From assembly GCA_001464625.1 (NCBI GenBank), contig LNFJ01000004.1, positions 1 through 64,000 of the forward strand: a stretch of 64,000 nucleotides of DNA, written 5' to 3'. Every line of letters starts with the position of its first letter. Positions within the stretch are counted from its first letter, which is position 1. This DNA comes from Bacteroidia bacterium Ga0077558 (GTDB taxonomy: Bacteria; Bacteroidota; Bacteroidia; Chitinophagales; Chitinophagaceae). Made by a program: the position numbers and the translations under genes. The notes under the pieces are model-generated. The model saw only the letters and a list, made by a program, of their open reading frames with translations. It was not told the origin of the DNA and ran no database searches. Positions 1-64,000 of the stretch are shown piece by piece.

Positions 1-45
1 CGTCTTTACTCTTTTCAATAATACAGCAAAATCGTAGATTGTCAC

Positions 46-948
46 ATGTTTGCAGTTACCATACTTGGAAATAACTCTGCCGTACCGGCTTTTGACCGGC
101 ACCCTACCAGCCAGGTAGTAACATTGGACGGAAATAATTATTTAGTAGACTGCGGCGAAGGCACACAAATACAATTGATCAATTACAAGATCAGGCGGAG
201 CAAAATATCACACATTTTTATTTCTCACCTGCATGGCGATCATTATTTCGGTTTGATAGGACTTCTAAACTCACTTAGTTTATTAGGACATAAACAGGAA
301 ATGCATGTGTTTGGGCCATCCCCATTAAAAGAAATCATTGAACTGCAATTAAAAGTAGCCGATACACAGATCTGCTACCCGCTGGAAATACATCATATAA
401 CAGAAGCTGCTACGTTGGTAGATAATGAAAAACTTCGGGTAAAATGTTTTCGTACCAATCACCGGATAGAGTGTTATGGTTTTACGTTCGAACAAAAAAA
501 ACAGCCAAGAAAATTAAATGTAGAAAAAGCAAAAGAATTTGAGATTCCTGCTGTTTTTTATGACCGGTTAAAAAATGGGGAAGATTATACCCGTAAAGAT
601 GGAACATTAGTGAAAAACGAATTGATTACCACAACTGGCGAAGCTGGTAAGAAATATGCTTTTTGCGCCGATACAAAATATGACGAAACAATTATACCGA
701 ATATTCAAGGTGCCGATATGATCTATCATGAAACAACTTATCTTGACAATCTTCGGGAAAGAGCAGAAAGCCGTTTTCATTCCACCACTAAACAAGCGGC
801 ACTTATTGCACAAAAAGCTGGAGTAAAAAAATTGCTAATAGGTCATTTCAGTAGCAAGTATGATACATTAGAAGAGTTCGAGGCTGAAGCAAGAGAGGTT
901 TTCCCGAACACTGAATTGGCATTGGAAGGTGTTTGTTACGAAGTATAG
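46..948 (+). CDS. rnz: Ribonuclease Z (metallo-beta-lactamase fold tRNA 3' endonuclease)
   Basis: Protein reads TILGNNSAVPAFDRHPTSQVV...FISHLHGDHYFGLIGLL...; HxHGDH motif and full-length RNase Z layout. Confidence 0.93.
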   Translation: MFAVTILGNNSAVPAFDRHPTSQVVTLDGNNYLVDCGEGTQIQLINYKIRRSKISHIFISHLHGDHYFGLIGLLNSLSLLGHKQEMHVFGPSPLKEIIELQLKVADTQICYPLEIHHITEAATLVDNEKLRVKCFRTNHRIECYGFTFEQKKQPRKLNVEKAKEFEIPAVFYDRLKNGEDYTRKDGTLVKNELITTTGEAGKKYAFCADTKYDETIIPNIQGADMIYHETTYLDNLRERAESRFHSTTKQAALIAQKAGVKKLLIGHFSSKYDTLEEFEAEAREVFPNTELALEGVCYEV

Positions 949-954
949 CACCAA

Positions 955-2073
955 TTATCTTATCCAATTATAAAACAAAGGAAATTCTTTTCGCCAGGTG
1001 GCTTCATTGTGTTTGCCATCGTCCCTTATTACAGTGGTCATTTTTGATTTGGAAACTTTAGCCATTTGCTCAAATGCTTTTAGCATATCCGGCACCATTG
1101 ATTCTCCTTCTTCTTTACCGGCATAGAAATATATTTTAGATTTTACTTTCTTTCCTTTTGCTTGTATGTAATTGTATATTTCCGGTGATACCCAGAATGC
1201 AGGAGAGAATACCCCTGCACCACCAAATACTTTTGGATATTTCAACACAGCATACATCGAAATCAATCCACCCATTGAACTACCGGCTATGATCGTTTTC
1301 TTTCTGCACTTTAAAACCCGGTAATTTTTATGAATATACGGTCTTATTGTTTTTACAATAAAATCAACATAGGCATCCCCTTCTCCTTTTCCAAAACGAG
1401 TATTATCATAGGGATTGTATTCGTTCATCCGTTTATCGCCGCCGTTGTCAATAGCAACAACGATACAATTCTTTGTACGGGTTGTATCTAAAAAATCATC
1501 CACACCCCATTCGCCAGAAAATGAACTGCTGTCTTCAAAAATATTTTGTCCGTCGTTCATATACAGCACCGGATATTTAGTTTTTGATGATGTATAATTT
1601 TCTGGAAGATAAATCCAAACTCTTCTGTTCCGATTTAGCTGAGGAATGAAAAAAAAAGTTTCTATAATGCGAACATTTTTGCTGGCAGAGCTAGTTGTTT
1701 TTTTAGGTGGGAATTTATCTTGCCATCCTGCTATTGCCAATTCAACTGTTGCATTGCCTTCAACTTTCAAAACTCTGTTATCTATACTTGCACCTTCTTT
1801 TGTACATTCCACTTTAGCCCAGCTCCCTCTTGTTATTTTGAATTGATATATTCCGGGTTCAAGTTTCAATTCCACATAAGTTTTATTATCATTTCTTATG
1901 AACTTGTAATTATCGCTCTGTGGATTCCAATTATTGAACGACCCAGCTATATACATACTATTATCACCTACCCAATAGCCAGGTATCGATTTTAATTCAA
2001 TACGAATAGTATTTTGTGAAGCAACAGTAAGTGTCAATAAAAGAGCTGCTATAATTAAACTGAACTTGTGCAT
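955..2073 (-). CDS. Secreted alpha/beta-hydrolase esterase with N-terminal glycogen-binding-like (CBM48-type) domain
   Basis: Signal peptide, YIAGSFNNWNPQSDNYKF N-domain, putative esterase core with GSSMGG nucleophile motif. Confidence 0.8.
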   Translation of the reverse strand: MHKFSLIIAALLLTLTVASQNTIRIELKSIPGYWVGDNSMYIAGSFNNWNPQSDNYKFIRNDNKTYVELKLEPGIYQFKITRGSWAKVECTKEGASIDNRVLKVEGNATVELAIAGWQDKFPPKKTTSSASKNVRIIETFFFIPQLNRNRRVWIYLPENYTSSKTKYPVLYMNDGQNIFEDSSSFSGEWGVDDFLDTTRTKNCIVVAIDNGGDKRMNEYNPYDNTRFGKGEGDAYVDFIVKTIRPYIHKNYRVLKCRKKTIIAGSSMGGLISMYAVLKYPKVFGGAGVFSPAFWVSPEIYNYIQAKGKKVKSKIYFYAGKEEGESMVPDMLKAFEQMAKVSKSKMTTVIRDDGKHNEATWRKEFPLFYNWIR

Positions 2074-2136
2074 GTAAATAGTATTAAGAAAAACTATGCC
2101 TGAAAATTATTTTAAAGCTATGAAGAACAGGAAAAG

Positions 2137-2619
2137 TTACAATTTAAAAAAAATGAACTCAAAGAAATTCTTTCCATGCTTGTTTTCAACCGTAGCAGTG
2201 GCAACTAAAAGGCTACCCTTTTCAAAATCCTCCGTTTCTATTAATCCTTCTGTATTACTTTTTTTTATTCCGGAAGATTTGAAACCAAGTGTCCTTAATT
2301 GAGACTTCAAATCATTATTGGTTTCCGAAATAAAAGTATTGAAAGTAAATTCTGTTATTTTATTCTGTAGATCTGCGGAACAAGCTAACACATTTCCGTT
2401 TGACTTTGGCTCTTTGGCAAAGTAGAACAAAACACCATTTTCATCCCTGCTGCTATCCAGCATCATATAGTTTAATGACGAAACCAGTTTTACTAAAATT
2501 GAAAAATCTGCTTTTTCTGCAATCTCTACCAACTTTGAAGCAGTAATTGAATGCTGCTCTTGCGCATTTACTTTTGAGAATAATAAAGCAATCGAAATAA
2601 CTAGTAATACTTTTTTCAT
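2137..2619 (-). CDS. DUF4252-like secreted protein
   Basis: 160 aa, signal peptide, pattern resembling DUF4252 proteins of Bacteroidota. Confidence 0.6.
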   Translation of the reverse strand: MKKVLLVISIALLFSKVNAQEQHSITASKLVEIAEKADFSILVKLVSSLNYMMLDSSRDENGVLFYFAKEPKSNGNVLACSADLQNKITEFTFNTFISETNNDLKSQLRTLGFKSSGIKKSNTEGLIETEDFEKGSLLVATATVENKHGKNFFEFIFFKL

Positions 2620-2631
2620 TCACTGAGTTTT

Positions 2632-3513
2632 CTATCCCTTCATCAACTCCTTAATTTTCTGATGATGCTTCTCACTAACCTGCCATACAGGTAAACGGAA
2701 AGTGTTTTTACATAATCCCATCTCAGCTAAATATGCTTTTACGCCACTTGGACTTCCTTCTGCAAACATGGAAGCGATAATATCAATGTATTTAGAATGT
2801 AATACAGTTGCTTCTTTAAATTTTCCTTGTAAACAAAGACGCACCATATCAGAGTAGTCTTGAGGGTATGCATTCGCCACAACGGAGATCAATCCTTCTG
2901 CACCTGCAGCTATCATGGGTAATGTAATCGGATCATCGCCACTAATGACCATAAAATCAGCTGGTTTGTTTTTAATGATCTGGTTGATCAGATCGAAATT
3001 GCCGCTGGCTTCTTTAGTAGCGAAAATATTTTTACACTCATTGGCAATACGAACTTGAGTTTCTGCTACTACACTTTGCCCAGTTCGTCCCGGAACATTG
3101 TACATGATAATAGGCAACGGAGTTGCCGCATCCAATGCTTTATAATGCTGAAAAATTCCTTCCTGGTTGGGTTTATTATAATAGGGAGATACTGAAAGTA
3201 TCGCATCGTATCCCGTGAGATTAAATGACTCAAAAGCATCTACTACTTCAGCCGTATCGTTACCACCAATGCCTGCAACTAATGGTAAGCGACCCGCTAC
3301 TTTTTCTGCTACAAAAGAAAATACTTCTTGTTTTTCTGCACCGTGAATAGTAGCACTTTCCCCTGTTGTACCCAATACAACAAGATATTCAACCTTTCCC
3401 TTTATCCAAAATTCGATCAACTTACCGAAACTTTCCCAATCTATTGTTCCTTCTGTATAAAATGGAGTTATTACTGCTATTCCTGTTCCGGTAAATTTTT
3501 CTCTAAGGGACAT
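2632..3513 (-). CDS. dapA: 4-hydroxy-tetrahydrodipicolinate synthase
   Basis: GTGIAVITPF, GTTGESATI, YNVPGRTG, KEASGN motifs typical of DapA. Confidence 0.95.
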   Translation of the reverse strand: MSLREKFTGTGIAVITPFYTEGTIDWESFGKLIEFWIKGKVEYLVVLGTTGESATIHGAEKQEVFSFVAEKVAGRLPLVAGIGGNDTAEVVDAFESFNLTGYDAILSVSPYYNKPNQEGIFQHYKALDAATPLPIIMYNVPGRTGQSVVAETQVRIANECKNIFATKEASGNFDLINQIIKNKPADFMVISGDDPITLPMIAAGAEGLISVVANAYPQDYSDMVRLCLQGKFKEATVLHSKYIDIIASMFAEGSPSGVKAYLAEMGLCKNTFRLPVWQVSEKHHQKIKELMKG

Positions 3514-3575
3514 TTTTTGTAGATGATTAAAATTTAATAATTGCTGATTTTGAAATGTTCATCTGTGTTACTGTA

Positions 3576-3612
3576 GTACAAGTGTGCGACGCAACAGACG
3601 ATACCATGAAAA
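3576..3612. repeat. Short intergenic repeat, copy 1 (AGTACAAGTGTGCGACGCAAC...GATACCATGAAAAA)
   Basis: 21-nt core identical to 12499-12519, similar flank following it. Confidence 0.7.
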
Positions 3613-3673
3613 ACTATAGCTCGGCTAATAATTGTATTTCTCCCGACTCATTACTAACGACTACTGACTCTCT

Positions 3674-4645
3674 CTACACTTCTTCCCAGAATCCCATCTT
3701 GCCAAACTTCTCGATCCTTGTATTAGTTCTTTCTTCTGGTGTTTGCTTTTTCAATTCCTGTAGTACTGGTATCAGGTAGTCTTTAAGAATTTGCGCAGCA
3801 CCATCATAATCCCAATGTGCCCCGCCAACTGGTTCTGGAATAATTCCATCTATCAATCCAAAGCCCAACATTTTATCTGCAGTTAATCGCAGCTGTTCTG
3901 CCGCAACTTCTTTTTTATCCCAACTTCGCCAAAGTATAGATGAACAACTTTCGGGACTGATAACTGTATACCAGGTATTTTCCATCATAAATACTTTATC
4001 ACCCACACCAATTCCTAATGCACCACCACTGGCACCTTCTCCTATTATTACACAGATGACAGGCACTTTCAACCGTATCATTTCATATATGTTGCGGGCA
4101 ATAGCTTCACCTTGTCCTCTTTCTTCTGCTTCGAGGCCAGGATATGCACCGGGTGTATCTATTAATGTAATTACAGGCTTATTAAATTTCTCTGCCAAAC
4201 GCATCAACCGCAATGCTTTTCTATAACCTTCAGGATTAGCCATACCAAAATTTCGCATCTGCCGCATTTTGGTATTGATTCCTTTTTGTTGTCCGATTAT
4301 CATTACGGTTTCTCCACCCAAACTGGCAAAGCCACCTACCATTGCTTTATCATCTTTTACATTGCGGTCGCCATAGAGCTCTACAAAATTCTCCGCCATT
4401 TTATCAATGTACTTGAGTGTATATGGCCTATCAGGATGGCGGCTGAGTTGTACCCGCTGCCAGCTACTGAGGTTCTCAGTAATTTCTTTTCGTTTATCTA
4501 ATATGCCCTGCTCCAGCTTTTGAATAGTATCGCTGAGGTCTAGTTTCGTCTTTTCCTGGCGATGTTTCATGCTGGCAATCTCATCAATCAGGTCTTTGAT
4601 GGGCTTTTCGAAATCGAGAAATTGTCGGTTAGCGTCGGTTGGCAT
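3674..4645 (-). CDS. accA: Acetyl-CoA carboxylase carboxyltransferase subunit alpha
   Basis: [60 protein letters not shown]. Confidence 0.95.
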
Positions 4646-4816
4646 AGGTTCTAAAATGTGCGGCTAAATTAAGGATTATATAATAATGGGAATTTTTCTC
4701 CGGAAAGGTTGATTGTCAGTGGATAAATAATAGAAAAACTTTTGGCTGAAAAAGAATGCGGAGCTATCTTTGCCGTCCTGAAAAATGGCTTGGCTTACGA
4801 ATCATTCAAAGGAAAC

Positions 4817-4890
4817 GGATCGGTAGTTCAGTTGGTTAGAATGCCGCCCTGTCACGGCGGAGGTCGCGGGTTCGAGTCCCGTCCGGTCCG
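4817..4890 (+). tRNA. tRNA-Asp (anticodon GTC)
   Basis: GGATCGGTAGTTCAGTTGGTTAGAATGCCGCCCTGTCACGGCGGAGGTCGCGGGTTCGAGTCCCGTCCGGTCCG; acceptor, D, anticodon and T stems all form; anticodon GTC. Confidence 0.96.
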
Positions 4891-4903
4891 CAAAATTTAG
4901 ATT

Positions 4904-4928
4904 GAAACCCTTCATTATGAAGGGTTTC
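4904..4928 (+). terminator. Rho-independent terminator downstream of tRNA-Asp
   Basis: GAAACCCTTC-ATTAT-GAAGGGTTTC perfect 10-bp stem followed by TTCTTTTT. Confidence 0.8.
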
Positions 4929-5087
4929 TTCTTTTTGGGTCTATTTTCTGGTCTATAAAAACCCGATTTTTGAAGAACTTTACTTGTCTTTATCTTACTT
5001 TATTTAGCTTGATAAATTATCGATGCAAAGGTACAGTTGCTAATCATTTTAGCTGCTTTTCAATTTAGTTAAATATCCACATCAAAA

Positions 5088-5108
5088 AAGCAGCTGGTCT
5101 TGCTGCTT
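5088..5108 (-). terminator. Rho-independent terminator at end of xis-like/tra transcription unit
   Basis: Minus strand: AAGCAGC-AAGACCA-GCTGCTT then TTTTTGATG. Confidence 0.7.
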
Positions 5109-5119
5109 CAAATGCTGTT

Positions 5120-5434
5120 TTAGGCCTGCATTAATTGCTTAATATCGCTTCCAAGAAAATATACCCTTGACCTTATTTTAACCCTTTTTAGTTTGCCGTG
5201 CTTTATCCAGTCATAAATGGTAGGTTTAGTGATTTTAAAGATGGAGCAGATTTCCTGGATTTTGTACAAAGGTTTTTCTGTTAGTCCCGGAGTTTCCAAG
5301 ATTGGACTTTGTGATTTTTGTTCATTTTGATTTCTGGAAACTTCTTCCCTGATGATTATCCGGATTTGAGCCCAGAATTCCTCAGGCTCAAATGGTATTA
5401 AAATCGGTACTGACACACTCTTTTCCATAGTCAT
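5120..5434 (-). CDS. Helix-turn-helix (MerR/excisionase-type) protein
   Basis: LYKIQEICSIFKITKPTIYDWIKHGKLKRVKIRSRVYFLGSDIKQLMQ, HTH_17-like; adjacent to tRNA. Confidence 0.8.
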   Translation of the reverse strand: MTMEKSVSVPILIPFEPEEFWAQIRIIIREEVSRNQNEQKSQSPILETPGLTEKPLYKIQEICSIFKITKPTIYDWIKHGKLKRVKIRSRVYFLGSDIKQLMQA

Positions 5435-5730
5435 AAAATTTCCACAATCCCTCTTAAATAAACCGTACTTCGGGCAAATTGATTTGATGAAGGCAAATAG
5501 GTTATATACCCAAAATCCTGCAGATTATTCATACACTTATTATAAGTGTAACGGGCATTAATTTTTGCAGTTTTCATTATCGAAATTCTTTCAATTGAAA
5601 ATGGGTTTTTGCCACCGGTTAAATTCCATTGTTGCAATAAAGCCATATAAAGACTGATGTGAGTAGTGCCAATTCTTACATCCCCTTCAATGGCTTCATA
5701 AAATGCTGATAATGGTGGAAACAGTTCCAT
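5431..5730 (-). CDS. Small ICE-associated protein of unknown function (possible winged-helix)
   Basis: 99 aa; 4-nt overlap with downstream xis-like gene. Confidence 0.6.
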   Translation of the reverse strand: MELFPPLSAFYEAIEGDVRIGTTHISLYMALLQQWNLTGGKNPFSIERISIMKTAKINARYTYNKCMNNLQDFGYITYLPSSNQFARSTVYLRGIVEIL

Positions 5731-5736
5731 TCCGAC

Positions 5737-6501
5737 TTAGGAATTTGTTGTTTTTTGTTTTTTTGTTCTTGCGCCACCATTTATCCTTCTTTTTTTGAGT
5801 AAACCGCTACCTGACGAGCTACTGTTATCATCCACTTGTTCCCCCTCGTTTTGGTTATCTGCCTGCTTTCTTCTTGCCTGCATCTGTTTTTCTAATTTCC
5901 GATTTTGCAGGAAACGATAAGCCTCATCCACCGATATACCTGGCTGCGTTTCGGAGCAATAGAACCGCTGGCTCACTTCTGCTTTGTTTTTTATGGGGTT
6001 GATAATGTCAAATACTTCAACGTAGGCTGCGTCTGCCCAGTATTTTAATTTTAACGCTGCGGCAACTGATTTACCTTCATCAGTTAGTTCTATTTCGACA
6101 AGATTTGAAATTATTATTTCAATTTTTTGTTCAGTCTCCCAACTTGCTTTAACGTTTGCATCCCATCTCTTCTTTTCGGCAAAATCAAATGCTTTCTTCC
6201 AATCTATTGCTGCCATTTGTTTCTCCAATTCAGAAATATTAATTCCGGTGATAGTTATATCAGTAAGTGATATGTCTCTTTGAAGAATAGCATCATAGTA
6301 CACCAAAACATAGTTACCCTGTTTCCCGTTTCTTTCAAAAACTAATTGAAATGAAACTTGCTCGCCGTTCTTTTCCAGTTTCTGGGACAGCATAAATTTT
6401 TCAGGTTTGAAGCAGATTCTTTTTAACAATGAATATCCTAAATCTTCAAAACCCAATGACTGCAATTGTTCAGCCAATGCTGAAATGTTACCTATGTTCA
6501 T
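5737..6501 (-). CDS. ICE-associated protein of unknown function, basic C-terminus
   Basis: Co-oriented with tra genes; tail GSGLLKKRRINGGARTKKQKTTNS. Confidence 0.6.
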   Translation of the reverse strand: MNIGNISALAEQLQSLGFEDLGYSLLKRICFKPEKFMLSQKLEKNGEQVSFQLVFERNGKQGNYVLVYYDAILQRDISLTDITITGINISELEKQMAAIDWKKAFDFAEKKRWDANVKASWETEQKIEIIISNLVEIELTDEGKSVAAALKLKYWADAAYVEVFDIINPIKNKAEVSQRFYCSETQPGISVDEAYRFLQNRKLEKQMQARRKQADNQNEGEQVDDNSSSSGSGLLKKRRINGGARTKKQKTTNS

Positions 6502-6536
6502 AATACAATTTTAACAACACAAAATAGGCTTAGGGA

Positions 6537-7757
6537 TTATGAAATCCCCAAGCCTTTTTTAGTACTTTCCCTTTTCTTTGGCAAAAGGGTTTTATCGTTT
6601 TTCTTCTCTTGTCCCGGCTTAGTTTCCTGTTTCAACTCTTTTTTTTTATCATTTTCCTGGCCTTCCTTTACTTCTTTGCCGCCTTTATCAATTTCGGCTT
6701 TGTATTGCTCTATTGATTCTTTGGCTACCATTTTCATATTAGACTCGTATACGGTTACATTCTTGTATTGTGGATTTGCTTCCATAAACATCTTGTGGCC
6801 GCTTCCATCTTTTTCAATGGTAACAGATTGCACATTTCCTTTTTCAAGTGACTGCATTAGTGCCTTTGCTTTTTCAGGGTCATTTAATTCTGCTACTGCA
6901 AATTTTTCAACTGCTGCTTTCAAATCATAACCATAGTTTTCATGGAATTGCTTCACTTCGAAATTGTTGTTCTTGTCTTTGGTTTCAAAGTCAAGCTGTA
7001 TCCAGGCTTTATACGGTTGGCCCTCTTTGGTGGTAAGGTCTTTGTGAACCGCCCGGCCATCCAACAGGTTGTAGGCTTCTTTAGCTGTTACACCCTTGCC
7101 CTTGTTCAGGTAAAAGGTTTGTTCATTCTTTTCGCCATTGCTTTTTTCCAATGAGGCATTGAAGTTGTTGAAAAAGTACATGTCTGTAGAATCAGACTTT
7201 CGGAAATTAAGTGTAGCCTCAAACGGTTTCTTGTTAATGTCGGCTGCGAAGTGCAACTGAAACTCTGCTTTTCCTTCACCGAGGTTTCGTTCCAACTCCC
7301 GGTACATGTTTTCACCAAAGCCCATGTATTTGATATTGTCTTTCAAATACTGAAAATTGTCGTTGTTCATAACATTTGTTTTTAATTGTTTATCGAAAAA
7401 TGATAATTGCTGTGATTCAAAATGGTCAATCATTGCATCTGTAAAATCGTTACCATCTCTATTATGCAGGCCATTTGCATCAGGGTCTATGCTTAACTGC
7501 TGATTACTCGGCTCGCCATATGGTATTTGACGAAGAACATCTTGTATCGAACTAAAATGAAGCACAGAAAATCTGTCACGGTCACTTAAATTATTTTCTG
7601 CAAATTCTACTGCTTCTTCCTTTGTATTGAAAAAATGAATATCCCCTTTATCAATAAAGTAAAGGCTGTTATTATACGCCATGTACTTTTCACCTTTTGT
7701 TAAAGCTATACTCACCAGGCCGAGTACTTCATCTGCTATAGGATGTTCTGCCGTCAT
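6537..7757 (-). CDS. ICE-associated protein of unknown function, C-terminal tail LLPKKRESTKKGLGIS
   Basis: 406 aa, long KE-rich linker then basic tail; overlaps traN start. Confidence 0.65.
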   Translation of the reverse strand: MTAEHPIADEVLGLVSIALTKGEKYMAYNNSLYFIDKGDIHFFNTKEEAVEFAENNLSDRDRFSVLHFSSIQDVLRQIPYGEPSNQQLSIDPDANGLHNRDGNDFTDAMIDHFESQQLSFFDKQLKTNVMNNDNFQYLKDNIKYMGFGENMYRELERNLGEGKAEFQLHFAADINKKPFEATLNFRKSDSTDMYFFNNFNASLEKSNGEKNEQTFYLNKGKGVTAKEAYNLLDGRAVHKDLTTKEGQPYKAWIQLDFETKDKNNNFEVKQFHENYGYDLKAAVEKFAVAELNDPEKAKALMQSLEKGNVQSVTIEKDGSGHKMFMEANPQYKNVTVYESNMKMVAKESIEQYKAEIDKGGKEVKEGQENDKKKELKQETKPGQEKKNDKTLLPKKRESTKKGLGIS

Positions 7758-8518
7758 TTCAATTCGGGTAATACCTTTGACTTCATTATATCTTTATTGG
7801 CCACTCTTAACAAAAAATGTCTGCCGCCGTTCTTCTCTGTAATTTGAACAGCCAGATATTTTTTATCAGGTATAGTGAATTTTTCCAGTGCCATTACAAT
7901 AACGGTACTACTGTTGCCTTTTACTTTACTGTGATTACCTGTAGTATAAACCGGTTTTTGTTCCACTTCCTGTACTGCCGTTCTTTTACTTCGCTTTTTG
8001 TCTTTAATAAAGAATCGAAGAAGGTCAACATCGTAATCAATTGTTCCTTTGTTATTGATATATAGCTGGTAGTAAATAATATTGTCTTTAATGTAAATGC
8101 CTCTGATTTCCGCCTGCATGTTGTATTTCTTATCCTTTATTTTCTTCACGGTACTCTCATTATCCAGAATCATATTAGCATAAGAGCTGATGGTAGCCGT
8201 TCTGTTTATAGGAAGATAGTAAACCCATACAGCAGGTTTATTATCATAGTTAACAGTAAAGGCATAAACACTGCCGTCATCAGTTACCACACTTAAGTTG
8301 GTTTCTGTAAAATCTTTTGCGGCTGCTTTCACCAATAATATTTCAGGTGCTTCTTTTACCTGTTGAGCCAGTATGGAAGCAGTGCCACGGTCAACATGCT
8401 TTATCGCAAATGGAAAAACCAAGCTGGTAGTTTTGTCAGTTGTAATGTTCAGTTTTGTTTGTGCCTTTATAGCAATGGTTGCGAAACATACACAAATCAT
8501 ACTCACCAATCGTTTCAT
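7754..8518 (-). CDS. traN: Conjugative transposon TraN-like protein
   Basis: Signal peptide, KLNITTDKTTSLVFPFAIKHVDRGTASILAQQVKEAPEILLVKAA; gene order next to TraM. Confidence 0.85.
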   Translation of the reverse strand: MKRLVSMICVCFATIAIKAQTKLNITTDKTTSLVFPFAIKHVDRGTASILAQQVKEAPEILLVKAAAKDFTETNLSVVTDDGSVYAFTVNYDNKPAVWVYYLPINRTATISSYANMILDNESTVKKIKDKKYNMQAEIRGIYIKDNIIYYQLYINNKGTIDYDVDLLRFFIKDKKRSKRTAVQEVEQKPVYTTGNHSKVKGNSSTVIVMALEKFTIPDKKYLAVQITEKNGGRHFLLRVANKDIMKSKVLPELK

Positions 8519-8539
8519 TTCCTTTATTTTTTATTTTCG

Positions 8540-9817
8540 TTAATCGGTTTCAGTGTTTTTATCTTTTAGCAGAACTTTATAACCCTCTTTAATTATCACC
8601 TTTACCTGCTTTACTTTACGGGTAAGTAATTGTTTGGCTGTGTTAATACCTGCAGCAGCAGCCTGTGCTTTTAAAGACGGGTCAAGTGTAGTCAACTCCA
8701 TTAGCTGAAGAGTATTATCAGCAGAATTTTTTGCTACATCCCGGCTGATAGAGCCTGGAATATAAATACCAGGCAAGCCATCCATATCATACAGTTCTAA
8801 CTTCACCGGAAATAACTGATTCTTATAGCGGATAGAATTTATTTCTGCTTCCAGCCTTTCATTATTGAGCGATGATATGCCGTTTACAGGTGTGCCTTTA
8901 GGGATAAGAATACCATTAATAAAAACATCTGTAAATAAGCGTAACTGAATTACCGCACCATTTACCAGTGATTGATTGCTGTGAACGACAGCTTCTATAG
9001 TAAAACCTTCAGCGGATTCGTCTGCTTCTTTTGTGGCTCCCAAAAATTGATTGCTGCTGTTTATCTTTTTCTTCATTGTATCCATCAATGATACATCCGC
9101 CAATTTGGGTGAAGTGGTTACAGCAAATACAACCTGCTTTTGTTGTAATGATTTTTCTTTAAGTTTATCTTTCACCCGTTGAGGATGCTGTATGTCTAAT
9201 ATCCTTTCTAAAGTTCCATTGAGCTGTTGCATTTCAGGGTCGCCGTTGTTGCCCTTATTCATTGTCACCATCATGTTTTCCAGCCTCTCCATTTCGCCAG
9301 ATAGTTCATCATCCTGATTAAAATTTGATACATCAAGGTTTTCGCTGACTGGTACTTCAGGCTGTTTACTGATTTCCTTTTGCAGTAATGCTAATTTTTG
9401 GAGTAGTTTTTTTTCAGGGTTATTTTCAGCTATTTCATAAGGTGATGAATTGAGTCGCTGGTTGTACTTTGAAGCTGAGTTTTGAGTAAGCAATTCTAAT
9501 TCGTTTGTTTGCATAGAACCGGTATCTTCTCTTTGCTGGTAGTACGGGTCTGTCCGCATCCACTCCTCTAACTTAGCTGAGTCTTTATCTGCCTTATCAT
9601 AAAAACTAAGCTTGTCAGTAAAGTTTTCATCTTTCATTTTAGCATCAGGGAGATTCAGATTTAATCCCTTTTGACTGGTAACCACAGTTTCTTGTTTACC
9701 TTGCCCGCCACCCAATGCCCAAAATGCCATTGTAAGAAAAGGGATTACCAGCAAGGGTAAAACAAGCATCATTTTTCGTTTCCGCAGGAAGGCCTGCGAC
9801 CTTTGCACACTACTCAT
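8540..9817 (-). CDS. traM: Conjugative transposon TraM-like protein
   Basis: Single TM near N-terminus; C-terminal ...LVNGAVIQLRLFTDVFINGILIPKGTPVNGISSL... typical of TraM. Confidence 0.88.
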   Translation of the reverse strand: MSSVQRSQAFLRKRKMMLVLPLLVIPFLTMAFWALGGGQGKQETVVTSQKGLNLNLPDAKMKDENFTDKLSFYDKADKDSAKLEEWMRTDPYYQQREDTGSMQTNELELLTQNSASKYNQRLNSSPYEIAENNPEKKLLQKLALLQKEISKQPEVPVSENLDVSNFNQDDELSGEMERLENMMVTMNKGNNGDPEMQQLNGTLERILDIQHPQRVKDKLKEKSLQQKQVVFAVTTSPKLADVSLMDTMKKKINSSNQFLGATKEADESAEGFTIEAVVHSNQSLVNGAVIQLRLFTDVFINGILIPKGTPVNGISSLNNERLEAEINSIRYKNQLFPVKLELYDMDGLPGIYIPGSISRDVAKNSADNTLQLMELTTLDPSLKAQAAAAGINTAKQLLTRKVKQVKVIIKEGYKVLLKDKNTETD

Positions 9818-9822
9818 ACACT

Positions 9823-10320
9823 TTATTTTTGTTGTTGTGATAAATAAATTTGTTCCAGCACCTGCACACTATCCATCAAACCCGGCCGGGCTTGCAGAAT
9901 GCTGTCATGTTCTCCTTTATTGTTACGATTTAAACTATCCATGTATTTTTTAAACTGTTCAATTTGTTGCCGTGTTTCATCAGTTATATATGCTTCCGGC
10001 ATTAAATCCTCAGCGCCGGTCTTATCAAAATGTTTTGGTACATCAATCTGCTGTACTTTAAACGGCTTTTGTTTTTTATCAGGTGAAACAACACCGTCAA
10101 TTATTAAATAAAGGCTATACCCACCTGCGCAAATACAGAACAGCAACAGGAATATTTTCAATCTTTTGAAATCGGTATGCATAAATATCTTGTTCATCTT
10201 ATCACCAAATAGTTGTTGCATTTTAATGCCAACCCCGGCAATTTTCCCAGCCACTTTATCTGATATTCTTGTTTTATCATCTGCCGATACTTCCTTTCTA
10301 CGTTTCTTAAATAACCACAT
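9823..10320 (-). CDS. TraL-like membrane protein
   Basis: Single TM, position between TraK and TraM. Start trimmed from ORF-track 10374 to the Met at 10320, which removes overlap with traK. Confidence 0.6.
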   Translation of the reverse strand: MWLFKKRRKEVSADDKTRISDKVAGKIAGVGIKMQQLFGDKMNKIFMHTDFKRLKIFLLLFCICAGGYSLYLIIDGVVSPDKKQKPFKVQQIDVPKHFDKTGAEDLMPEAYITDETRQQIEQFKKYMDSLNRNNKGEHDSILQARPGLMDSVQVLEQIYLSQQQK

Positions 10321-10321
10321 A

Positions 10322-10939
10322 TTACCTGTTTTGAATATTGATGTCTGTGTTCTCCAACGTTCGCCATTTTTCAATTAGGAAGCCATGCGAATTATTATCA
10401 CTCCGGGAAACATTTCTTAAATACCCTTCGGTAATAAGATTCCTAGTTACAACTGTGGTGGGCCGAATAATTTTCTGTTCGCCTTTATACCTAAAATAAA
10501 TGGGATAAACATCAGTGTTGATTATGATGCTGTCCACTTTAATTTCCTGGCTGATGTTGCCACTGATGAGATTGGAGTAATACCCATTCTCTTTCAGGTT
10601 GTCGTATTGCTGTTTTGCTGAGTTATCCGCCAAATACAAAGCCTTTGTAATGTTGGCTTGTATCACTTTATCATCCGGGTCAAGAGAAAAGAAAAAATGA
10701 TGAAACATTTTTACATGGTCTTTTGCTTCAACTGGAATATTATCCTTTCTATCGGCTGCATAAGCTTCCAATGCTTTGCCGTTTGCCAAAATAAATACCT
10801 TGTTTTGGGATTGGGATGAAAGCTGGTAGCTTTTGTATGCGATAAAAAGAGAAATGATAACACAGGCAGCTAAGAACGCAACACTGAATAGCCGGATGTA
10901 CCTAAAAGCGGTGTCTATATTTTTCGTTTTCTTAAACAT
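10322..10939 (-). CDS. traK: Conjugative transposon TraK-like protein
   Basis: N-terminal TM, NKVFILANGKALEAYAADRKDNIPVEAKDHVKMFHHFFFSLDPDD. Confidence 0.88.
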   Translation of the reverse strand: MFKKTKNIDTAFRYIRLFSVAFLAACVIISLFIAYKSYQLSSQSQNKVFILANGKALEAYAADRKDNIPVEAKDHVKMFHHFFFSLDPDDKVIQANITKALYLADNSAKQQYDNLKENGYYSNLISGNISQEIKVDSIIINTDVYPIYFRYKGEQKIIRPTTVVTRNLITEGYLRNVSRSDNNSHGFLIEKWRTLENTDINIQNR

Positions 10940-10975
10940 TGCTCACATTTTTTCCAAACCCACAATTGTATATTC

Positions 10976-11026
10976 TGCAATTATTTTACCAAGAGAGAAT
11001 ATTGAAGGGTAAGTGAGGTAGGGCTA
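10976..11026 (-). promoter_or_regulatory. Shared tra-unit promoter-like element, copy A (upstream of traK)
   Basis: Minus strand TAGCCCTACCTCACTTACC-N17-GGTAAAATAATTGCAG. Confidence 0.75.
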
Positions 11027-11094
11027 ACCGTTGAGTAAACACTTAGCTAGATGAATATTCTTAACTTCATAAATCAAATATTATCGAAATTTTA

Positions 11095-12471
11095 ATGAAA
11101 ATTGAACCAATCACAATACGGCAGATTTCGAAGAATCAGTTTAATATTTTTATGCTGTTTACACGGCACCCTGCTGTGCAAAATTTTGCTAGAGAGTTAG
11201 AATATTATTCAAATGACGACAATTCTATTTTAGGAGTGGTGCTGTTAGATTTATATGACAGAGACTTTAGTTATGTGCTTTTGGTGAGAGATGAAAACAG
11301 ACAATTCAGAGAGTTTGACACCAAAGTGAGTTTTACCAGCAAAGCTGAAGCCGTAAATATGTTGAGTAATTCCATGAAGTGGCATACAGCACAGAATCTT
11401 AAATCTATTGTGCATAACCTGCCAGAAAGAGGAATGGATTTATTTAATATTGTAGTGAACCAAGAAAAAATCCACCCCTATTTTACAAGACTTAATGAGG
11501 ATACTCAATTTATCCCTTCAAAAAGGGCCATCATTGAAATTGCCAATCATCTTTCTGATATTGACGGAAATTTTATCGAACAATTTCAGTCTGTAAATGG
11601 ATTTGATGCCAGGCTTTGGGAAATTTATTTATTTGCCTCGATAACTGAACAAGAGTTTTTAATCAACAGAAAGTATGAAAGACCTGATTTTATTATTCAA
11701 AAGTATGATGCTGAACTTGGAGTTGAGGCTGTTACACTGGGAAGGGATAAAAACAATCCACCAACATATTTGCCCAATGAAGAAAAATTAACGAGGCCAG
11801 CAGATATTTTGACAAAAATTCAAAATGAAATACCCCTCAGATATGGAAGTACCCTTTTTTCAAAATTGAGTAAAAAATATTGGGAATTACCACATTTAAA
11901 AGACAAATCTTTCTTATTGGCTGTTGCTGACTTTCATGATGATTTTTCAATGACCTGGTCATACATTTCTTTGGTCGAATATTTATATGGGCAGAGAGAG
12001 GAGTTGATTGTTTCGGAAGATGGCTCCGCTTTTGCAAAGACTGAAAGGATAACTCACTATACTAAACCTACAGGAGCAAAAATAAATTCAGGATTCTTCT
12101 TTGAGCCAGATTGTGAAAACATAAGTGGTGTACTATTTAGCACAACAGGAACAATTTCAAAGTTTACGAGGATGGGTATCCAGGCAGGGTTTTCATCCAG
12201 CAAACAAAAAGTATTGAGAGTTGGCGACCGCTATGACCATAATTCTAATTCATTTACTCCAATAACATTTTCCTATTTGGTTGATGAAAATGGGACTGAA
12301 ACATGGAGCGAAGGGTTAAATTTATTTCATAATCCCAAAGCTAAACATCCTGTTGATTTGGACTTGTTTCCAAACATTGCTCACCATAAACTGGAAGGTG
12401 AGCAACTAATTAGTTGGGTACCTGAATTTCATCCGTTTTCCTCAATTAATATCAACACTATTGTAAAATAA
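11095..12471 (+). CDS. Orphan protein with PD-(D/E)XK-like nuclease signature
   Basis: LWEIYLFASITEQEFLINRKYERPDFIIQKYDAELGVEAVT; opposite strand to flanking tra genes. Family assignment is tentative. Confidence 0.55.
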   Translation: MKIEPITIRQISKNQFNIFMLFTRHPAVQNFARELEYYSNDDNSILGVVLLDLYDRDFSYVLLVRDENRQFREFDTKVSFTSKAEAVNMLSNSMKWHTAQNLKSIVHNLPERGMDLFNIVVNQEKIHPYFTRLNEDTQFIPSKRAIIEIANHLSDIDGNFIEQFQSVNGFDARLWEIYLFASITEQEFLINRKYERPDFIIQKYDAELGVEAVTLGRDKNNPPTYLPNEEKLTRPADILTKIQNEIPLRYGSTLFSKLSKKYWELPHLKDKSFLLAVADFHDDFSMTWSYISLVEYLYGQREELIVSEDGSAFAKTERITHYTKPTGAKINSGFFFEPDCENISGVLFSTTGTISKFTRMGIQAGFSSSKQKVLRVGDRYDHNSNSFTPITFSYLVDENGTETWSEGLNLFHNPKAKHPVDLDLFPNIAHHKLEGEQLISWVPEFHPFSSININTIVK

Positions 12472-12498
12472 AACATCCATGATGCTTTCTGCACTACA

Positions 12499-12535
12499 GT
12501 ACAAGTGTGCGACGCAACGAAGATGCCATGAAAAA
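12499..12535. repeat. Short intergenic repeat, copy 2 (AGTACAAGTGTGCGACGCAAC...GATGCCATGAAAAA)
   Basis: 21-nt core identical to copy 1 at 3576. Confidence 0.7.
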
Positions 12536-12560
12536 GCTAAAGTTGGTAACAAAATAAAAA

Positions 12561-13751
12561 TTACGTCTTCCCACTCAACTTATCTTTCATATAACTTCCA
12601 CTACCACTATTCCCTTCTTTAAAATAGCCTTGTGATGCACCAGCGTCGGCCATACTGTTACTCATTTTATTTGCGGCACCGCCAAGTGCATCCCTTGTCA
12701 TAGAAGCGCCACCAACCATTACAGTACGACTGGATGTACTCATCATATTAGTAACCTTATACAACAATGTATTTCCGCCACCGGCATGAATGATATAATT
12801 GGCAACCGAAGGAACAGTGAAATAACCGATGATGCCGATAATCATAAAAATTAAATACGCCGTATCTGTTGTACTGAAAAATGTATCGCCATTGGTAGCT
12901 ATCTGCTGCAAATCTTCTTTCAGCATATTCTCCTGAATTTTACCCATGATGCCGCCAAATATATTGGCGACAGGCAACCACAGAAAGATATTCAGATAGC
13001 GGGCAATCCAAACAGTCAATGTATGCTGAAAACCATCGAATACTGCAATGCCAAAAACTAATGGCCCAAGTATTCCCAGCACAATTAAATAAAACGTTCG
13101 AATAGTATTTATACAAAGTGCAGACGCTTCAAAAAGTACTTTCAGTACCTCACTCATCCATTGTTTAATGGAGTTACGAAAATTGTAGGAGAATTTAGAG
13201 AAGGCGAACTTAATATCATTACCAATACTTTTTACCCATCCTTCTCTTTTATCGCCGTAGTGATACTTGTACCATTTCTCCCTGTCGCCGCTTCCACTGG
13301 CACCAACATACATTTGCCAATAAGCTGTTTTCTTAATGGCTTCTTCTTTCATTTCCAGCAGTTTTGCCACTGCTTTATCAGAGTCTGTTACCATTGCCGC
13401 AGTGGCCGTAACAGTTGGCTTCATTACTCCATTTATCATAGCAATAACAGAAGGAAAAATTAGCACAGCAAAGCCCAACACAAACGGACGAAACAGCGGA
13501 TAAAAATCAACCGGCTCTGCTCTGGCAATATGCCCCCACACTCTTGACGCAATATACCAGGTGGCTGCAAAGCCAGCAATACCACGGCCGACACCTATTA
13601 AACGGCTGCATAGCGGCATCATATCATCGTACAATTTCTCCAACACTTCATGCAGGCTTCGGATGCGGTTTGCCATGCCTTGTGCATCGGCTAAATGAGG
13701 AAGTAATACAAATAATAAAGCAAGCACAGTTATTCTCACACACAATTTCAT
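12561..13751 (-). CDS. traJ: Conjugative transposon TraJ-like polytopic membrane protein
   Basis: Signal peptide + multiple TMs, WGHIARAEPVDFYPLFRPFVLGFAVLIFP; start trimmed to Met at 13751. Confidence 0.88.
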   Translation of the reverse strand: MKLCVRITVLALLFVLLPHLADAQGMANRIRSLHEVLEKLYDDMMPLCSRLIGVGRGIAGFAATWYIASRVWGHIARAEPVDFYPLFRPFVLGFAVLIFPSVIAMINGVMKPTVTATAAMVTDSDKAVAKLLEMKEEAIKKTAYWQMYVGASGSGDREKWYKYHYGDKREGWVKSIGNDIKFAFSKFSYNFRNSIKQWMSEVLKVLFEASALCINTIRTFYLIVLGILGPLVFGIAVFDGFQHTLTVWIARYLNIFLWLPVANIFGGIMGKIQENMLKEDLQQIATNGDTFFSTTDTAYLIFMIIGIIGYFTVPSVANYIIHAGGGNTLLYKVTNMMSTSSRTVMVGGASMTRDALGGAANKMSNSMADAGASQGYFKEGNSGSGSYMKDKLSGKT

Positions 13752-13779
13752 ACACACTACTTTATAAAGGGAAAAAATG

Positions 13780-14406
13780 TCATTTAACCAATCCATGCAA
13801 TCTTCTGCTCATTTCAATTTCGGTGAGTTCTGCTTTACGTTGCAGTGAAAGCATGTTTGTATTATTGGTAAACTCTTTGAGGAATGAATATTGGTCTTCC
13901 ACAGACAGATAAATTTTATCAATTGCCTGCAGCCGTTCATCATCACTCATGCGAAGTCTGCCTGATGTAATTACCATTACCAGTTCATCCAGGCTTTGCA
14001 GGCTGACTTTAAAGAGGTTGGCATATACTTTGCCGAGGTATTCAATCTCATCAGGTGTAAATTGCTTTTCTTCTTTAAAGCGGTTATACGCCAGTTTATA
14101 TTCTTTAGCTATCCGAAGTTGATAGCTGATTATATCTGCAATACGTTTATATTTTTTAACTGCCGGGCTTACCTGCATTAAACCATCTAAGAAAGCTTTA
14201 TGAATGTTGAAATTTCCTTCGGATATATTTTTAACAGCAGTATATCCTTTATTCAGGAGTTTATACCCATCATACATATTCTGCAAAATCTTTTTAAACT
14301 GCGCCAGTTTTTCTATATTGAGTAATAGTTGTTGCACTTCTTCACTTTGTGCTTTTAGTTGAAAACTCATACCGCACATAATCAAAATCACAATTAGTTT
14401 TTTCAT
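13780..14406 (-). CDS. TraI-like conjugative transposon protein, paralog 1
   Basis: Secreted, coiled-coil rich; C-terminal LSLQRKAELTEIEMSRRLHGLVK shared with 14403 and 18879 products. Confidence 0.75.
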   Translation of the reverse strand: MKKLIVILIMCGMSFQLKAQSEEVQQLLLNIEKLAQFKKILQNMYDGYKLLNKGYTAVKNISEGNFNIHKAFLDGLMQVSPAVKKYKRIADIISYQLRIAKEYKLAYNRFKEEKQFTPDEIEYLGKVYANLFKVSLQSLDELVMVITSGRLRMSDDERLQAIDKIYLSVEDQYSFLKEFTNNTNMLSLQRKAELTEIEMSRRLHGLVK

Positions 14407-15062
14407 TTTACTCCATTTATAAGTTTAGAACGGTTTATTTCTAATTGCTCATTCAATCGTTGTAGAGATAGCAACCCCATGTCCTCATTAAACGAACAGG
14501 CAAAAGAATATTTATCCTGCATGTCCGCATATAAGTTGTCAATCCGCTTTATTCGTTCGTCATCTTTCATTTCCAGTTTGTCCGACGTGGTGACAAGAAT
14601 TAATTCATCAATTGTTTTCAGGCACTCATCTAACAGCGTATCAAAAACCTGTTTGCAATAATCTAATTCGGTATCGGTAAGTTGTTTTGCTTCCTTTATT
14701 TGTGCAAGAGTGAATTTTGCTTCCTTAATGATTTTAATTTGAAAAGTAATAATATCCGCCACTTTTGTGTAACGGCGAATAGCCGGGTTTACATTTTTAA
14801 GGTGGTTGTAGAAATCCCGATGCAGGTTAAAGTCGCCGTTCTTTATATTTCTAATAGTGTTAATACCGCTGGTGGCAATGTTATACCCTTTTTTTGCATA
14901 GCCGAGGTACACCTGCAAGGCTGCAATTTGCTGCAGCAGGTATTTTTTCTGCGTTGATTGTTGGTTAAGCCATTCGTCAGTAGTTTGAGAATATACATGG
15001 TTAATACCGCCAAGTACTACGACTAATAAAAGGATAATATTTTTTCTACTTGCTGTTTTCAT
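14403..15062 (-). CDS. TraI-like conjugative transposon protein, paralog 2
   Basis: Same architecture; LSLQRLNEQLEINRSKLINGVK; 4-nt overlap with paralog 1. Confidence 0.75.
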   Translation of the reverse strand: MKTASRKNIILLLVVVLGGINHVYSQTTDEWLNQQSTQKKYLLQQIAALQVYLGYAKKGYNIATSGINTIRNIKNGDFNLHRDFYNHLKNVNPAIRRYTKVADIITFQIKIIKEAKFTLAQIKEAKQLTDTELDYCKQVFDTLLDECLKTIDELILVTTSDKLEMKDDERIKRIDNLYADMQDKYSFACSFNEDMGLLSLQRLNEQLEINRSKLINGVK

Positions 15063-15084
15063 TCTTGCTAATTGATTATGATAT

Positions 15085-15132
15085 GCAGCAAATAGTTTTC
15101 CAAAAGGAAGTAATTTGGGGTAAGAGGGGTAG
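15085..15132 (-). promoter_or_regulatory. Shared tra-unit promoter-like element, copy B (upstream of traI-like pair/traJ)
   Basis: Minus strand TACTACCCCTCTTACC-N17-GGAAAACTATTTGCTGC. Confidence 0.75.
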
Positions 15133-15282
15133 TAATATGGTCTTGCTTAAAGAATTTTAGCTAACACAACCTATTGGGTCGGGTTTGCAAAAGACTTTAT
15201 TTTGTAAATTCGTAAACACATTAATCAGCTGCAACTGCAGGCGCAGCATACACTCAAATAGCTAACTTACAAAATAGAAAAA

Positions 15283-15675
15283 ATGGTAAAGAACTTCAAA
15301 CCGGCGGAATACAATTCAGTTTCACCTTACTTCATAGTAAACGGTGCTCAAACGTTTATTGACTTAATTAAAACAATTTTTGAAGCAAAAGAACTTAGGC
15401 GGTATGATATGCCTGATGGCACAATTATGCATGCAGAAATTCAGATTGACGATTCTGTAATTATGCTGGGCGATTCATCAGAGAAGTTTCCCCCGGTACC
15501 TATTGTGATGCATGTGTATGTTCCTGATGTGGATGCAACATTTCAAAAGGCGATTGATGCTGGTTGTGAAGTTGTGGAGACGCCTAAAGAAAGAGAAGGA
15601 GACCCGGACAGACGGGCAACATTTAAGGATTTTGCCGGAAATATGTGGTCAATCGGAACACAAAAACATATTTAA
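15283..15675 (+). CDS. VOC (glyoxalase/PhnB-like) family protein
   Basis: YFIVNGAQTFIDLIKTIFEAKELRR...ATFKDFAGNMWSIGTQ. Confidence 0.85.
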   Translation: MVKNFKPAEYNSVSPYFIVNGAQTFIDLIKTIFEAKELRRYDMPDGTIMHAEIQIDDSVIMLGDSSEKFPPVPIVMHVYVPDVDATFQKAIDAGCEVVETPKEREGDPDRRATFKDFAGNMWSIGTQKHI

Positions 15676-15681
15676 CAGAAA

Positions 15682-16074
15682 ATGGAAAAAACTATTGCTG
15701 CTTATAACAAAGTACAATCCGGGATTGACGGAGAGATTTGCAGCCGTCTAATGGAAATAATTAATAAACATCTGCCGAAAGCGGAAAATAAAATCTGGCA
15801 TGCACACCCGGTATGGTTTTTAGATGGAAACCCAATTGTGGGCTACAGCAAAATAAAAGCAGGCATAAGGCTTATGTTTTGGAGTGGAGTAAGTTTTGCT
15901 GAAGATATGCTGATGGCAGGGACTGGAAAATTTAAAGATGCCTCATTTATTTATACTGACACTGGGCAAATTAAATTAAGCGACCTGAAACGCTGGCTGG
16001 GCAAAGCCAAAAAAATTCAGTGGGATTATAAAAATATTGTTAAAAGAAAAGGTGAACTAGTGCGGTTAAAGTAG
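15682..16074 (+). CDS. DUF1801-like protein
   Basis: IWHAHPVWFLDGNPIVGYSKIKAGIRLMFWSG pattern. Confidence 0.7.
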   Translation: MEKTIAAYNKVQSGIDGEICSRLMEIINKHLPKAENKIWHAHPVWFLDGNPIVGYSKIKAGIRLMFWSGVSFAEDMLMAGTGKFKDASFIYTDTGQIKLSDLKRWLGKAKKIQWDYKNIVKRKGELVRLK

Positions 16075-16131
16075 CTAAGTTAAATGAATAAAATGAAACT
16101 ACTTAAGTAGTTTCAGCTAATTGATAGCATC

Positions 16132-16914
16132 ATGAAATATTGGTATCAAAAACCCACTAAAGAAATATCCGATTATGTACGAACTGTGCTGATAGTAGAA
16201 GGCTTTTCTAAATTAAGCAATACCAAAACCCCACTTGTAACAAATGGAACATCTACACTTTTTTGCCGGACTGAAAAATGTACAAACAAGACTGAAAAAA
16301 TAGTACAACTAACATTATTTGGTCAATCAACTCCTGCCGAAGCCTTAGAGTTAAGCAAAGGCACTACCCTAATCGTCTATTTATTCAATCCATTTACCGT
16401 AACGCCCCTTTTTAATATCTCTGCTGCAAAACTGATTAAATCTCCGGTTGAGCTTGCCAACTGGAATGCTCATAAAACTAATGCACTGAAAACACAATTG
16501 ACCTATGCTGATACCACTGCAAGAAAGATTGAAATCCTGGATAATTTGTTGATTCATCAACTGGAACAAAATAAAATTGAATGTGAAAGTATTCGTTATG
16601 CAACCGATGAAATTATGTGCAATACTGACCCGGAAATTTTGCCAACGATATTGATGAACTTAGGCATCAATGAAAGAACATTTCAGCGACGGTTTAAAAA
16701 ATATGTAGGAATTACAGCTACTCAATACCGGCGAATTTGCCAGTTTCAACTTTCTTTTTCGCAGGTAAAGGGCAAACATTTTGATACACTTACAGATGTG
16801 GCCTATAATAATGGATTTGCTGACCAGAACCATTTTATACGGTCATTTAAAGAGTTTACCCAAATGACTCCTAAAGACTATATAAAGTCAGGCCTAAAGC
16901 CAAAAAAGAGATAG
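16132..16914 (+). CDS. AraC-family transcriptional regulator
   Basis: C-terminal INERTFQRRFKKYVGITATQYRRICQFQLSFSQ...DVAYNNGFADQNHFIRSFKEFTQMTPKDY. Confidence 0.9.
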   Translation: MKYWYQKPTKEISDYVRTVLIVEGFSKLSNTKTPLVTNGTSTLFCRTEKCTNKTEKIVQLTLFGQSTPAEALELSKGTTLIVYLFNPFTVTPLFNISAAKLIKSPVELANWNAHKTNALKTQLTYADTTARKIEILDNLLIHQLEQNKIECESIRYATDEIMCNTDPEILPTILMNLGINERTFQRRFKKYVGITATQYRRICQFQLSFSQVKGKHFDTLTDVAYNNGFADQNHFIRSFKEFTQMTPKDYIKSGLKPKKR

Positions 16915-16973
16915 TGTCGTTTTCATTCTATTTCACAGGCAACGCTGGTTTTAAATTTGTAAAAAATTAGATA

Positions 16974-17825
16974 ATGAAAGAAATTATAACTCCCTGCATC
17001 TGGTTCAATAACCAGGCCGACGAAGCAGCTTCGTTTTACTGTTCTGTACTGGCAAATACAAAAATTGCAGCACAATCACCCTTTGTGACAGAACTGAATA
17101 TTTCCGGTCATCGGTTTACCCTGTTAAATGGTGGACCAAAGTATCAACCCAATCCTTCAATTTCTTTCTTTTACATCTGCGAAACAATGGAAGAAATACA
17201 ACAAATCTGGAATTCGTTTGCTGATGGTGGAAAGGTGTTAATACCATTGGATAAATATCCCTGGAGTGAAAAGTATGGATGGGTTACTGACCGTTACGGA
17301 ATCTCCTGGCAACTTGCATTTGGCAAGATTACTGATGTAGGGCAAAAGATAACCCCCACTTTTTTATTTACCGGTAAGCAATATGGCCAGGCTGAAGAAG
17401 CGATGACAGCTTATACCTCTATTTTTAAAGATACCGGAATAGATGGCATTTCCCGGTATGGAGCAAATGATTCACCAGATAAAGGAGGCAAAATAAAGCA
17501 TGCACAGTTTACATTGAACGGTCAAAAATTTATGATGGAAGAAAGTGCTCAGCCTCACAAATTTATTTTTAGTGAAGGGGTTTCTCTTACTATTCATTGC
17601 GAAACTCAAGAAGAGATAGACTATTACTGGCAGAGGCTGACTGAAAGCGGTGAAGAAAGTATGTGTGGGTGGCTGAAAGATAAGTTTGGCGTATCGTGGC
17701 AGGTTGTTCCAAATGTGTTGGAGAAAATTATGAATGACCCTGCAAAAGCAGGTAAAGCAGCGCAGGCATTTATGAGTATGCGAAAGCTGGATATTGAGCA
17801 AATTGTTCAGGCTTCAATTTCCTGA
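16974..17825 (+). CDS. VOC family protein (3-demethylubiquinone-9 3-methyltransferase-like, two repeats)
   Basis: ITPCIWFNNQADEAASFYCSVLANTKI...; second repeat TPTFLFTGKQYGQAEEAM. Confidence 0.88.
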   Translation: MKEIITPCIWFNNQADEAASFYCSVLANTKIAAQSPFVTELNISGHRFTLLNGGPKYQPNPSISFFYICETMEEIQQIWNSFADGGKVLIPLDKYPWSEKYGWVTDRYGISWQLAFGKITDVGQKITPTFLFTGKQYGQAEEAMTAYTSIFKDTGIDGISRYGANDSPDKGGKIKHAQFTLNGQKFMMEESAQPHKFIFSEGVSLTIHCETQEEIDYYWQRLTESGEESMCGWLKDKFGVSWQVVPNVLEKIMNDPAKAGKAAQAFMSMRKLDIEQIVQASIS

Positions 17826-17877
17826 ATACCTGAATGTTTGTTAAACTTATCTTCTTTATTTTTTTACACAAAAAACA

Positions 17878-18876
17878 ATGTTAAAGTATAGCAATTTAAT
17901 TCTGGCCATTTTAATTGTGATAAGCAATTTTGCTCTTGCACAAGAACAAAAATCAAAAAGTATGGACAGTTCAACAATGACCCTTACAAAAACATTTAAT
18001 GTACCATTAGAAATGTTGTGGAAAGCATGGAGCCATGCAGATTATGTAAAACAATGGTGGGGCCCGGAAGGCTTTACAGCACCTATGGCAGACATTAATC
18101 TTAAAAAAGACAGCACTTCACTTGTATGTATGCGTTCGCCTGATGGATTTGAAATCTATAACAGTTGGACGTATACCCAAATACTACCCATGTACAGCAT
18201 TGAGTTTGTACAGCACTTTACAGATAAGGATGGGAATAAGTTAAACCCTGCTGCTATCGGGCTACCGCCAGGTATTCCTGAAGCTGTGCCTCATGTTATC
18301 CGCTTTGAGGATATGGGTAATGGAGCTACTAAATTAACTGTAACCGAATCAGGATATTCGTCATCACAAGTTGTGGAGATATCTAAAGCCGGTATGCTCC
18401 AATGTCTGACTAAAATGGAAAAGTTATTAGAAAAGGAAAAGGCCAATGGAGTACAGAAATCCGTTATTAAGCAGTTAGCAATAAACACTACTCCTGCAAA
18501 ACTGTGGAAAGTATTGACAAGTCCGGAAGCAATCAAGCAATGGCTTGGTGGTGCAAATACTGAATCGTCGTGGACATCGGGCTCGCCAATAACCTTTACC
18601 GGTAATTGGAACGGAAAAGAATATAAAGACAAAGGAGTCGTATTACAGTTTATTCCAGAAAAGGTTTTTCAGTTTAGTTATTGGAGTAGTTTTTCCGGAT
18701 TGCCAGACAGCACCGAGAATTATTCAATCATCAGGTTAGAAATTGTTCCGAAAGATAAATCGGTCTTGTTGATTTTATCGCAAAGTAATTTTGCTACGGC
18801 AACTATGTATGAGCATTCTGCTAAAAATTGGGATGAATCATTACAAGTAATATTAGCATCGTCTGAAAAAAAATAG
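17878..18876 (+). CDS. Secreted tandem SRPBCC (AHSA1-like) domain protein
   Basis: TKTFNVPLEMLWKAWSHADYVKQWWGPEGFTAP and second domain INTTPAKLWKVLTSPEAIKQWLGG. Confidence 0.85.
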   Translation: MLKYSNLILAILIVISNFALAQEQKSKSMDSSTMTLTKTFNVPLEMLWKAWSHADYVKQWWGPEGFTAPMADINLKKDSTSLVCMRSPDGFEIYNSWTYTQILPMYSIEFVQHFTDKDGNKLNPAAIGLPPGIPEAVPHVIRFEDMGNGATKLTVTESGYSSSQVVEISKAGMLQCLTKMEKLLEKEKANGVQKSVIKQLAINTTPAKLWKVLTSPEAIKQWLGGANTESSWTSGSPITFTGNWNGKEYKDKGVVLQFIPEKVFQFSYWSSFSGLPDSTENYSIIRLEIVPKDKSVLLILSQSNFATATMYEHSAKNWDESLQVILASSEKK

Positions 18877-18878
18877 AC

Positions 18879-19559
18879 CTATTTCCCAATCCCATACAAC
18901 CTTCTCACATACTCAATCTCACCTCTTTCGTTTGCCCGTTGCAAACTCAACATTTTATTTTGGTTATTGAAATCTTTCAAATCAACATACTGTTGTTCCA
19001 GGTTATCAGATACGGTATTTATTATTTCCAATCGTTTGGCATCACTCATTTGTGTGGCAAAAGCATTTACTACCAAAAATAGCTGGTCTATGCTTTTCAG
19101 GCTTTCAGCCATCATACCAGAATAGATGTTGTACATATAATCCAATTCATCAGCAGTAAAGTTTTTATCTTGTTTAAATAAAGCCCAGGCGCCTTTGTAT
19201 TCATTTATCATCTGCACTTGCCTTTCTATTATATCTTTTACCCGGTTGTAATAGGCCAGCGCCGCTTTTACTTTCCATAATTCCTGGAAATAATCATCAT
19301 AGAGCTTACGCTGCTTTTCCACCCAGTCCTTAATCTCATTCAGCTTCAACTGGCTCATTTTATTTTCCAATGTTTTCTGAGCATTCTGCAGCCAGATGGT
19401 TTTGTTCTGCAGCCGCTGCATTTGCAGGTCAAGAGCTTTAATTACTTTTTTAACTGCAGCCTTTATAATTTCTGTAATGGGGTCTTGAGCTTTCAATTCC
19501 TGTATTGGCAAGAACATACAGCACATACTCAAACCCACAACTGCCAATAATCTTATCAT
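18879..19559 (-). CDS. TraI-like conjugative transposon protein, paralog 3
   Basis: C-terminal MLSLQRANERGEIEYVRRLYGIGK. Confidence 0.75.
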   Translation of the reverse strand: MIRLLAVVGLSMCCMFLPIQELKAQDPITEIIKAAVKKVIKALDLQMQRLQNKTIWLQNAQKTLENKMSQLKLNEIKDWVEKQRKLYDDYFQELWKVKAALAYYNRVKDIIERQVQMINEYKGAWALFKQDKNFTADELDYMYNIYSGMMAESLKSIDQLFLVVNAFATQMSDAKRLEIINTVSDNLEQQYVDLKDFNNQNKMLSLQRANERGEIEYVRRLYGIGK

Positions 19560-19565
19560 AATCTC

Positions 19566-19949
19566 TTATTTTATTTTTTTAAACTTATTGGTTCCATCAA
19601 ATAGTATTTTCTCTTTTATGTCAAATGAATAGTGGTCTAATGTTTCTGCTTCTTCCAGCAATTTCGTTTCCGTGTTGTAAATTCCCGATGTTTCCTTCAC
19701 CTTGTATTCAGGAACATTGGCTTCACCTTCCACTTGCCGGATATAGTGCCAGCGGTTTTGAATTTTAAACTCCTTTGCTGCCGGGTTCTGTACGGAGATA
19801 ATGAGAGTGTCAAATTCTTTTCCAAATTCATTTTGCTCGGTTCTTATGTAAGTACCAGGAATAAAGTCTATGGTAGCATCTTTTTCGAGAGAACTACAGC
19901 CTGATAATAAAATCGACCCGATTGCCGTAAGAAGATTGATTAATTTCAT
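19566..19949 (-). CDS. ICE-associated lipoprotein
   Basis: Lipobox ILLSGCSS; start trimmed from ORF-track 20006 to Met at 19949, which removes overlap with the upstream gene. Confidence 0.65.
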   Translation of the reverse strand: MKLINLLTAIGSILLSGCSSLEKDATIDFIPGTYIRTEQNEFGKEFDTLIISVQNPAAKEFKIQNRWHYIRQVEGEANVPEYKVKETSGIYNTETKLLEEAETLDHYSFDIKEKILFDGTNKFKKIK

Positions 19950-19960
19950 AAAAAGAGAAT

Positions 19961-20512
19961 TTAAAGATGATTGAAATAATTTATTTCGTTCCCAAATTGA
20001 TGCCATTGTTCTCTTTTCTCTCTGCTAAACACATCAATTTTTTTCATTCCCGGATATAATTTCTCCACCATTTCATAAGCAAAGTCAGGCTTTCGGCTAT
20101 GTTCCCTGGGTTTAGCGGTAAATACGGTTTTGTATGTTCCCCGATACTCCTTTGCCGGATGCAGTAATTGAGGTTTGTAGTACCAAATCAAATATTCATG
20201 TGAGTAACGAACGGTAAATGCAGGAGCCACTCCATTTTGTTTATCCCATATCATTCGGCAATGTCTTTTATAATTTCTTTCTATCATGTGTTCTTCACAA
20301 TCCAGTAAAAATTGTTCAATCGTCCACATAAATACACAATGAGGCATACTACAGCGGCTAAATATTTCTTTATCCAGCAACATAAATATTTCTTTCGTAG
20401 GCATGGTGGCATAATTCATTTTACACCCTTGATTTGGTCTTACACTTCGCCTTCCACCTTTTACTTTATCCCATGGCGGGTCAATCATCAGTATTTGGTA
20501 TGGGCCTTTCAA
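19961..20512 (-). CDS. MT-A70-family adenine methyltransferase
   Basis: MIDPPWDKVKGGRRS (DPPW motif), EYLIWYYKP, KPDFAYEMVEKLYPG. Confidence 0.85.
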   Translation of the reverse strand: MKGPYQILMIDPPWDKVKGGRRSVRPNQGCKMNYATMPTKEIFMLLDKEIFSRCSMPHCVFMWTIEQFLLDCEEHMIERNYKRHCRMIWDKQNGVAPAFTVRYSHEYLIWYYKPQLLHPAKEYRGTYKTVFTAKPREHSRKPDFAYEMVEKLYPGMKKIDVFSREKREQWHQFGNEINYFNHL

Positions 20513-22974
20513 ACCGCCATTCCGTTTTCCTGAGTTCTTTCCAGTCTTATATCTTCTGCCAAAGCCTTAATTCCTTTTTCTATATCTCCCCCAAATTTTG
20601 CAGCATAACCCTGTACTTTCACTTTTTCCTTTTCTTCCGTTGTATATGCCAGGTATTCTTCCGGCGACACTTCTGTACGATAAACTTTGCTTAATACTCC
20701 ACCAAGTGAAATAAAGACCTCTTTATATTTTTTTGTTGGGTCATTGGCTTTATTGATTGATAATACCAATGCCTTTTCTTTTTCGGTCAATCCCAGCAAT
20801 TCTTGTATCTGGTCAAACTTGTTTTGATACTTACTTTGGTCTAATAATATTTTACAATCACTGTTATTAATAATTGCCTGCTTTACCACTGGAGAAGAAA
20901 TAATGTCTTCTACTTCCTGAGTAACTACAATCGCTTCACCAAAGAACTTTCGCACTGTTTTAAACAGGTACTTAATATATTCTGCCATACCTTCTTTAGC
21001 TATTGCTTTCCAGGCTTCTTCAATCAAAATCATTTTACGAATGCCCTTTAGCTTTCTCATTTTGGAAATAAACACTTCCATGATGATGATGGTTACCACA
21101 GGAAAAAGAATGGGATGGTCTTTGATATTATCCAGTTCAAATACTATAAAGCGTTGCTGCAGTAAATCCAGATTCTCTTTTGCATTCAACAGATAATCAA
21201 ACTCGCCACCTTTGTAATATGGCCGCAGCACATACAGAAAATTGGACACATCAAAATCTTTATCTTTTACATTATCATCTTTCAGCACCGCTACAAAATC
21301 ATCTTTCAAAAATTCATAGAAACTATCAAAGCAGGGAAATAATTTGTTATCGTTCTCTACTTTCTCAAAATATAGTTGCAGGGCATTTGAAAGAGCCACA
21401 TACTCACTTCGGTTAAAGGTTTCATTATCTTTTTTCCACAGAGCTAGTAGCAATGTCTTGATACTTTCCTTTTTCTCTGTGTCCAGTATATCACCCTCGC
21501 CAATATAAAACGGGTTGAACTTAATGGGTTTGGTTTCCGAATAGGTGAAATAATATCCGTTCACCATGTCACATAAGCCTTTATAGGAATGGCCTACATC
21601 TACCAGCACAATATGTGTGCCCTTTTCGTAGTAACTCCTTACCATGTGGTTGGTAAAAAATGATTTTCCGCTGCCGGATGGCCCCAAAATAAACTTGTTT
21701 CTATTGGTGCAGATGCCTTTATCCATTGGTTCATCCGAAATATCCACATGGATGGGTTTACCTGAAAGACGGTCGCCCAAACGGATGCCGATGGGGCTGA
21801 CAGAGGAACGATAATTAGTTTCAAGATTTAAAAAACAACAGGCTTGCGGACTGAAGGTATCGAATGTATCATTCATTGGAAAGTCGGCAGCATTGCCCGG
21901 AATACCTGCCCAGAATATTTGTGCCGAACCTTCTGTTTCCAGTTTGGGTGTGCCGTCCATTTGAGTAAGAGCCGAGGAACACAAATTTCTGATGTTCTTC
22001 AGTTCCTCCTTATTATTTGTCCATGCCAATAAATTGAAATGGGCTTTTACCGGCAATCGTTGTTCACTGATGGCTTCATTCAAAAAATCATCTGTTGCCT
22101 GTTTGCTGATGGCATTTTCTCTGCTGTAAGCAGAAAGTGATTGCAGCCGTAGTCTTTTACTTTCTAATTTCTGCATTGTTTTCTGCACATCCTCAATAAA
22201 CACATACTGATTGTAAATATGATTGCAGGAAAGCAACTGACCAACAGGTGATGCAAAGCCTACGCTGAATTTTGTTTTATCAGTGGAGTACTTATCATAG
22301 TTAATCCTTGAGCCGCACAATGCTGGTACAAATTCTGCGTCTGCCATTGTGTAAAGCTGGCAATGGTTTTCACCAATCTTCCATTCTGGTTTAAATTCAA
22401 TATCTCTTAGTACAACAGAATCATTCCCAAGGTTGAGATAACGAAGAACAAAATCAGCCAGGTGTTCATTCTCAATTTGCTTCATACTTACACAAGCACT
22501 ATCAGTTAGTATTTTTTGAAACTGTCCTACATGGTTCATAAAATCATGAAAGTGTTTCGGCTTTAGGGTTTCTTCCGGCACAATTGTTTTGCGGAGCAGG
22601 CTACTGAAAATTGAAGAACCTGACTTTCTATTTGCAGGTTTCTTTGTAAGCATGATATAACAGCGATGGTCTAAGTAAGGCCGTTCATTAAAGAAGCGGT
22701 CGCTGCTTCTGGTGAGAAAACTGTTGTCTTCCTGAATAAATGAAGGTTTATATTTTGCTTCAGTAAACCAATCCTGCTTGTGCAGTACACTATTAACCGG
22801 TAATACTTTTATAGCTTTTATCCAGGCATGATGAAAAGCCTCGTATTCATCATTACTCATCGTAAACAGTTCGGGCAACTGCACTTCAAACACTATGGTT
22901 ACATCACCCATTTTAGAGAGGATGGCATTGTGCTCAATGGCATATATAGGTAATATCTCATTCAGATTTTTCAT
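20509..22974 (-). CDS. traG: TraG-family conjugation ATPase (VirB4-like)
   Basis: Walker A LGPSGSGKSFFTNH; Walker B-like MILIEEAWKAI; 821 aa. Confidence 0.93.
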   Translation of the reverse strand: MKNLNEILPIYAIEHNAILSKMGDVTIVFEVQLPELFTMSNDEYEAFHHAWIKAIKVLPVNSVLHKQDWFTEAKYKPSFIQEDNSFLTRSSDRFFNERPYLDHRCYIMLTKKPANRKSGSSIFSSLLRKTIVPEETLKPKHFHDFMNHVGQFQKILTDSACVSMKQIENEHLADFVLRYLNLGNDSVVLRDIEFKPEWKIGENHCQLYTMADAEFVPALCGSRINYDKYSTDKTKFSVGFASPVGQLLSCNHIYNQYVFIEDVQKTMQKLESKRLRLQSLSAYSRENAISKQATDDFLNEAISEQRLPVKAHFNLLAWTNNKEELKNIRNLCSSALTQMDGTPKLETEGSAQIFWAGIPGNAADFPMNDTFDTFSPQACCFLNLETNYRSSVSPIGIRLGDRLSGKPIHVDISDEPMDKGICTNRNKFILGPSGSGKSFFTNHMVRSYYEKGTHIVLVDVGHSYKGLCDMVNGYYFTYSETKPIKFNPFYIGEGDILDTEKKESIKTLLLALWKKDNETFNRSEYVALSNALQLYFEKVENDNKLFPCFDSFYEFLKDDFVAVLKDDNVKDKDFDVSNFLYVLRPYYKGGEFDYLLNAKENLDLLQQRFIVFELDNIKDHPILFPVVTIIIMEVFISKMRKLKGIRKMILIEEAWKAIAKEGMAEYIKYLFKTVRKFFGEAIVVTQEVEDIISSPVVKQAIINNSDCKILLDQSKYQNKFDQIQELLGLTEKEKALVLSINKANDPTKKYKEVFISLGGVLSKVYRTEVSPEEYLAYTTEEKEKVKVQGYAAKFGGDIEKGIKALAEDIRLERTQENGMAV

Positions 22975-23293
22975 TGAGCAACTGCTTTTTCAATCTCACT
23001 TTTGAATAACTTTTTATCACATCAGGCACCGAACGCCGGGCTATCTTTTTCATCATGCCATGTTCACCATAAGTGCGGCTGAGTTTATAGATACGCATAA
23101 ATAAAGCGGTAGTCAATACAGTAATAAAAGGCAGGCAAAAAAAGATACCCAGGCCGCTGATGTAGAGTATTGCAAATAGTATCAGCAACACCACTAAGCC
23201 ACCGCCCAGGTACCAGATATATTGGGCTTTGAGCCCTTTAAACTCAATGCTTCGGTTGATGCCTTTGTTGATTTGATAGACGGAGTTGCTCAT
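22958..23293 (-). CDS. traF: TraF-like (DUF4133) protein
   Basis: YQINKGINRSIEFKGLKAQYIWYLGGGLV. Confidence 0.85.
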   Translation of the reverse strand: MSNSVYQINKGINRSIEFKGLKAQYIWYLGGGLVVLLILFAILYISGLGIFFCLPFITVLTTALFMRIYKLSRTYGEHGMMKKIARRSVPDVIKSYSKVRLKKQLLNEKSE

Positions 23294-23304
23294 AAATAGA
23301 AGGA

Positions 23305-23356
23305 AAGCAAATAATTTTCCAAATGTGAGGGGGATGGGGTAAGAGAGGTAGGGCTA
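23305..23356 (-). promoter_or_regulatory. Shared tra-unit promoter-like element, copy C (upstream of traF-traG unit)
   Basis: Minus strand TAGCCCTACCTCTCTTACC-N17-GGAAAATTATTTGCTT. Confidence 0.78.
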
Positions 23357-23400
23357 CTTGTATTTTTCAGTTCTTTAAAATTTTAAAGCCTAAAAAAATA

Positions 23401-23447
23401 TTTGCGCAGTCAAATAACTGCATTATATTTGCAGTCAAATAGCTGCA
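23401..23447 (+). promoter_or_regulatory. ArsR-type promoter/operator: TTTG-N19-TATATTTG with tandem dyads GCAGTCAAATAACTGCA / GCAGTCAAATAGCTGCA
   Basis: Dyads at 23406-23422 and 23431-23447 flank and overlap the -7 box 23424-23431. Confidence 0.75.
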
Positions 23448-23451
23448 TAAA

Positions 23452-23772
23452 ATGGAAATACGTAGAGATGTTTTTCAGGCAATAGCCGACCCAACACGAA
23501 GAGCAATATTGAGTTTAGTTGTTTTACAAGCAATGACACCGGGTGCAATTGCTGAGCAATTTGATTCTTCCCGACAAACGATTTCAAAGCATATTCAAAT
23601 TCTCACCGAATGTCAATTGCTGAAACAAGAACAAACAGGCCGGGAAATTTATTATCACTTAAACCCCAAAAAAATGAAAGAAATAGCCGACTGGTTAGCA
23701 CCGTTTACAAGAATGTGGGATGACCGATTTAGCCGTTTGGACAAAGTATTAAATAACTTAAAATCAAAATAA
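23452..23772 (+). CDS. ArsR-family transcriptional regulator
   Basis: [18 protein letters not shown]...[37 protein letters not shown]. Confidence 0.92.
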
Positions 23773-23773
23773 A

Positions 23774-24271
23774 ATGACAACAACTAACAAAACTCAAGTA
23801 ATAGCGGAAACAGGTAAACAGGAAGTATTCATAATAAGAGAATTTGATGCACCAAGAGAATTGGTATTCAAAGCATTTTGTACACCTGAGATAATGGTAC
23901 AATTCTATGCGCCTTTTGGATTCAAGATGGAATTCAACTATGCTGATTATAAAAATGGTGGTTCATACAGTTGGTCACATTCTGACGGGGCAGACAAAAT
24001 ATATTGCACATTCAAAGGAGTGATTCATGAAATAGTTTCGCCAGAAAGAATTGTTCAAACCGCAGAGATGGAAGGTTTCCCAGAAGGCGGCCATGTGGTA
24101 TTAGAAGTTTGCACTTTTGAAACACTTCCTGACAATCGTACCAAGATGATTATCCAGGACATTTGCCGTTCAATTGCTGACCGTGACGAAATGGTAAAAA
24201 GCGGTTTTGAAAGTGGTTTGGTCGTAATTTTTGAGCAATTAGATGAATTATTAAAATCTGGTTTGAAGTGA
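23774..24271 (+). CDS. SRPBCC (AHSA1-like) domain protein
   Basis: [31 protein letters not shown]; 1 nt after arsR stop. Confidence 0.88.
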   Translation: MTTTNKTQVIAETGKQEVFIIREFDAPRELVFKAFCTPEIMVQFYAPFGFKMEFNYADYKNGGSYSWSHSDGADKIYCTFKGVIHEIVSPERIVQTAEMEGFPEGGHVVLEVCTFETLPDNRTKMIIQDICRSIADRDEMVKSGFESGLVVIFEQLDELLKSGLK

Positions 24272-24344
24272 CCAGGATAAACTCTATTTGTTAGCATGAA
24301 AACAATAAAGACCATAAGCATATAAACATTTAACCAAAGAGATT

Positions 24345-24728
24345 ATGAAGCAAAAAATCCTATTCGTTGTAAGTCTACTGTTCGGGCTTATGTTTGTAAA
24401 TGCGGGACTGAACAGTTTTTTCAACTACATGCCGATGCCTGAGAAAATGCCTGAAGGTTTGATAAAGACGTTCACTGGAATGATGGAAATCGTGTGGCTG
24501 TTGCCACTAATTGGAATTACTCAGATTGTTGGGGGAATACTATTTATCATCCCTAAGTATCGTGCCCTTGCTACGTTGATTATTTTCCCGGTTATGGTAG
24601 GCATAGTCCTCACTCATTTAACTGTAGCACCATCAGGTTTGCCGATAGCGCTTATCCTGTTTGCAATTAATATTTGGGTAATTGTAGAAAACCGTAAAAA
24701 ATATATGCCAATGATAAGGAATAAATGA
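24345..24728 (+). CDS. Small DoxX-like membrane protein
   Basis: Four hydrophobic segments; GLMFVNAGLNSFFNYMPMPEKMPEG. Confidence 0.6.
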   Translation: MKQKILFVVSLLFGLMFVNAGLNSFFNYMPMPEKMPEGLIKTFTGMMEIVWLLPLIGITQIVGGILFIIPKYRALATLIIFPVMVGIVLTHLTVAPSGLPIALILFAINIWVIVENRKKYMPMIRNK

Positions 24729-24761
24729 TTCGGTTAATCTTATAAAACAACAGAAAATAGT

Positions 24762-25151
24762 ATGATAAAGACAGAAGATATAACGCACTTTGCTCCAGAA
24801 CTACATATTCCCAACGGGACAATTGAAATTAATTTTTACAAAAAATTCGGAGCGACTGAAAATTTCTGCCTTCGCAACGACGATGGAAGCATTCACGTTG
24901 CTGAATTAGAAATCGACGGGGCTATTTTTCATATACACGAAACAATGCGTGACGCTCTTGAGCCAATAAGTGCTAAAGGAGTAACATCGGTTGTTGGCTT
25001 GTTTGTTCCTAATGTAGCGGAAGTAATGCAAAAGGCCATTCAGGCGGGAGCAACAGAAATTAATCCTACAACTGACCACGATTATGGTTACAGACAAGGA
25101 ATGTTTAAAGACCCGTTTGGACATTATTGGCAAATACAGAAAAAAATCTGA
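24762..25151 (+). CDS. VOC family protein
   Basis: APELHIPNGTIEINFYKKFGATENFCLRNDDG...MFKDPFGHYWQIQ. Confidence 0.85.
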   Translation: MIKTEDITHFAPELHIPNGTIEINFYKKFGATENFCLRNDDGSIHVAELEIDGAIFHIHETMRDALEPISAKGVTSVVGLFVPNVAEVMQKAIQAGATEINPTTDHDYGYRQGMFKDPFGHYWQIQKKI

Positions 25152-25279
25152 TTGAATTATATTTGTCACTCAATAGCAGGATTATTAATTAACTATGTTA
25201 ACTTTTTTTAGGGCGGGTCAGCATAAAGCCTGTTCGACCTAACAGCAACTGCGACAGAGATTCGTTCGGCTATAAAGAT

Positions 25280-25660
25280 TTGACCAGCGACTCCTTACAA
25301 TGTTCAAAAACAAACAGAAGCTTAAATAAAATGAACTTGAATAATGTAAAAATGAACGTTATTGAAACAGCTGGTAACGGAATTGTAAATGACTTAACCA
25401 TTTTTACTTTTACTCAAACAGACAATCTTGTTTCAGCCACCTATTCTGGCGGACAAATACTGAAAGGATATCTGATTGGTACAGTAAAACAAAACAAACT
25501 GTCTTTTAGTTATTGCCAATTGCAAACAAACGGGGTAATGGACAATGGCCAGTCAGAGTGCGATATTTTGATTGAGAATGAAAAACTTAAGTTAGTAGAG
25601 CATTTTACTTGGGCGTCAAGAAACGGTGAAACAGGAATAAACATTTATCAGGAATTATAA
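25280..25660 (+). CDS. Hypothetical protein
   Basis: ORF of 126 aa in a co-oriented cargo block; actual start uncertain. Confidence 0.5.
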   Translation: MTSDSLQCSKTNRSLNKMNLNNVKMNVIETAGNGIVNDLTIFTFTQTDNLVSATYSGGQILKGYLIGTVKQNKLSFSYCQLQTNGVMDNGQSECDILIENEKLKLVEHFTWASRNGETGINIYQEL

Positions 25661-25700
25661 TTCTGGCAATAACATGTATATCCACAGAAACACAAGAGCA

Positions 25701-26105
25701 ATGCAAATTAAAGTAATTGACAAATTGGCCTGGATTGAAATAAAAGATAAATTAATTCTTTCAACTAAGTCCTATGGTAAGGACAAGTACTATATTCCAG
25801 GAGGAAAAAGAGAAAATGGTGAGACTGACGAGCAGGCTTTGTATCGTGAAATAAAGGAAGAACTAAGCATTGAGATAAAGAAAGACACAATAAAACTGGT
25901 TGGAGTTTTTCAAGCCCAAGCTCACGGACATCCAACAGGAACGAACGTAAAAATGACCTGTTATACGGCCGACTTTACGGGGCAATTGAAGGCAGACTCT
26001 GAAATTGAAGAAATCAATTGGCTTAATTATTCAGACAAGGATAAAATTTCAGAGGTAGATAAATTAATTTTTGACTTTTTATATGAAAAGGGGTTATTGG
26101 ATTAG
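25701..26105 (+). CDS. NUDIX hydrolase
   Basis: Nudix box GGKRENGETDEQALYREIKEELSI; internal Met chosen as start. Confidence 0.88.
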   Translation: MQIKVIDKLAWIEIKDKLILSTKSYGKDKYYIPGGKRENGETDEQALYREIKEELSIEIKKDTIKLVGVFQAQAHGHPTGTNVKMTCYTADFTGQLKADSEIEEINWLNYSDKDKISEVDKLIFDFLYEKGLLD

Positions 26106-26153
26106 AATTGACCACAACACCAATTGCAGACCTTGTAAGTAATCAAACTAAAA

Positions 26154-26588
26154 ATGGATTGCAACTTGAAAACAGCAACATTTAAAATCGAAATAATGGC
26201 ACCAATCGAGGAAGTGTGGAAAGCCATTAGCACTACCGAAGGCATGAAGTCTTGGGTGGGATTAAAGATTGATACAGATTGGCAAGTAAATAGTCCGATA
26301 GTAATGACTTGCTATGATGAGAAGGGTAAGATTATAGAATATAATGGGAAGAAAGTGATTTTCAAGGGGATAATTGAAATCAAAAAAGAGAAGAAAGAAA
26401 TAACCTACTCATATCCTGAAAAACGTTTTGGCATCGAAAGGGAGAGCTATATATTAAGTGAGATAGATACAGGCACTACTTGTGTTACACTCATACAAAC
26501 CTGTACCTCAGAACAAACGGCAAAAAACCAAGAGCAGGGACAGAAACAAGTAATGGAAATATTGAAAACGAGATTAGAAGAGAAATGA
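26154..26588 (+). CDS. SRPBCC (AHSA1-like) domain protein
   Basis: FKIEIMAPIEEVWKAISTTEGMKSWVG. Confidence 0.82.
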   Translation: MDCNLKTATFKIEIMAPIEEVWKAISTTEGMKSWVGLKIDTDWQVNSPIVMTCYDEKGKIIEYNGKKVIFKGIIEIKKEKKEITYSYPEKRFGIERESYILSEIDTGTTCVTLIQTCTSEQTAKNQEQGQKQVMEILKTRLEEK

Positions 26589-27103
26589 TTTCAATTAATA
26601 AAGCAACAGTGAAAGATGTAAGCTCTATAGTGGAAATTGGTAAAATTTCAGTGGAAGAATCTCACAGAGGCAGCTGTTCTGATGAAGACATGAATGAGTT
26701 TCTTGAAAGTAATTATAATAGTGATGCAATTAATGCAGAACTCAATGATATAAATAATATTTACTATATCATTAATTACAACGATAAGCCGGTTGGGTTT
26801 TCTAAAATTATTTTAAATGCTAAACATCCAAATATTGTTACAAAAAATGTAACTAAGCTGGACCGAATTTATTTACTTAAAGAATTTTATGGTTTGAAAT
26901 TAGGTCTTGAACTTTTAAATTTCAATATCGAGCTATCAAAAAATAATAACCAATCGGGTATTTGGTTGTATACCTGGGTTGGCAATAATAGAGCCATTAA
27001 GTTTTATCTGAAAGCAGGATTTACAATCATAGGAAGCCATAAATTTTATGTAACTGAAACGCACTATGATGTGAGCCATCAAATGTTTCTCAATTTTTTT
27101 TAA
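26585..27103 (+). CDS. GNAT-family N-acetyltransferase
   Basis: MISINKATVKDVSSIVEIGKISVEESH...IYLLKEFYGLKLGLELL...IKFYLKAGFTIIGSHKF. Confidence 0.85.
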   Translation: MISINKATVKDVSSIVEIGKISVEESHRGSCSDEDMNEFLESNYNSDAINAELNDINNIYYIINYNDKPVGFSKIILNAKHPNIVTKNVTKLDRIYLLKEFYGLKLGLELLNFNIELSKNNNQSGIWLYTWVGNNRAIKFYLKAGFTIIGSHKFYVTETHYDVSHQMFLNFF

Positions 27104-27138
27104 CCGTAAGTGCTTAAAGTGGTTTTAACTCCTTAACG

Positions 27139-27933
27139 ATGAAAAAACTTGCAAAAATTGGCCGTATTCTCTACGGATTCTCTGTGCTTGAAACAGGCTT
27201 GCAAATAGTCTATTTTGAAAAATTCCCCTACTGGTTAATCCCACAGAGCTACACTCAAATATCCGGTTCTAAAATATTTATACTTGGTTTTGGAGTACTG
27301 CTTGCAATAACGGGTATTTCCATTTTATTAAACAAATACACTAAGCCTTTTTCAATTATTTCAGGAGCTATACTGCTTTTAACATTTTGCTTTTTATATA
27401 TTCCTTTCCTGTTTAGTTCCGCTTCAAGATATTTGCACTTGGTAGAATGGGAAAACGCCTTGAAAGAATTAGCTTTTGCCGGTGGAATATTTGTTCTATT
27501 CTATCAATTTAAAGAAACAAATGAAACCACACTTCTTAGGTTTTCTAAAAAACTATCCGCTATCGGCTACATATTATTTTCAGTGCCGATACTTTGTTTT
27601 GGGTTAGTTCATATTCTACATGCAAAAGATGTTGCCACTTATGTACCCACATGGATGCCAAATCAGTTATTCTGGACATATTTTGCAGGTGTAGCTTTAA
27701 TTGGTGCAGGTGTTTCAATTTTACTTGATGTAAAAGCAAAATTAATTGCTTCGTTATTAGGCGTAATGTTACTAACTTGGTTTTTAATATTGCACATCCC
27801 AAGAGTCATTTCATCACCGGTTGCATACCTAAGCAGTGAAATTACATCAGCCATTTTAGCACTTGCTTATAGCGGTATCACTTTTATGATAGCGGGAAAG
27901 GGATTTTCTCCTATTTCCAATCAAGGGAAATAA
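27139..27933 (+). CDS. DoxX-like multi-pass membrane protein
   Basis: 264 aa with many TMs, resembles product of 54489..55298. Confidence 0.6.
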   Translation: MKKLAKIGRILYGFSVLETGLQIVYFEKFPYWLIPQSYTQISGSKIFILGFGVLLAITGISILLNKYTKPFSIISGAILLLTFCFLYIPFLFSSASRYLHLVEWENALKELAFAGGIFVLFYQFKETNETTLLRFSKKLSAIGYILFSVPILCFGLVHILHAKDVATYVPTWMPNQLFWTYFAGVALIGAGVSILLDVKAKLIASLLGVMLLTWFLILHIPRVISSPVAYLSSEITSAILALAYSGITFMIAGKGFSPISNQGK

Positions 27934-27980
27934 CAACTCCGCTGCAAATTAAGGTAAGCTTATGTTGAACCAAAAATAGT

Positions 27981-28799
27981 ATGCCCATTTCAAACGGAGC
28001 TAAACAATATTTAAAACAAATCAGTATGATAGTTCTTAATCCACAATGGCAAGGTTCTGGTTTGATAGATGAGTTAAGAATTGGTACCGAAACGCTTAAA
28101 GCCTATTTCAAGGACTATACAATTACAGAGATTCCACTTTCAACCAAGGATTTAAAATAATTGATAATATAAAATCCTTTGAGCCAATTTTAGAACAAAC
28201 AATTCATTTCGAACAAAGTGTTGAAGAAAGTAAACCAATAAAAATAGCAACAATAGGTGGCGATTGAGCAATTGAGATAATACCCATTTCTTACTTTAAT
28301 AAATTATATCAGGGTGATGTTTGTATAGTTTATATTGATACCCATGCAGACATAAATACGCCAGATAGTTCGCCAAGTTGAGATTTTCATGGAATGCCAC
28401 TATGAGTACAATTGGGTGATGGGACCGAAAATTTATCAACTTACTCTTTTCACCATTAAAGATGAGCAATTCTGTTACGTTGTGCTAAGGGGTATGGCTG
28501 AACCAGAAAGTGATTCTGTATCTAGTAATAACATGGCAAGAATTCCTGATTGCCTATTTTCAAGTGTTCAAAATAAGGTTAAAGATTATAGCAACGGTTA
28601 TATTCATCTTGACTTATATGTTTTGGATAAAGCAGAATTTGAGTTTAGTCTTTACCCGAAAGAAAGTAAGGGGCCTTTAATAGATGCCGTTGCCCATCTT
28701 ATAAGTGATTTAAAAACGAATTATAATGTAGTTGGATTTTGCATTTTGGAATGTCCTACTGAAACAGTTTTGTTGACTATGTTGTTCGGTTGGTTATAA
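27981..28799 (+). pseudogene. Decayed arginase/agmatinase-family gene
   Basis: Fragments in different frames: MPISNGAKQYLKQISMIVLNPQWQGSGLIDELR...STKDLK; GGD*AIEIIPISYFNKLYQGDVCIVYIDTHADINTPDSSPS*DFHGMPL*VQLGDG; KDYSNGYIHLDLYVLDKAEFEFSLYP. At least two frameshifts and three TGA stops (28265, 28379, 28403). Confidence 0.85.
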
Positions 28800-29012
28800 A
28801 TGCTTTCTGTTTATTATTTCTGCACAATGGGCGATTCGTCTTTCTTTAAATGCTATTCATTTCGTTGGCAAAAAACATATCCCGAATCTCATTATTTTTA
28901 AATTCTATTAGCCATCATAGCAAAATGCACAGGGTCAATATGTGACTTTTAGGATGCAAAATGTATTACGCATAAAAAATTACACCCATCTGATTTAAAT
29001 AATATAAAGTAT

Positions 29013-29777
29013 ATGATAAATAGGTTTTACTACGTTAGCATTTTTGTTTTATGTCTTTTATTGTTTTCGTGCAAAAAAGAATTTTCAGACAAGGGTATTG
29101 ATAAGCTATCTAAACTCTTAAAAAGGATGACGATTGACAGCGATAGTTCGAAGGATAAAGAAATTGAAAAAGAGTATATGAGTCTGTCTGCTGAAGAATA
29201 TTACATATTTGACAGTCTAAAACAGAAAAGTGAATTAGCCGAGTTGATTGACTCATTTGGATTTTCAAAACAATCAGCATTACAGGAGCTTACTTTTGCC
29301 TGGACCTTAAGAGATGTTTTAGAAGAAGAAGCTTTGAAAATTTACAACAGCTTGCCAAATAAGCTAACTATAGACCAAATAAAGAGTGTAGAGACTAAAG
29401 TAATCAGTACCGTAATTGATAGGACTCCGATACTGAAAGAAAAGAATAGACAAGTTGGTATTGAAGCTCATTGCAAGTATTTTCACTCAACAGGAAGGTC
29501 ATGTATACGTCCCAATATTTACTACCGGTATAGAACAGCTTGGGGCTATGCTGACAACGATGTGTGGGCCGCTATCTGTGATTCTGAGCATTGGTATCCG
29601 GGTAATTGCCCAAATGGTGTATGGGGGACAGACTATCTTTCACGCAAAGCTATTGAATATTACAGCGGATGCCTTTCAAGATGGTGGACAGGGACAAATA
29701 CTGGTATATTAATTGGCTTTTTTCCAGTAGCACTTTATGTAAATTCTCCTTCCAGCTTGCGAATGGTAGCGTTTTAA
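29013..29777 (+). CDS. Lipoprotein of unknown function
   Basis: Lipobox LLLFSCKK; Cys/Trp-rich C-terminal half. Confidence 0.55.
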   Translation: MINRFYYVSIFVLCLLLFSCKKEFSDKGIDKLSKLLKRMTIDSDSSKDKEIEKEYMSLSAEEYYIFDSLKQKSELAELIDSFGFSKQSALQELTFAWTLRDVLEEEALKIYNSLPNKLTIDQIKSVETKVISTVIDRTPILKEKNRQVGIEAHCKYFHSTGRSCIRPNIYYRYRTAWGYADNDVWAAICDSEHWYPGNCPNGVWGTDYLSRKAIEYYSGCLSRWWTGTNTGILIGFFPVALYVNSPSSLRMVAF

Positions 29778-29812
29778 GTTTTAAAATAAGGATTAATTTT
29801 GGTCTATACCCT

Positions 29813-32800
29813 TCAAACCCTCAATCCTTTCATTTTGCCTTCATCTATTTTCTTCTTGGGGAGAAGGCTCTTGCTTGCAATTGAGGTATCAGGTTCTATT
29901 TTGAGAACTTGGGCTTCAAGCTTTAGTTCGTTTGAGTTATGTTGTTTAATTTGGTTTTCCTGAATCTTGATAGAAATTTCCCTTTCTAATCTCGAAACCT
30001 CTTTCTTCAACTGGCCTAATTCTTCATCTTTATCAAAAGGTTTTGCTACTATTTTTTCCAGCATAGGTATATTTTGCTCCAGTTCCTGCAATGCCTTTTG
30101 ATATTTTTCTTTAAGGCTTTCTACCCGGTCAATAGCATTTAAAAAGTAACGGGCTGCAAGTTTGGGGTTGTCAATATTAATATGCCCTTGATTCCAAGAA
30201 TATTTGATGCCGGTCTCTTTGCTTTCTGCATAAAATACATTACTATATTTATATTCAAATAGGCCATTATCTTCATAAGTTTCTTTTTGGCGGCGGATGT
30301 ATAAATCAAAACCATAGAGGTCGCCGATTCTTTTGTTGTCGTCTTCGCCAATACCAGGTTTCCATGCTGCGTAAAGGCGTATTAAATGATTGCCTATAGC
30401 TTCTGCATCTATGCTGCTCAAACTTTGAAGGTTAACGGGATTGATTTTTATCCCTTCTTTATCATACTGTAATTGGCGTTTGTATTGTTTCTCATCTGTA
30501 CTCAGCTTCTCCAATGTTTGCACTGTTTTACCTTTTTCTTCCTGCAGGTTTTCTAACTTAAACCTCGACCGGAATATTTCTTTATGGTGAGCATTTCGTA
30601 AACTTTCAAGTACTGCAATCTTCTTTTCCATTTTTGATTTCTCCAGCAGCGCAGTATCGCCTGATAAGATGGCGATGTATTCAGAAAAGTTCATACCGCT
30701 TTTCTCATCAATGCTTCCTTCATCAATCGTTCTTACATTCAGTTCGCAATTCTTCATCTGGCTGATGAAGGTTTGTTTATTCTTCAACAGGTTGAATTTG
30801 TAGTTATCCAATGATTGTTCCACTGCATAAATAAAATTCTTCACTTTGTTATTGTAGAATTCTTTGGCAACAATATTTCCCTGCCTTGCACCACGGCCAT
30901 CTCTTTGTTCCAGTTCAGAAGGTTTCCATGGGATATCAAGATGATGCATGGCAACTACTTTTGCCTGAACATTCAATCCGGTTCCTGCTTTTTCTGTGCT
31001 GCCCAATAAAATTCTTATATCACCATTATTCATTTTGCGAAATAACTCCGGCTTCTGCTTGTCTGTCCAGTCGTGAATAAAAGTGATATGCTGAGAAGGT
31101 ATTTTAAAATCATTGACGAGTTTTTCTTTAAGCGCATCATAAATATTAAATTCATTGGGTTTGGGTGTACCGATATCACAAAACAAAATTTGAGTGCCTT
31201 TGTGCTCTTTGCTTTGTTCATAAATCTCTGCTACTTTTCTTGCACAAACATTTACTTTGTTATTTGGATGGTCGCTGTACTTTGCTGAATCAATCAAACG
31301 CATATCTGCCGCCATCTTTTTGGCATAGTTGGTGGCAATCAGCATACGGCCTTTATCCTCTTCATCTGTCAGTCTTGGTCTGCCGATTAATTCACCATTG
31401 CCTGTTTTGGCAAACTGCATTAATAGTCTTGTAAATCCTTGTTGCTCCGGTGTGGGTGGAATATTGATTAACTGTTCATCAATTTCAGGCTTGTCCAGAT
31501 TGATATGCTTAGCCGTTTTGTAATCTGTAATCTCGTTATAAAACAAAGCCAGTTCAGGCACTTTTATAAAATGTCTGAATCTTTCCTTAGCAATGATTTC
31601 ATTTGTAACAGAAAATTCAAAGTCAGTTGTCTTTTTTGCAAACACTGCCGCCCAGGCATCAAAGTTTTCAATTCGCTGCCGTTCCATTTCTTTTGGCCGC
31701 AGGTATTTAAATAATAGGTACATCTCAGTAAGACTATTGCTGATTGGTGTGCCAGAAAGAAACGTAACACAGAGGTCGCTGTTAAATCTTGTTTGCAATT
31801 CCCGTACAGCAAACAGCATATTCAATGCTTTCTGGCTTCCTTCCTTATTTCCCAGTCCGGCCACTCTATCATGCCTTGTGGTATAAGTAAGGTTTTTAAA
31901 TTTGTGTGCTTCATCCACAAATAAATGGTCAACACCCAAGTCCCGGAAGTTGATACCAGCATCCTTCTTTTCTTCAATATTCTTTCTTAATTCCTGCAGC
32001 TTCACTCCAAGGTTGGTTTTGCGTATCTCCAAACCTTTCAGCATACGCCGGGAAATCTCACCACCCATCTCTTTGATGGTATGTAAATCCCTTTCTACAT
32101 TGTCCAGTTCTGTTTCAAAAATTTGTTTCTGTATTTCCGGGCTTTGAGGAATTTTTCCAAACTGGTCATGGGTTAGTATGATGCAATCCCAATTATTATT
32201 TTTGATTTCATTAAACAGTCGCATTCGTTTAGATGGAGTGAAATCATTTTCATCCGGTGCTAATATTCTTGCATTGGGATAGGCTTTACGATAGGTGTCT
32301 GCAATCTGCCGCACATTGGCTTTTAATGCCAGTATCATGGGTTTGTTGGCAATATGCAGTCGCTTCATTTCATTGGCAGCTACTACCATTGTTAAGGTTT
32401 TGCCGAGTCCTACTTCATGGTCTATCAATGCACCACGGTTTTGTACAATGCGCCAGACCGAGTTTTTCTGAGAACTGTATAAATCTTCAATATCCAATCT
32501 TTTTTTATCTAAACCGGGAAACTGCAAATGACTACCACTATATTCTCTGAGTACATAACAATTGAAAGTATCATTGTATAGGGTTTCTAATTCTTTCTTA
32601 TCAGCATCTGGTAATTGTTTCAGCCAGTCAATAAAACTATTGCGGATGGATTCTATTTTCTGATGTGCTAATTGTATAGCTTCGCTATCAGGTACTCTCA
32701 CGGCTTTATCACCAGTTCCAATTTCATAAGTGTAAAAGGGAGTAGTGTTTTCTAAGGCATACTCCAAAAGAGAATCGCCATAAGTTGTTTTTCCACTCTT

Positions 32801-35317
32801 TGGAGTTACGGCGTATTCCTGATTTATTTTTGCATTGGTAAGCCTTGCTTTTACTTTGAAAGTATCTAAAGATGGGAAATAGTTTACTTCGGTATTCAGT
32901 TCAAATAAATGAGAAGCAAAACAGTTGTAATAATCTAATGGTATCCATCTTTCACCCAGGTTAAAATCGAGCAATTCAAAAGGAATTTTCTCTGGCTGTA
33001 TTCTTTGTAAAGCATGTAGACTTTTGAGCAGTTGAACATTATCAGGATTTTTCTCAACGACTTCTGTAGCTGCTTTTAATTTGAATACCACATTGCCGCT
33101 TAACAACTGGTCGGCAGTTTCCCATTGCATTGTGGAAGGATTAAGATAGATATGATTACCCAATGTTTCAACTGTTTCAGGCTCTGTGTTATCAGTGGCA
33201 GCAGCAATAAATTCAATATCTACCTTTCCTTTATCGTTTAAGCTTTTTGCCAAAGCTTCTAACGGATTGTCCGTTGTAAATACTTCCTGCTTTGGTACTA
33301 AGGATTGAGTGAGTATATCTGCTTTTATGAACTGTTCGCCTTCTTTTCTTTCTACTGATGAAAGTATGGTTAACCCAAAGGCTTCATCTTTTAAAATACG
33401 CTGCCGGTTGGTGGACGAGTTTAGTAACCCATAACCTTTTATTAAAGACTCATAGACTTCATTTAGTTCTTTTCTTAAATCATTATGCTCCGTTTGTTCG
33501 GTTGTTTCTTTCTCAAACAACTCAAAATACATATCCCTAACCGCAGTGTATTGCTGGTAAAAGCCAAGGTCTTTCTTATCATGCAGGCTGGGAATAAAAA
33601 CAGGTTTGCCATCATCTGATGCGATGTAAGAAACAAAACCCACACGGTTATTGTGCACAATCAAAGTTCCCTCTTTGTGAATTGGATTGAAATTGTTTAG
33701 CCTCTCCAGTTTATCATCATCACCCAATGAAATATGAAACACGGCTTCACCATCATTGTAAAATTGCTGGTCATATTCTTTTAGCTTATTTGTTATGCCA
33801 GTTAATTCATGTTGCAGCAGCGCCGCATTCATCCAGTTAGCAGAGAACTGCAACTCTTCAGCATTGGAATAAAGTTTATATACATATTGTTTATAGGCTG
33901 TTGATTTGGCAGTCATCAATACAATCAGTTCATGCTCTGGTTTGTCTTTAGTACGGATGATGTTTAAAATTCTTGCTGTCTTTTTTTCAACTACAGTAGC
34001 ATCGGCAGGATTAATATAAGCCGCAGCCCGGCTAATGGTATTAGAAGAACCTGAATCAAATAAGCCTAACTGAACCGAACTGTTGTCTGGCTTATTTTCA
34101 GGCATATCAGTGTAAGTAAGTTGTTTGCCTTTTGGCTTTTCAAGCAGTTTAATTGCCTGGTTTAAATTTTCTGCATTATATCTTTTGTCAAACCCTTCGC
34201 TGATAGTTTTGCTTAATGCAGGCGCAATCAAATTAATGTCGCCTGTTTGCCAGATAGTTTCATGTGCTTTGCCATACTGGTCTTTGCCGGGTTTCATTTG
34301 ATTGCCCAGAATAATTTCAGGATGTAAAACGATGTATTGATTAAGTGAATAATTGCCAAATTCGTTTTGCTGTTCAACTGTATTTAGTAGCTGTTTTTCT
34401 TCTTCCGAGAGTGATTGTTTGGTTTGATTTTTTTGAACAATCAGTAAATGGCTTGGAGCTTCTGTGTTGCCTGTTTCCTTCATCAGGTTATCCGGCATTA
34501 CATTCAGGCTAATGAAATCGGCATGATTGAAAAGATACTCTCTTGCTACCTGGTTAGAGGGGCTGTTCAAAAAAGCATCGGTAGTGATATAAGCCATCAA
34601 ACCACCATCTTTCAACTTATCAAGTCCTTTTGCAAAAAAGTAATTGTGAATTTTATCCTTCAGTTCTTTTTCCAATATGCTTTCATCGTACACTTTAAAA
34701 TTGCCAAAGGGAATGTTACTGACTACTAAATCAAACTGTTCATTTTCTGAAGAAGGTGTTTCTTCAAAGCCTTTAATTTGAACAGTAGTATTAACAGGAA
34801 ATGAACTGCTCAATACAGTTAACACTTTGCCGTTTATAAAATCTTTTTCTACAGCATTTACTGATTGTAAAGATGGAAATGCCGCCGCCGCTTCTGTTAT
34901 AAAAATACCAGCACCACTGCTGGGTTCGTACATAGCAGTTGGTTCAATATCTTTCTCTTTTAAAACTGCAAATAGTGATTGCGGAATTATTTCGGGAGTA
35001 TAGAAAGCGGTGAGAATACTGTTGCGGATGGAATCAATTGCCTGTTTATATTCTTTTTCTGTGAGTTGCTGCTGCAATAACTCATGCAGCTCCATTATCT
35101 GCGGATGCAGTTTTAAATCTTCCTTCGACGCATTTAATTTTTTCCATTCTTCTTTAGAAGCGTTTGGAAACAGAACTGCTTTTAGTCCACCAAAACCAGC
35201 ATAGCTTCTTAAAGCAGAAACCTGGTCAGCAGTTAATTGTTTCTCTGCTGACCAGTTTAAGGCAATACGAATAGCCTCAATATTGTCTTTAAGTTTCTGC
35301 TGACTGTTGTAACTCAT
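29813..35317 (-). CDS. Giant fused N6-adenine DNA methyltransferase / SNF2-type helicase
   Basis: MTase motifs YEPSSGAGIFITEA and VVSNIPFG; helicase motifs DHEVGLGKTLTMV, VDEAHKFKN, LSGTPISNS, QRDGRGARQGN; C-tail SLLPKKKIDEGKMKGLRV. Confidence 0.88.
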   Translation of the reverse strand: MSYNSQQKLKDNIEAIRIALNWSAEKQLTADQVSALRSYAGFGGLKAVLFPNASKEEWKKLNASKEDLKLHPQIMELHELLQQQLTEKEYKQAIDSIRNSILTAFYTPEIIPQSLFAVLKEKDIEPTAMYEPSSGAGIFITEAAAAFPSLQSVNAVEKDFINGKVLTVLSSSFPVNTTVQIKGFEETPSSENEQFDLVVSNIPFGNFKVYDESILEKELKDKIHNYFFAKGLDKLKDGGLMAYITTDAFLNSPSNQVAREYLFNHADFISLNVMPDNLMKETGNTEAPSHLLIVQKNQTKQSLSEEEKQLLNTVEQQNEFGNYSLNQYIVLHPEIILGNQMKPGKDQYGKAHETIWQTGDINLIAPALSKTISEGFDKRYNAENLNQAIKLLEKPKGKQLTYTDMPENKPDNSSVQLGLFDSGSSNTISRAAAYINPADATVVEKKTARILNIIRTKDKPEHELIVLMTAKSTAYKQYVYKLYSNAEELQFSANWMNAALLQHELTGITNKLKEYDQQFYNDGEAVFHISLGDDDKLERLNNFNPIHKEGTLIVHNNRVGFVSYIASDDGKPVFIPSLHDKKDLGFYQQYTAVRDMYFELFEKETTEQTEHNDLRKELNEVYESLIKGYGLLNSSTNRQRILKDEAFGLTILSSVERKEGEQFIKADILTQSLVPKQEVFTTDNPLEALAKSLNDKGKVDIEFIAAATDNTEPETVETLGNHIYLNPSTMQWETADQLLSGNVVFKLKAATEVVEKNPDNVQLLKSLHALQRIQPEKIPFELLDFNLGERWIPLDYYNCFASHLFELNTEVNYFPSLDTFKVKARLTNAKINQEYAVTPKSGKTTYGDSLLEYALENTTPFYTYEIGTGDKAVRVPDSEAIQLAHQKIESIRNSFIDWLKQLPDADKKELETLYNDTFNCYVLREYSGSHLQFPGLDKKRLDIEDLYSSQKNSVWRIVQNRGALIDHEVGLGKTLTMVVAANEMKRLHIANKPMILALKANVRQIADTYRKAYPNARILAPDENDFTPSKRMRLFNEIKNNNWDCIILTHDQFGKIPQSPEIQKQIFETELDNVERDLHTIKEMGGEISRRMLKGLEIRKTNLGVKLQELRKNIEEKKDAGINFRDLGVDHLFVDEAHKFKNLTYTTRHDRVAGLGNKEGSQKALNMLFAVRELQTRFNSDLCVTFLSGTPISNSLTEMYLLFKYLRPKEMERQRIENFDAWAAVFAKKTTDFEFSVTNEIIAKERFRHFIKVPELALFYNEITDYKTAKHINLDKPEIDEQLINIPPTPEQQGFTRLLMQFAKTGNGELIGRPRLTDEEDKGRMLIATNYAKKMAADMRLIDSAKYSDHPNNKVNVCARKVAEIYEQSKEHKGTQILFCDIGTPKPNEFNIYDALKEKLVNDFKIPSQHITFIHDWTDKQKPELFRKMNNGDIRILLGSTEKAGTGLNVQAKVVAMHHLDIPWKPSELEQRDGRGARQGNIVAKEFYNNKVKNFIYAVEQSLDNYKFNLLKNKQTFISQMKNCELNVRTIDEGSIDEKSGMNFSEYIAILSGDTALLEKSKMEKKIAVLESLRNAHHKEIFRSRFKLENLQEEKGKTVQTLEKLSTDEKQYKRQLQYDKEGIKINPVNLQSLSSIDAEAIGNHLIRLYAAWKPGIGEDDNKRIGDLYGFDLYIRRQKETYEDNGLFEYKYSNVFYAESKETGIKYSWNQGHINIDNPKLAARYFLNAIDRVESLKEKYQKALQELEQNIPMLEKIVAKPFDKDEELGQLKKEVSRLEREISIKIQENQIKQHNSNELKLEAQVLKIEPDTSIASKSLLPKKKIDEGKMKGLRV

Positions 35318-35792
35318 TGCTCACATTTTCAATCACACTGTTATTTTCTAAGTAGTCACTGATTGCTCCACTTATAGCATATCGGATAAAATGGTTATCC
35401 TCGTTTTCTTCCGAAAACTTTAAGTCGTTAAACACAGAGTCACAGTAGCCAATCATGTTCACTGTTTCATGTTGCAGCAAACCTGACTGCTGCAGTAATT
35501 TATACTCTTGCTCAAACTCGTTTTCAAGAAGATTAATGATGTAGTTGTAACGGGATGGTCGTAATTCGCTTGTCAATTCGTTGATGCAGGCTTCCTCAAT
35601 GATGTAAGCAGGATGATTGTCTGTTTCCATCTGCTGCCAAAGCGGTTCAACACTATCCACTTTTGTGTAAAGCCATAAACGCAGCTTATCTTCAGCTTCT
35701 AATGCAAAAAGTATATCAGGGTTGCTTTCCCTGATATACTCCAACAGTTTACCAATAAGAATTTCTTTCATATGCAAGCTTTTAGACACCAA
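35289..35792 (-). CDS. ICE-associated hypothetical protein
   Basis: 167 aa, overlaps start of the methylase/helicase gene and end of traE; co-oriented. Confidence 0.6.
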   Translation of the reverse strand: MVSKSLHMKEILIGKLLEYIRESNPDILFALEAEDKLRLWLYTKVDSVEPLWQQMETDNHPAYIIEEACINELTSELRPSRYNYIINLLENEFEQEYKLLQQSGLLQHETVNMIGYCDSVFNDLKFSEENEDNHFIRYAISGAISDYLENNSVIENVSNELQQSAET

Positions 35793-36108
35793 AGAATGAA
35801 CGGATAACAGTAGCTACAATAACAAGGAACACACAACTCCCAAACCATGCCGCCGCCACTTTACCGGTATCATGGTCGCCGCTATTCCATTTCTGATAAA
35901 CTTTTACTGCGCCAATCAGTCCCACAATTGCACCTACGGCATACATCAGGTTTACACCTGCTGCAAAGTAGCTCCGTACTTTACTGTTGGCTTCATTAAT
36001 ACCGGCATTACCGTCTTGTGCCAATGATGCCACTGATATCAGCAGCAGGAGAATACTTGCTGCTGCGCACATCCATTTTCTTTTGTCACTCACTTTTTTC
36101 ATACTCAC
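35782..36108 (-). CDS. traE: TraE-like (DUF4134) pilin-like protein
   Basis: Signal peptide, GNAGINEANSKVRSYFAAGVNLMYAVGAIVGLIGAVKVYQKWNSGD. Confidence 0.88.
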   Translation of the reverse strand: MSMKKVSDKRKWMCAAASILLLLISVASLAQDGNAGINEANSKVRSYFAAGVNLMYAVGAIVGLIGAVKVYQKWNSGDHDTGKVAAAWFGSCVFLVIVATVIRSFFGV

Positions 36109-36135
36109 TTTATTTTGAAAATTGAAGAATAAAAG

Positions 36136-36196
36136 AATGCTTCATTAAACTAACCCATCTGCACTTGAGTTTCCTGCGCACAGTTAATGAAGCATT
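36136..36196. repeat. Perfect 13-bp inverted repeat with 35-nt spacer (AATGCTTCATTAA...TTAATGAAGCATT)
   Basis: Arms 36136-36148 and 36184-36196, between traE start and upstream gene stop. Confidence 0.75.
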
Positions 36197-36202
36197 AGTT
36201 TT

Positions 36203-36661
36203 TTAAACCCACATATATTGAATGTCTGCCGCTGTAAATTTTTCAGGATAATATTGAGCAAGCAATCCGGCTATGGCATTTTCTAATCCCAGTTTATGCT
36301 CTGCTGAATGTAATCCGGGATATTTTCCCAGTATTATTTTAACTGCAAAGAATATTTCTTCTTTTGGAGCTTCGGGCTTCATTTCAGCCAGGTAAGCATT
36401 AGCTTCATCCCAAAATGGCTGGAAAATAACTGTTGCTTCATCTGAATTTCCTTTTGGTAAAAAGTCAACATGATTACTGGCGACATAGTGTTTCTTTATA
36501 TCAGCCACCTGAATCGCTGTGCTTTTTTCTTCTAATCTTTTTATCCCAATCAGGGAGAGTATTTCCCAACGGAAATATTTAAACCCTACAAAGCAATAAT
36601 AAAATAGCAGCAAAGTGATTATTGCTGTTACATACTGGTTCCATGAAATCGAGTTAAGCAT
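36203..36661 (-). CDS. ICE-associated membrane protein of unknown function
   Basis: 152 aa with one N-terminal TM; first gene downstream of element D. Confidence 0.6.
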   Translation of the reverse strand: MLNSISWNQYVTAIITLLLFYYCFVGFKYFRWEILSLIGIKRLEEKSTAIQVADIKKHYVASNHVDFLPKGNSDEATVIFQPFWDEANAYLAEMKPEAPKEEIFFAVKIILGKYPGLHSAEHKLGLENAIAGLLAQYYPEKFTAADIQYMWV

Positions 36662-36684
36662 AAATTGTTTTATTTGACTGAGTA

Positions 36685-36736
36685 GTACAAATTACTTTCC
36701 GAAAAATTATTAAAGCAGGTAAGGCAGGTAGTGCTA
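36685..36736 (-). promoter_or_regulatory. Shared tra-unit promoter-like element, copy D (upstream of 36203/traE unit)
   Basis: Minus strand TAGCACTACCTGCCTTACC-N17-GGAAAGTAATTTGTAC. Confidence 0.72.
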
Positions 36737-36740
36737 TCCA

Positions 36741-37985
36741 TCACAGCTTTAAAGTTAATTGTGCCCATTTTTGCAGCATCTCTTTGACCATATTCAGTGT
36801 TGCTTTATCCGGGGCATGATACTTTGTTTCTAAACTGCCGAAAGAGATTTCATCTTTCTGCAGCGTTGTAAAAAGCTTTGCTACTGTACGAATCATCGGA
36901 GCTACAGTTTTATTGATGATAATTTTATCAGCTACCAAGATGCGAATCAATACGGCCAGCTTCGCAACAGATAACGAAGTTTGTATCTTAGATTCAGGGT
37001 CAAGCAACAAATCATTGCCGTTTATTTTTCTATCCTCAAACTCAAGTTGTTTTATCTTGTCGGTAACGCAGTCAAACAATTGTTTCTTTATTGATGGTTG
37101 GTGAATATCAAAAGAAACCCCTGATTTCATTTTCAGCTTAGCAATCCGTTCTTTTTCAGATTGCAGGAATAAAATTACTTGCTGACTAGTTTGTAATTTG
37201 GGTATTTCAGCTTGTATCAATTCATTCTCGTAATTAATAAAGCAGTCTGAATTAAAGTTATTGTAGATGAATAACTCTCTTACGTAATTCTCAGATAAAG
37301 CGGTTGTTGCTGCCTCAATTTCCTGAAGCAGGTATTTTAGATAGCTAATTTTCCGGAAGGTGATGTTGGCTTCGGGTGAAATTAGTGTACCAGTCAGGCA
37401 TTCTTGCAACGCATTAAGTAGCAGGGAACGATTCAACTTTATTTTCCAATACTCCAATTTTAATTTAGCGCAATTACAAAACTGGTATTTGCGGAATTTT
37501 GTAACTCTGCTGTCTCTATCAAATTGCTGATAAAAGAAGTTCTCTATAAATTGTACTACATTCTCTATCTCGTTACAAACATGTCTGAATTCATCCTCTT
37601 CTGAAGGGAGACAATCACTCAGATTTATAAGCAAAGCCTGTACTATACGGATGTATTGTTCTTTATCCTGAATAAATGAGCCGGAAATAAATTCATCCAT
37701 CAGTATAGATGGTACCAGTTCTATATCGGTTCTCAGGCTATTAATTAAATCTTCCTGCGGCAGGCCAGGAAATAGCCAGCCATTGGCATTTTTTAAACTT
37801 GTGTCATGATTAAAAAAACTGTACCATTTGCAGAGGGCTTGCTGAACAGTTAATTTTGTATTGGACCCATTACCATTGCACTGAAACAAAAGAGACTTGG
37901 GAAATCCAATTTCTTTGGTAAAACCATTTGATTTTGCTGCACTTTCCATAACACACTTTTTTCTTAAAACAGTTGCAAACGGCAA
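36741..37985 (-). CDS. RteC-like protein
   Basis: EYWKIKLNRSLL...YVRELFIYNNFNSDCFI...SVAKLAVLIRILVADKIIINKTVAPMIRTVAKLFTTLQKDEISFGSLETKYHAPD resembles RteC-domain proteins of Bacteroidota ICEs. Confidence 0.65.
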   Translation of the reverse strand: MPFATVLRKKCVMESAAKSNGFTKEIGFPKSLLFQCNGNGSNTKLTVQQALCKWYSFFNHDTSLKNANGWLFPGLPQEDLINSLRTDIELVPSILMDEFISGSFIQDKEQYIRIVQALLINLSDCLPSEEDEFRHVCNEIENVVQFIENFFYQQFDRDSRVTKFRKYQFCNCAKLKLEYWKIKLNRSLLLNALQECLTGTLISPEANITFRKISYLKYLLQEIEAATTALSENYVRELFIYNNFNSDCFINYENELIQAEIPKLQTSQQVILFLQSEKERIAKLKMKSGVSFDIHQPSIKKQLFDCVTDKIKQLEFEDRKINGNDLLLDPESKIQTSLSVAKLAVLIRILVADKIIINKTVAPMIRTVAKLFTTLQKDEISFGSLETKYHAPDKATLNMVKEMLQKWAQLTLKL

Positions 37986-38006
37986 ACCAATAACATTACG
38001 TTAAGT

Positions 38007-38038
38007 AGCGTATTTTAGTAAGTAATTCAGCGTATTTT
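38007..38038. repeat. Direct repeat AGCGTATTTT x2, 22-bp period, upstream of rteC-like gene
   Basis: Copies at 38007-38016 and 38029-38038. Confidence 0.65.
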
Positions 38039-38059
38039 CTGTTTATAATGTGTGTGAAT

Positions 38060-39025
38060 TCACTGATTCACCGGTACAATTCCCAATTTGTTGAGCAGTT
38101 CCAGCTTATTAGAAACTTTGACCTTGTCAAAAATATTTTGTACATGTTTGGTTACCGTTCGCTCTGATATGTAAAGGCTTTCGGCAATTTGTTTATAGGA
38201 ATTTCCTCTGTAAATAAATGTGGCGATTTCTTTTTCTCTATTGGTAAGTTGATATTGTCTGCAGCCTTCCAGTATCCGCTCTTCAGTGGTAAGGCGCTCT
38301 AATTCTTTTGTTCTTTTTTCTACTTCTTCCTGAAGTTTTTCATTCCATGAAAGTAATTGCTTTTCTGATGCGATGAGCCGCTGGTGTTCATCTTTTAATT
38401 GTTGAATATTTCGCCGCAAGTGCTGTACCAAAAGCAACAGGAATCCAGTATTAGTAATTGAGGCTTCAACAGCTTGCCCGGCATTGAAATAATCAATTAC
38501 AGGCAGGCATACCCAGGGGGCAAGCCCTAAAAAAGGCACTATTCTGTTTTCTGATGTTTCCATTTTAGTAGCTGAAGTAAGTGTAATCATTACCCAAATG
38601 GCATACGAAACAGGTAGTATCAACAGGTTTTTTGCATCAGAAAGATTACCGGTAATACCAAACACAATCATAAACAATAAGTACGGTAACATAAGGAATA
38701 GAAAAACTCCTCTGTATGCATGGAATTTCATTTTTTTAAGCCCAAAGGCATGATACACATAATAAGGAAAATAGCAAGGTGTCATAAAGCCGGTGGCGTA
38801 GGCTATACTGTTTTGCCAAAAATAGGAGCCTGGTAACTGGGGGTCTGGAAGTAAACCACCCGTTACATTATATACTATAAGTAATAGTAAAAGGAAAATA
38901 TCAAGATAGCTTATTTTATCATGAGGTCTTGCAAGGCGATGGATGATAAGGTAGAATAGAATGACGAGTTCGATACAAACGAACGCAAATGTAATCAGGT
39001 GCATTTGTGTACCCGGTACTAACAT
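38060..39025 (-). CDS. Membrane-anchored LuxR-family regulator
   Basis: Seven-ish TMs, coiled-coil, C-terminal TNREKEIATFIYRGNSYKQIAESLYISERTVTKHVQNIFDKVKVSNKLELL. Confidence 0.85.
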   Translation of the reverse strand: MLVPGTQMHLITFAFVCIELVILFYLIIHRLARPHDKISYLDIFLLLLLIVYNVTGGLLPDPQLPGSYFWQNSIAYATGFMTPCYFPYYVYHAFGLKKMKFHAYRGVFLFLMLPYLLFMIVFGITGNLSDAKNLLILPVSYAIWVMITLTSATKMETSENRIVPFLGLAPWVCLPVIDYFNAGQAVEASITNTGFLLLLVQHLRRNIQQLKDEHQRLIASEKQLLSWNEKLQEEVEKRTKELERLTTEERILEGCRQYQLTNREKEIATFIYRGNSYKQIAESLYISERTVTKHVQNIFDKVKVSNKLELLNKLGIVPVNQ

Positions 39026-39031
39026 AGATTC

Positions 39032-39610
39032 TCACTTTGGCACATCTCTCTTCAGGCAATATAGCCGATACCCAAAATCGAGTTCCTTATAAATTGTAAA
39101 TCCAAACTTTTTATACCAAGGAATATTTTCTATAGTGGAAGTTTCGAGGCAGATGGGGCGATTCAGATTATCAGAGTCGGATATAATTTGTTTGATTAAT
39201 GCCGTACCAACTCCATTTCCTTGTTCCGAAGGTTCTGTTCCAATAAACCACAAGTAGGTAAATGGAATTGCAGGATGACATTTTTTAATTTTAGATTCTC
39301 TTTGTAGGGCCTTTCTAATATTGCCAATACCTATTGCCTTAAGAATAAACTGTATATCCCATAAAATACTTTTTATAGTTGTTTTCTTTTTATCCGGGAA
39401 AATCACCAAAGCACAGGCTTGCTTATTACTACTGACATAGGTTTTGCCAAATTTGCTGCAAAGCCTGAAGGAATATTTCATCAATTCCTCAATTCTTCGG
39501 TGTTTATACCTATCCTGTTTAATGATGTAGTTTACGCTTTTATTTTCTGCAAAGGAGTTTGCAAGAATATTTACCACGAAGTCCTTGTCGGTATAGTCAG
39601 CCCTTCTCAT
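39032..39610 (-). CDS. GNAT-family N-acetyltransferase
   Basis: YLWFIGTEPSEQGNGVGTALIKQIISDSD...IPWYKKFGFTIYKEL; start trimmed to MRRADYTDKDF. Confidence 0.82.
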   Translation of the reverse strand: MRRADYTDKDFVVNILANSFAENKSVNYIIKQDRYKHRRIEELMKYSFRLCSKFGKTYVSSNKQACALVIFPDKKKTTIKSILWDIQFILKAIGIGNIRKALQRESKIKKCHPAIPFTYLWFIGTEPSEQGNGVGTALIKQIISDSDNLNRPICLETSTIENIPWYKKFGFTIYKELDFGYRLYCLKRDVPK

Positions 39611-39840
39611 TTTAGCAGGCTTTAGTATTCGCTGAGATGTAAAAACGGCAAAAACTGTTCCATTCGTAATTACAAGGCTAAATAAGAAGGTTTGGTGATA
39701 AAATATCCTATAGTTTCTCAAAACAGCAGGCCCTTAGTACAGTAAAACCCTTACAGGATAGCTCACTCTATTATCAGCTCAGGCTACTAAAGTACTTGTC
39801 GAATAATTCACCAGCAAATTTGCTTTCTTGTTACACAGAA

Positions 39841-41049
39841 TTAGAATATACTGCCAGGCTTTATTGTCAACTCTATTAATTCGCCATTCCGTCTTACAAT
39901 CAGCTTAATCTTCTCTTTAGCCGACTGAAGAATGGTTTTATATTGCATTATATTGTTGGTGAAATTAGACCCCACACCAATTAATACATCGTCTTTTTTT
40001 AATCCGGCCTTCTCAGCCGGTGAGCCAGCCATTACATCATCCACAAAAATTATTCCCTCATCAAAGTAAATTGCAAGCCCGGTATAAGCATAGTCAAATG
40101 CGTCACGGTAGTGGCTATTTGGCAATAAATGAATCTCACCTTGCGGATAATTAACTGTTATATTAAATCTTCGCAACAAGTCATTTCCCAACAAGCCACC
40201 TACTTTTGGGTATGCTGTTACATTAAATTCATCCTTGTATAGAAAGACGGGCACATTACGAAACCTGTATTTACCTACTTCAAGCATTTTAATTACCGTG
40301 AGTCGCATTTGTATTTTGCCGCCCATGCCTTCAGCCTGCGTTAAAACAGGTTTACGGCGGTGTAACAGAATGCTGCTATCTTCTACAAATGCTTCATTCA
40401 ATAAAAAATTTAATCCTGCGCCGGTATCAAAATAAAAATTATGCTGTAACCTTTTTTTGTCTTTAAATAATAAGTTAACCGTGGGCAGCCTGTTAATCAC
40501 TGGTTGCAAAATTGCACCGCCTTTTTCATATTGAATTTCTCCAGGAGTATAAACCGATAAGGTTGAGTTGTCGAAATCAATCTTTACAATGTATCGGCTG
40601 AAGAAGCTATATCCTATAATACCATCAATTTTCTCTCCGTATACACTAGTTAACACTTCATAGTTATTAACATGAAAATGCAGCTTGTCTATACTAATTC
40701 CCGGAAAGTGAAGTTGTTTATTAAACACATAATTCACTTTATGGCTGCCGCCCATTCCGATGATTGTGGTATCTGTTGGGAATGTTTTTATATTATACTT
40801 TGCACAGGTAGAAGAATCAAGTGAGATACCGCTGCTACCTGTATCAAGGATAAAATTCAGGGAATCAGAAATTGTCTCAAATTTTGCACTGATAACCATT
40901 ACTCCGCCGCTATATATCTTAAATGGGAATTTAGTTATCAGCTTTGCTTCGGGAAGTGGTTTTAATAATTCTTGTCCGGCACAGTAAATCTGTGAGTAAT
41001 TAAAGAGTAATAAGCAATAAATAAATTTCATGCTGGCAGGTAATGACAC
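39841..41049 (-). CDS. Retropepsin-like aspartyl protease with C-terminal PDZ domain
   Basis: Two DTG motifs (FILDTGSSG, FYFDTGAG) and PDZ segment VMAGSPAEKAGLKKDDVLIGVG. Confidence 0.85.
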   Translation of the reverse strand: MSLPASMKFIYCLLLFNYSQIYCAGQELLKPLPEAKLITKFPFKIYSGGVMVISAKFETISDSLNFILDTGSSGISLDSSTCAKYNIKTFPTDTTIIGMGGSHKVNYVFNKQLHFPGISIDKLHFHVNNYEVLTSVYGEKIDGIIGYSFFSRYIVKIDFDNSTLSVYTPGEIQYEKGGAILQPVINRLPTVNLLFKDKKRLQHNFYFDTGAGLNFLLNEAFVEDSSILLHRRKPVLTQAEGMGGKIQMRLTVIKMLEVGKYRFRNVPVFLYKDEFNVTAYPKVGGLLGNDLLRRFNITVNYPQGEIHLLPNSHYRDAFDYAYTGLAIYFDEGIIFVDDVMAGSPAEKAGLKKDDVLIGVGSNFTNNIMQYKTILQSAKEKIKLIVRRNGELIELTIKPGSIF

Positions 41050-41073
41050 AAATTATAATTACACAGATACTCA

Positions 41074-41385
41074 TTATCTGTATTCTAATCTTCTTAAATG
41101 CTTGTTGCCTTTTCTTTTTAAAACAAGAGTTGAAATAGTACAGGCTTTATTTTCTGTTAAAGATGGGTAAACCATAAATATGGAATCTTCTACATTAAAT
41201 TCAAAGTCCTCCAATTGCTTAAACAACTGTTTAAAATAAACAACTGCATGCCCGTTATAATGGCCTGTAAACACCCGATAGTGAAGGTTTGTTTCAGTAG
41301 TTTGAAATTTACCATAACTCATAATTCCTTCAATCTGCCCCAACAGTTTTTCAGAATTGATATATGCAACAATTATTATTCTCAT
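41074..41385 (-). CDS. Hypothetical protein
   Basis: 103 aa ORF in an otherwise co-oriented run. Confidence 0.45.
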   Translation of the reverse strand: MRIIIVAYINSEKLLGQIEGIMSYGKFQTTETNLHYRVFTGHYNGHAVVYFKQLFKQLEDFEFNVEDSIFMVYPSLTENKACTISTLVLKRKGNKHLRRLEYR

Positions 41386-41401
41386 GTGATGTCAATTAGT
41401 G

Positions 41402-41458
41402 AAGGGGTTAACAAACTGGCATTTTTGCAACCAAACGAAAAGCCACCGTTAACCCCTT
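41402..41458. repeat. Perfect 11-bp inverted repeat with 35-nt spacer (AAGGGGTTAAC...GTTAACCCCTT)
   Basis: Arms 41402-41412 and 41448-41458, intergenic. Confidence 0.7.
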
Positions 41459-41494
41459 TCTTTTACAACCAAAACCACTGCTTGTGGAATTTCT

Positions 41495-42004
41495 TTATTT
41501 ACTTTTTACAGGAGTGATATGAGCCTGTACACAGAGCCATTTGCCGTTTTCCTTTACGTATGTGTCTGTATAAACAGAGCTTCCCTGAACAGACTCGCCG
41601 TCTACTGTTTTAGTATAAACTGTTCTTGACCTTACCAAAGCCATATCTCCAAAAATGCGTATGTTCTCGTCTGTAATTGAAAAAGATGTATATCCGCTTT
41701 TTTTATACCCCGTCGCCCATCCTTTCATATATTCATCCCTGCCCGAAATAGAGCCGTCTGAGTTGATGCATACAAAATCCGGGTGTATAATTTTGTTATG
41801 AGCAACTGTATCCATTGTTGTAAAGTTTCTAATAAATTGTGCATTCAGGCTATACAATTCCTTTTCGCTTACGTTAGATGTAGTTTCTGTCATTTGATTT
41901 GTTTTTTTATGTGTTGTGGCGGTAAGAGTTGATTGTGCTCCAGATTGATTGCTCAAAAAAACAAGCACAGCGCATATAATTCCAAAATATTTACTTTTCA
42001 TCAT
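41495..42004 (-). CDS. SnoaL-like/DUF4440 nuclear transport factor 2 fold protein
   Basis: Signal peptide; LYSLNAQFIRNFTTMDTVAHNKIIHPDFVCINSDGSISGRDEYMKGW. Confidence 0.8.
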   Translation of the reverse strand: MMKSKYFGIICAVLVFLSNQSGAQSTLTATTHKKTNQMTETTSNVSEKELYSLNAQFIRNFTTMDTVAHNKIIHPDFVCINSDGSISGRDEYMKGWATGYKKSGYTSFSITDENIRIFGDMALVRSRTVYTKTVDGESVQGSSVYTDTYVKENGKWLCVQAHITPVKSK

Positions 42005-42366
42005 TTGTACATTTATATGTTACACGATATTGATGCCTATAGTTTAGAGATAAACGAGACCTTTCTTTCAGGAATTACGCTTTAAGTTAATCGCAGCTCA
42101 CTTTCTTGTGTTACTTCGTTTAAAAGTATGAATTACTAAATACCACAAGAAAATTGGCTCTACATACTATAAAAATGATAATTACTGTAAAAGGCAATAT
42201 TCGTTTTGGTGCCATCAGTAAGTGAAATTATCTAATTGAAAAATTAGTTTTCAATGCATTCTATTAACCACATGAAAAAAGTATCAGACTGCTTTCATAG
42301 GCCTTCAATTGTATTTAAGCAGCATTTACATGTTGTTTAAATGCTTTTGTAAATTCTCTAAACATA

Positions 42367-42394
42367 AAAGGTTGCAGATTACTCTGCAACCTTT
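42367..42394 (-). terminator. Terminator-like hairpin downstream of susD-like gene
   Basis: AAAGGTTGCAG-N6-CTGCAACCTTT, T-rich after it on minus strand. Confidence 0.65.
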
Positions 42395-42512
42395 ACCATT
42401 ACCCTTAACCTTAACCTAATTTAGAATTAAATACCATTTGTTTTTGTGCATCAACCTCAATTGATTTATTTGTGATACTTAACACCATCCTATATACTCC
42501 CCAACTTGTTGT

Positions 42513-44153
42513 TTAATAATTTGGATTCTGTGTGTAATTGGCATTCTGTTGTGTTTCTGAAAGAGGTATTGGCCAAATAAACCTGAAATCAGCGTAGGGT
42601 ATAGCCGGAACTATAGTTGTATAAGTAGTTCCACCCGCACCACAGGAATACATAGCAGTTGTTGCAACCCCTGTTCCAATTTTTGCTGGTATGCCTGCTG
42701 TACCAAAAGTAGCATCTGTTGCTAAGCGATGAATATCACCCCACCGTTTTCCTTCCGACAGAAACTCTATTCGCCTTTCAACAAGAATTGCACTAATCAA
42801 GTTATTCTTGGAAGGAAAATCCAGTAGTACATACTGCTGCGTAGCCGGATTTGCTAAGGACCTGTTTCTAACAGCATTTAGTAAATCTAATGCTCTGGTA
42901 CTTATACCCGCATCGTTTCTTGCTTCAGCTTCTGACAGCATGAGCAATACTTCAGCGTAGCGTATTTGAGGAGCAGCATCTGTGCTGGTAGCAACATCCT
43001 TATACTTTGTTGTAAGGTAGTTGGTAGTTCCTGCTGAAGTATAGGCAACTAAAAGATTTCTGCGTTTATCATCACAACGCCACTGTGGTAAATTAAAAAT
43101 TATTGGACTGATACGAACTAAACCCCTTCCGCTATTTGCGGGAGTACCCAACATGTTGGCAAGAGCTGCATTTACACCTGCATTATCTGTTGATGCATTA
43201 CGGATAGAGAAGATACTTTCATCAGAATTCCAGGGAGAAATAAAAGCATCTCCCGGATTGGCCATTAATTTCCATCCACCAATTGGGCTTACATATGGAC
43301 CTGACCCAGCCGGAACTAATTTATTGCCTTCTGCAATTACACCAGCCCAATCTCCTTTGTGCAGTTTTACCCTCATTTTAATGGCAATAGCAGCCGCTTT
43401 TGATGTTCTAAATGTTTTTTCGCTCCCACCCGTAGGGTTTTGAATGGTTACAGGTAAATTAGTTTCTGCGTAGTCAAGGTCTTCCAGAATTTTTGTATAA
43501 TTTTCAGCTACTGTTTTCCTTGTTAATGCCTTAGCTGCTTCCACTTCTTCATCACTTGCAACTGCAAAATCTCTGTAAATAATTCCAAGTTTCGAACCAT
43601 TACCATCACTATAAGGCCGGGCATAATTAATTACCAGTTCATGGTGAGCCATTGCCCGTAAGAAACGGCACTCAGCTAAGTATTGATTACCCAATGCTGC
43701 ACTAATTACGTTTTTACCTACAGCATCACTTACTCCTTTAATCACCAGATTACATCTGTTAATTAACGCATATAATGTATTAAACATAAACTCCTGATTG
43801 GCAGAAGTAGAATTGTAAGTTGCCTCATATGTAATCTGATAAAACAGTGCCTGGTTCAGCATATCTTCTCCCCGCATATCTCCCTGTTGAACATTTGCCG
43901 CACCGAATGGATAGCCACGAACCTGTCCACCGGCATAAAATCCACTTTGGGCCGCATCATAAACTCCATTCATTGCAGATTCAATTCTCGCTGGTGAAGT
44001 AAAAGCAGTAACATCGGTAAATGAATTATACGGTGCTACTTCTAATGTTTTTTTGCAAGAAACAACAGTAAAGCATAAAATGCTTATTGCCAAAAAATTT
44101 CGTATGGTTACATTTTTTTTCATTCTTAAATATTTTAATTTTTCAATTCTCAT
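42513..44153 (-). CDS. SusD/RagB-family outer-membrane lipoprotein
   Basis: Lipobox CFTVVSCKK, RAMAHHELVINYARPY, VLLMLSEAEAR, ILVERRIEFLSEGKRWGDIHR. Confidence 0.92.
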   Translation of the reverse strand: MRIEKLKYLRMKKNVTIRNFLAISILCFTVVSCKKTLEVAPYNSFTDVTAFTSPARIESAMNGVYDAAQSGFYAGGQVRGYPFGAANVQQGDMRGEDMLNQALFYQITYEATYNSTSANQEFMFNTLYALINRCNLVIKGVSDAVGKNVISAALGNQYLAECRFLRAMAHHELVINYARPYSDGNGSKLGIIYRDFAVASDEEVEAAKALTRKTVAENYTKILEDLDYAETNLPVTIQNPTGGSEKTFRTSKAAAIAIKMRVKLHKGDWAGVIAEGNKLVPAGSGPYVSPIGGWKLMANPGDAFISPWNSDESIFSIRNASTDNAGVNAALANMLGTPANSGRGLVRISPIIFNLPQWRCDDKRRNLLVAYTSAGTTNYLTTKYKDVATSTDAAPQIRYAEVLLMLSEAEARNDAGISTRALDLLNAVRNRSLANPATQQYVLLDFPSKNNLISAILVERRIEFLSEGKRWGDIHRLATDATFGTAGIPAKIGTGVATTAMYSCGAGGTTYTTIVPAIPYADFRFIWPIPLSETQQNANYTQNPNY

Positions 44154-44162
44154 TTAGTATGA

Positions 44163-47100
44163 TTAGAAACCTACATTTAACCCTACAGTAAATGTTCTCA
44201 ACTGAGGCACCGAGGCGTTGTCTATACCAAGTTCAGAGGTGTTCTCAGGGTCTATGCCGGAATACTTTGTCCACAATCCGAGATTCTGCCCCTGCACATA
44301 AAAGCGGATGGATTTAATATGTCCTTTTGAAATTCGCTCAAGCATTGGCTTATCAAAATTGTAGAACAGCATCAGGTTTTGGAATCGCAGAAAATCTCCA
44401 TTTTCCAGAAACCGTGAGTTCATTTGATTCTGTAGATTAATTACATTATCCCTGCCATAAAACAGTTTCGGAACATCCGTGTTTTTGTTATTAGGTGTCC
44501 ATCTGTCTAGGATTTCCTTGCCATTATTTACAAAACCCATGCTATTTAAAACTTCCTGCCTTGTAAGGTTGTACACTTTATTACCGCCTGAGAAACGTAA
44601 AAATATTTCTGCTCCAAATCCTTTGTACGTAAAAGAGTTTGTAAATCCACCAAACCATGTTGGAACAGGACTTCCTAAAACTTGCCTGTCAGCACCTATT
44701 AAAGAAGAGGCAGCTCCTAAGTTTGCGTCGTCTTTACCAATTACGAGATAATACCCCGCTGCTGAAGTAGTGACTGCATTATATTGAACTAATGAACCGT
44801 TAGCTTTAACCCACATGGCATTACCATTACCACTATTTACACCTGCATATTCATAGCCATAAAATCCGTTGATAGGCTGCCCCACACGAAGTATATTAAA
44901 GTTGCCGTTATTGGGCCCAGGAACAATTTGCTCAGTAACTCCATTCACTAATGACTTAACAACGTTCTTAGAAGTGGTAATATTCAAATTGGCATTCCAG
45001 TTAAAATCCTTCTTACGTATCACATCACCTGAAAGGCTAAACTCAAGCCCTTTATTTTCCATAGTACCAATATTTCTGAAAATAAAATTACCAGGAATAC
45101 CTAATGATGGTGGTGTTTGGGCCTGTAGTACGAGGTCATCATTCTTATTAACAAAATAATCAAATGCAAAGTTGAACCTGTTGTTTAAGAAACTGAAATC
45201 AGCTCCTACATCAATTTTCTTATTAGTTTCCCATTGCAAGGAAGGATTGCCCACCAAGTTAATAGCATTACCGGAAACTGCGCCATACGGAGCAGCGCCA
45301 TATGTACTTAGGAATGGAAACCCGGTTAATGGGTTACCAACCACCGCATAAGAGCCTCTGATTTTTAGTTCATTAATTATTTTATTTAACCCACTGTTCT
45401 TCCAGAATTTCTCTTCTGATATTCGCCATCCTATTGAGCCCCCAGGGAAATTACCATATTGTTTACCGGGAGCTAAACTTGAAAGGCCGTCTCTTCTTAT
45501 TGTGAATTGAGCGAAATACTTGTTCTCATAATCATAAGTAGCCCTTCCAAAAAATGACTGAAACCCTGCTTTTGCAAAATTGCCTGCTGATAATTGTACA
45601 GCGTAAGTATTACTGATTAGGTTATCTGATGCGAAAAAAACGTCGGAAAGGCCTGTGCCAGACGCTGTATAAGCCCTGTTAATATCCCTTTGCATCTCAA
45701 TACCACCTGTTAATCCCACAGTATGTTTTGAAGCAAATGTTTTGTTGTAATTAAAATAATTTTGCCAAACATATCTTGACCGTTGCAGGTGCTGCTGATT
45801 TAAAATGCCTCCAGAGCTTCTACCGTCTCCATGAATTGGATTAAGATATGTAAAGTCAGAACCTGTTTGGTAATCTATTGACACTTGTGAACGGACAGAT
45901 AATCCGCTAAAAGGATTTACCTCAAGAAACGCATTACTGATAATTCTGTACTTATCGCTATTTGCTTTGTTATTATCAAGAACGTACTTAATATTATTAT
46001 AGTTGTTCTCAATGGTTCTTGTATTTGCATCAGCACCTAAAGCATCACCAGATGGGGTCATGTTGTAGCCAGTCGGATGTGATGGGTTATAAACTCTCAC
46101 ATTAGGCAAAGCCCTTAATGCAGCACCCATTGCACCCGACAATGCGTTTCCGCCATTGTTTTGGTCATTATCTTCAGTACGGCTGATGGTTATGTTATTA
46201 CCGAATTTTACAAACTTATTTACTTTATGGTCAAAACTTGCCCGCATATTATACCGCTTGGCCGAGTTTGTAAATACAATCCCCTGCTGTTGCAAATAGT
46301 TTAATGAAAAATAGTATGTAGTCTTATCATTTCCGCCAGCCAAGGAAAGGGTGTGGCTTTGTGCAGTACCGTTATTTTTAAATACCTGCTCCAACCAGTC
46401 TGTATTAGTATTTTCTGAATTCATAAATGCAGCAGCAGGTTGTCCGGCATTTGTAAGTTTTTCATTGGATATCGTAACAAACTCCTGAGCATTTAATAGT
46501 TCCGGTTTGTTAAACGCCTGGCTAAATCCGAAATAAGCATCATATGTGACTGACATTTTTCCCGCCCTGCCTTTCTTAGTCGTAATCATCACGACACCGT
46601 TAGAAGCTCTTGAGCCAAAGATGGCAGTAGCAGCACCATCCTTTAGCACTTCTATAGATTCAATATCGGCCGGATTAATATCGCTGAGTGGATTGGTATT
46701 TGTATTAGCGGATAAACCACCAGATGGAACTGGAATACCATCTACAACAAATAATGGGTCTCGCCCTCCTGTAAGCGAATTCACACCTCTAATGCGAACA
46801 CGGGGGGCAGCATTTACTAAACCTGTTCCTTGTGTTACCTGCACTCCTGATGCCCGACCTGCCAACATTCTGTCAACACTTGTTGCAGGAGTAGTAGCAA
46901 TTGACTCACCTGAAATTTTCGTAATGGATGAAGTAACGGTTTTTTTCCTCTGGGTACCGTAGCCAACAACTACTACCTCCTGCAGGTTTTTTTCGATAGT
47001 ATTTAATACAACAGCAAAGAAGGTTTTGTTGCTAATAGTAACTTCTTCATCAGTGTATCCGGTGAAGCTAAAAACTAAAGCTTTTGCAATTCCTGAAGTG

Positions 47101-47288
47101 CTTAAGGAAAATGTGCCATCAGCCTTAGTGGTTGTACCTTCATTTGTTCCTTTAACAACTACAGATACTCCCGCCATATTCTGGCCTTTTGCATCTGTTA
47201 CTTTTCCTGAAATAGTTCGTTGTTCTTGTGCCGAAAGTTGATTTAAGAAACCAACACATAGCAGCAGTAGTAAAATTAGTTTTCTCAT
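44163..47288 (-). CDS. SusC/RagA-family TonB-linked outer-membrane protein
   Basis: Carboxypeptidase-like regulatory domain, EVVVVGYGTQRKKTVTSS, plug FVVDGIPVPSG, TIFGSRASNGVVMITTKKG. Confidence 0.95.
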   Translation of the reverse strand: MRKLILLLLLCVGFLNQLSAQEQRTISGKVTDAKGQNMAGVSVVVKGTNEGTTTKADGTFSLSTSGIAKALVFSFTGYTDEEVTISNKTFFAVVLNTIEKNLQEVVVVGYGTQRKKTVTSSITKISGESIATTPATSVDRMLAGRASGVQVTQGTGLVNAAPRVRIRGVNSLTGGRDPLFVVDGIPVPSGGLSANTNTNPLSDINPADIESIEVLKDGAATAIFGSRASNGVVMITTKKGRAGKMSVTYDAYFGFSQAFNKPELLNAQEFVTISNEKLTNAGQPAAAFMNSENTNTDWLEQVFKNNGTAQSHTLSLAGGNDKTTYYFSLNYLQQQGIVFTNSAKRYNMRASFDHKVNKFVKFGNNITISRTEDNDQNNGGNALSGAMGAALRALPNVRVYNPSHPTGYNMTPSGDALGADANTRTIENNYNNIKYVLDNNKANSDKYRIISNAFLEVNPFSGLSVRSQVSIDYQTGSDFTYLNPIHGDGRSSGGILNQQHLQRSRYVWQNYFNYNKTFASKHTVGLTGGIEMQRDINRAYTASGTGLSDVFFASDNLISNTYAVQLSAGNFAKAGFQSFFGRATYDYENKYFAQFTIRRDGLSSLAPGKQYGNFPGGSIGWRISEEKFWKNSGLNKIINELKIRGSYAVVGNPLTGFPFLSTYGAAPYGAVSGNAINLVGNPSLQWETNKKIDVGADFSFLNNRFNFAFDYFVNKNDDLVLQAQTPPSLGIPGNFIFRNIGTMENKGLEFSLSGDVIRKKDFNWNANLNITTSKNVVKSLVNGVTEQIVPGPNNGNFNILRVGQPINGFYGYEYAGVNSGNGNAMWVKANGSLVQYNAVTTSAAGYYLVIGKDDANLGAASSLIGADRQVLGSPVPTWFGGFTNSFTYKGFGAEIFLRFSGGNKVYNLTRQEVLNSMGFVNNGKEILDRWTPNNKNTDVPKLFYGRDNVINLQNQMNSRFLENGDFLRFQNLMLFYNFDKPMLERISKGHIKSIRFYVQGQNLGLWTKYSGIDPENTSELGIDNASVPQLRTFTVGLNVGF

Positions 47289-47303
47289 TGCATTATGTTT
47301 TTG

Positions 47304-47365
47304 TTAACAGAGCAATGAAAATATTGATATGCTGCACTCTTGTTAGCACTATTCAACAAAGAGCA
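47304..47365 (-). promoter_or_regulatory. Shared susC leader/promoter element, copy 1
   Basis: TTAACAGAGCAATGAAAATA (47304-47323) identical to 52359-52378, followed by imperfect inverted repeat 47333-47365. Confidence 0.7.
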
Positions 47366-47800
47366 GTAATGTTAATACCGATAGTAATAAATGCAAGAAA
47401 AATGGCATTAGGGATTACATTTTAGTGGTTAGTAATCCTTTTTTGCCCATTGTTATAATGTGTAGATACCGACAAGGTAATTTCTTGTCTTAGAAAAAGT
47501 ATAGTTAAAAAGAGCAGGTAGTAGAAACCACCTGCGTTGCGACGTGTCTCTTTCTTAAACTAAACGTCACATGAGAAAATCTTACCTTATTGATATTACC
47601 ACACCACCCAAACTATCTATTATTGGTTCTTCAATCTCTTTGAGTTGTAAAAATAGTTCTGTGCTGCATCATGTTTTGCTCTATTCAACCAGTGAATAAA
47701 AAAGTTAGTCATAAGATTTACTGCAAAAGAAAATTGGCATCAATACAGCGTTATGTGATGTCTATCATCTTATAGGTGAATTAGTATAAACGGTAACAAA

Positions 47801-47826
47801 AAAGTGGTTCGCAATTGAACCACTTT
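47801..47826 (-). terminator. Terminator downstream of second susD-like gene
   Basis: AAAGTGGTTC-GCAATT-GAACCACTTT with TTTTTTG following on minus strand. Confidence 0.75.
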
Positions 47827-47847
47827 TCATTAGTAAATTATCTTTTG

Positions 47848-49293
47848 TTAATACCCGGTATTTTGTGTTACCGCTGTATTCGCCAGTATTTCTTTTGCTG
47901 GTATTGGCCATACCCATTTATTGCTGGAGTTACTAAGTGAAGTTGCCATTTGTGCATTGGGATTACCTAGTCCAGCAAATGGTCTTGATACGCTTCGTGT
48001 AGTTCTTTTTAAATCAAACCACCGATGCCCTTCCAGACAAAGTTCTCTTCTTCGTTCGTTTGCAATTTCATCTTTTAATGCATTGCCACTGTAGCTAGTG
48101 TTTGTCCATCCTTGTATTCTTGCAGTTTTCAAAGCATTTAGGTCTGTACTGCCTGCAGCATCCTGGCCACTGGTATTTGCATATGCTTCGGCTCTTATTA
48201 AATACATTTCTGCTACCCGGAATACTTTAAAGTTGGTCAAATTATCGGCAGCAGCGCCTTTACCTTTAAACTTCTGAAATGCATAATTATTAATACCGGC
48301 AGTGCTGTTTCTGATAAAGAAATATGTATTAAAGCGAACATCGTTCACCCTGTCGTACAAGTTGAGTAGCGATACATGAACACCGAATGTATTTCGGTTT
48401 GCCCTGAAGGACATTATATCACCACTAGGGAATGGACTGCCAGGGTCACCAGGGTTATTTTGCACACCCCAAATAACTTCATTTGTATTTGCATCATTCC
48501 AAATGCCGGAGAATGTGGCTGCTGATGCAAGAGAAAACTGATTAATACATGCTGTTGAGTGTGTTATGGCAACAGGGTAATCTTTTGCATATAGGGCAAC
48601 TCTTGCAAATGCGGCTCTTGCACCCCACACATCAATAAAGCCTCTATTAGTACCGGTGTTTACAGGTACATCTACATCTGAAAGCAAGGCAACAGCTCTT
48701 GTAAGGTCAGCGTATATGGCATCATATACTTCCTTTACTGAATTTCTGGGGGGAAAAGTTATTTCATTGTCTGTTTTAATTGGTATGCCGGCGTCAGTTG
48801 AATTTCTGTCCAGGTTGTTTGCAAAACACTTTACTAAATCAAAATGTGCGATGGCTCTTGCTGCAAGTGCCTGACCAAGAATTCTGTTATACTTCTTGGA
48901 ATTTTCACTGGCGAATTTATCAATTCCGTTAATAATTACATTGGCCTGCCTGATGGTAAAATATGGTTGTACCCAAACATTCTCCATATATGTTTCATTG
49001 GCCAAATATTCCCAATTGCCTAATTTTTGAAAATTTACCAGTGATTCGATAGTTTCATATGCATTATCGGTAGGGGCCTCTGCTGTACAACTGATAAATC
49101 CATTATAATAATTTGGCGATGCAAAACTGCCGTACACACCATTTAACTGGCCTGCATAATCATCTAATTTATTAAATGCATTTGTAGTTGTTGATGAGTA
49201 AGGCGGTGTTAAATCAAGTTCTCTGTCACACGAAGTAAATATTAAACTAACTACCGCTATAGATAAATATTTTTTTATTGTTGCTCGTTTCAT
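47848..49293 (-). CDS. SusD/RagB-family outer-membrane lipoprotein
   Basis: Lipobox IFTSCDR, AARAIAHFDLVKCFAN, VAEMYLIRAEAYAN, NERRRELCLEGHRWFDLKR. Confidence 0.92.
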   Translation of the reverse strand: MKRATIKKYLSIAVVSLIFTSCDRELDLTPPYSSTTTNAFNKLDDYAGQLNGVYGSFASPNYYNGFISCTAEAPTDNAYETIESLVNFQKLGNWEYLANETYMENVWVQPYFTIRQANVIINGIDKFASENSKKYNRILGQALAARAIAHFDLVKCFANNLDRNSTDAGIPIKTDNEITFPPRNSVKEVYDAIYADLTRAVALLSDVDVPVNTGTNRGFIDVWGARAAFARVALYAKDYPVAITHSTACINQFSLASAATFSGIWNDANTNEVIWGVQNNPGDPGSPFPSGDIMSFRANRNTFGVHVSLLNLYDRVNDVRFNTYFFIRNSTAGINNYAFQKFKGKGAAADNLTNFKVFRVAEMYLIRAEAYANTSGQDAAGSTDLNALKTARIQGWTNTSYSGNALKDEIANERRRELCLEGHRWFDLKRTTRSVSRPFAGLGNPNAQMATSLSNSSNKWVWPIPAKEILANTAVTQNTGY

Positions 49294-49313
49294 ATACTGA
49301 ATATTTTAATGAA

Positions 49314-52300
49314 TTAAAAAGTAACTCTGATGCCAGTTTGCCATGTTCTGAGAGCCGGGTATTGTGCTCCGGTGAGTAAGGCATTAGGAAACTCAGGGTC
49401 ACGGCCACGATATTTTGTTGCTACCCATAAATTTGTTCCATTAACATAAAATAAGATACCCCGCAGTTTTAATTTATCTGTTACTGCCTTTGGCAAAGTA
49501 TAACTAAGGCTTACATTTCTTAGTCGGAGAAATGAATTGTCTTCGAGGAACCTGGTTGTCTCATACCAGAACAGATTCTCACCGGGGTTGTTACCAACAG
49601 GCTTGGGGATAGAAGTAATATCACCGGGATTCTTCCATTCTTTCAAGAGGTCAGCATTAATGTTATCGTAATAATAATCGGGATTTTCAAGATTTGCCCT
49701 TTCGTTATTATACACCACCGAATTTAGCATATAAGTAAACTGAGCTGAAAGAGCCAATCCTTTATAATCAGCAGCCACTGCAAATCCACCAAAAATATTT
49801 GGGTCAGAGGTACCATGTGTTGTCCGGTCATCAAGACTAAATACTTCTGTAGTTGATTTGTCGAGCTTTCGATAAGTGGCATACCCGTTTGCAGGATTAA
49901 CACCTGTATATTCAACAAGAAAGAGAGTGTTTAACGGTAGCCCTTTTATTGCGGCAATAGAACCATTAATAGCAGTGTCTTTTAAATCAAGTTTTGTTAC
50001 TACGTTTTTATTGTAAGTAATATTTCCATTGAAACTTACCCGCCAATCATTGTTTTTTACAATATCATAATTCACACTAAACTCAATACCTGAATTTTTT
50101 ACTGCTCCAATATTAGTTGTAACAGCAGTAAACCCGGTTGACCCAGACAATTGCCTTGGGAAAAATAAATTATCAGTTACTTCATTATAATACTCAACTC
50201 CGCCGCTAACCTTGTTTTTGAACAAGCTAAATTCAAGACCTGTATTAAATTTTTTCCTTTCTTCCCACTGAAGATTTGGCAAGTCCAATGAAGTTTGTAT
50301 TGTACCTATACCTGAATTATATAGTCTTGGGCCTATATTTCCCTGTGAAGCATAGAATTCTATTCCTTCCTGGCTACCTACTGTGCCGTAGCTGATTTTA
50401 AATTTAAGATTTGATAACCAGGAACCTCTCACTCTATCCATGAAACTTTCATCGCTTATAATCCAACTTGCACCAACTCCACCAAATTCCGCATACCTCT
50501 TCTGTGAGCCAAATCTCGATGACCCATCCTGTCTGATATTTGCATTGACAAAATACCGGTTCTTATATCCATAGTTAGCTACCGCAAAATAAGATTGGAG
50601 TCGGGCTTCCTGGCCATTTGCCCTTGTTCTTGGAATAAGGTCAGCACTTACGGTAAAGCCTGCTTCGTTTTGAAAGCGGCTATCCAACAGGAAACCTGTG
50701 TAACCATTATTCTCCAGTTTTGTAGCTATGTATTCATAATAAACACCGGCATCAATTGTATGCTCCCCAAAACTATTGGTATAGTTGAAAGAACTTGTAC
50801 TTGTTGTGCGCCAGTTTTTAAAATTATCTCTTGCAAAAGAGCTGGTACGGTAGTTAGTGCTGGCCCCGCTGGTAGGTCTTGGATTAAACCCACCATTATA
50901 GGTTCTTCTATCTGTAAATGCAGTTGTTTCATCAGAATTATAATCAATTCCGTACACTGTTCTAAAGGACAATCCTTTTAGAAAAGGAAATTTATATTCT
51001 GCATTTCCTGATGCAACAATCCGCATTTGCCTGGTATTATTATTATTCCAAAAAAGTTGTGTAGTGCCGATTGGCTGAAACGTTTCTGTAATTCTGGGTC
51101 TCGTTAAAGTTGTACCACCTGCTACAAAATTACCTGCAGCATTGTAAAACCCAGGTACGAACTCCTGCTCATAGGGATTGGTCCACTGTAAAGCATTTAA
51201 TGGCGACGCAATACTTGCATTTATTTCAGACGTATTTGAAAAGTCCGAGTAAGATGCAGTACTGTTTAATCCAAAAGAAAAATTACCAGCTTCCTGTGAT
51301 AAATTAATTCTACCCGTCAAGCGGTCAAAACCTGTGTTTATAATTGTTCCTTCTTGTTTAAAATAATTGATTGAAGCAAAATAGCGGGTCTTATCTGAAC
51401 CCCCGGAAGCAGAGCCATTCATGCTGTATGTTTTCCCGGTTCTGGTTAAAAGTTTTTGCCAATCGGTATTTATTTTTCGCATTGAATCAATCTCTGCAGC
51501 ACTGTAGCCTGATAAAGACGAACCGCCCCGCTGTAGCTCATAATCAATTTTTTCATTGGTATTCATTAATCTGAAATCTCTGAACTCAGGAAACTTTGAC
51601 CACCCTGTATAAGCATCAAACTCCAGTTTTGGTTTCCCTGCAATACCCCGTCTGGTTGTAACAACAATAACGCCATTACCACCACGGGAACCGTAAAGAG
51701 AAGAGGCAACCGCATCTTTTAACACAGCAACATTTTCTATGTCATTCGGATTTAATAAGGCAAAATCACCCGCTGCAATTTGAATTCCATCAACAATATA
51801 AATCGGTTCTGTAGAGCCTTGTATCGAACCACGACCACGGATGATAGCCGTACCACTGCTACCAGGTTGCCCTGAAGATGCTCTTAATAACAAACCAGGT
51901 GTTTGACCTTGTAATACCTGGTCAAACGATGCAATAGGAGTGGTTCTGATATTATCCCCTTTAACAATGCCTGCTGAGCCGGCAAAATTTCGCTTGGATT
52001 GCGACTTATAGCCTGTAACAACAACTTCTGACAGTGCCTGATTTTGCCCCCGCACTAATTTTATTTCAAGTTGCATACCTTCTCCAACCAGCACTTCCTG
52101 GTCTGTATATCCAACTGATGTTAATACAATTGATTTGGCTGATGAAGGAAGTTGAACAGAAAAACTACCGTCTGGGTTTGTTACTCCAATCCCTCTGCCC
52201 CCATACATAATTGTAACAGCACCTAAAGCTGCCCCATCTTTGGAATCACGAACATTTCCGCTGACGGTTTTTTGTTTTTGCTGAGCTTCTGCTTGTGAAA

Positions 52301-52343
52301 AGCAGATTGCTGAGATAATAAATAGTAAGATTAGTTTTTTCAT
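49314..52343 (-). CDS. SusC/RagA-family TonB-linked outer-membrane protein
   Basis: VSGNVRDSKDGAALGAVTIM, EVVVTGYKSQSKRN, IYIVDGIQIAAGDF, ASSLYGSRGGNGVIVVTTRRG. Confidence 0.95.
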   Translation of the reverse strand: MKKLILLFIISAICFSQAEAQQKQKTVSGNVRDSKDGAALGAVTIMYGGRGIGVTNPDGSFSVQLPSSAKSIVLTSVGYTDQEVLVGEGMQLEIKLVRGQNQALSEVVVTGYKSQSKRNFAGSAGIVKGDNIRTTPIASFDQVLQGQTPGLLLRASSGQPGSSGTAIIRGRGSIQGSTEPIYIVDGIQIAAGDFALLNPNDIENVAVLKDAVASSLYGSRGGNGVIVVTTRRGIAGKPKLEFDAYTGWSKFPEFRDFRLMNTNEKIDYELQRGGSSLSGYSAAEIDSMRKINTDWQKLLTRTGKTYSMNGSASGGSDKTRYFASINYFKQEGTIINTGFDRLTGRINLSQEAGNFSFGLNSTASYSDFSNTSEINASIASPLNALQWTNPYEQEFVPGFYNAAGNFVAGGTTLTRPRITETFQPIGTTQLFWNNNNTRQMRIVASGNAEYKFPFLKGLSFRTVYGIDYNSDETTAFTDRRTYNGGFNPRPTSGASTNYRTSSFARDNFKNWRTTSTSSFNYTNSFGEHTIDAGVYYEYIATKLENNGYTGFLLDSRFQNEAGFTVSADLIPRTRANGQEARLQSYFAVANYGYKNRYFVNANIRQDGSSRFGSQKRYAEFGGVGASWIISDESFMDRVRGSWLSNLKFKISYGTVGSQEGIEFYASQGNIGPRLYNSGIGTIQTSLDLPNLQWEERKKFNTGLEFSLFKNKVSGGVEYYNEVTDNLFFPRQLSGSTGFTAVTTNIGAVKNSGIEFSVNYDIVKNNDWRVSFNGNITYNKNVVTKLDLKDTAINGSIAAIKGLPLNTLFLVEYTGVNPANGYATYRKLDKSTTEVFSLDDRTTHGTSDPNIFGGFAVAADYKGLALSAQFTYMLNSVVYNNERANLENPDYYYDNINADLLKEWKNPGDITSIPKPVGNNPGENLFWYETTRFLEDNSFLRLRNVSLSYTLPKAVTDKLKLRGILFYVNGTNLWVATKYRGRDPEFPNALLTGAQYPALRTWQTGIRVTF

Positions 52344-52358
52344 TGCCTTAGTTTTTGA

Positions 52359-52420
52359 TTAACAGAGCAATGAAAATACCGTGATGCTGCGTTAGTAAAA
52401 GTGCTATTCTACTAAACGCA
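52359..52420 (-). promoter_or_regulatory. Shared susC leader/promoter element, copy 2
   Basis: TTAACAGAGCAATGAAAATA (52359-52378) plus inverted repeat TGCGTTAGTA...TACTAAACGCA (52388-52420). Confidence 0.7.
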
Positions 52421-52552
52421 CTAAACTACTACCTAAAAAAAATATGTGGCTGAAGTAAGGTTTTAATTCGTTAATTATTGGAGTTGGACCTACGATAAAT
52501 GCATTATCATAGGTAAACAAGCAATTATACTGGCCAAGATTAGTTCTAAAGT

Positions 52553-53269
52553 TTAAATTGGCTCCCCAAGCTGGCTTAAAACTAATTCCTTATAGCTTCT
52601 GCCAATTGGAATGTGCTGGCCCCCAATTTCTACTTCAATGGCTGTAAATGCATCTATTCTATTCCGGGCAATGATGAATGACCTATGCACCCTTAAAAAG
52701 TCGTTTTTAGCTAATTGCTCTTCTATTTCTCCTATCTGAAACTTAGTGAGGTAAGATTTATCTTTTGTTACAATACTGATATATTCTTTTTTGCTTTCAA
52801 TAAAAAGTATTTCGTCTAAATGTATTTTAATTCTTTTTTTATTTACATTAATAAAAACAAAAGGCCGGTCAGTTGATACTGCAGTTGAAGATGAAAAAAG
52901 AATTTCCTGCGGTAATTGATTTCGAAGTTTATTCACTGCCATCAAAAACCTGTTGAAATTAATAGGTTTAACCAGATAATCAACCACATTTAATTCATAT
53001 CCTTCCACCGCATAATCCCTGTAGGCAGTGGTAATGATAACTTGTGGCGGGTTCTTCAGTGTGCGGAGAAAATCAAGACCTTTCAGGCGGGGCATGTTTA
53101 TGTCGAGGAATATAACATCAATTTTACTTTTTTGAAGTATATCCATTGCATAGATGGCATCCTTACAAACACTTTTCAATTCGAGAAAAGGTATTTGTTT
53201 AATATAATCTTCAAGACCCTCGGCTGCCAGTGCCTCGTCCTCCACAATCATGCAACTATATTTTTCCAT
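52553..53269 (-). CDS. LytTR-family response regulator
   Basis: Receiver VIFLDINMPRLKGLDFL; LytTR domain FLRVHRSFIIARNRIDAF. Confidence 0.92.
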   Translation of the reverse strand: MEKYSCMIVEDEALAAEGLEDYIKQIPFLELKSVCKDAIYAMDILQKSKIDVIFLDINMPRLKGLDFLRTLKNPPQVIITTAYRDYAVEGYELNVVDYLVKPINFNRFLMAVNKLRNQLPQEILFSSSTAVSTDRPFVFINVNKKRIKIHLDEILFIESKKEYISIVTKDKSYLTKFQIGEIEEQLAKNDFLRVHRSFIIARNRIDAFTAIEVEIGGQHIPIGRSYKELVLSQLGEPI

Positions 53270-54338
53270 AACTATTAAGGTTTATTAAAATGTTTACTGC
53301 AAACGTTTTTTCTTTATCTTCTATTTTCAGTTCATGTTCTTTGTACATTAATTCCAGTTGCCGCTTAATATTACACAATCCAATACGGTTATTTTTTTCT
53401 TTGACACTACCATTCTCTACAGAGTTTTCAATATTAAAATCGAGGTAACCTTTAGCCAGTTTTATATTTATACTAATAAAAGAATCAAATCTCGATTCGC
53501 TAACACCGTGTTTAAATGCATTCTCAATTAACGGCAGTAATATCAATGGAGTGATTTGCCGGGAACCATCATCAATTTCTTTTTCTACATGTACAGAAAG
53601 CTTTTCGTTGTACCTTATTTTCTCAAGGTCAATATAATCTTCCATTATTTTAACCTCGTCAGCAATAGAAATAGTTTCTTTCCCTGTTTCATACAGCATA
53701 AAACTTAGTAACTCTGAAAGTTTCATGACTACCTCAGGAGTTTTATCAGATTTTTTTCTGGCTAAAACATGGATATTATTTAGTGTGTTAAAAAGAAAGT
53801 GAGGGTTTGTTTGATTTTTTAAGAATTTCAGTTCAGCTTGCAGCTTCTCCCGAATAAGTATTTGCTCCCTTTCCATAGCTTCCTTCTCCCTGTTTCTTGC
53901 GGCAATCTGCATCCTTAGTAATTTCAGCGTTATACCAATACCGGTAATATATCCCATTTCTAAAAGTGAAATCAATACATTTCGGGCATTAAACAGTGGA
54001 ACAGTTACGTTTAATTGATAAACATGAGGGTTGATAATATAGTGAAAACTCATCCTGAATAACATGATAGACAGCGCAAGCAAAACACCTATTTCAGTAA
54101 TGATTAGAATCCAATTTTTCTTATCTGCCAGCATTTTCTTAACTCCGAACAAAACAAAGTAATAAACAATTAATAGCTTGGGCGGTAATACAATTAATGC
54201 TGTTTTTATTGCCATCCAATACTGCTCTTGTTCAGATACATCCTTTAAAATTGACTGCATCCAGACATAATGTAGCAGTGCATCTTGTACAAGATAAACA
54301 AGCCAGAAGACGATATGGACAACGGGTCGTTTCACCAT
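53256..54338 (-). CDS. LytS/AlgZ-type sensor histidine kinase
   Basis: H-box FLKNQTNPHFLFNTLNNIHVLARKKSD; LPLIENAFKHG. Confidence 0.92.
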   Translation of the reverse strand: MVKRPVVHIVFWLVYLVQDALLHYVWMQSILKDVSEQEQYWMAIKTALIVLPPKLLIVYYFVLFGVKKMLADKKNWILIITEIGVLLALSIMLFRMSFHYIINPHVYQLNVTVPLFNARNVLISLLEMGYITGIGITLKLLRMQIAARNREKEAMEREQILIREKLQAELKFLKNQTNPHFLFNTLNNIHVLARKKSDKTPEVVMKLSELLSFMLYETGKETISIADEVKIMEDYIDLEKIRYNEKLSVHVEKEIDDGSRQITPLILLPLIENAFKHGVSESRFDSFISINIKLAKGYLDFNIENSVENGSVKEKNNRIGLCNIKRQLELMYKEHELKIEDKEKTFAVNILINLNSYGKI

Positions 54339-54488
54339 AACAAAATTCGCTAAAAAATACCTATTTGAAGAAAATGACTACAAACGACCATAATAATCAT
54401 ATGAAATTCCGAAAAAATATTATGAAAAAATTTACAGTATTTGTAACCCTGCTGAAAAATTGAATATTCCAGACTTAGAGTTAATAAT

Positions 54489-55298
54489 TTATACCGTTTT
54501 CATTGAAGGGGATACCTTCTCTATGTTATTTCTTTCCTTTCTACCGTATCCTGAAGCTATCAAAAAACTAATACCGCTCATAGCCAGCGCCACAAAGAAG
54601 CTTGTCCATTCCGGTTCTATTGTTGGATTTTTAAATACCCTTGGTCCATGTAAAAGAAGTACCCATAGCAGAAACATTAGTCCCAAAAGCGAAAGTGCAA
54701 GCCGGGTTTTAAATTTTAGTACAATACTGATTGCACTTGAAAGAAAAGCTGCTTTTACTACATACGACCAAAACACTTTACCCGGTATCCATGAAGGTAT
54801 AAGTGTAATGATAAATTTCTCGTACATAATATGCTGAATACCGAAGATAAGTATGGCTATGGCAAACAAATAACTACCAACTAGTGCCGCCTTGCCTATT
54901 GCAGTACGCCATTTAAACTCTATTGCAGATACAACAGGTAATTTGTCTGCCAGAATAAAAGCCCCGCAACTAAATGCAAGTGTTTCCAGGAATGCAACCC
55001 ACTCACCTGGGTTGTGCACATTTGACAAAAGCTTTGGTATGTGGGGATATATTAGGAATAGCAAAAATACTATGCCAATTATTGCGGCAGCTAATTTAGC
55101 ATGTCGGTTGATTATAATACAAACAGCTGCAACGGTCATGATGCCGCCTGTCAGGTAAGCAAGAAAAGCCCTGCCTGTCATAGAAGCTGGTAATGGCATA
55201 AACTCACTTGGTAAGCTTCCGGTAGCAAATTGTATTGCCGAAAAACCCAAAATAGCAATGGCGAACAAATATTTTCCTGAGTTAATAACCTGTTGCAT
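54489..55298 (-). CDS. DoxX-like multi-pass membrane protein
   Basis: Duplicated hydrophobic halves, resembles product of 27139..27933. Confidence 0.6.
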   Translation of the reverse strand: MQQVINSGKYLFAIAILGFSAIQFATGSLPSEFMPLPASMTGRAFLAYLTGGIMTVAAVCIIINRHAKLAAAIIGIVFLLFLIYPHIPKLLSNVHNPGEWVAFLETLAFSCGAFILADKLPVVSAIEFKWRTAIGKAALVGSYLFAIAILIFGIQHIMYEKFIITLIPSWIPGKVFWSYVVKAAFLSSAISIVLKFKTRLALSLLGLMFLLWVLLLHGPRVFKNPTIEPEWTSFFVALAMSGISFLIASGYGRKERNNIEKVSPSMKTV

Positions 55299-55322
55299 GT
55301 CTTTTTTATTTATTTCCTTTGT

Positions 55323-56039
55323 TTACTTTATTTTTTTCCATACTACATCTTCACCTTCTCGTCGCTCCACCATTTTATAACTACCATCATCACTTTTAAT
55401 AAAAAGAATAGTTACCCTGCCATCTCCATCTCTGAAAAAGACATTTTCAGTTTCCGCCAATAACTCAACTGCTTCCCGGTTAGATTTTCTTGCATAGAGT
55501 TTTCCGTTTTCTACATACACTTCACATTTTCTTTCATTACTTAATTCATAAATGCCCGCATATTGTTTAAGAATGCTTTCTGCAATTTTTACTGGCGGTG
55601 GGTTCTTGGGTATTTCAAATAATTGCATTGAAATCATTCTCCATTGGCCGTTTTCTTTCAGCCATGTGTCAGACTGGCGGTACTGGGTATGAATTTTCTG
55701 GTTGAATAATTCAAGATATTCGTCATTAATAAATGTGATTACTGCAGTATTACCATATATTTTGCACTTAGGTTCTATGATTACTATGCGTCCTGCATAC
55801 CCCTTTGGCAATGGATTTAGCTCTTCAATCATTTTTTGTTTGCTAATTGCTTCACCGCTTTCCAGTGTAATGATGCAGCTATCATGAAGATGTTTGCTCC
55901 ATAAAGCCTTGTCGCCTGTAGCAACACCATCCATCAGAGCTTGTTCATACTTTAGAAGTTGCTGGAAGACAGATTCAGTAGACGTTTGAGAAATGGACTG
56001 CAATGCAGATAATAGAAAAAAAACAAACATTAATCTCAT
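55323..56039 (-). CDS. Secreted DUF4440/SnoaL-like protein
   Basis: LLKYEQALMDGVATGDKALWSKHLHDSCIITLESGE...YRQSDTWLKENGQWRMIS. Confidence 0.82.
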   Translation of the reverse strand: MRLMFVFFLLSALQSISQTSTESVFQQLLKYEQALMDGVATGDKALWSKHLHDSCIITLESGEAISKQKMIEELNPLPKGYAGRIVIIEPKCKIYGNTAVITFINDEYLELFNQKIHTQYRQSDTWLKENGQWRMISMQLFEIPKNPPPVKIAESILKQYAGIYELSNERKCEVYVENGKLYARKSNREAVELLAETENVFFRDGDGRVTILFIKSDDGSYKMVERREGEDVVWKKIK

Positions 56040-56101
56040 ACCTTTTTATTTTAGAGTGTAAACAGCGGGAAATTTGTAACCGCCATTTGTTATATATGTA
56101 A

Positions 56102-56599
56102 TTACTCCCGGTATTTGCTAAACACATAATCCTTTTCTGCTTGTGGAGCATGACAGTTATAACAAGCAGTACCAGCCTTTGCCTGGGTTACTATTCTTTT
56201 CTCTTTACTATCTCCGTCAAACTCTTCATATCCCCATCCGCCTGTACTTTTATACTTATCAGTGTCTTTTACCATTACGTCAATAAACTTTCTTTTGCCT
56301 TCGGTAATTGTACTTTCATTTTCTACCATTTCAATAAAATCGGCAACAATAACAGACCCGTTTGGAAATTTGCCAGTTTTATAACCTTCCATTGCTTTAT
56401 CATTCGCATAGATATGATGATAACCCCTTGAGTGCTCCTTGCTTGGGTCTTTCGACGACACAATTGCTGATTTTATATGTGTCCAACTTCTGTATGCCTC
56501 AGGATAGGGGACTTCATTATCCACAGTGGTTTTTTTTGTAAACGCTGTTAGAATAAATATTCCTGCTGCAATGACTAAAACAACAAAAGTCTTTTTCAT
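56102..56599 (-). CDS. Cytochrome P460-family protein
   Basis: Single heme-binding CYNCH near C-terminus; YRSWTHIKSAIV...HHIYANDKAMEGYKTGKFPNGSVIVADF. Confidence 0.85.
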   Translation of the reverse strand: MKKTFVVLVIAAGIFILTAFTKKTTVDNEVPYPEAYRSWTHIKSAIVSSKDPSKEHSRGYHHIYANDKAMEGYKTGKFPNGSVIVADFIEMVENESTITEGKRKFIDVMVKDTDKYKSTGGWGYEEFDGDSKEKRIVTQAKAGTACYNCHAPQAEKDYVFSKYRE

Positions 56600-56826
56600 A
56601 ATCTTAAAATTGAATAGTTAGTAATTTATTTAAAATGAAGTTATTATTTAACATATAGAGTTTTTAGTAAAGTAGATGAAGTCAAGCAAACAACTCCTAT
56701 AAAGCATTAGTAATGAATAAATTTCGTTTCAGGTAATTTAATCGGTAATTGGTGCAAAATAAACCGTAAAGAGCTGAATTTATTTTTCAATTATTGCTCC
56801 TTTCTAAAAAAAATGTATGAAAATAT

Positions 56827-56874
56827 TTTGTGCAACCAATTAATTGCACATATATTTGCAACTGAATGATTGCA
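56827..56874 (+). promoter_or_regulatory. ArsR-type promoter/operator: TTTG-N20-TATATTTG with tandem dyads TGCAACCAATTAATTGCA / TGCAACTGAATGATTGCA
   Basis: Dyads 56831-56848 and 56857-56874 flank the -7 box 56851-56858. Confidence 0.75.
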
Positions 56875-56891
56875 TATTAAACCCGACACAA

Positions 56892-57218
56892 ATGAGAAGA
56901 GATGTTTTTCAAGCAATAGCTGACCCTACCAGAAGAGCAATTCTGGCTCTGATAGCTATACAATCAATGACACCTAATGCATTAGCCGAGCATTTTGACA
57001 GCAGCAGGCAGGCTGTTTCAAAACATATTCAAATATTGACCGAATGCCAGCTTGTTAAACAAGAGCAATCCGGAAGAGAAATTTACTATCAATTAAACCC
57101 CAAAAAAATGAAAGAAATCGCAGACTGGCTGGAACCATTCCGCAAGTTGTGGGAAGGTCGTTTTGACAAACTTGACAAATTATTAATTAATCTAAAATCC
57201 AAAAAAAATGGCAAGTAA
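56892..57218 (+). CDS. ArsR-family transcriptional regulator
   Basis: [24 protein letters not shown]...; start moved from 56844, which lies inside the operator, to Met at 56892. Confidence 0.92.
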
Positions 57219-57702
57219 TAATAAAACACAGATTATAGCGGAAGGCGGCAAGCAAGACCTGTTTATCATCAGGGAATTTGATGCACCCAAAGATTTGGTG
57301 TTTAAAGCCTTTAGCACACCGGAAATTTTAGTCCAGTTTTTTGCACCGCATGGTGCAATTATGAAATTCGATTATTGTGACTTTACTGATGGTGGCAAAT
57401 ACCGTTACACACATGAAGACCCTGCTGGAAATTTGCTTTGTGCATTCAAAGGAGCCATACATGAAATAACTGCATCTGAACGGATAATACAGACAGCCGA
57501 ACTGGAAGGGCTACCAGAAGGGGGGCATGTGATATTGGAAGCGATGACATTCGAATCCCTGCCAGGCGGGAGAACCAGACTAACTATACAGGATGTTTGC
57601 CGCTCTGTTGAAGACAGGGATGCAATGGTAAAAAGTGGTATGGAATATGGGTTGACTATAAGCTTTAACCAACTGGATAAATTATTACTAAAAATTTATT
57701 AA
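57208..57702 (+). CDS. SRPBCC (AHSA1-like) domain protein
   Basis: [31 protein letters not shown]; paralog of 23774 product. Confidence 0.88.
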
Positions 57703-57733
57703 ACCAATTTTATAATAATAAAATTTAAACAAA

Positions 57734-58147
57734 ATGGCACAGCTAAATCCTTATTTAAATTTCTGTAATAATAATTGCCGTGAAGCAATGAATTTTTACA
57801 AAGACTGCCTGGGCGGTGAACTAATGCTGCAAACCGTTGGCGAAATGCCGGCAATGGCTGCACAAATGCCCCCGGAGATGAAAGACAGCATTTTACATTC
57901 TTCCTTAACAAATGGAGATATTACAATTTTTGCCTCTGACCTTAACCGGGAAAAGGCGGTTAACGGGAATACTGTTCATCTCTGTATTAACTGTCAGAGT
58001 GAAGATGAATTAAATTCCTTTTTCACAAAACTATCTGCTGGCGGTAAAGTAACAGAACCAATATCCGATATGCCCTGGGGTGCAAAGTATGGTTCGCTGA
58101 CTGATAAATTTGGGAAACATTGGCTATTTAATTTCCAGAAAAACTAA
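57734..58147 (+). CDS. PhnB-like VOC family protein
   Basis: AQLNPYLNFCNNNCREAMNFYKDCLGGELMLQTVGEMP...GKHWLFNFQK. Confidence 0.9.
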   Translation: MAQLNPYLNFCNNNCREAMNFYKDCLGGELMLQTVGEMPAMAAQMPPEMKDSILHSSLTNGDITIFASDLNREKAVNGNTVHLCINCQSEDELNSFFTKLSAGGKVTEPISDMPWGAKYGSLTDKFGKHWLFNFQKN

Positions 58148-58260
58148 CTCTCACAACCTTCCTGAAAAGCTATCGCTTGGTTTACTGCGCAGAGCCAGGT
58201 GCCGGCTTTTCAGAACTGGTTGATTCAATTACAATTTTTTAATTTTAAAAAGTAATTTAT

Positions 58261-59154
58261 ATGAAACAACAAATAAGCAGACGCATTGCGTCAATGATGC
58301 TCAGTGCATCCATATTACTGTGCTTGCTTTGTAGTAATAGCTATGCTCAGGAAAATAATTTCAAACAAGTTCAGCCCACAAATAATGGCTATGCACCGGT
58401 TAATGGGCTAAAGATTTACTATGAAATATATGGTGAAGGGAAACCCGTTGTACTACTACATGGTGCTTACTTAAGCAGTGATATGAACTGGGGACAATTG
58501 ATTCCCGAGCTGTCAAAAACAAGAAAAGTAATTACCCTGGAACTACAAGGACATGGAAGAACCGCAGATATCACAAGAGCCATCTCATATCCGGCAATGG
58601 CAAATGACGTTGCAGGCGTACTTAAGTACTTAAAAATTGACAGCGCCGATTTTATTGGTTACAGTTTTGGTGGTACAATTGCTTTTCAGCTTGCAATTTC
58701 GAACCCCCGGCTTGTGAGTAAACTTATTATTATATCGGCTTCTCATAAGTACGAAGCACTGCTACCTGAAGGAAGAGAAATGCTGAAAGGATTCCAAAAT
58801 ACATTCTTTGATGGTTCGCCACTTATGACGGAGTATAAACGATTGGCACCTGACACAGCACACTGGCATGCTTTTGTTGATAAGATGATACGATTTGATA
58901 ATACAGCTTTTAATTTGGGTGATGGAAATATTAAAACAATTAAAGCACCCGTATTACTTGTTATGGGAGATAATGATGGTTTTGACCTTACACAAACTAT
59001 AGCTACTTACAGGCTTTTAGGTGGGGGTGTTTTTGGCGATGTCTCCGGCTTGCCAAAATCCCAGTTGGCAATACTTCCCGGAAAAACACATGTATCTCTA
59101 ATAATGGACACTGAAAAAATTACAAGCACTATAAGGCCATTTCTTAACGAATAA
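58261..59154 (+). CDS. Secreted alpha/beta hydrolase
   Basis: VVLLHGAYLSSDMNWG, FIGYSFGGTIA nucleophile elbow, GKTHVSL. Confidence 0.9.
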   Translation: MKQQISRRIASMMLSASILLCLLCSNSYAQENNFKQVQPTNNGYAPVNGLKIYYEIYGEGKPVVLLHGAYLSSDMNWGQLIPELSKTRKVITLELQGHGRTADITRAISYPAMANDVAGVLKYLKIDSADFIGYSFGGTIAFQLAISNPRLVSKLIIISASHKYEALLPEGREMLKGFQNTFFDGSPLMTEYKRLAPDTAHWHAFVDKMIRFDNTAFNLGDGNIKTIKAPVLLVMGDNDGFDLTQTIATYRLLGGGVFGDVSGLPKSQLAILPGKTHVSLIMDTEKITSTIRPFLNE

Positions 59155-59409
59155 ACCTTAGGTTCGATTTAATTGGCGCAACTTATTCCCAAATCGCCAC
59201 AGATGGATTTCAGCCGGGGCTTGGTTTCATGCTCTTACTTTTTATATTGTTGATTTTGTCATATTGGCTTTATCATAAAAAAACAACGGCAAAATTTGCT
59301 GCTTTTGCCCCAAGTGTGTAAAAGCAGCAATTTGCTGTGATTTTAAAAATGGCAAAATAGGGAAATACTGTAAAGTCAATATTGTTTTCTAACCAGTAAA
59401 TTTTTAAAA

Positions 59410-59769
59410 ATGAAAGTTCAGCCCCCTAAAACTATTAATGAATATTTGATGCAGTTCCCTGCAGACATTCAAAAGAAACTGGAGCAAATTAGAAAAGCAA
59501 TTAAAAAAACAGCTCCCGGAGCAGAAGAAGCCATAAAGTATTCAATGCCCGCCTTTGTTTACAATGGCAGTAATCTGGTTTATTTTGCAGCTTATAAAAA
59601 ACATATTGGTTTTTACCCGGTTCCGGTTGGGGACGCCTTGTATCTGAGTGAAATCAAACCGTACCATAAAACAAAAGGAGCATTACAGTTTCCAGTAGAT
59701 ACACCTGTTCCAATTGCTTTGGTTGTTAAGATAGTTAGGCTACGCATGAAGGAAATTCAAAATTCTTAG
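59410..59769 (+). CDS. DUF1801-family protein
   Basis: TINEYLMQFPADIQKKLEQIRKAIKKTAPGAEEAIKYSMPAFVYNG. Confidence 0.88.
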   Translation: MKVQPPKTINEYLMQFPADIQKKLEQIRKAIKKTAPGAEEAIKYSMPAFVYNGSNLVYFAAYKKHIGFYPVPVGDALYLSEIKPYHKTKGALQFPVDTPVPIALVVKIVRLRMKEIQNS

Positions 59770-59852
59770 AATCTTAATTGTCGGTGATTCTCCAAAAAAC
59801 ACACTTCTTAATTCTTTTCCTACGTTTTCTATTTTTTGTGACAGTATTTAAC

Positions 59853-60719
59853 CTATTTTTTGACCGGATACAGAAGTCGCAGCGCATTAAATACTGCTTG
59901 ATGAGTTATTGTGGCATGGTCCTCACCAGGTAAGTAATCAAATACTACGCTTACCATTTTACTTTTTGTACTTTTTATCTTATCTGCAAGGAGATTAGCA
60001 TCAACTTCCATAACATGAGGAGTATTGCCCGGTGCCAATCCTTCTTTGCCAACACCAATATAAATGTCTGTCTTTACCTGAAACGATTCTTTCAGTATTT
60101 CAGGTTGGTTGTTTAATAAAGACCCATTATCCCACCAAATACTTGGGCTTATTATGATGTACTTATTAAACAGCAATGGCTTTTTGAAAAGAATTTCAGT
60201 AGCCAACAATCCACCTAATGATTGCCCAATGATGGTTCTTTCGGAATTTGTTTTGAATTTTCTTTGAATATGCGGTTGTAATTCCTTTTCAATGAAATTG
60301 ATGAATTGTTCTGATTTGCCGGTTGTAGGGTATCGCTTCTTATCATCTGCAACACTGGTAGGGTAAGTAAAGTCTCTTTTTCTATCAACGTTAGCTATAC
60401 CAACAATAATTGATTTAGGTACCCTATCAATCCATGAAAAATTATTAAATTGATATAAGCCTGTAACATGAATAAAATCTTCATCAGCCGAACCATCGAG
60501 CAAATACACTACCGGATATTTTACTGTATCATTCCTATTATACCCTTCAGGAAGGTAGATATTTAATATCCGTTTTTCAGAAAGTTCTGTTGATTTAATT
60601 TCATCAATTACTCCCAATACAAACGGCCGGGTGCTATCCGCCACTATTTTATTATTGCGAGCCTGTGAAAAAGTTTCAGTGGCAAAGAAAAATAATACTA
60701 AAATTGACAAAATTCTCAT
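59853..60719 (-). CDS. Secreted esterase (alpha/beta hydrolase, Fes/EstD-like)
   Basis: LNIYLPEGYNRNDTVKYPVVYLLDGSADEDF, GQSLGGLLA; start trimmed to MRILSIL. Confidence 0.85.
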   Translation of the reverse strand: MRILSILVLFFFATETFSQARNNKIVADSTRPFVLGVIDEIKSTELSEKRILNIYLPEGYNRNDTVKYPVVYLLDGSADEDFIHVTGLYQFNNFSWIDRVPKSIIVGIANVDRKRDFTYPTSVADDKKRYPTTGKSEQFINFIEKELQPHIQRKFKTNSERTIIGQSLGGLLATEILFKKPLLFNKYIIISPSIWWDNGSLLNNQPEILKESFQVKTDIYIGVGKEGLAPGNTPHVMEVDANLLADKIKSTKSKMVSVVFDYLPGEDHATITHQAVFNALRLLYPVKK

Positions 60720-60741
60720 GATTGTTTTATTTAAAATTATA

Positions 60742-61482
60742 TTACTTACCAAGCTTGTTAATAAGCCAGGTACAAATTTCTTCAACCAACCAGGGTCTTA
60801 CTTTGCTAAAACCATGGTCGCTTTCTTCTTTTACTATCCACTGGATAGTTGGAAAAATTTTCATTGCATTACTGTAATGAGAAGGGGGAAAAATTTCGTC
60901 TTCACCTGCAGTAATCAGTAGAAGTGGTTTAGGCAAAAACTTCTCAATATAACGTTCCAGTAAATGCATCTCACTCCATTGCCGCATTAATTGTTTCCCT
61001 GTAATTCCATTTAACATACCTGCAAATGATTCGGCCATCGTATCAGTAAACTGAAAGGCAGAGGGCTCAATTAATGGGCTTATACCAACTATGGCCTGAA
61101 TACTTTGCTTGTTTGCAGCGCTTAATAATGCAGGATAAGAACCAGTGCTGCCAGCAATCAAAGCGATTCTGCTTTCATCAACCATTTCTTGTTTCCGTAC
61201 CCATTCAATTGCGGCATCAGTATCCTCGCTTAACCCGTCAATTGAAAAACTCCCAGCTGAGCCCCAACTACCACGAAAATGAAAATATAGGCAGTTCCAT
61301 CCTACATCCCTAAGCCGGTATGCAACATCCAGGTGTTTCTCCACACCGGGTAAACCATGTAATAAAATAGCTGTTGGCCTTGGCGTATTTCCGTCTGCTT
61401 TGTAAAAGCCACCGATAATTCTTTTACCGTTTGAGGTAAAAGATACTCCTTCCAAACCGGCCATATATTTATTTGATTGCAT
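60742..61482 (-). CDS. Alpha/beta hydrolase
   Basis: PTAILLHGLPGVEKHLD, AGSTGSYPALLSA, EESDHGFSK; start trimmed to MQSNKYM. Confidence 0.85.
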   Translation of the reverse strand: MQSNKYMAGLEGVSFTSNGKRIIGGFYKADGNTPRPTAILLHGLPGVEKHLDVAYRLRDVGWNCLYFHFRGSWGSAGSFSIDGLSEDTDAAIEWVRKQEMVDESRIALIAGSTGSYPALLSAANKQSIQAIVGISPLIEPSAFQFTDTMAESFAGMLNGITGKQLMRQWSEMHLLERYIEKFLPKPLLLITAGEDEIFPPSHYSNAMKIFPTIQWIVKEESDHGFSKVRPWLVEEICTWLINKLGK

Positions 61483-62296
61483 ATGCAGTAATTGTCTTTT
61501 TGAATAATGACGGCACAAAAACAATTTTTGTTTTTGGATTGTAGCCAATGTCTGCAGTGTAATACTCTTCTTTCCTTGTATCCAGTAATATTTGTTTAGA
61601 ACCTGACCCTGTAACATAATAAATCACACCTGTCCAACAGCTAACAATAAATTCTCTTTTTCTTACCGGTTCAATTCCGTCAGTGTTATCATCCATTCCT
61701 TCACAAATAATTCGTTTGCTTTTCTGTTTATCAATTTCATAAAGAGACCCATTGTCCAGCATGTATAAAAAATTACCGATTACTTTAAGGCCATTAGGTT
61801 TTATGAGTTGAGTTAAATACACCGTAGCTGTATTTTTTCCCACTCTGAATATTTTCTTAGCTCTTGGGTCAGAAACATAGACTATTCCCTTTTTATCAAC
61901 GGCCACATCATTCAGCACAACTGCGCTGTCAATCGCTATTTTCTTAACCACTACACCTTGTTTTATATCTATTACGACAAGTTCAGTAAGGTCAGCAACA
62001 TACAGGATATTCTTATACCTAGCCATACCTTTTGGAGCATTTAGTCCAGATATCCAATTCAAATCAATTATTTTTCCCTCACTATTTAACTTTGCTATCC
62101 CGCCTTTGCCGTCCCGTTCCGCAGGCGAACCATCAATCAAGGAAACAAATAAACTGTTATCATCAGCATTATAAAGAACCGATTCCGGAACAGGCAATAT
62201 TGTATCGGTAACCCAAACTTTTTGCAATGAATGTTGCGCTGCTATAGTAGAATGCAGGAGCACTGAAAATGATAAAAAGACCATAAAATTTTTCAT
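61469..62296 (-). CDS. Secreted SMP-30/gluconolactonase-like beta-propeller protein
   Basis: VPESVLYNADDNSLFVSLIDGSPAERDGKGGIAKLNSEGKI...; start trimmed to MKNFMVF. Confidence 0.78.
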   Translation of the reverse strand: MKNFMVFLSFSVLLHSTIAAQHSLQKVWVTDTILPVPESVLYNADDNSLFVSLIDGSPAERDGKGGIAKLNSEGKIIDLNWISGLNAPKGMARYKNILYVADLTELVVIDIKQGVVVKKIAIDSAVVLNDVAVDKKGIVYVSDPRAKKIFRVGKNTATVYLTQLIKPNGLKVIGNFLYMLDNGSLYEIDKQKSKRIICEGMDDNTDGIEPVRKREFIVSCWTGVIYYVTGSGSKQILLDTRKEEYYTADIGYNPKTKIVFVPSLFKKTITAYAIK

Positions 62297-62304
62297 GCTG
62301 TGAA

Positions 62305-63162
62305 TTATTTTATAATAGGTTTCTTGTGTCCAATAGTAAGCTGACCATGTATAGCGCAATGATAAAATGGGCTATACAATATATATTCAGGGTCTTTTAA
62401 GTTGGTGATTTTATGAAACTCGTCAATAAGAGTTTGCGAAATATGAAAATCCGCTAACCTAAATTCTATAGCCTTTCCATAAATCTGTGTAAGGTGATAA
62501 TGGAGATAATTCTTGGTTTTATTCTGCAAAGGGGATTGATAATATGTACTTACATACTTGTTTTCACAAGAAATAAAACCACATTCATTTAGCCATCTGA
62601 AAGCATTTTCAGGATGTACTTCAGGTTTCCAGGGGAATTCACTTGACTTTCTTTTTTCATTTGCAATGGATATGTAGTGTTCAATTGTAGTGTATCCGGG
62701 TAATAATTCTAACCTTAACCAATTACCATAGAAAATTCCAATTCTACCGCCAGGTTTTAGGATTTTATAAAGTGCTTTTAATGTGGGATAGATTTGTTCC
62801 CCAAAATCGTCCGGAAATAGCACATCTGAAAGCCATATAATGTCGAAATAATCATTCTCAAAAGGAAGGTCTTCAAAAAGATTAACATTCTTTAGCGAAA
62901 CAATTTTCTCAAAATTATTAGTCTTTACAATCTGATGGGCTGCTTCCAGATGAATGTCGGATGCATCAATACCATAAATGATGCCTGTAGAGTTTAATTT
63001 TTCAGCGAAATAGCTAAACATTGCGCCAGGGCCACACCCGGCGTCAAGTATTTTAAAACCTCCTTGTATATCTAACAGGTCAACAGCCTGCTGCAAAGAA
63101 GGTCTTAAAAATTCTTTGTAAGCTAACTCAGATTGGGAATAATCATGCGTAGTGTAGTTCAT
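62305..63162 (-). CDS. Class I SAM-dependent methyltransferase
   Basis: GGFKILDAGCGPGAMFSYFAEKL, FDIIWLSDVLF, KPGGRIGIFYG. Confidence 0.88.
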   Translation of the reverse strand: MNYTTHDYSQSELAYKEFLRPSLQQAVDLLDIQGGFKILDAGCGPGAMFSYFAEKLNSTGIIYGIDASDIHLEAAHQIVKTNNFEKIVSLKNVNLFEDLPFENDYFDIIWLSDVLFPDDFGEQIYPTLKALYKILKPGGRIGIFYGNWLRLELLPGYTTIEHYISIANEKRKSSEFPWKPEVHPENAFRWLNECGFISCENKYVSTYYQSPLQNKTKNYLHYHLTQIYGKAIEFRLADFHISQTLIDEFHKITNLKDPEYILYSPFYHCAIHGQLTIGHKKPIIK

Positions 63163-63171
63163 TAGCCTAAT

Positions 63172-63747
63172 TTAAGGTTGAAGCAGTTTATGCTCCCAGT
63201 TTCCGTTTGCTCTTATCCATAATTGTCTCTGATGAAATCTGCTAGCTTTAAATTCTAAGAGTTCAATTCGCTGCGGAATAATTTTGTATCCGCCCCAATC
63301 GTCAGGGCAAGGAATGTCATTGCCTGCATACATAATTTCAGTTTGAATATAAGATGCACTTAACGCATCATAATTAATACATTCGTTGCCTTGCCTGCTT
63401 ATATGTGATACAATTTTCGATTCCCTGTTTCGGTCGCTAAAATAATTTTCCGCTTCTGCCCTCGAAATTTTAATTGCGTTACCCTGAACTCTGGCCTGCC
63501 GTTCTGTAAATGGCCACCAAAATGCTAATGCAACTTTATCATTGGCAGAAATTTCAGTAGCTTTTCTCGACGAATAAGAACCAGTAACAATAAATGATTC
63601 GTCTTTAACTTCTTTCAATGAAAGAAACCTGCTGTTGGGAAAACCATCAATCCCAATTGTGGACAGACAACAGGCGGCAGGTAACCTTGTTTTTGTGATT
63701 TGCACTTCTTTAAAATACCAAGCCGAAAATTGTTTAATCGGGTTCAT
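63172..63747 (-). CDS. Pyridoxamine 5'-phosphate oxidase family protein
   Basis: FPNSRFLSLKEV, FWWPFTERQARVQGNAIKIS, C-terminal FHQRQLWIRANGNWEHKLLQP. Confidence 0.85.
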   Translation of the reverse strand: MNPIKQFSAWYFKEVQITKTRLPAACCLSTIGIDGFPNSRFLSLKEVKDESFIVTGSYSSRKATEISANDKVALAFWWPFTERQARVQGNAIKISRAEAENYFSDRNRESKIVSHISRQGNECINYDALSASYIQTEIMYAGNDIPCPDDWGGYKIIPQRIELLEFKASRFHQRQLWIRANGNWEHKLLQP

Positions 63748-63758
63748 TTTGCTACAAT

Positions 63759-64000
63759 TTAAAAAACTTCAGGTTCCCTGTTTATAATAAATGCCCTTTC
63801 ATGTTTTTCAAACCCAACTTTGGGGTAATATTCCAGCGCATCAGGAACGGATAAAAGTAAAACCATTGAATTGACCCCGACTTTCTCTTTTGTTAAGCGT
63901 ATCAGTTCTTTACCAATTCCAGCTTTTTTATATCCGCTTCTTACTGCCAGGTCAGCAAGATAGCAAGACCAACAAAAATCTGTAAGCGACCGGGATACGC
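63759..64000 (-). CDS. GNAT-family acetyltransferase (partial, runs off window)
   Basis: Translation ...LADLAVRSGYKKAGIGKELIRLTKEKVGVNSMVLLLSVPDALEYYPKVGFEKHERAFIINREPEVF*; not in supplied ORF track. Confidence 0.8.
   Translation of the reverse strand, partial: VSRSLTDFCWSCYLADLAVRSGYKKAGIGKELIRLTKEKVGVNSMVLLLSVPDALEYYPKVGFEKHERAFIINREPEVF

Follow-up and report, generated by a model that had tools for sequence, protein, structure and literature searches.

Matched recognition helices and predicted operator half-sites in paralogous ArsR-SRPBCC operons of Bacteroidota: a residue-base correspondence

An old question is how paralogous regulators can come to read different sites while remaining functional throughout, and it is raised by two arsR genes in the 64,000-nucleotide stretch of Bacteroidia bacterium Ga0077558 DNA that we analyzed as a whole (hereafter, the window). 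We consider it very probable, from the comparison of operators with recognition helices, that these genes head autoregulated ArsR-SRPBCC operons whose half-sites are read by the helix, and that copy 1 and copy 2 are matched pairs of regulator and operator that diverged together.

We located arsR copy 2 (108 aa) at positions 56892..57218 of the forward strand, as are all genes given below by coordinate range and product unless noted. The product exceeded the cut-offs of the Pfam profiles HTH_20 (44.6 bits, cut-off 27) and HTH_5 (33, cut-off 22), as well as that of NF033788 (81.2, cut-off 55), and its recognition helix comprises residues 39-51. The arsR stop is overlapped by the start of a gene for an SRPBCC (AHSA1-like) protein (57208..57702; PF08327), and the following gene for a VOC/glyoxalase-fold (PhnB/YjdN-like) protein (57734..58147; PF00903 and PF06983) likely belongs to the same operon. 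Further downstream are genes for an alpha/beta hydrolase with a signal-like N-terminus (58261..59154; PF00561) and a DUF1801 protein (59410..59769; PF08818), and a gene for a cytochrome P460-like secreted protein (56102-56599) is divergent from the operon.

The promoter consensus of the main sigma factor of Bacteroidota is TTTG (-33) and TAnnTTTG (-7) (PMC7366714). Both elements of such a sigma-ABfr-type promoter were found upstream of copy 2 on the forward strand: TTTG, at about -33, occupies 56827..56830, 20 bp 5' of the -7 element TATATTTG at 56851..56858, and the transcription start was predicted from them. Two 16-bp dyads of the form GCAAC-N6-ATTGC, with centers 26 bp apart, lie over this promoter. 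The predicted left operator dyad GTGCAACCAATTAATTGCAC (56830..56849, no strand assigned; half-sites GCAAC at 56832-56836 and ATTGC at 56843-56847), with the core TGCAACCAATTAATTGCA at 56831-56848 and a left arm extended to GTGCAA/TTGCAC, fills the spacer between the -33 and -7 elements. The predicted right dyad TGCAACTGAATGATTGCA (56857..56874, likewise strandless; half-sites GCAAC at 56858-56862 and ATTGC at 56869-56873) covers the last bases of the -7 element together with the expected start of transcription, and its initial TG is also the end of TATATTTG. A sequence-only reading had placed the dyads and the -7 box upstream of an arsR start at 56892, and every coordinate was right; its objection to the ORF-track start at 56844 was also borne out, as this start is a TTG inside the left dyad, 5' of the -7 element, and the conserved N-terminus, M-R/K-R-D, begins at the ATG at 56892.

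Copy 1 (arsR, 106 aa; 23452..23772) lies inside a conjugative element and is 77% identical to copy 2 at the protein level, in agreement with the earlier description of the two as close paralogs. Its SRPBCC partner (23774..24271; PF08327) is the sister of the copy 2 SRPBCC protein (SH-aLRT 99), and at both copies SRPBCC/AHSA1 directly follows arsR. The copy 1 promoter comprises TTTG at 23401..23404 (forward strand) as the -33 element, 19 bp rather than 20 bp 5' of the -7 element TATATTTG at 23424..23431 (forward strand); the left dyad GCAGTCAAATAACTGC (23406..23421) and the right dyad TGCAGTCAAATAGCTGCA (23430..23447), neither assigned to a strand, were identified from the sequence and a genome pattern search. 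Operator geometry is alike, as had been proposed, with the same -7 element and dyad centers separated by 25 bp in copy 1 and 26 bp in copy 2. The half-sites, written G1-b2-A3-b4-b5, are GCAGT, GCAGT, GCAGT and GCAGC in copy 1, and GCAAC, GCAAT, GCAAC and GCAAT in copy 2. The proposed change from GCAGT to GCAAC therefore holds for base 4 (G or A) but not for base 5, which is C or T in both copies. Judged by these sequences, what discriminates copy 1 from copy 2 is A or G at base 4, with Ala or Thr as its counterpart at residue 41 (residues are given in copy 2 numbering); neither Val/Ile at residue 42 nor base 5 is discriminating.

We determined by pattern searches how often such arrangements occur in the 4.08-Mb genome. 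A single TGCA-N10-TGCA is ordinary (3 in the window versus 2.4 expected). The double GCAAY dyad was present only at copy 2 and at a third module, and the double GCAGY dyad only at copy 1, with 0 matches in 4.08 Mb for reversed-pattern controls of the double dyad. Every double dyad lies directly 5' of its own arsR gene of the same family, of which the genome contains three. The arsR of the third module (contig 4, 115671, module around 115600-118200; L002, locus 1440-2320) has GCAAC sites with TATATTTG between them, and its product is 80% identical to that of copy 2; the module is followed by genes for two related membrane proteins and a DUF1801-like protein. The regulators had been regarded as a natural pair; they belong to a trio, and the third module carries the copy 2 code. 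Copies 2 and 3, sharing one code, are therefore predicted to cross-bind and cross-talk.

Instead of serving as protein operators, dyads of this kind could form RNA or DNA hairpins, for example those of a terminator or attenuator. Indeed, each dyad can fold (the left one at -5.5 kcal/mol as DNA), and a scanner marked the left one, on either strand, as resembling a terminator. However, the left dyad lies between the -33 and -7 elements, hence 5' of the expected transcript, the stems are 5-7 bp with loops of 6-8 nt and no proper T tract, an Rfam search returned no match, and a hairpin leaves unexplained the tracking of bases with helix residues in about 300 relatives, described below. We accordingly rejected this reading as scarcely credible.

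Whether recognition helices correspond to half-sites across many ArsR-SRPBCC pairs, the check that had been suggested for this locus, was examined in 274 distinct protein-plus-upstream entries obtained from relatives and from order, class and genome collection searches, and the outcome was strongly positive in these homologues and in the held-out set described below. The dyad finder scored A as equal to G at base 4 and C as equal to T at base 5. A double dyad around the -7 box was found in 254 of the 274 upstream regions, with centers separated by 26 bp in 187, 25 bp in 26 and 24 bp in 20; TATATTTG was the -7 box in 218 of these 254, and SRPBCC was the next gene in 237. L109, a contig with the label Beijerinckiaceae, has a gene for an ArsR typical of the family but no recognisable operator.

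Counted over all 254 rows, Ala41 occurred with A4 in 668 of 680 half-sites and Thr41 with G4 in 280 of 292, and the rarer Ser41 and Gly41 were accompanied by A4 (29/32 and 12/12, respectively). Similarly, Pro40 occurred with T2 (140/156), Gln40 with C2 (707/856) or A2 (142/856), and Arg39 with G1 (1000/1016). The rule for residue 44 was looser: Lys was mostly found with C or T at base 5, and Leu, Gln and often Asn with G, but Asn44 was found with G, T or C. By mutual information, residue 41 was the most informative of 90 protein columns about base 4 at three half-sites; at the remaining one, only residue 29 scored higher. For base 2, residue 40 ranked first at all four. When the majority base 4 of each operator was considered, residue 41 agreed in 248 of 248 rows, with six misregistered rows of the 254 set aside.

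We then used proteins supplied by family and phylum searches as a held-out set, the rules having been recorded before these searches. An operator was found for 54 of the 68 new proteins. Residue 41 predicted base 4 in all 54, divergent classes included, and residue 40 predicted base 2 in 51; two of the misses (L361 and L365) reflect a one-residue register shift in which Pro still accompanies T, and the other (L317) is a miscalled left dyad. Base 5 was predicted in 50 of 54, and three of its misses are Gln44 with G5, a residue new to the held-out set. Combined, the 296 distinct proteins gave 296/296 for residue 41, 57/57 for Pro40 and 237/237 for Gln40, after setting aside the six rows above and three held-out rows with misregistered or miscalled dyads.

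The operator and the helix codons are separated by no more than about 210 bp, so that part of this correlation comes from linked inheritance alone, and it might be argued that joint inheritance or recombination accounts for all of it and that residue 41 is not the reader of base 4. Such hitchhiking would agree with the mosaic structure of copy 1 (window 23404-23772): in a half-by-half comparison with few columns and low support, the operator and the N-terminal half of ArsR match the Thr41/GCAGT class (up to 93%), whereas the C-terminal half is nearest to L045 of the Ala41 class, and the SRPBCC protein also falls with another clade than the operator. It would also agree with residue 29 (Asn/Gly) being the next-best predictor of base 4 (98.8%). 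However, the best columns sit in the recognition helix and not anywhere in the N-terminal half, and residues 29 and 41 conflict in three rows, in all of which base 4 agrees with residue 41. The tracking of residue 29 with base 4 probably comes from shared ancestry. The success in divergent classes of the held-out set also argues against hitchhiking, as do the different bases that track different residues and change as often as these do: when the recognition-helix columns were omitted from the tree, Thr41 and G4 needed six changes each, Pro40 and T2 five each, and residue 44/base 5 nine. On well-supported branches, a first tree placed three switches of residue 41 and three of residue 40, and a larger tree one of residue 41, two of residue 40 and two of residue 44; these were all concordant, at numbers too small for sign-test significance. 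Independent switches number about six. The clearest natural switch is L110/L160, where Thr41 occurs with four GCAG half-sites although the background is otherwise that of Ala41/GCAAC; identity outside the helix to L162 (Ala41 and four GCAAC) is 79-80%. Here the code switched within an unswitched background. Taken together, hitchhiking as the whole explanation is unlikely, and we retain the reading of base 4 by residue 41.

Joint inheritance may nevertheless describe how copy 1 arose. It likely gained its linked operator-plus-helix block by recombination, as suggested by the mosaic, so that the claimed co-divergence stands in that helix and half-sites track together but perhaps not, for copy 1, as step-by-step mutation. 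We tentatively extend this idea, giving it less than even weight, to a cassette of ~250 bp comprising operator and recognition helix that is swapped between ArsR-SRPBCC paralogues by recombination, such that a mobile copy arrives already insulated; copy 1 would be such a swap, combining an SRPBCC protein sister to that of copy 2 with an operator and HTH of GCAGT-clade origin. It is consistent with this reading that, in a non-random sample, 9 of 55 pairs of paralogues from the same genome had a common code, fewer than the 16 obtained by shuffling (P about 0.01). The conjugative element around copy 1 is of the CTnDOT type (window 5000-36700) and contains several VOC/SRPBCC genes besides copy 1; it encodes a TraG ATPase (20509-22974), TraJ (12561-13796), TraM (8540-9817) and DUF4133/DUF4134 proteins.

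Within the SKHLR class, the outer half-sites are often GAAAC, and the inner two GCAAC, for example at L020, L023, L026, L072 and L093. A at base 2 was counted in 67 of 184 outer-left, 7 of 184 inner-left, 1 of 184 inner-right and 67 of 184 outer-right half-sites. A pre-stated rule that Leu46-Arg47 alone gives this outer A failed in the held-out set (19/27). Residue 38 (Thr) plays a part as well, and the outer A2 correlates with both 38 and 47 (Ser38-Arg47 22/23, Thr38-Lys47 13/26 and Ser38-Lys47 4/52). The asymmetry is consistent in this class and is not explained by one residue; it could be due to the inner half-site sharing bases with the -7 box. Distant Pro40-Ala41 members (L351, L355, L358, L362 and L366) have one clear GTAAC-N6-GTTAC dyad, not two.

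On this basis, each module would be an autoregulated ArsR-SRPBCC operon. A winged-helix ArsR dimer would bind each of the two inverted repeats, one in the promoter spacer and the other over the -7 box and start, and ArsR on both dyads would block RNA polymerase at its own operon. The recognition helix (39-51) would read the half-site through Arg39 at G1, residue 40 at base 2, residue 41 at base 4 and residue 44 at base 5, making Ala41 of copy 2 with GCAAY and Thr41 of copy 1 with GCAGY matched pairs. Neither copy 1 nor copy 2 would bind the site of the other. Bound ArsR might also activate, as does HlyU, which is related by fold and has a positive effect on its target (PMC4330345), or the dyads might be used in trans by another regulator. 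However, the sites lie over the spacer and the -7 box/start, a blocking position, in nearly all relatives, the only double dyads of the genome each precede their own arsR gene, and the sites track the helix of the adjacent ArsR, which is therefore the likely reader. Activation or action in trans is thus very unlikely, and autorepression is favored. These results support the view that the modules are ordinary in kind, as autoregulated ArsR operons, and that the proposed co-divergence, with the corrections given above, holds at the level of sequence, where it can be quantified and allows predictions.

The system is unusually tractable, as the classes differ by a single residue and, in each half-site, a single base, with no constraint from either class on base 5; nature also provides switches with the background almost unaltered (L110/L160 versus L162), and many Bacteroidota have several copies. 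Cognate operators are predictable from protein sequence in a family that is widespread and, as far as we found, uncharacterised, and orthogonal repressor-operator pairs for use in Bacteroidota genetics are suggested by the code.

In the AlphaFold model of copy 2 ArsR (pLDDT 91), the recognition helix (39-51) starts at Arg39, so that residues 39, 40 and 44 correspond to HTH positions 1, 2 and 6, and residue 41 to position 3. Positions 1, 2 and 6 have been described as base-reading (PMC5045206). Arg39 is invariant in the homologues and G1 nearly so, and Arg39-G1, Ala/Thr41-base 4 and Pro40-T2 may be direct contacts. The nearest Foldseek matches were the uncharacterised structures 3f6v, 2oqg and 3f6o (E about 1e-6), followed by NolR, SmtB, CzrA, HlyU and SqrR (E 1e-5 to 1e-4); in NolR, solved with DNA, Gln56 at the start of the recognition helix contacts bases (PMC8960804). 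The ArsR/SmtB winged-helix repressors (SmtB, CzrA, NolR, HlyU and RexT) have the same fold, and inverted-repeat sites and recognition by helix alpha-4 would also be shared, whereas the modules here have two dyads over a Bacteroidota promoter, an SRPBCC partner and a family-wide residue-base correspondence. No paired-Cys metal or redox site was found, copy 2 having a single Cys (C52) that is Ala in copy 3.

The SdpR subfamily (NF033789) was among the top two profiles in all 28 members scanned, and its autorepressor logic is like that proposed here. Membership was rejected, the scores of 76.7 bits for copy 2 and 79.9 for copy 1 being below the curated cut-off of 100. The partner of SdpR is an SdpI-type immunity membrane protein, whereas the partner here is SRPBCC. 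In the open literature, which misses most subscription papers, we found nothing relevant on an ArsR recognition code or on ArsR-SRPBCC. Protein-DNA correlation codes have been described for MerR (PMC5045206) and, as cited in that paper, for LacI, Rex and NrtR. These codes likewise relate helix residues to site bases by mutual information, at overlapping helix positions 1, 2 and 6; in contrast, the correspondence described here concerns the ArsR family, is strongest at position 3 (residue 41) and was checked in a held-out sample.
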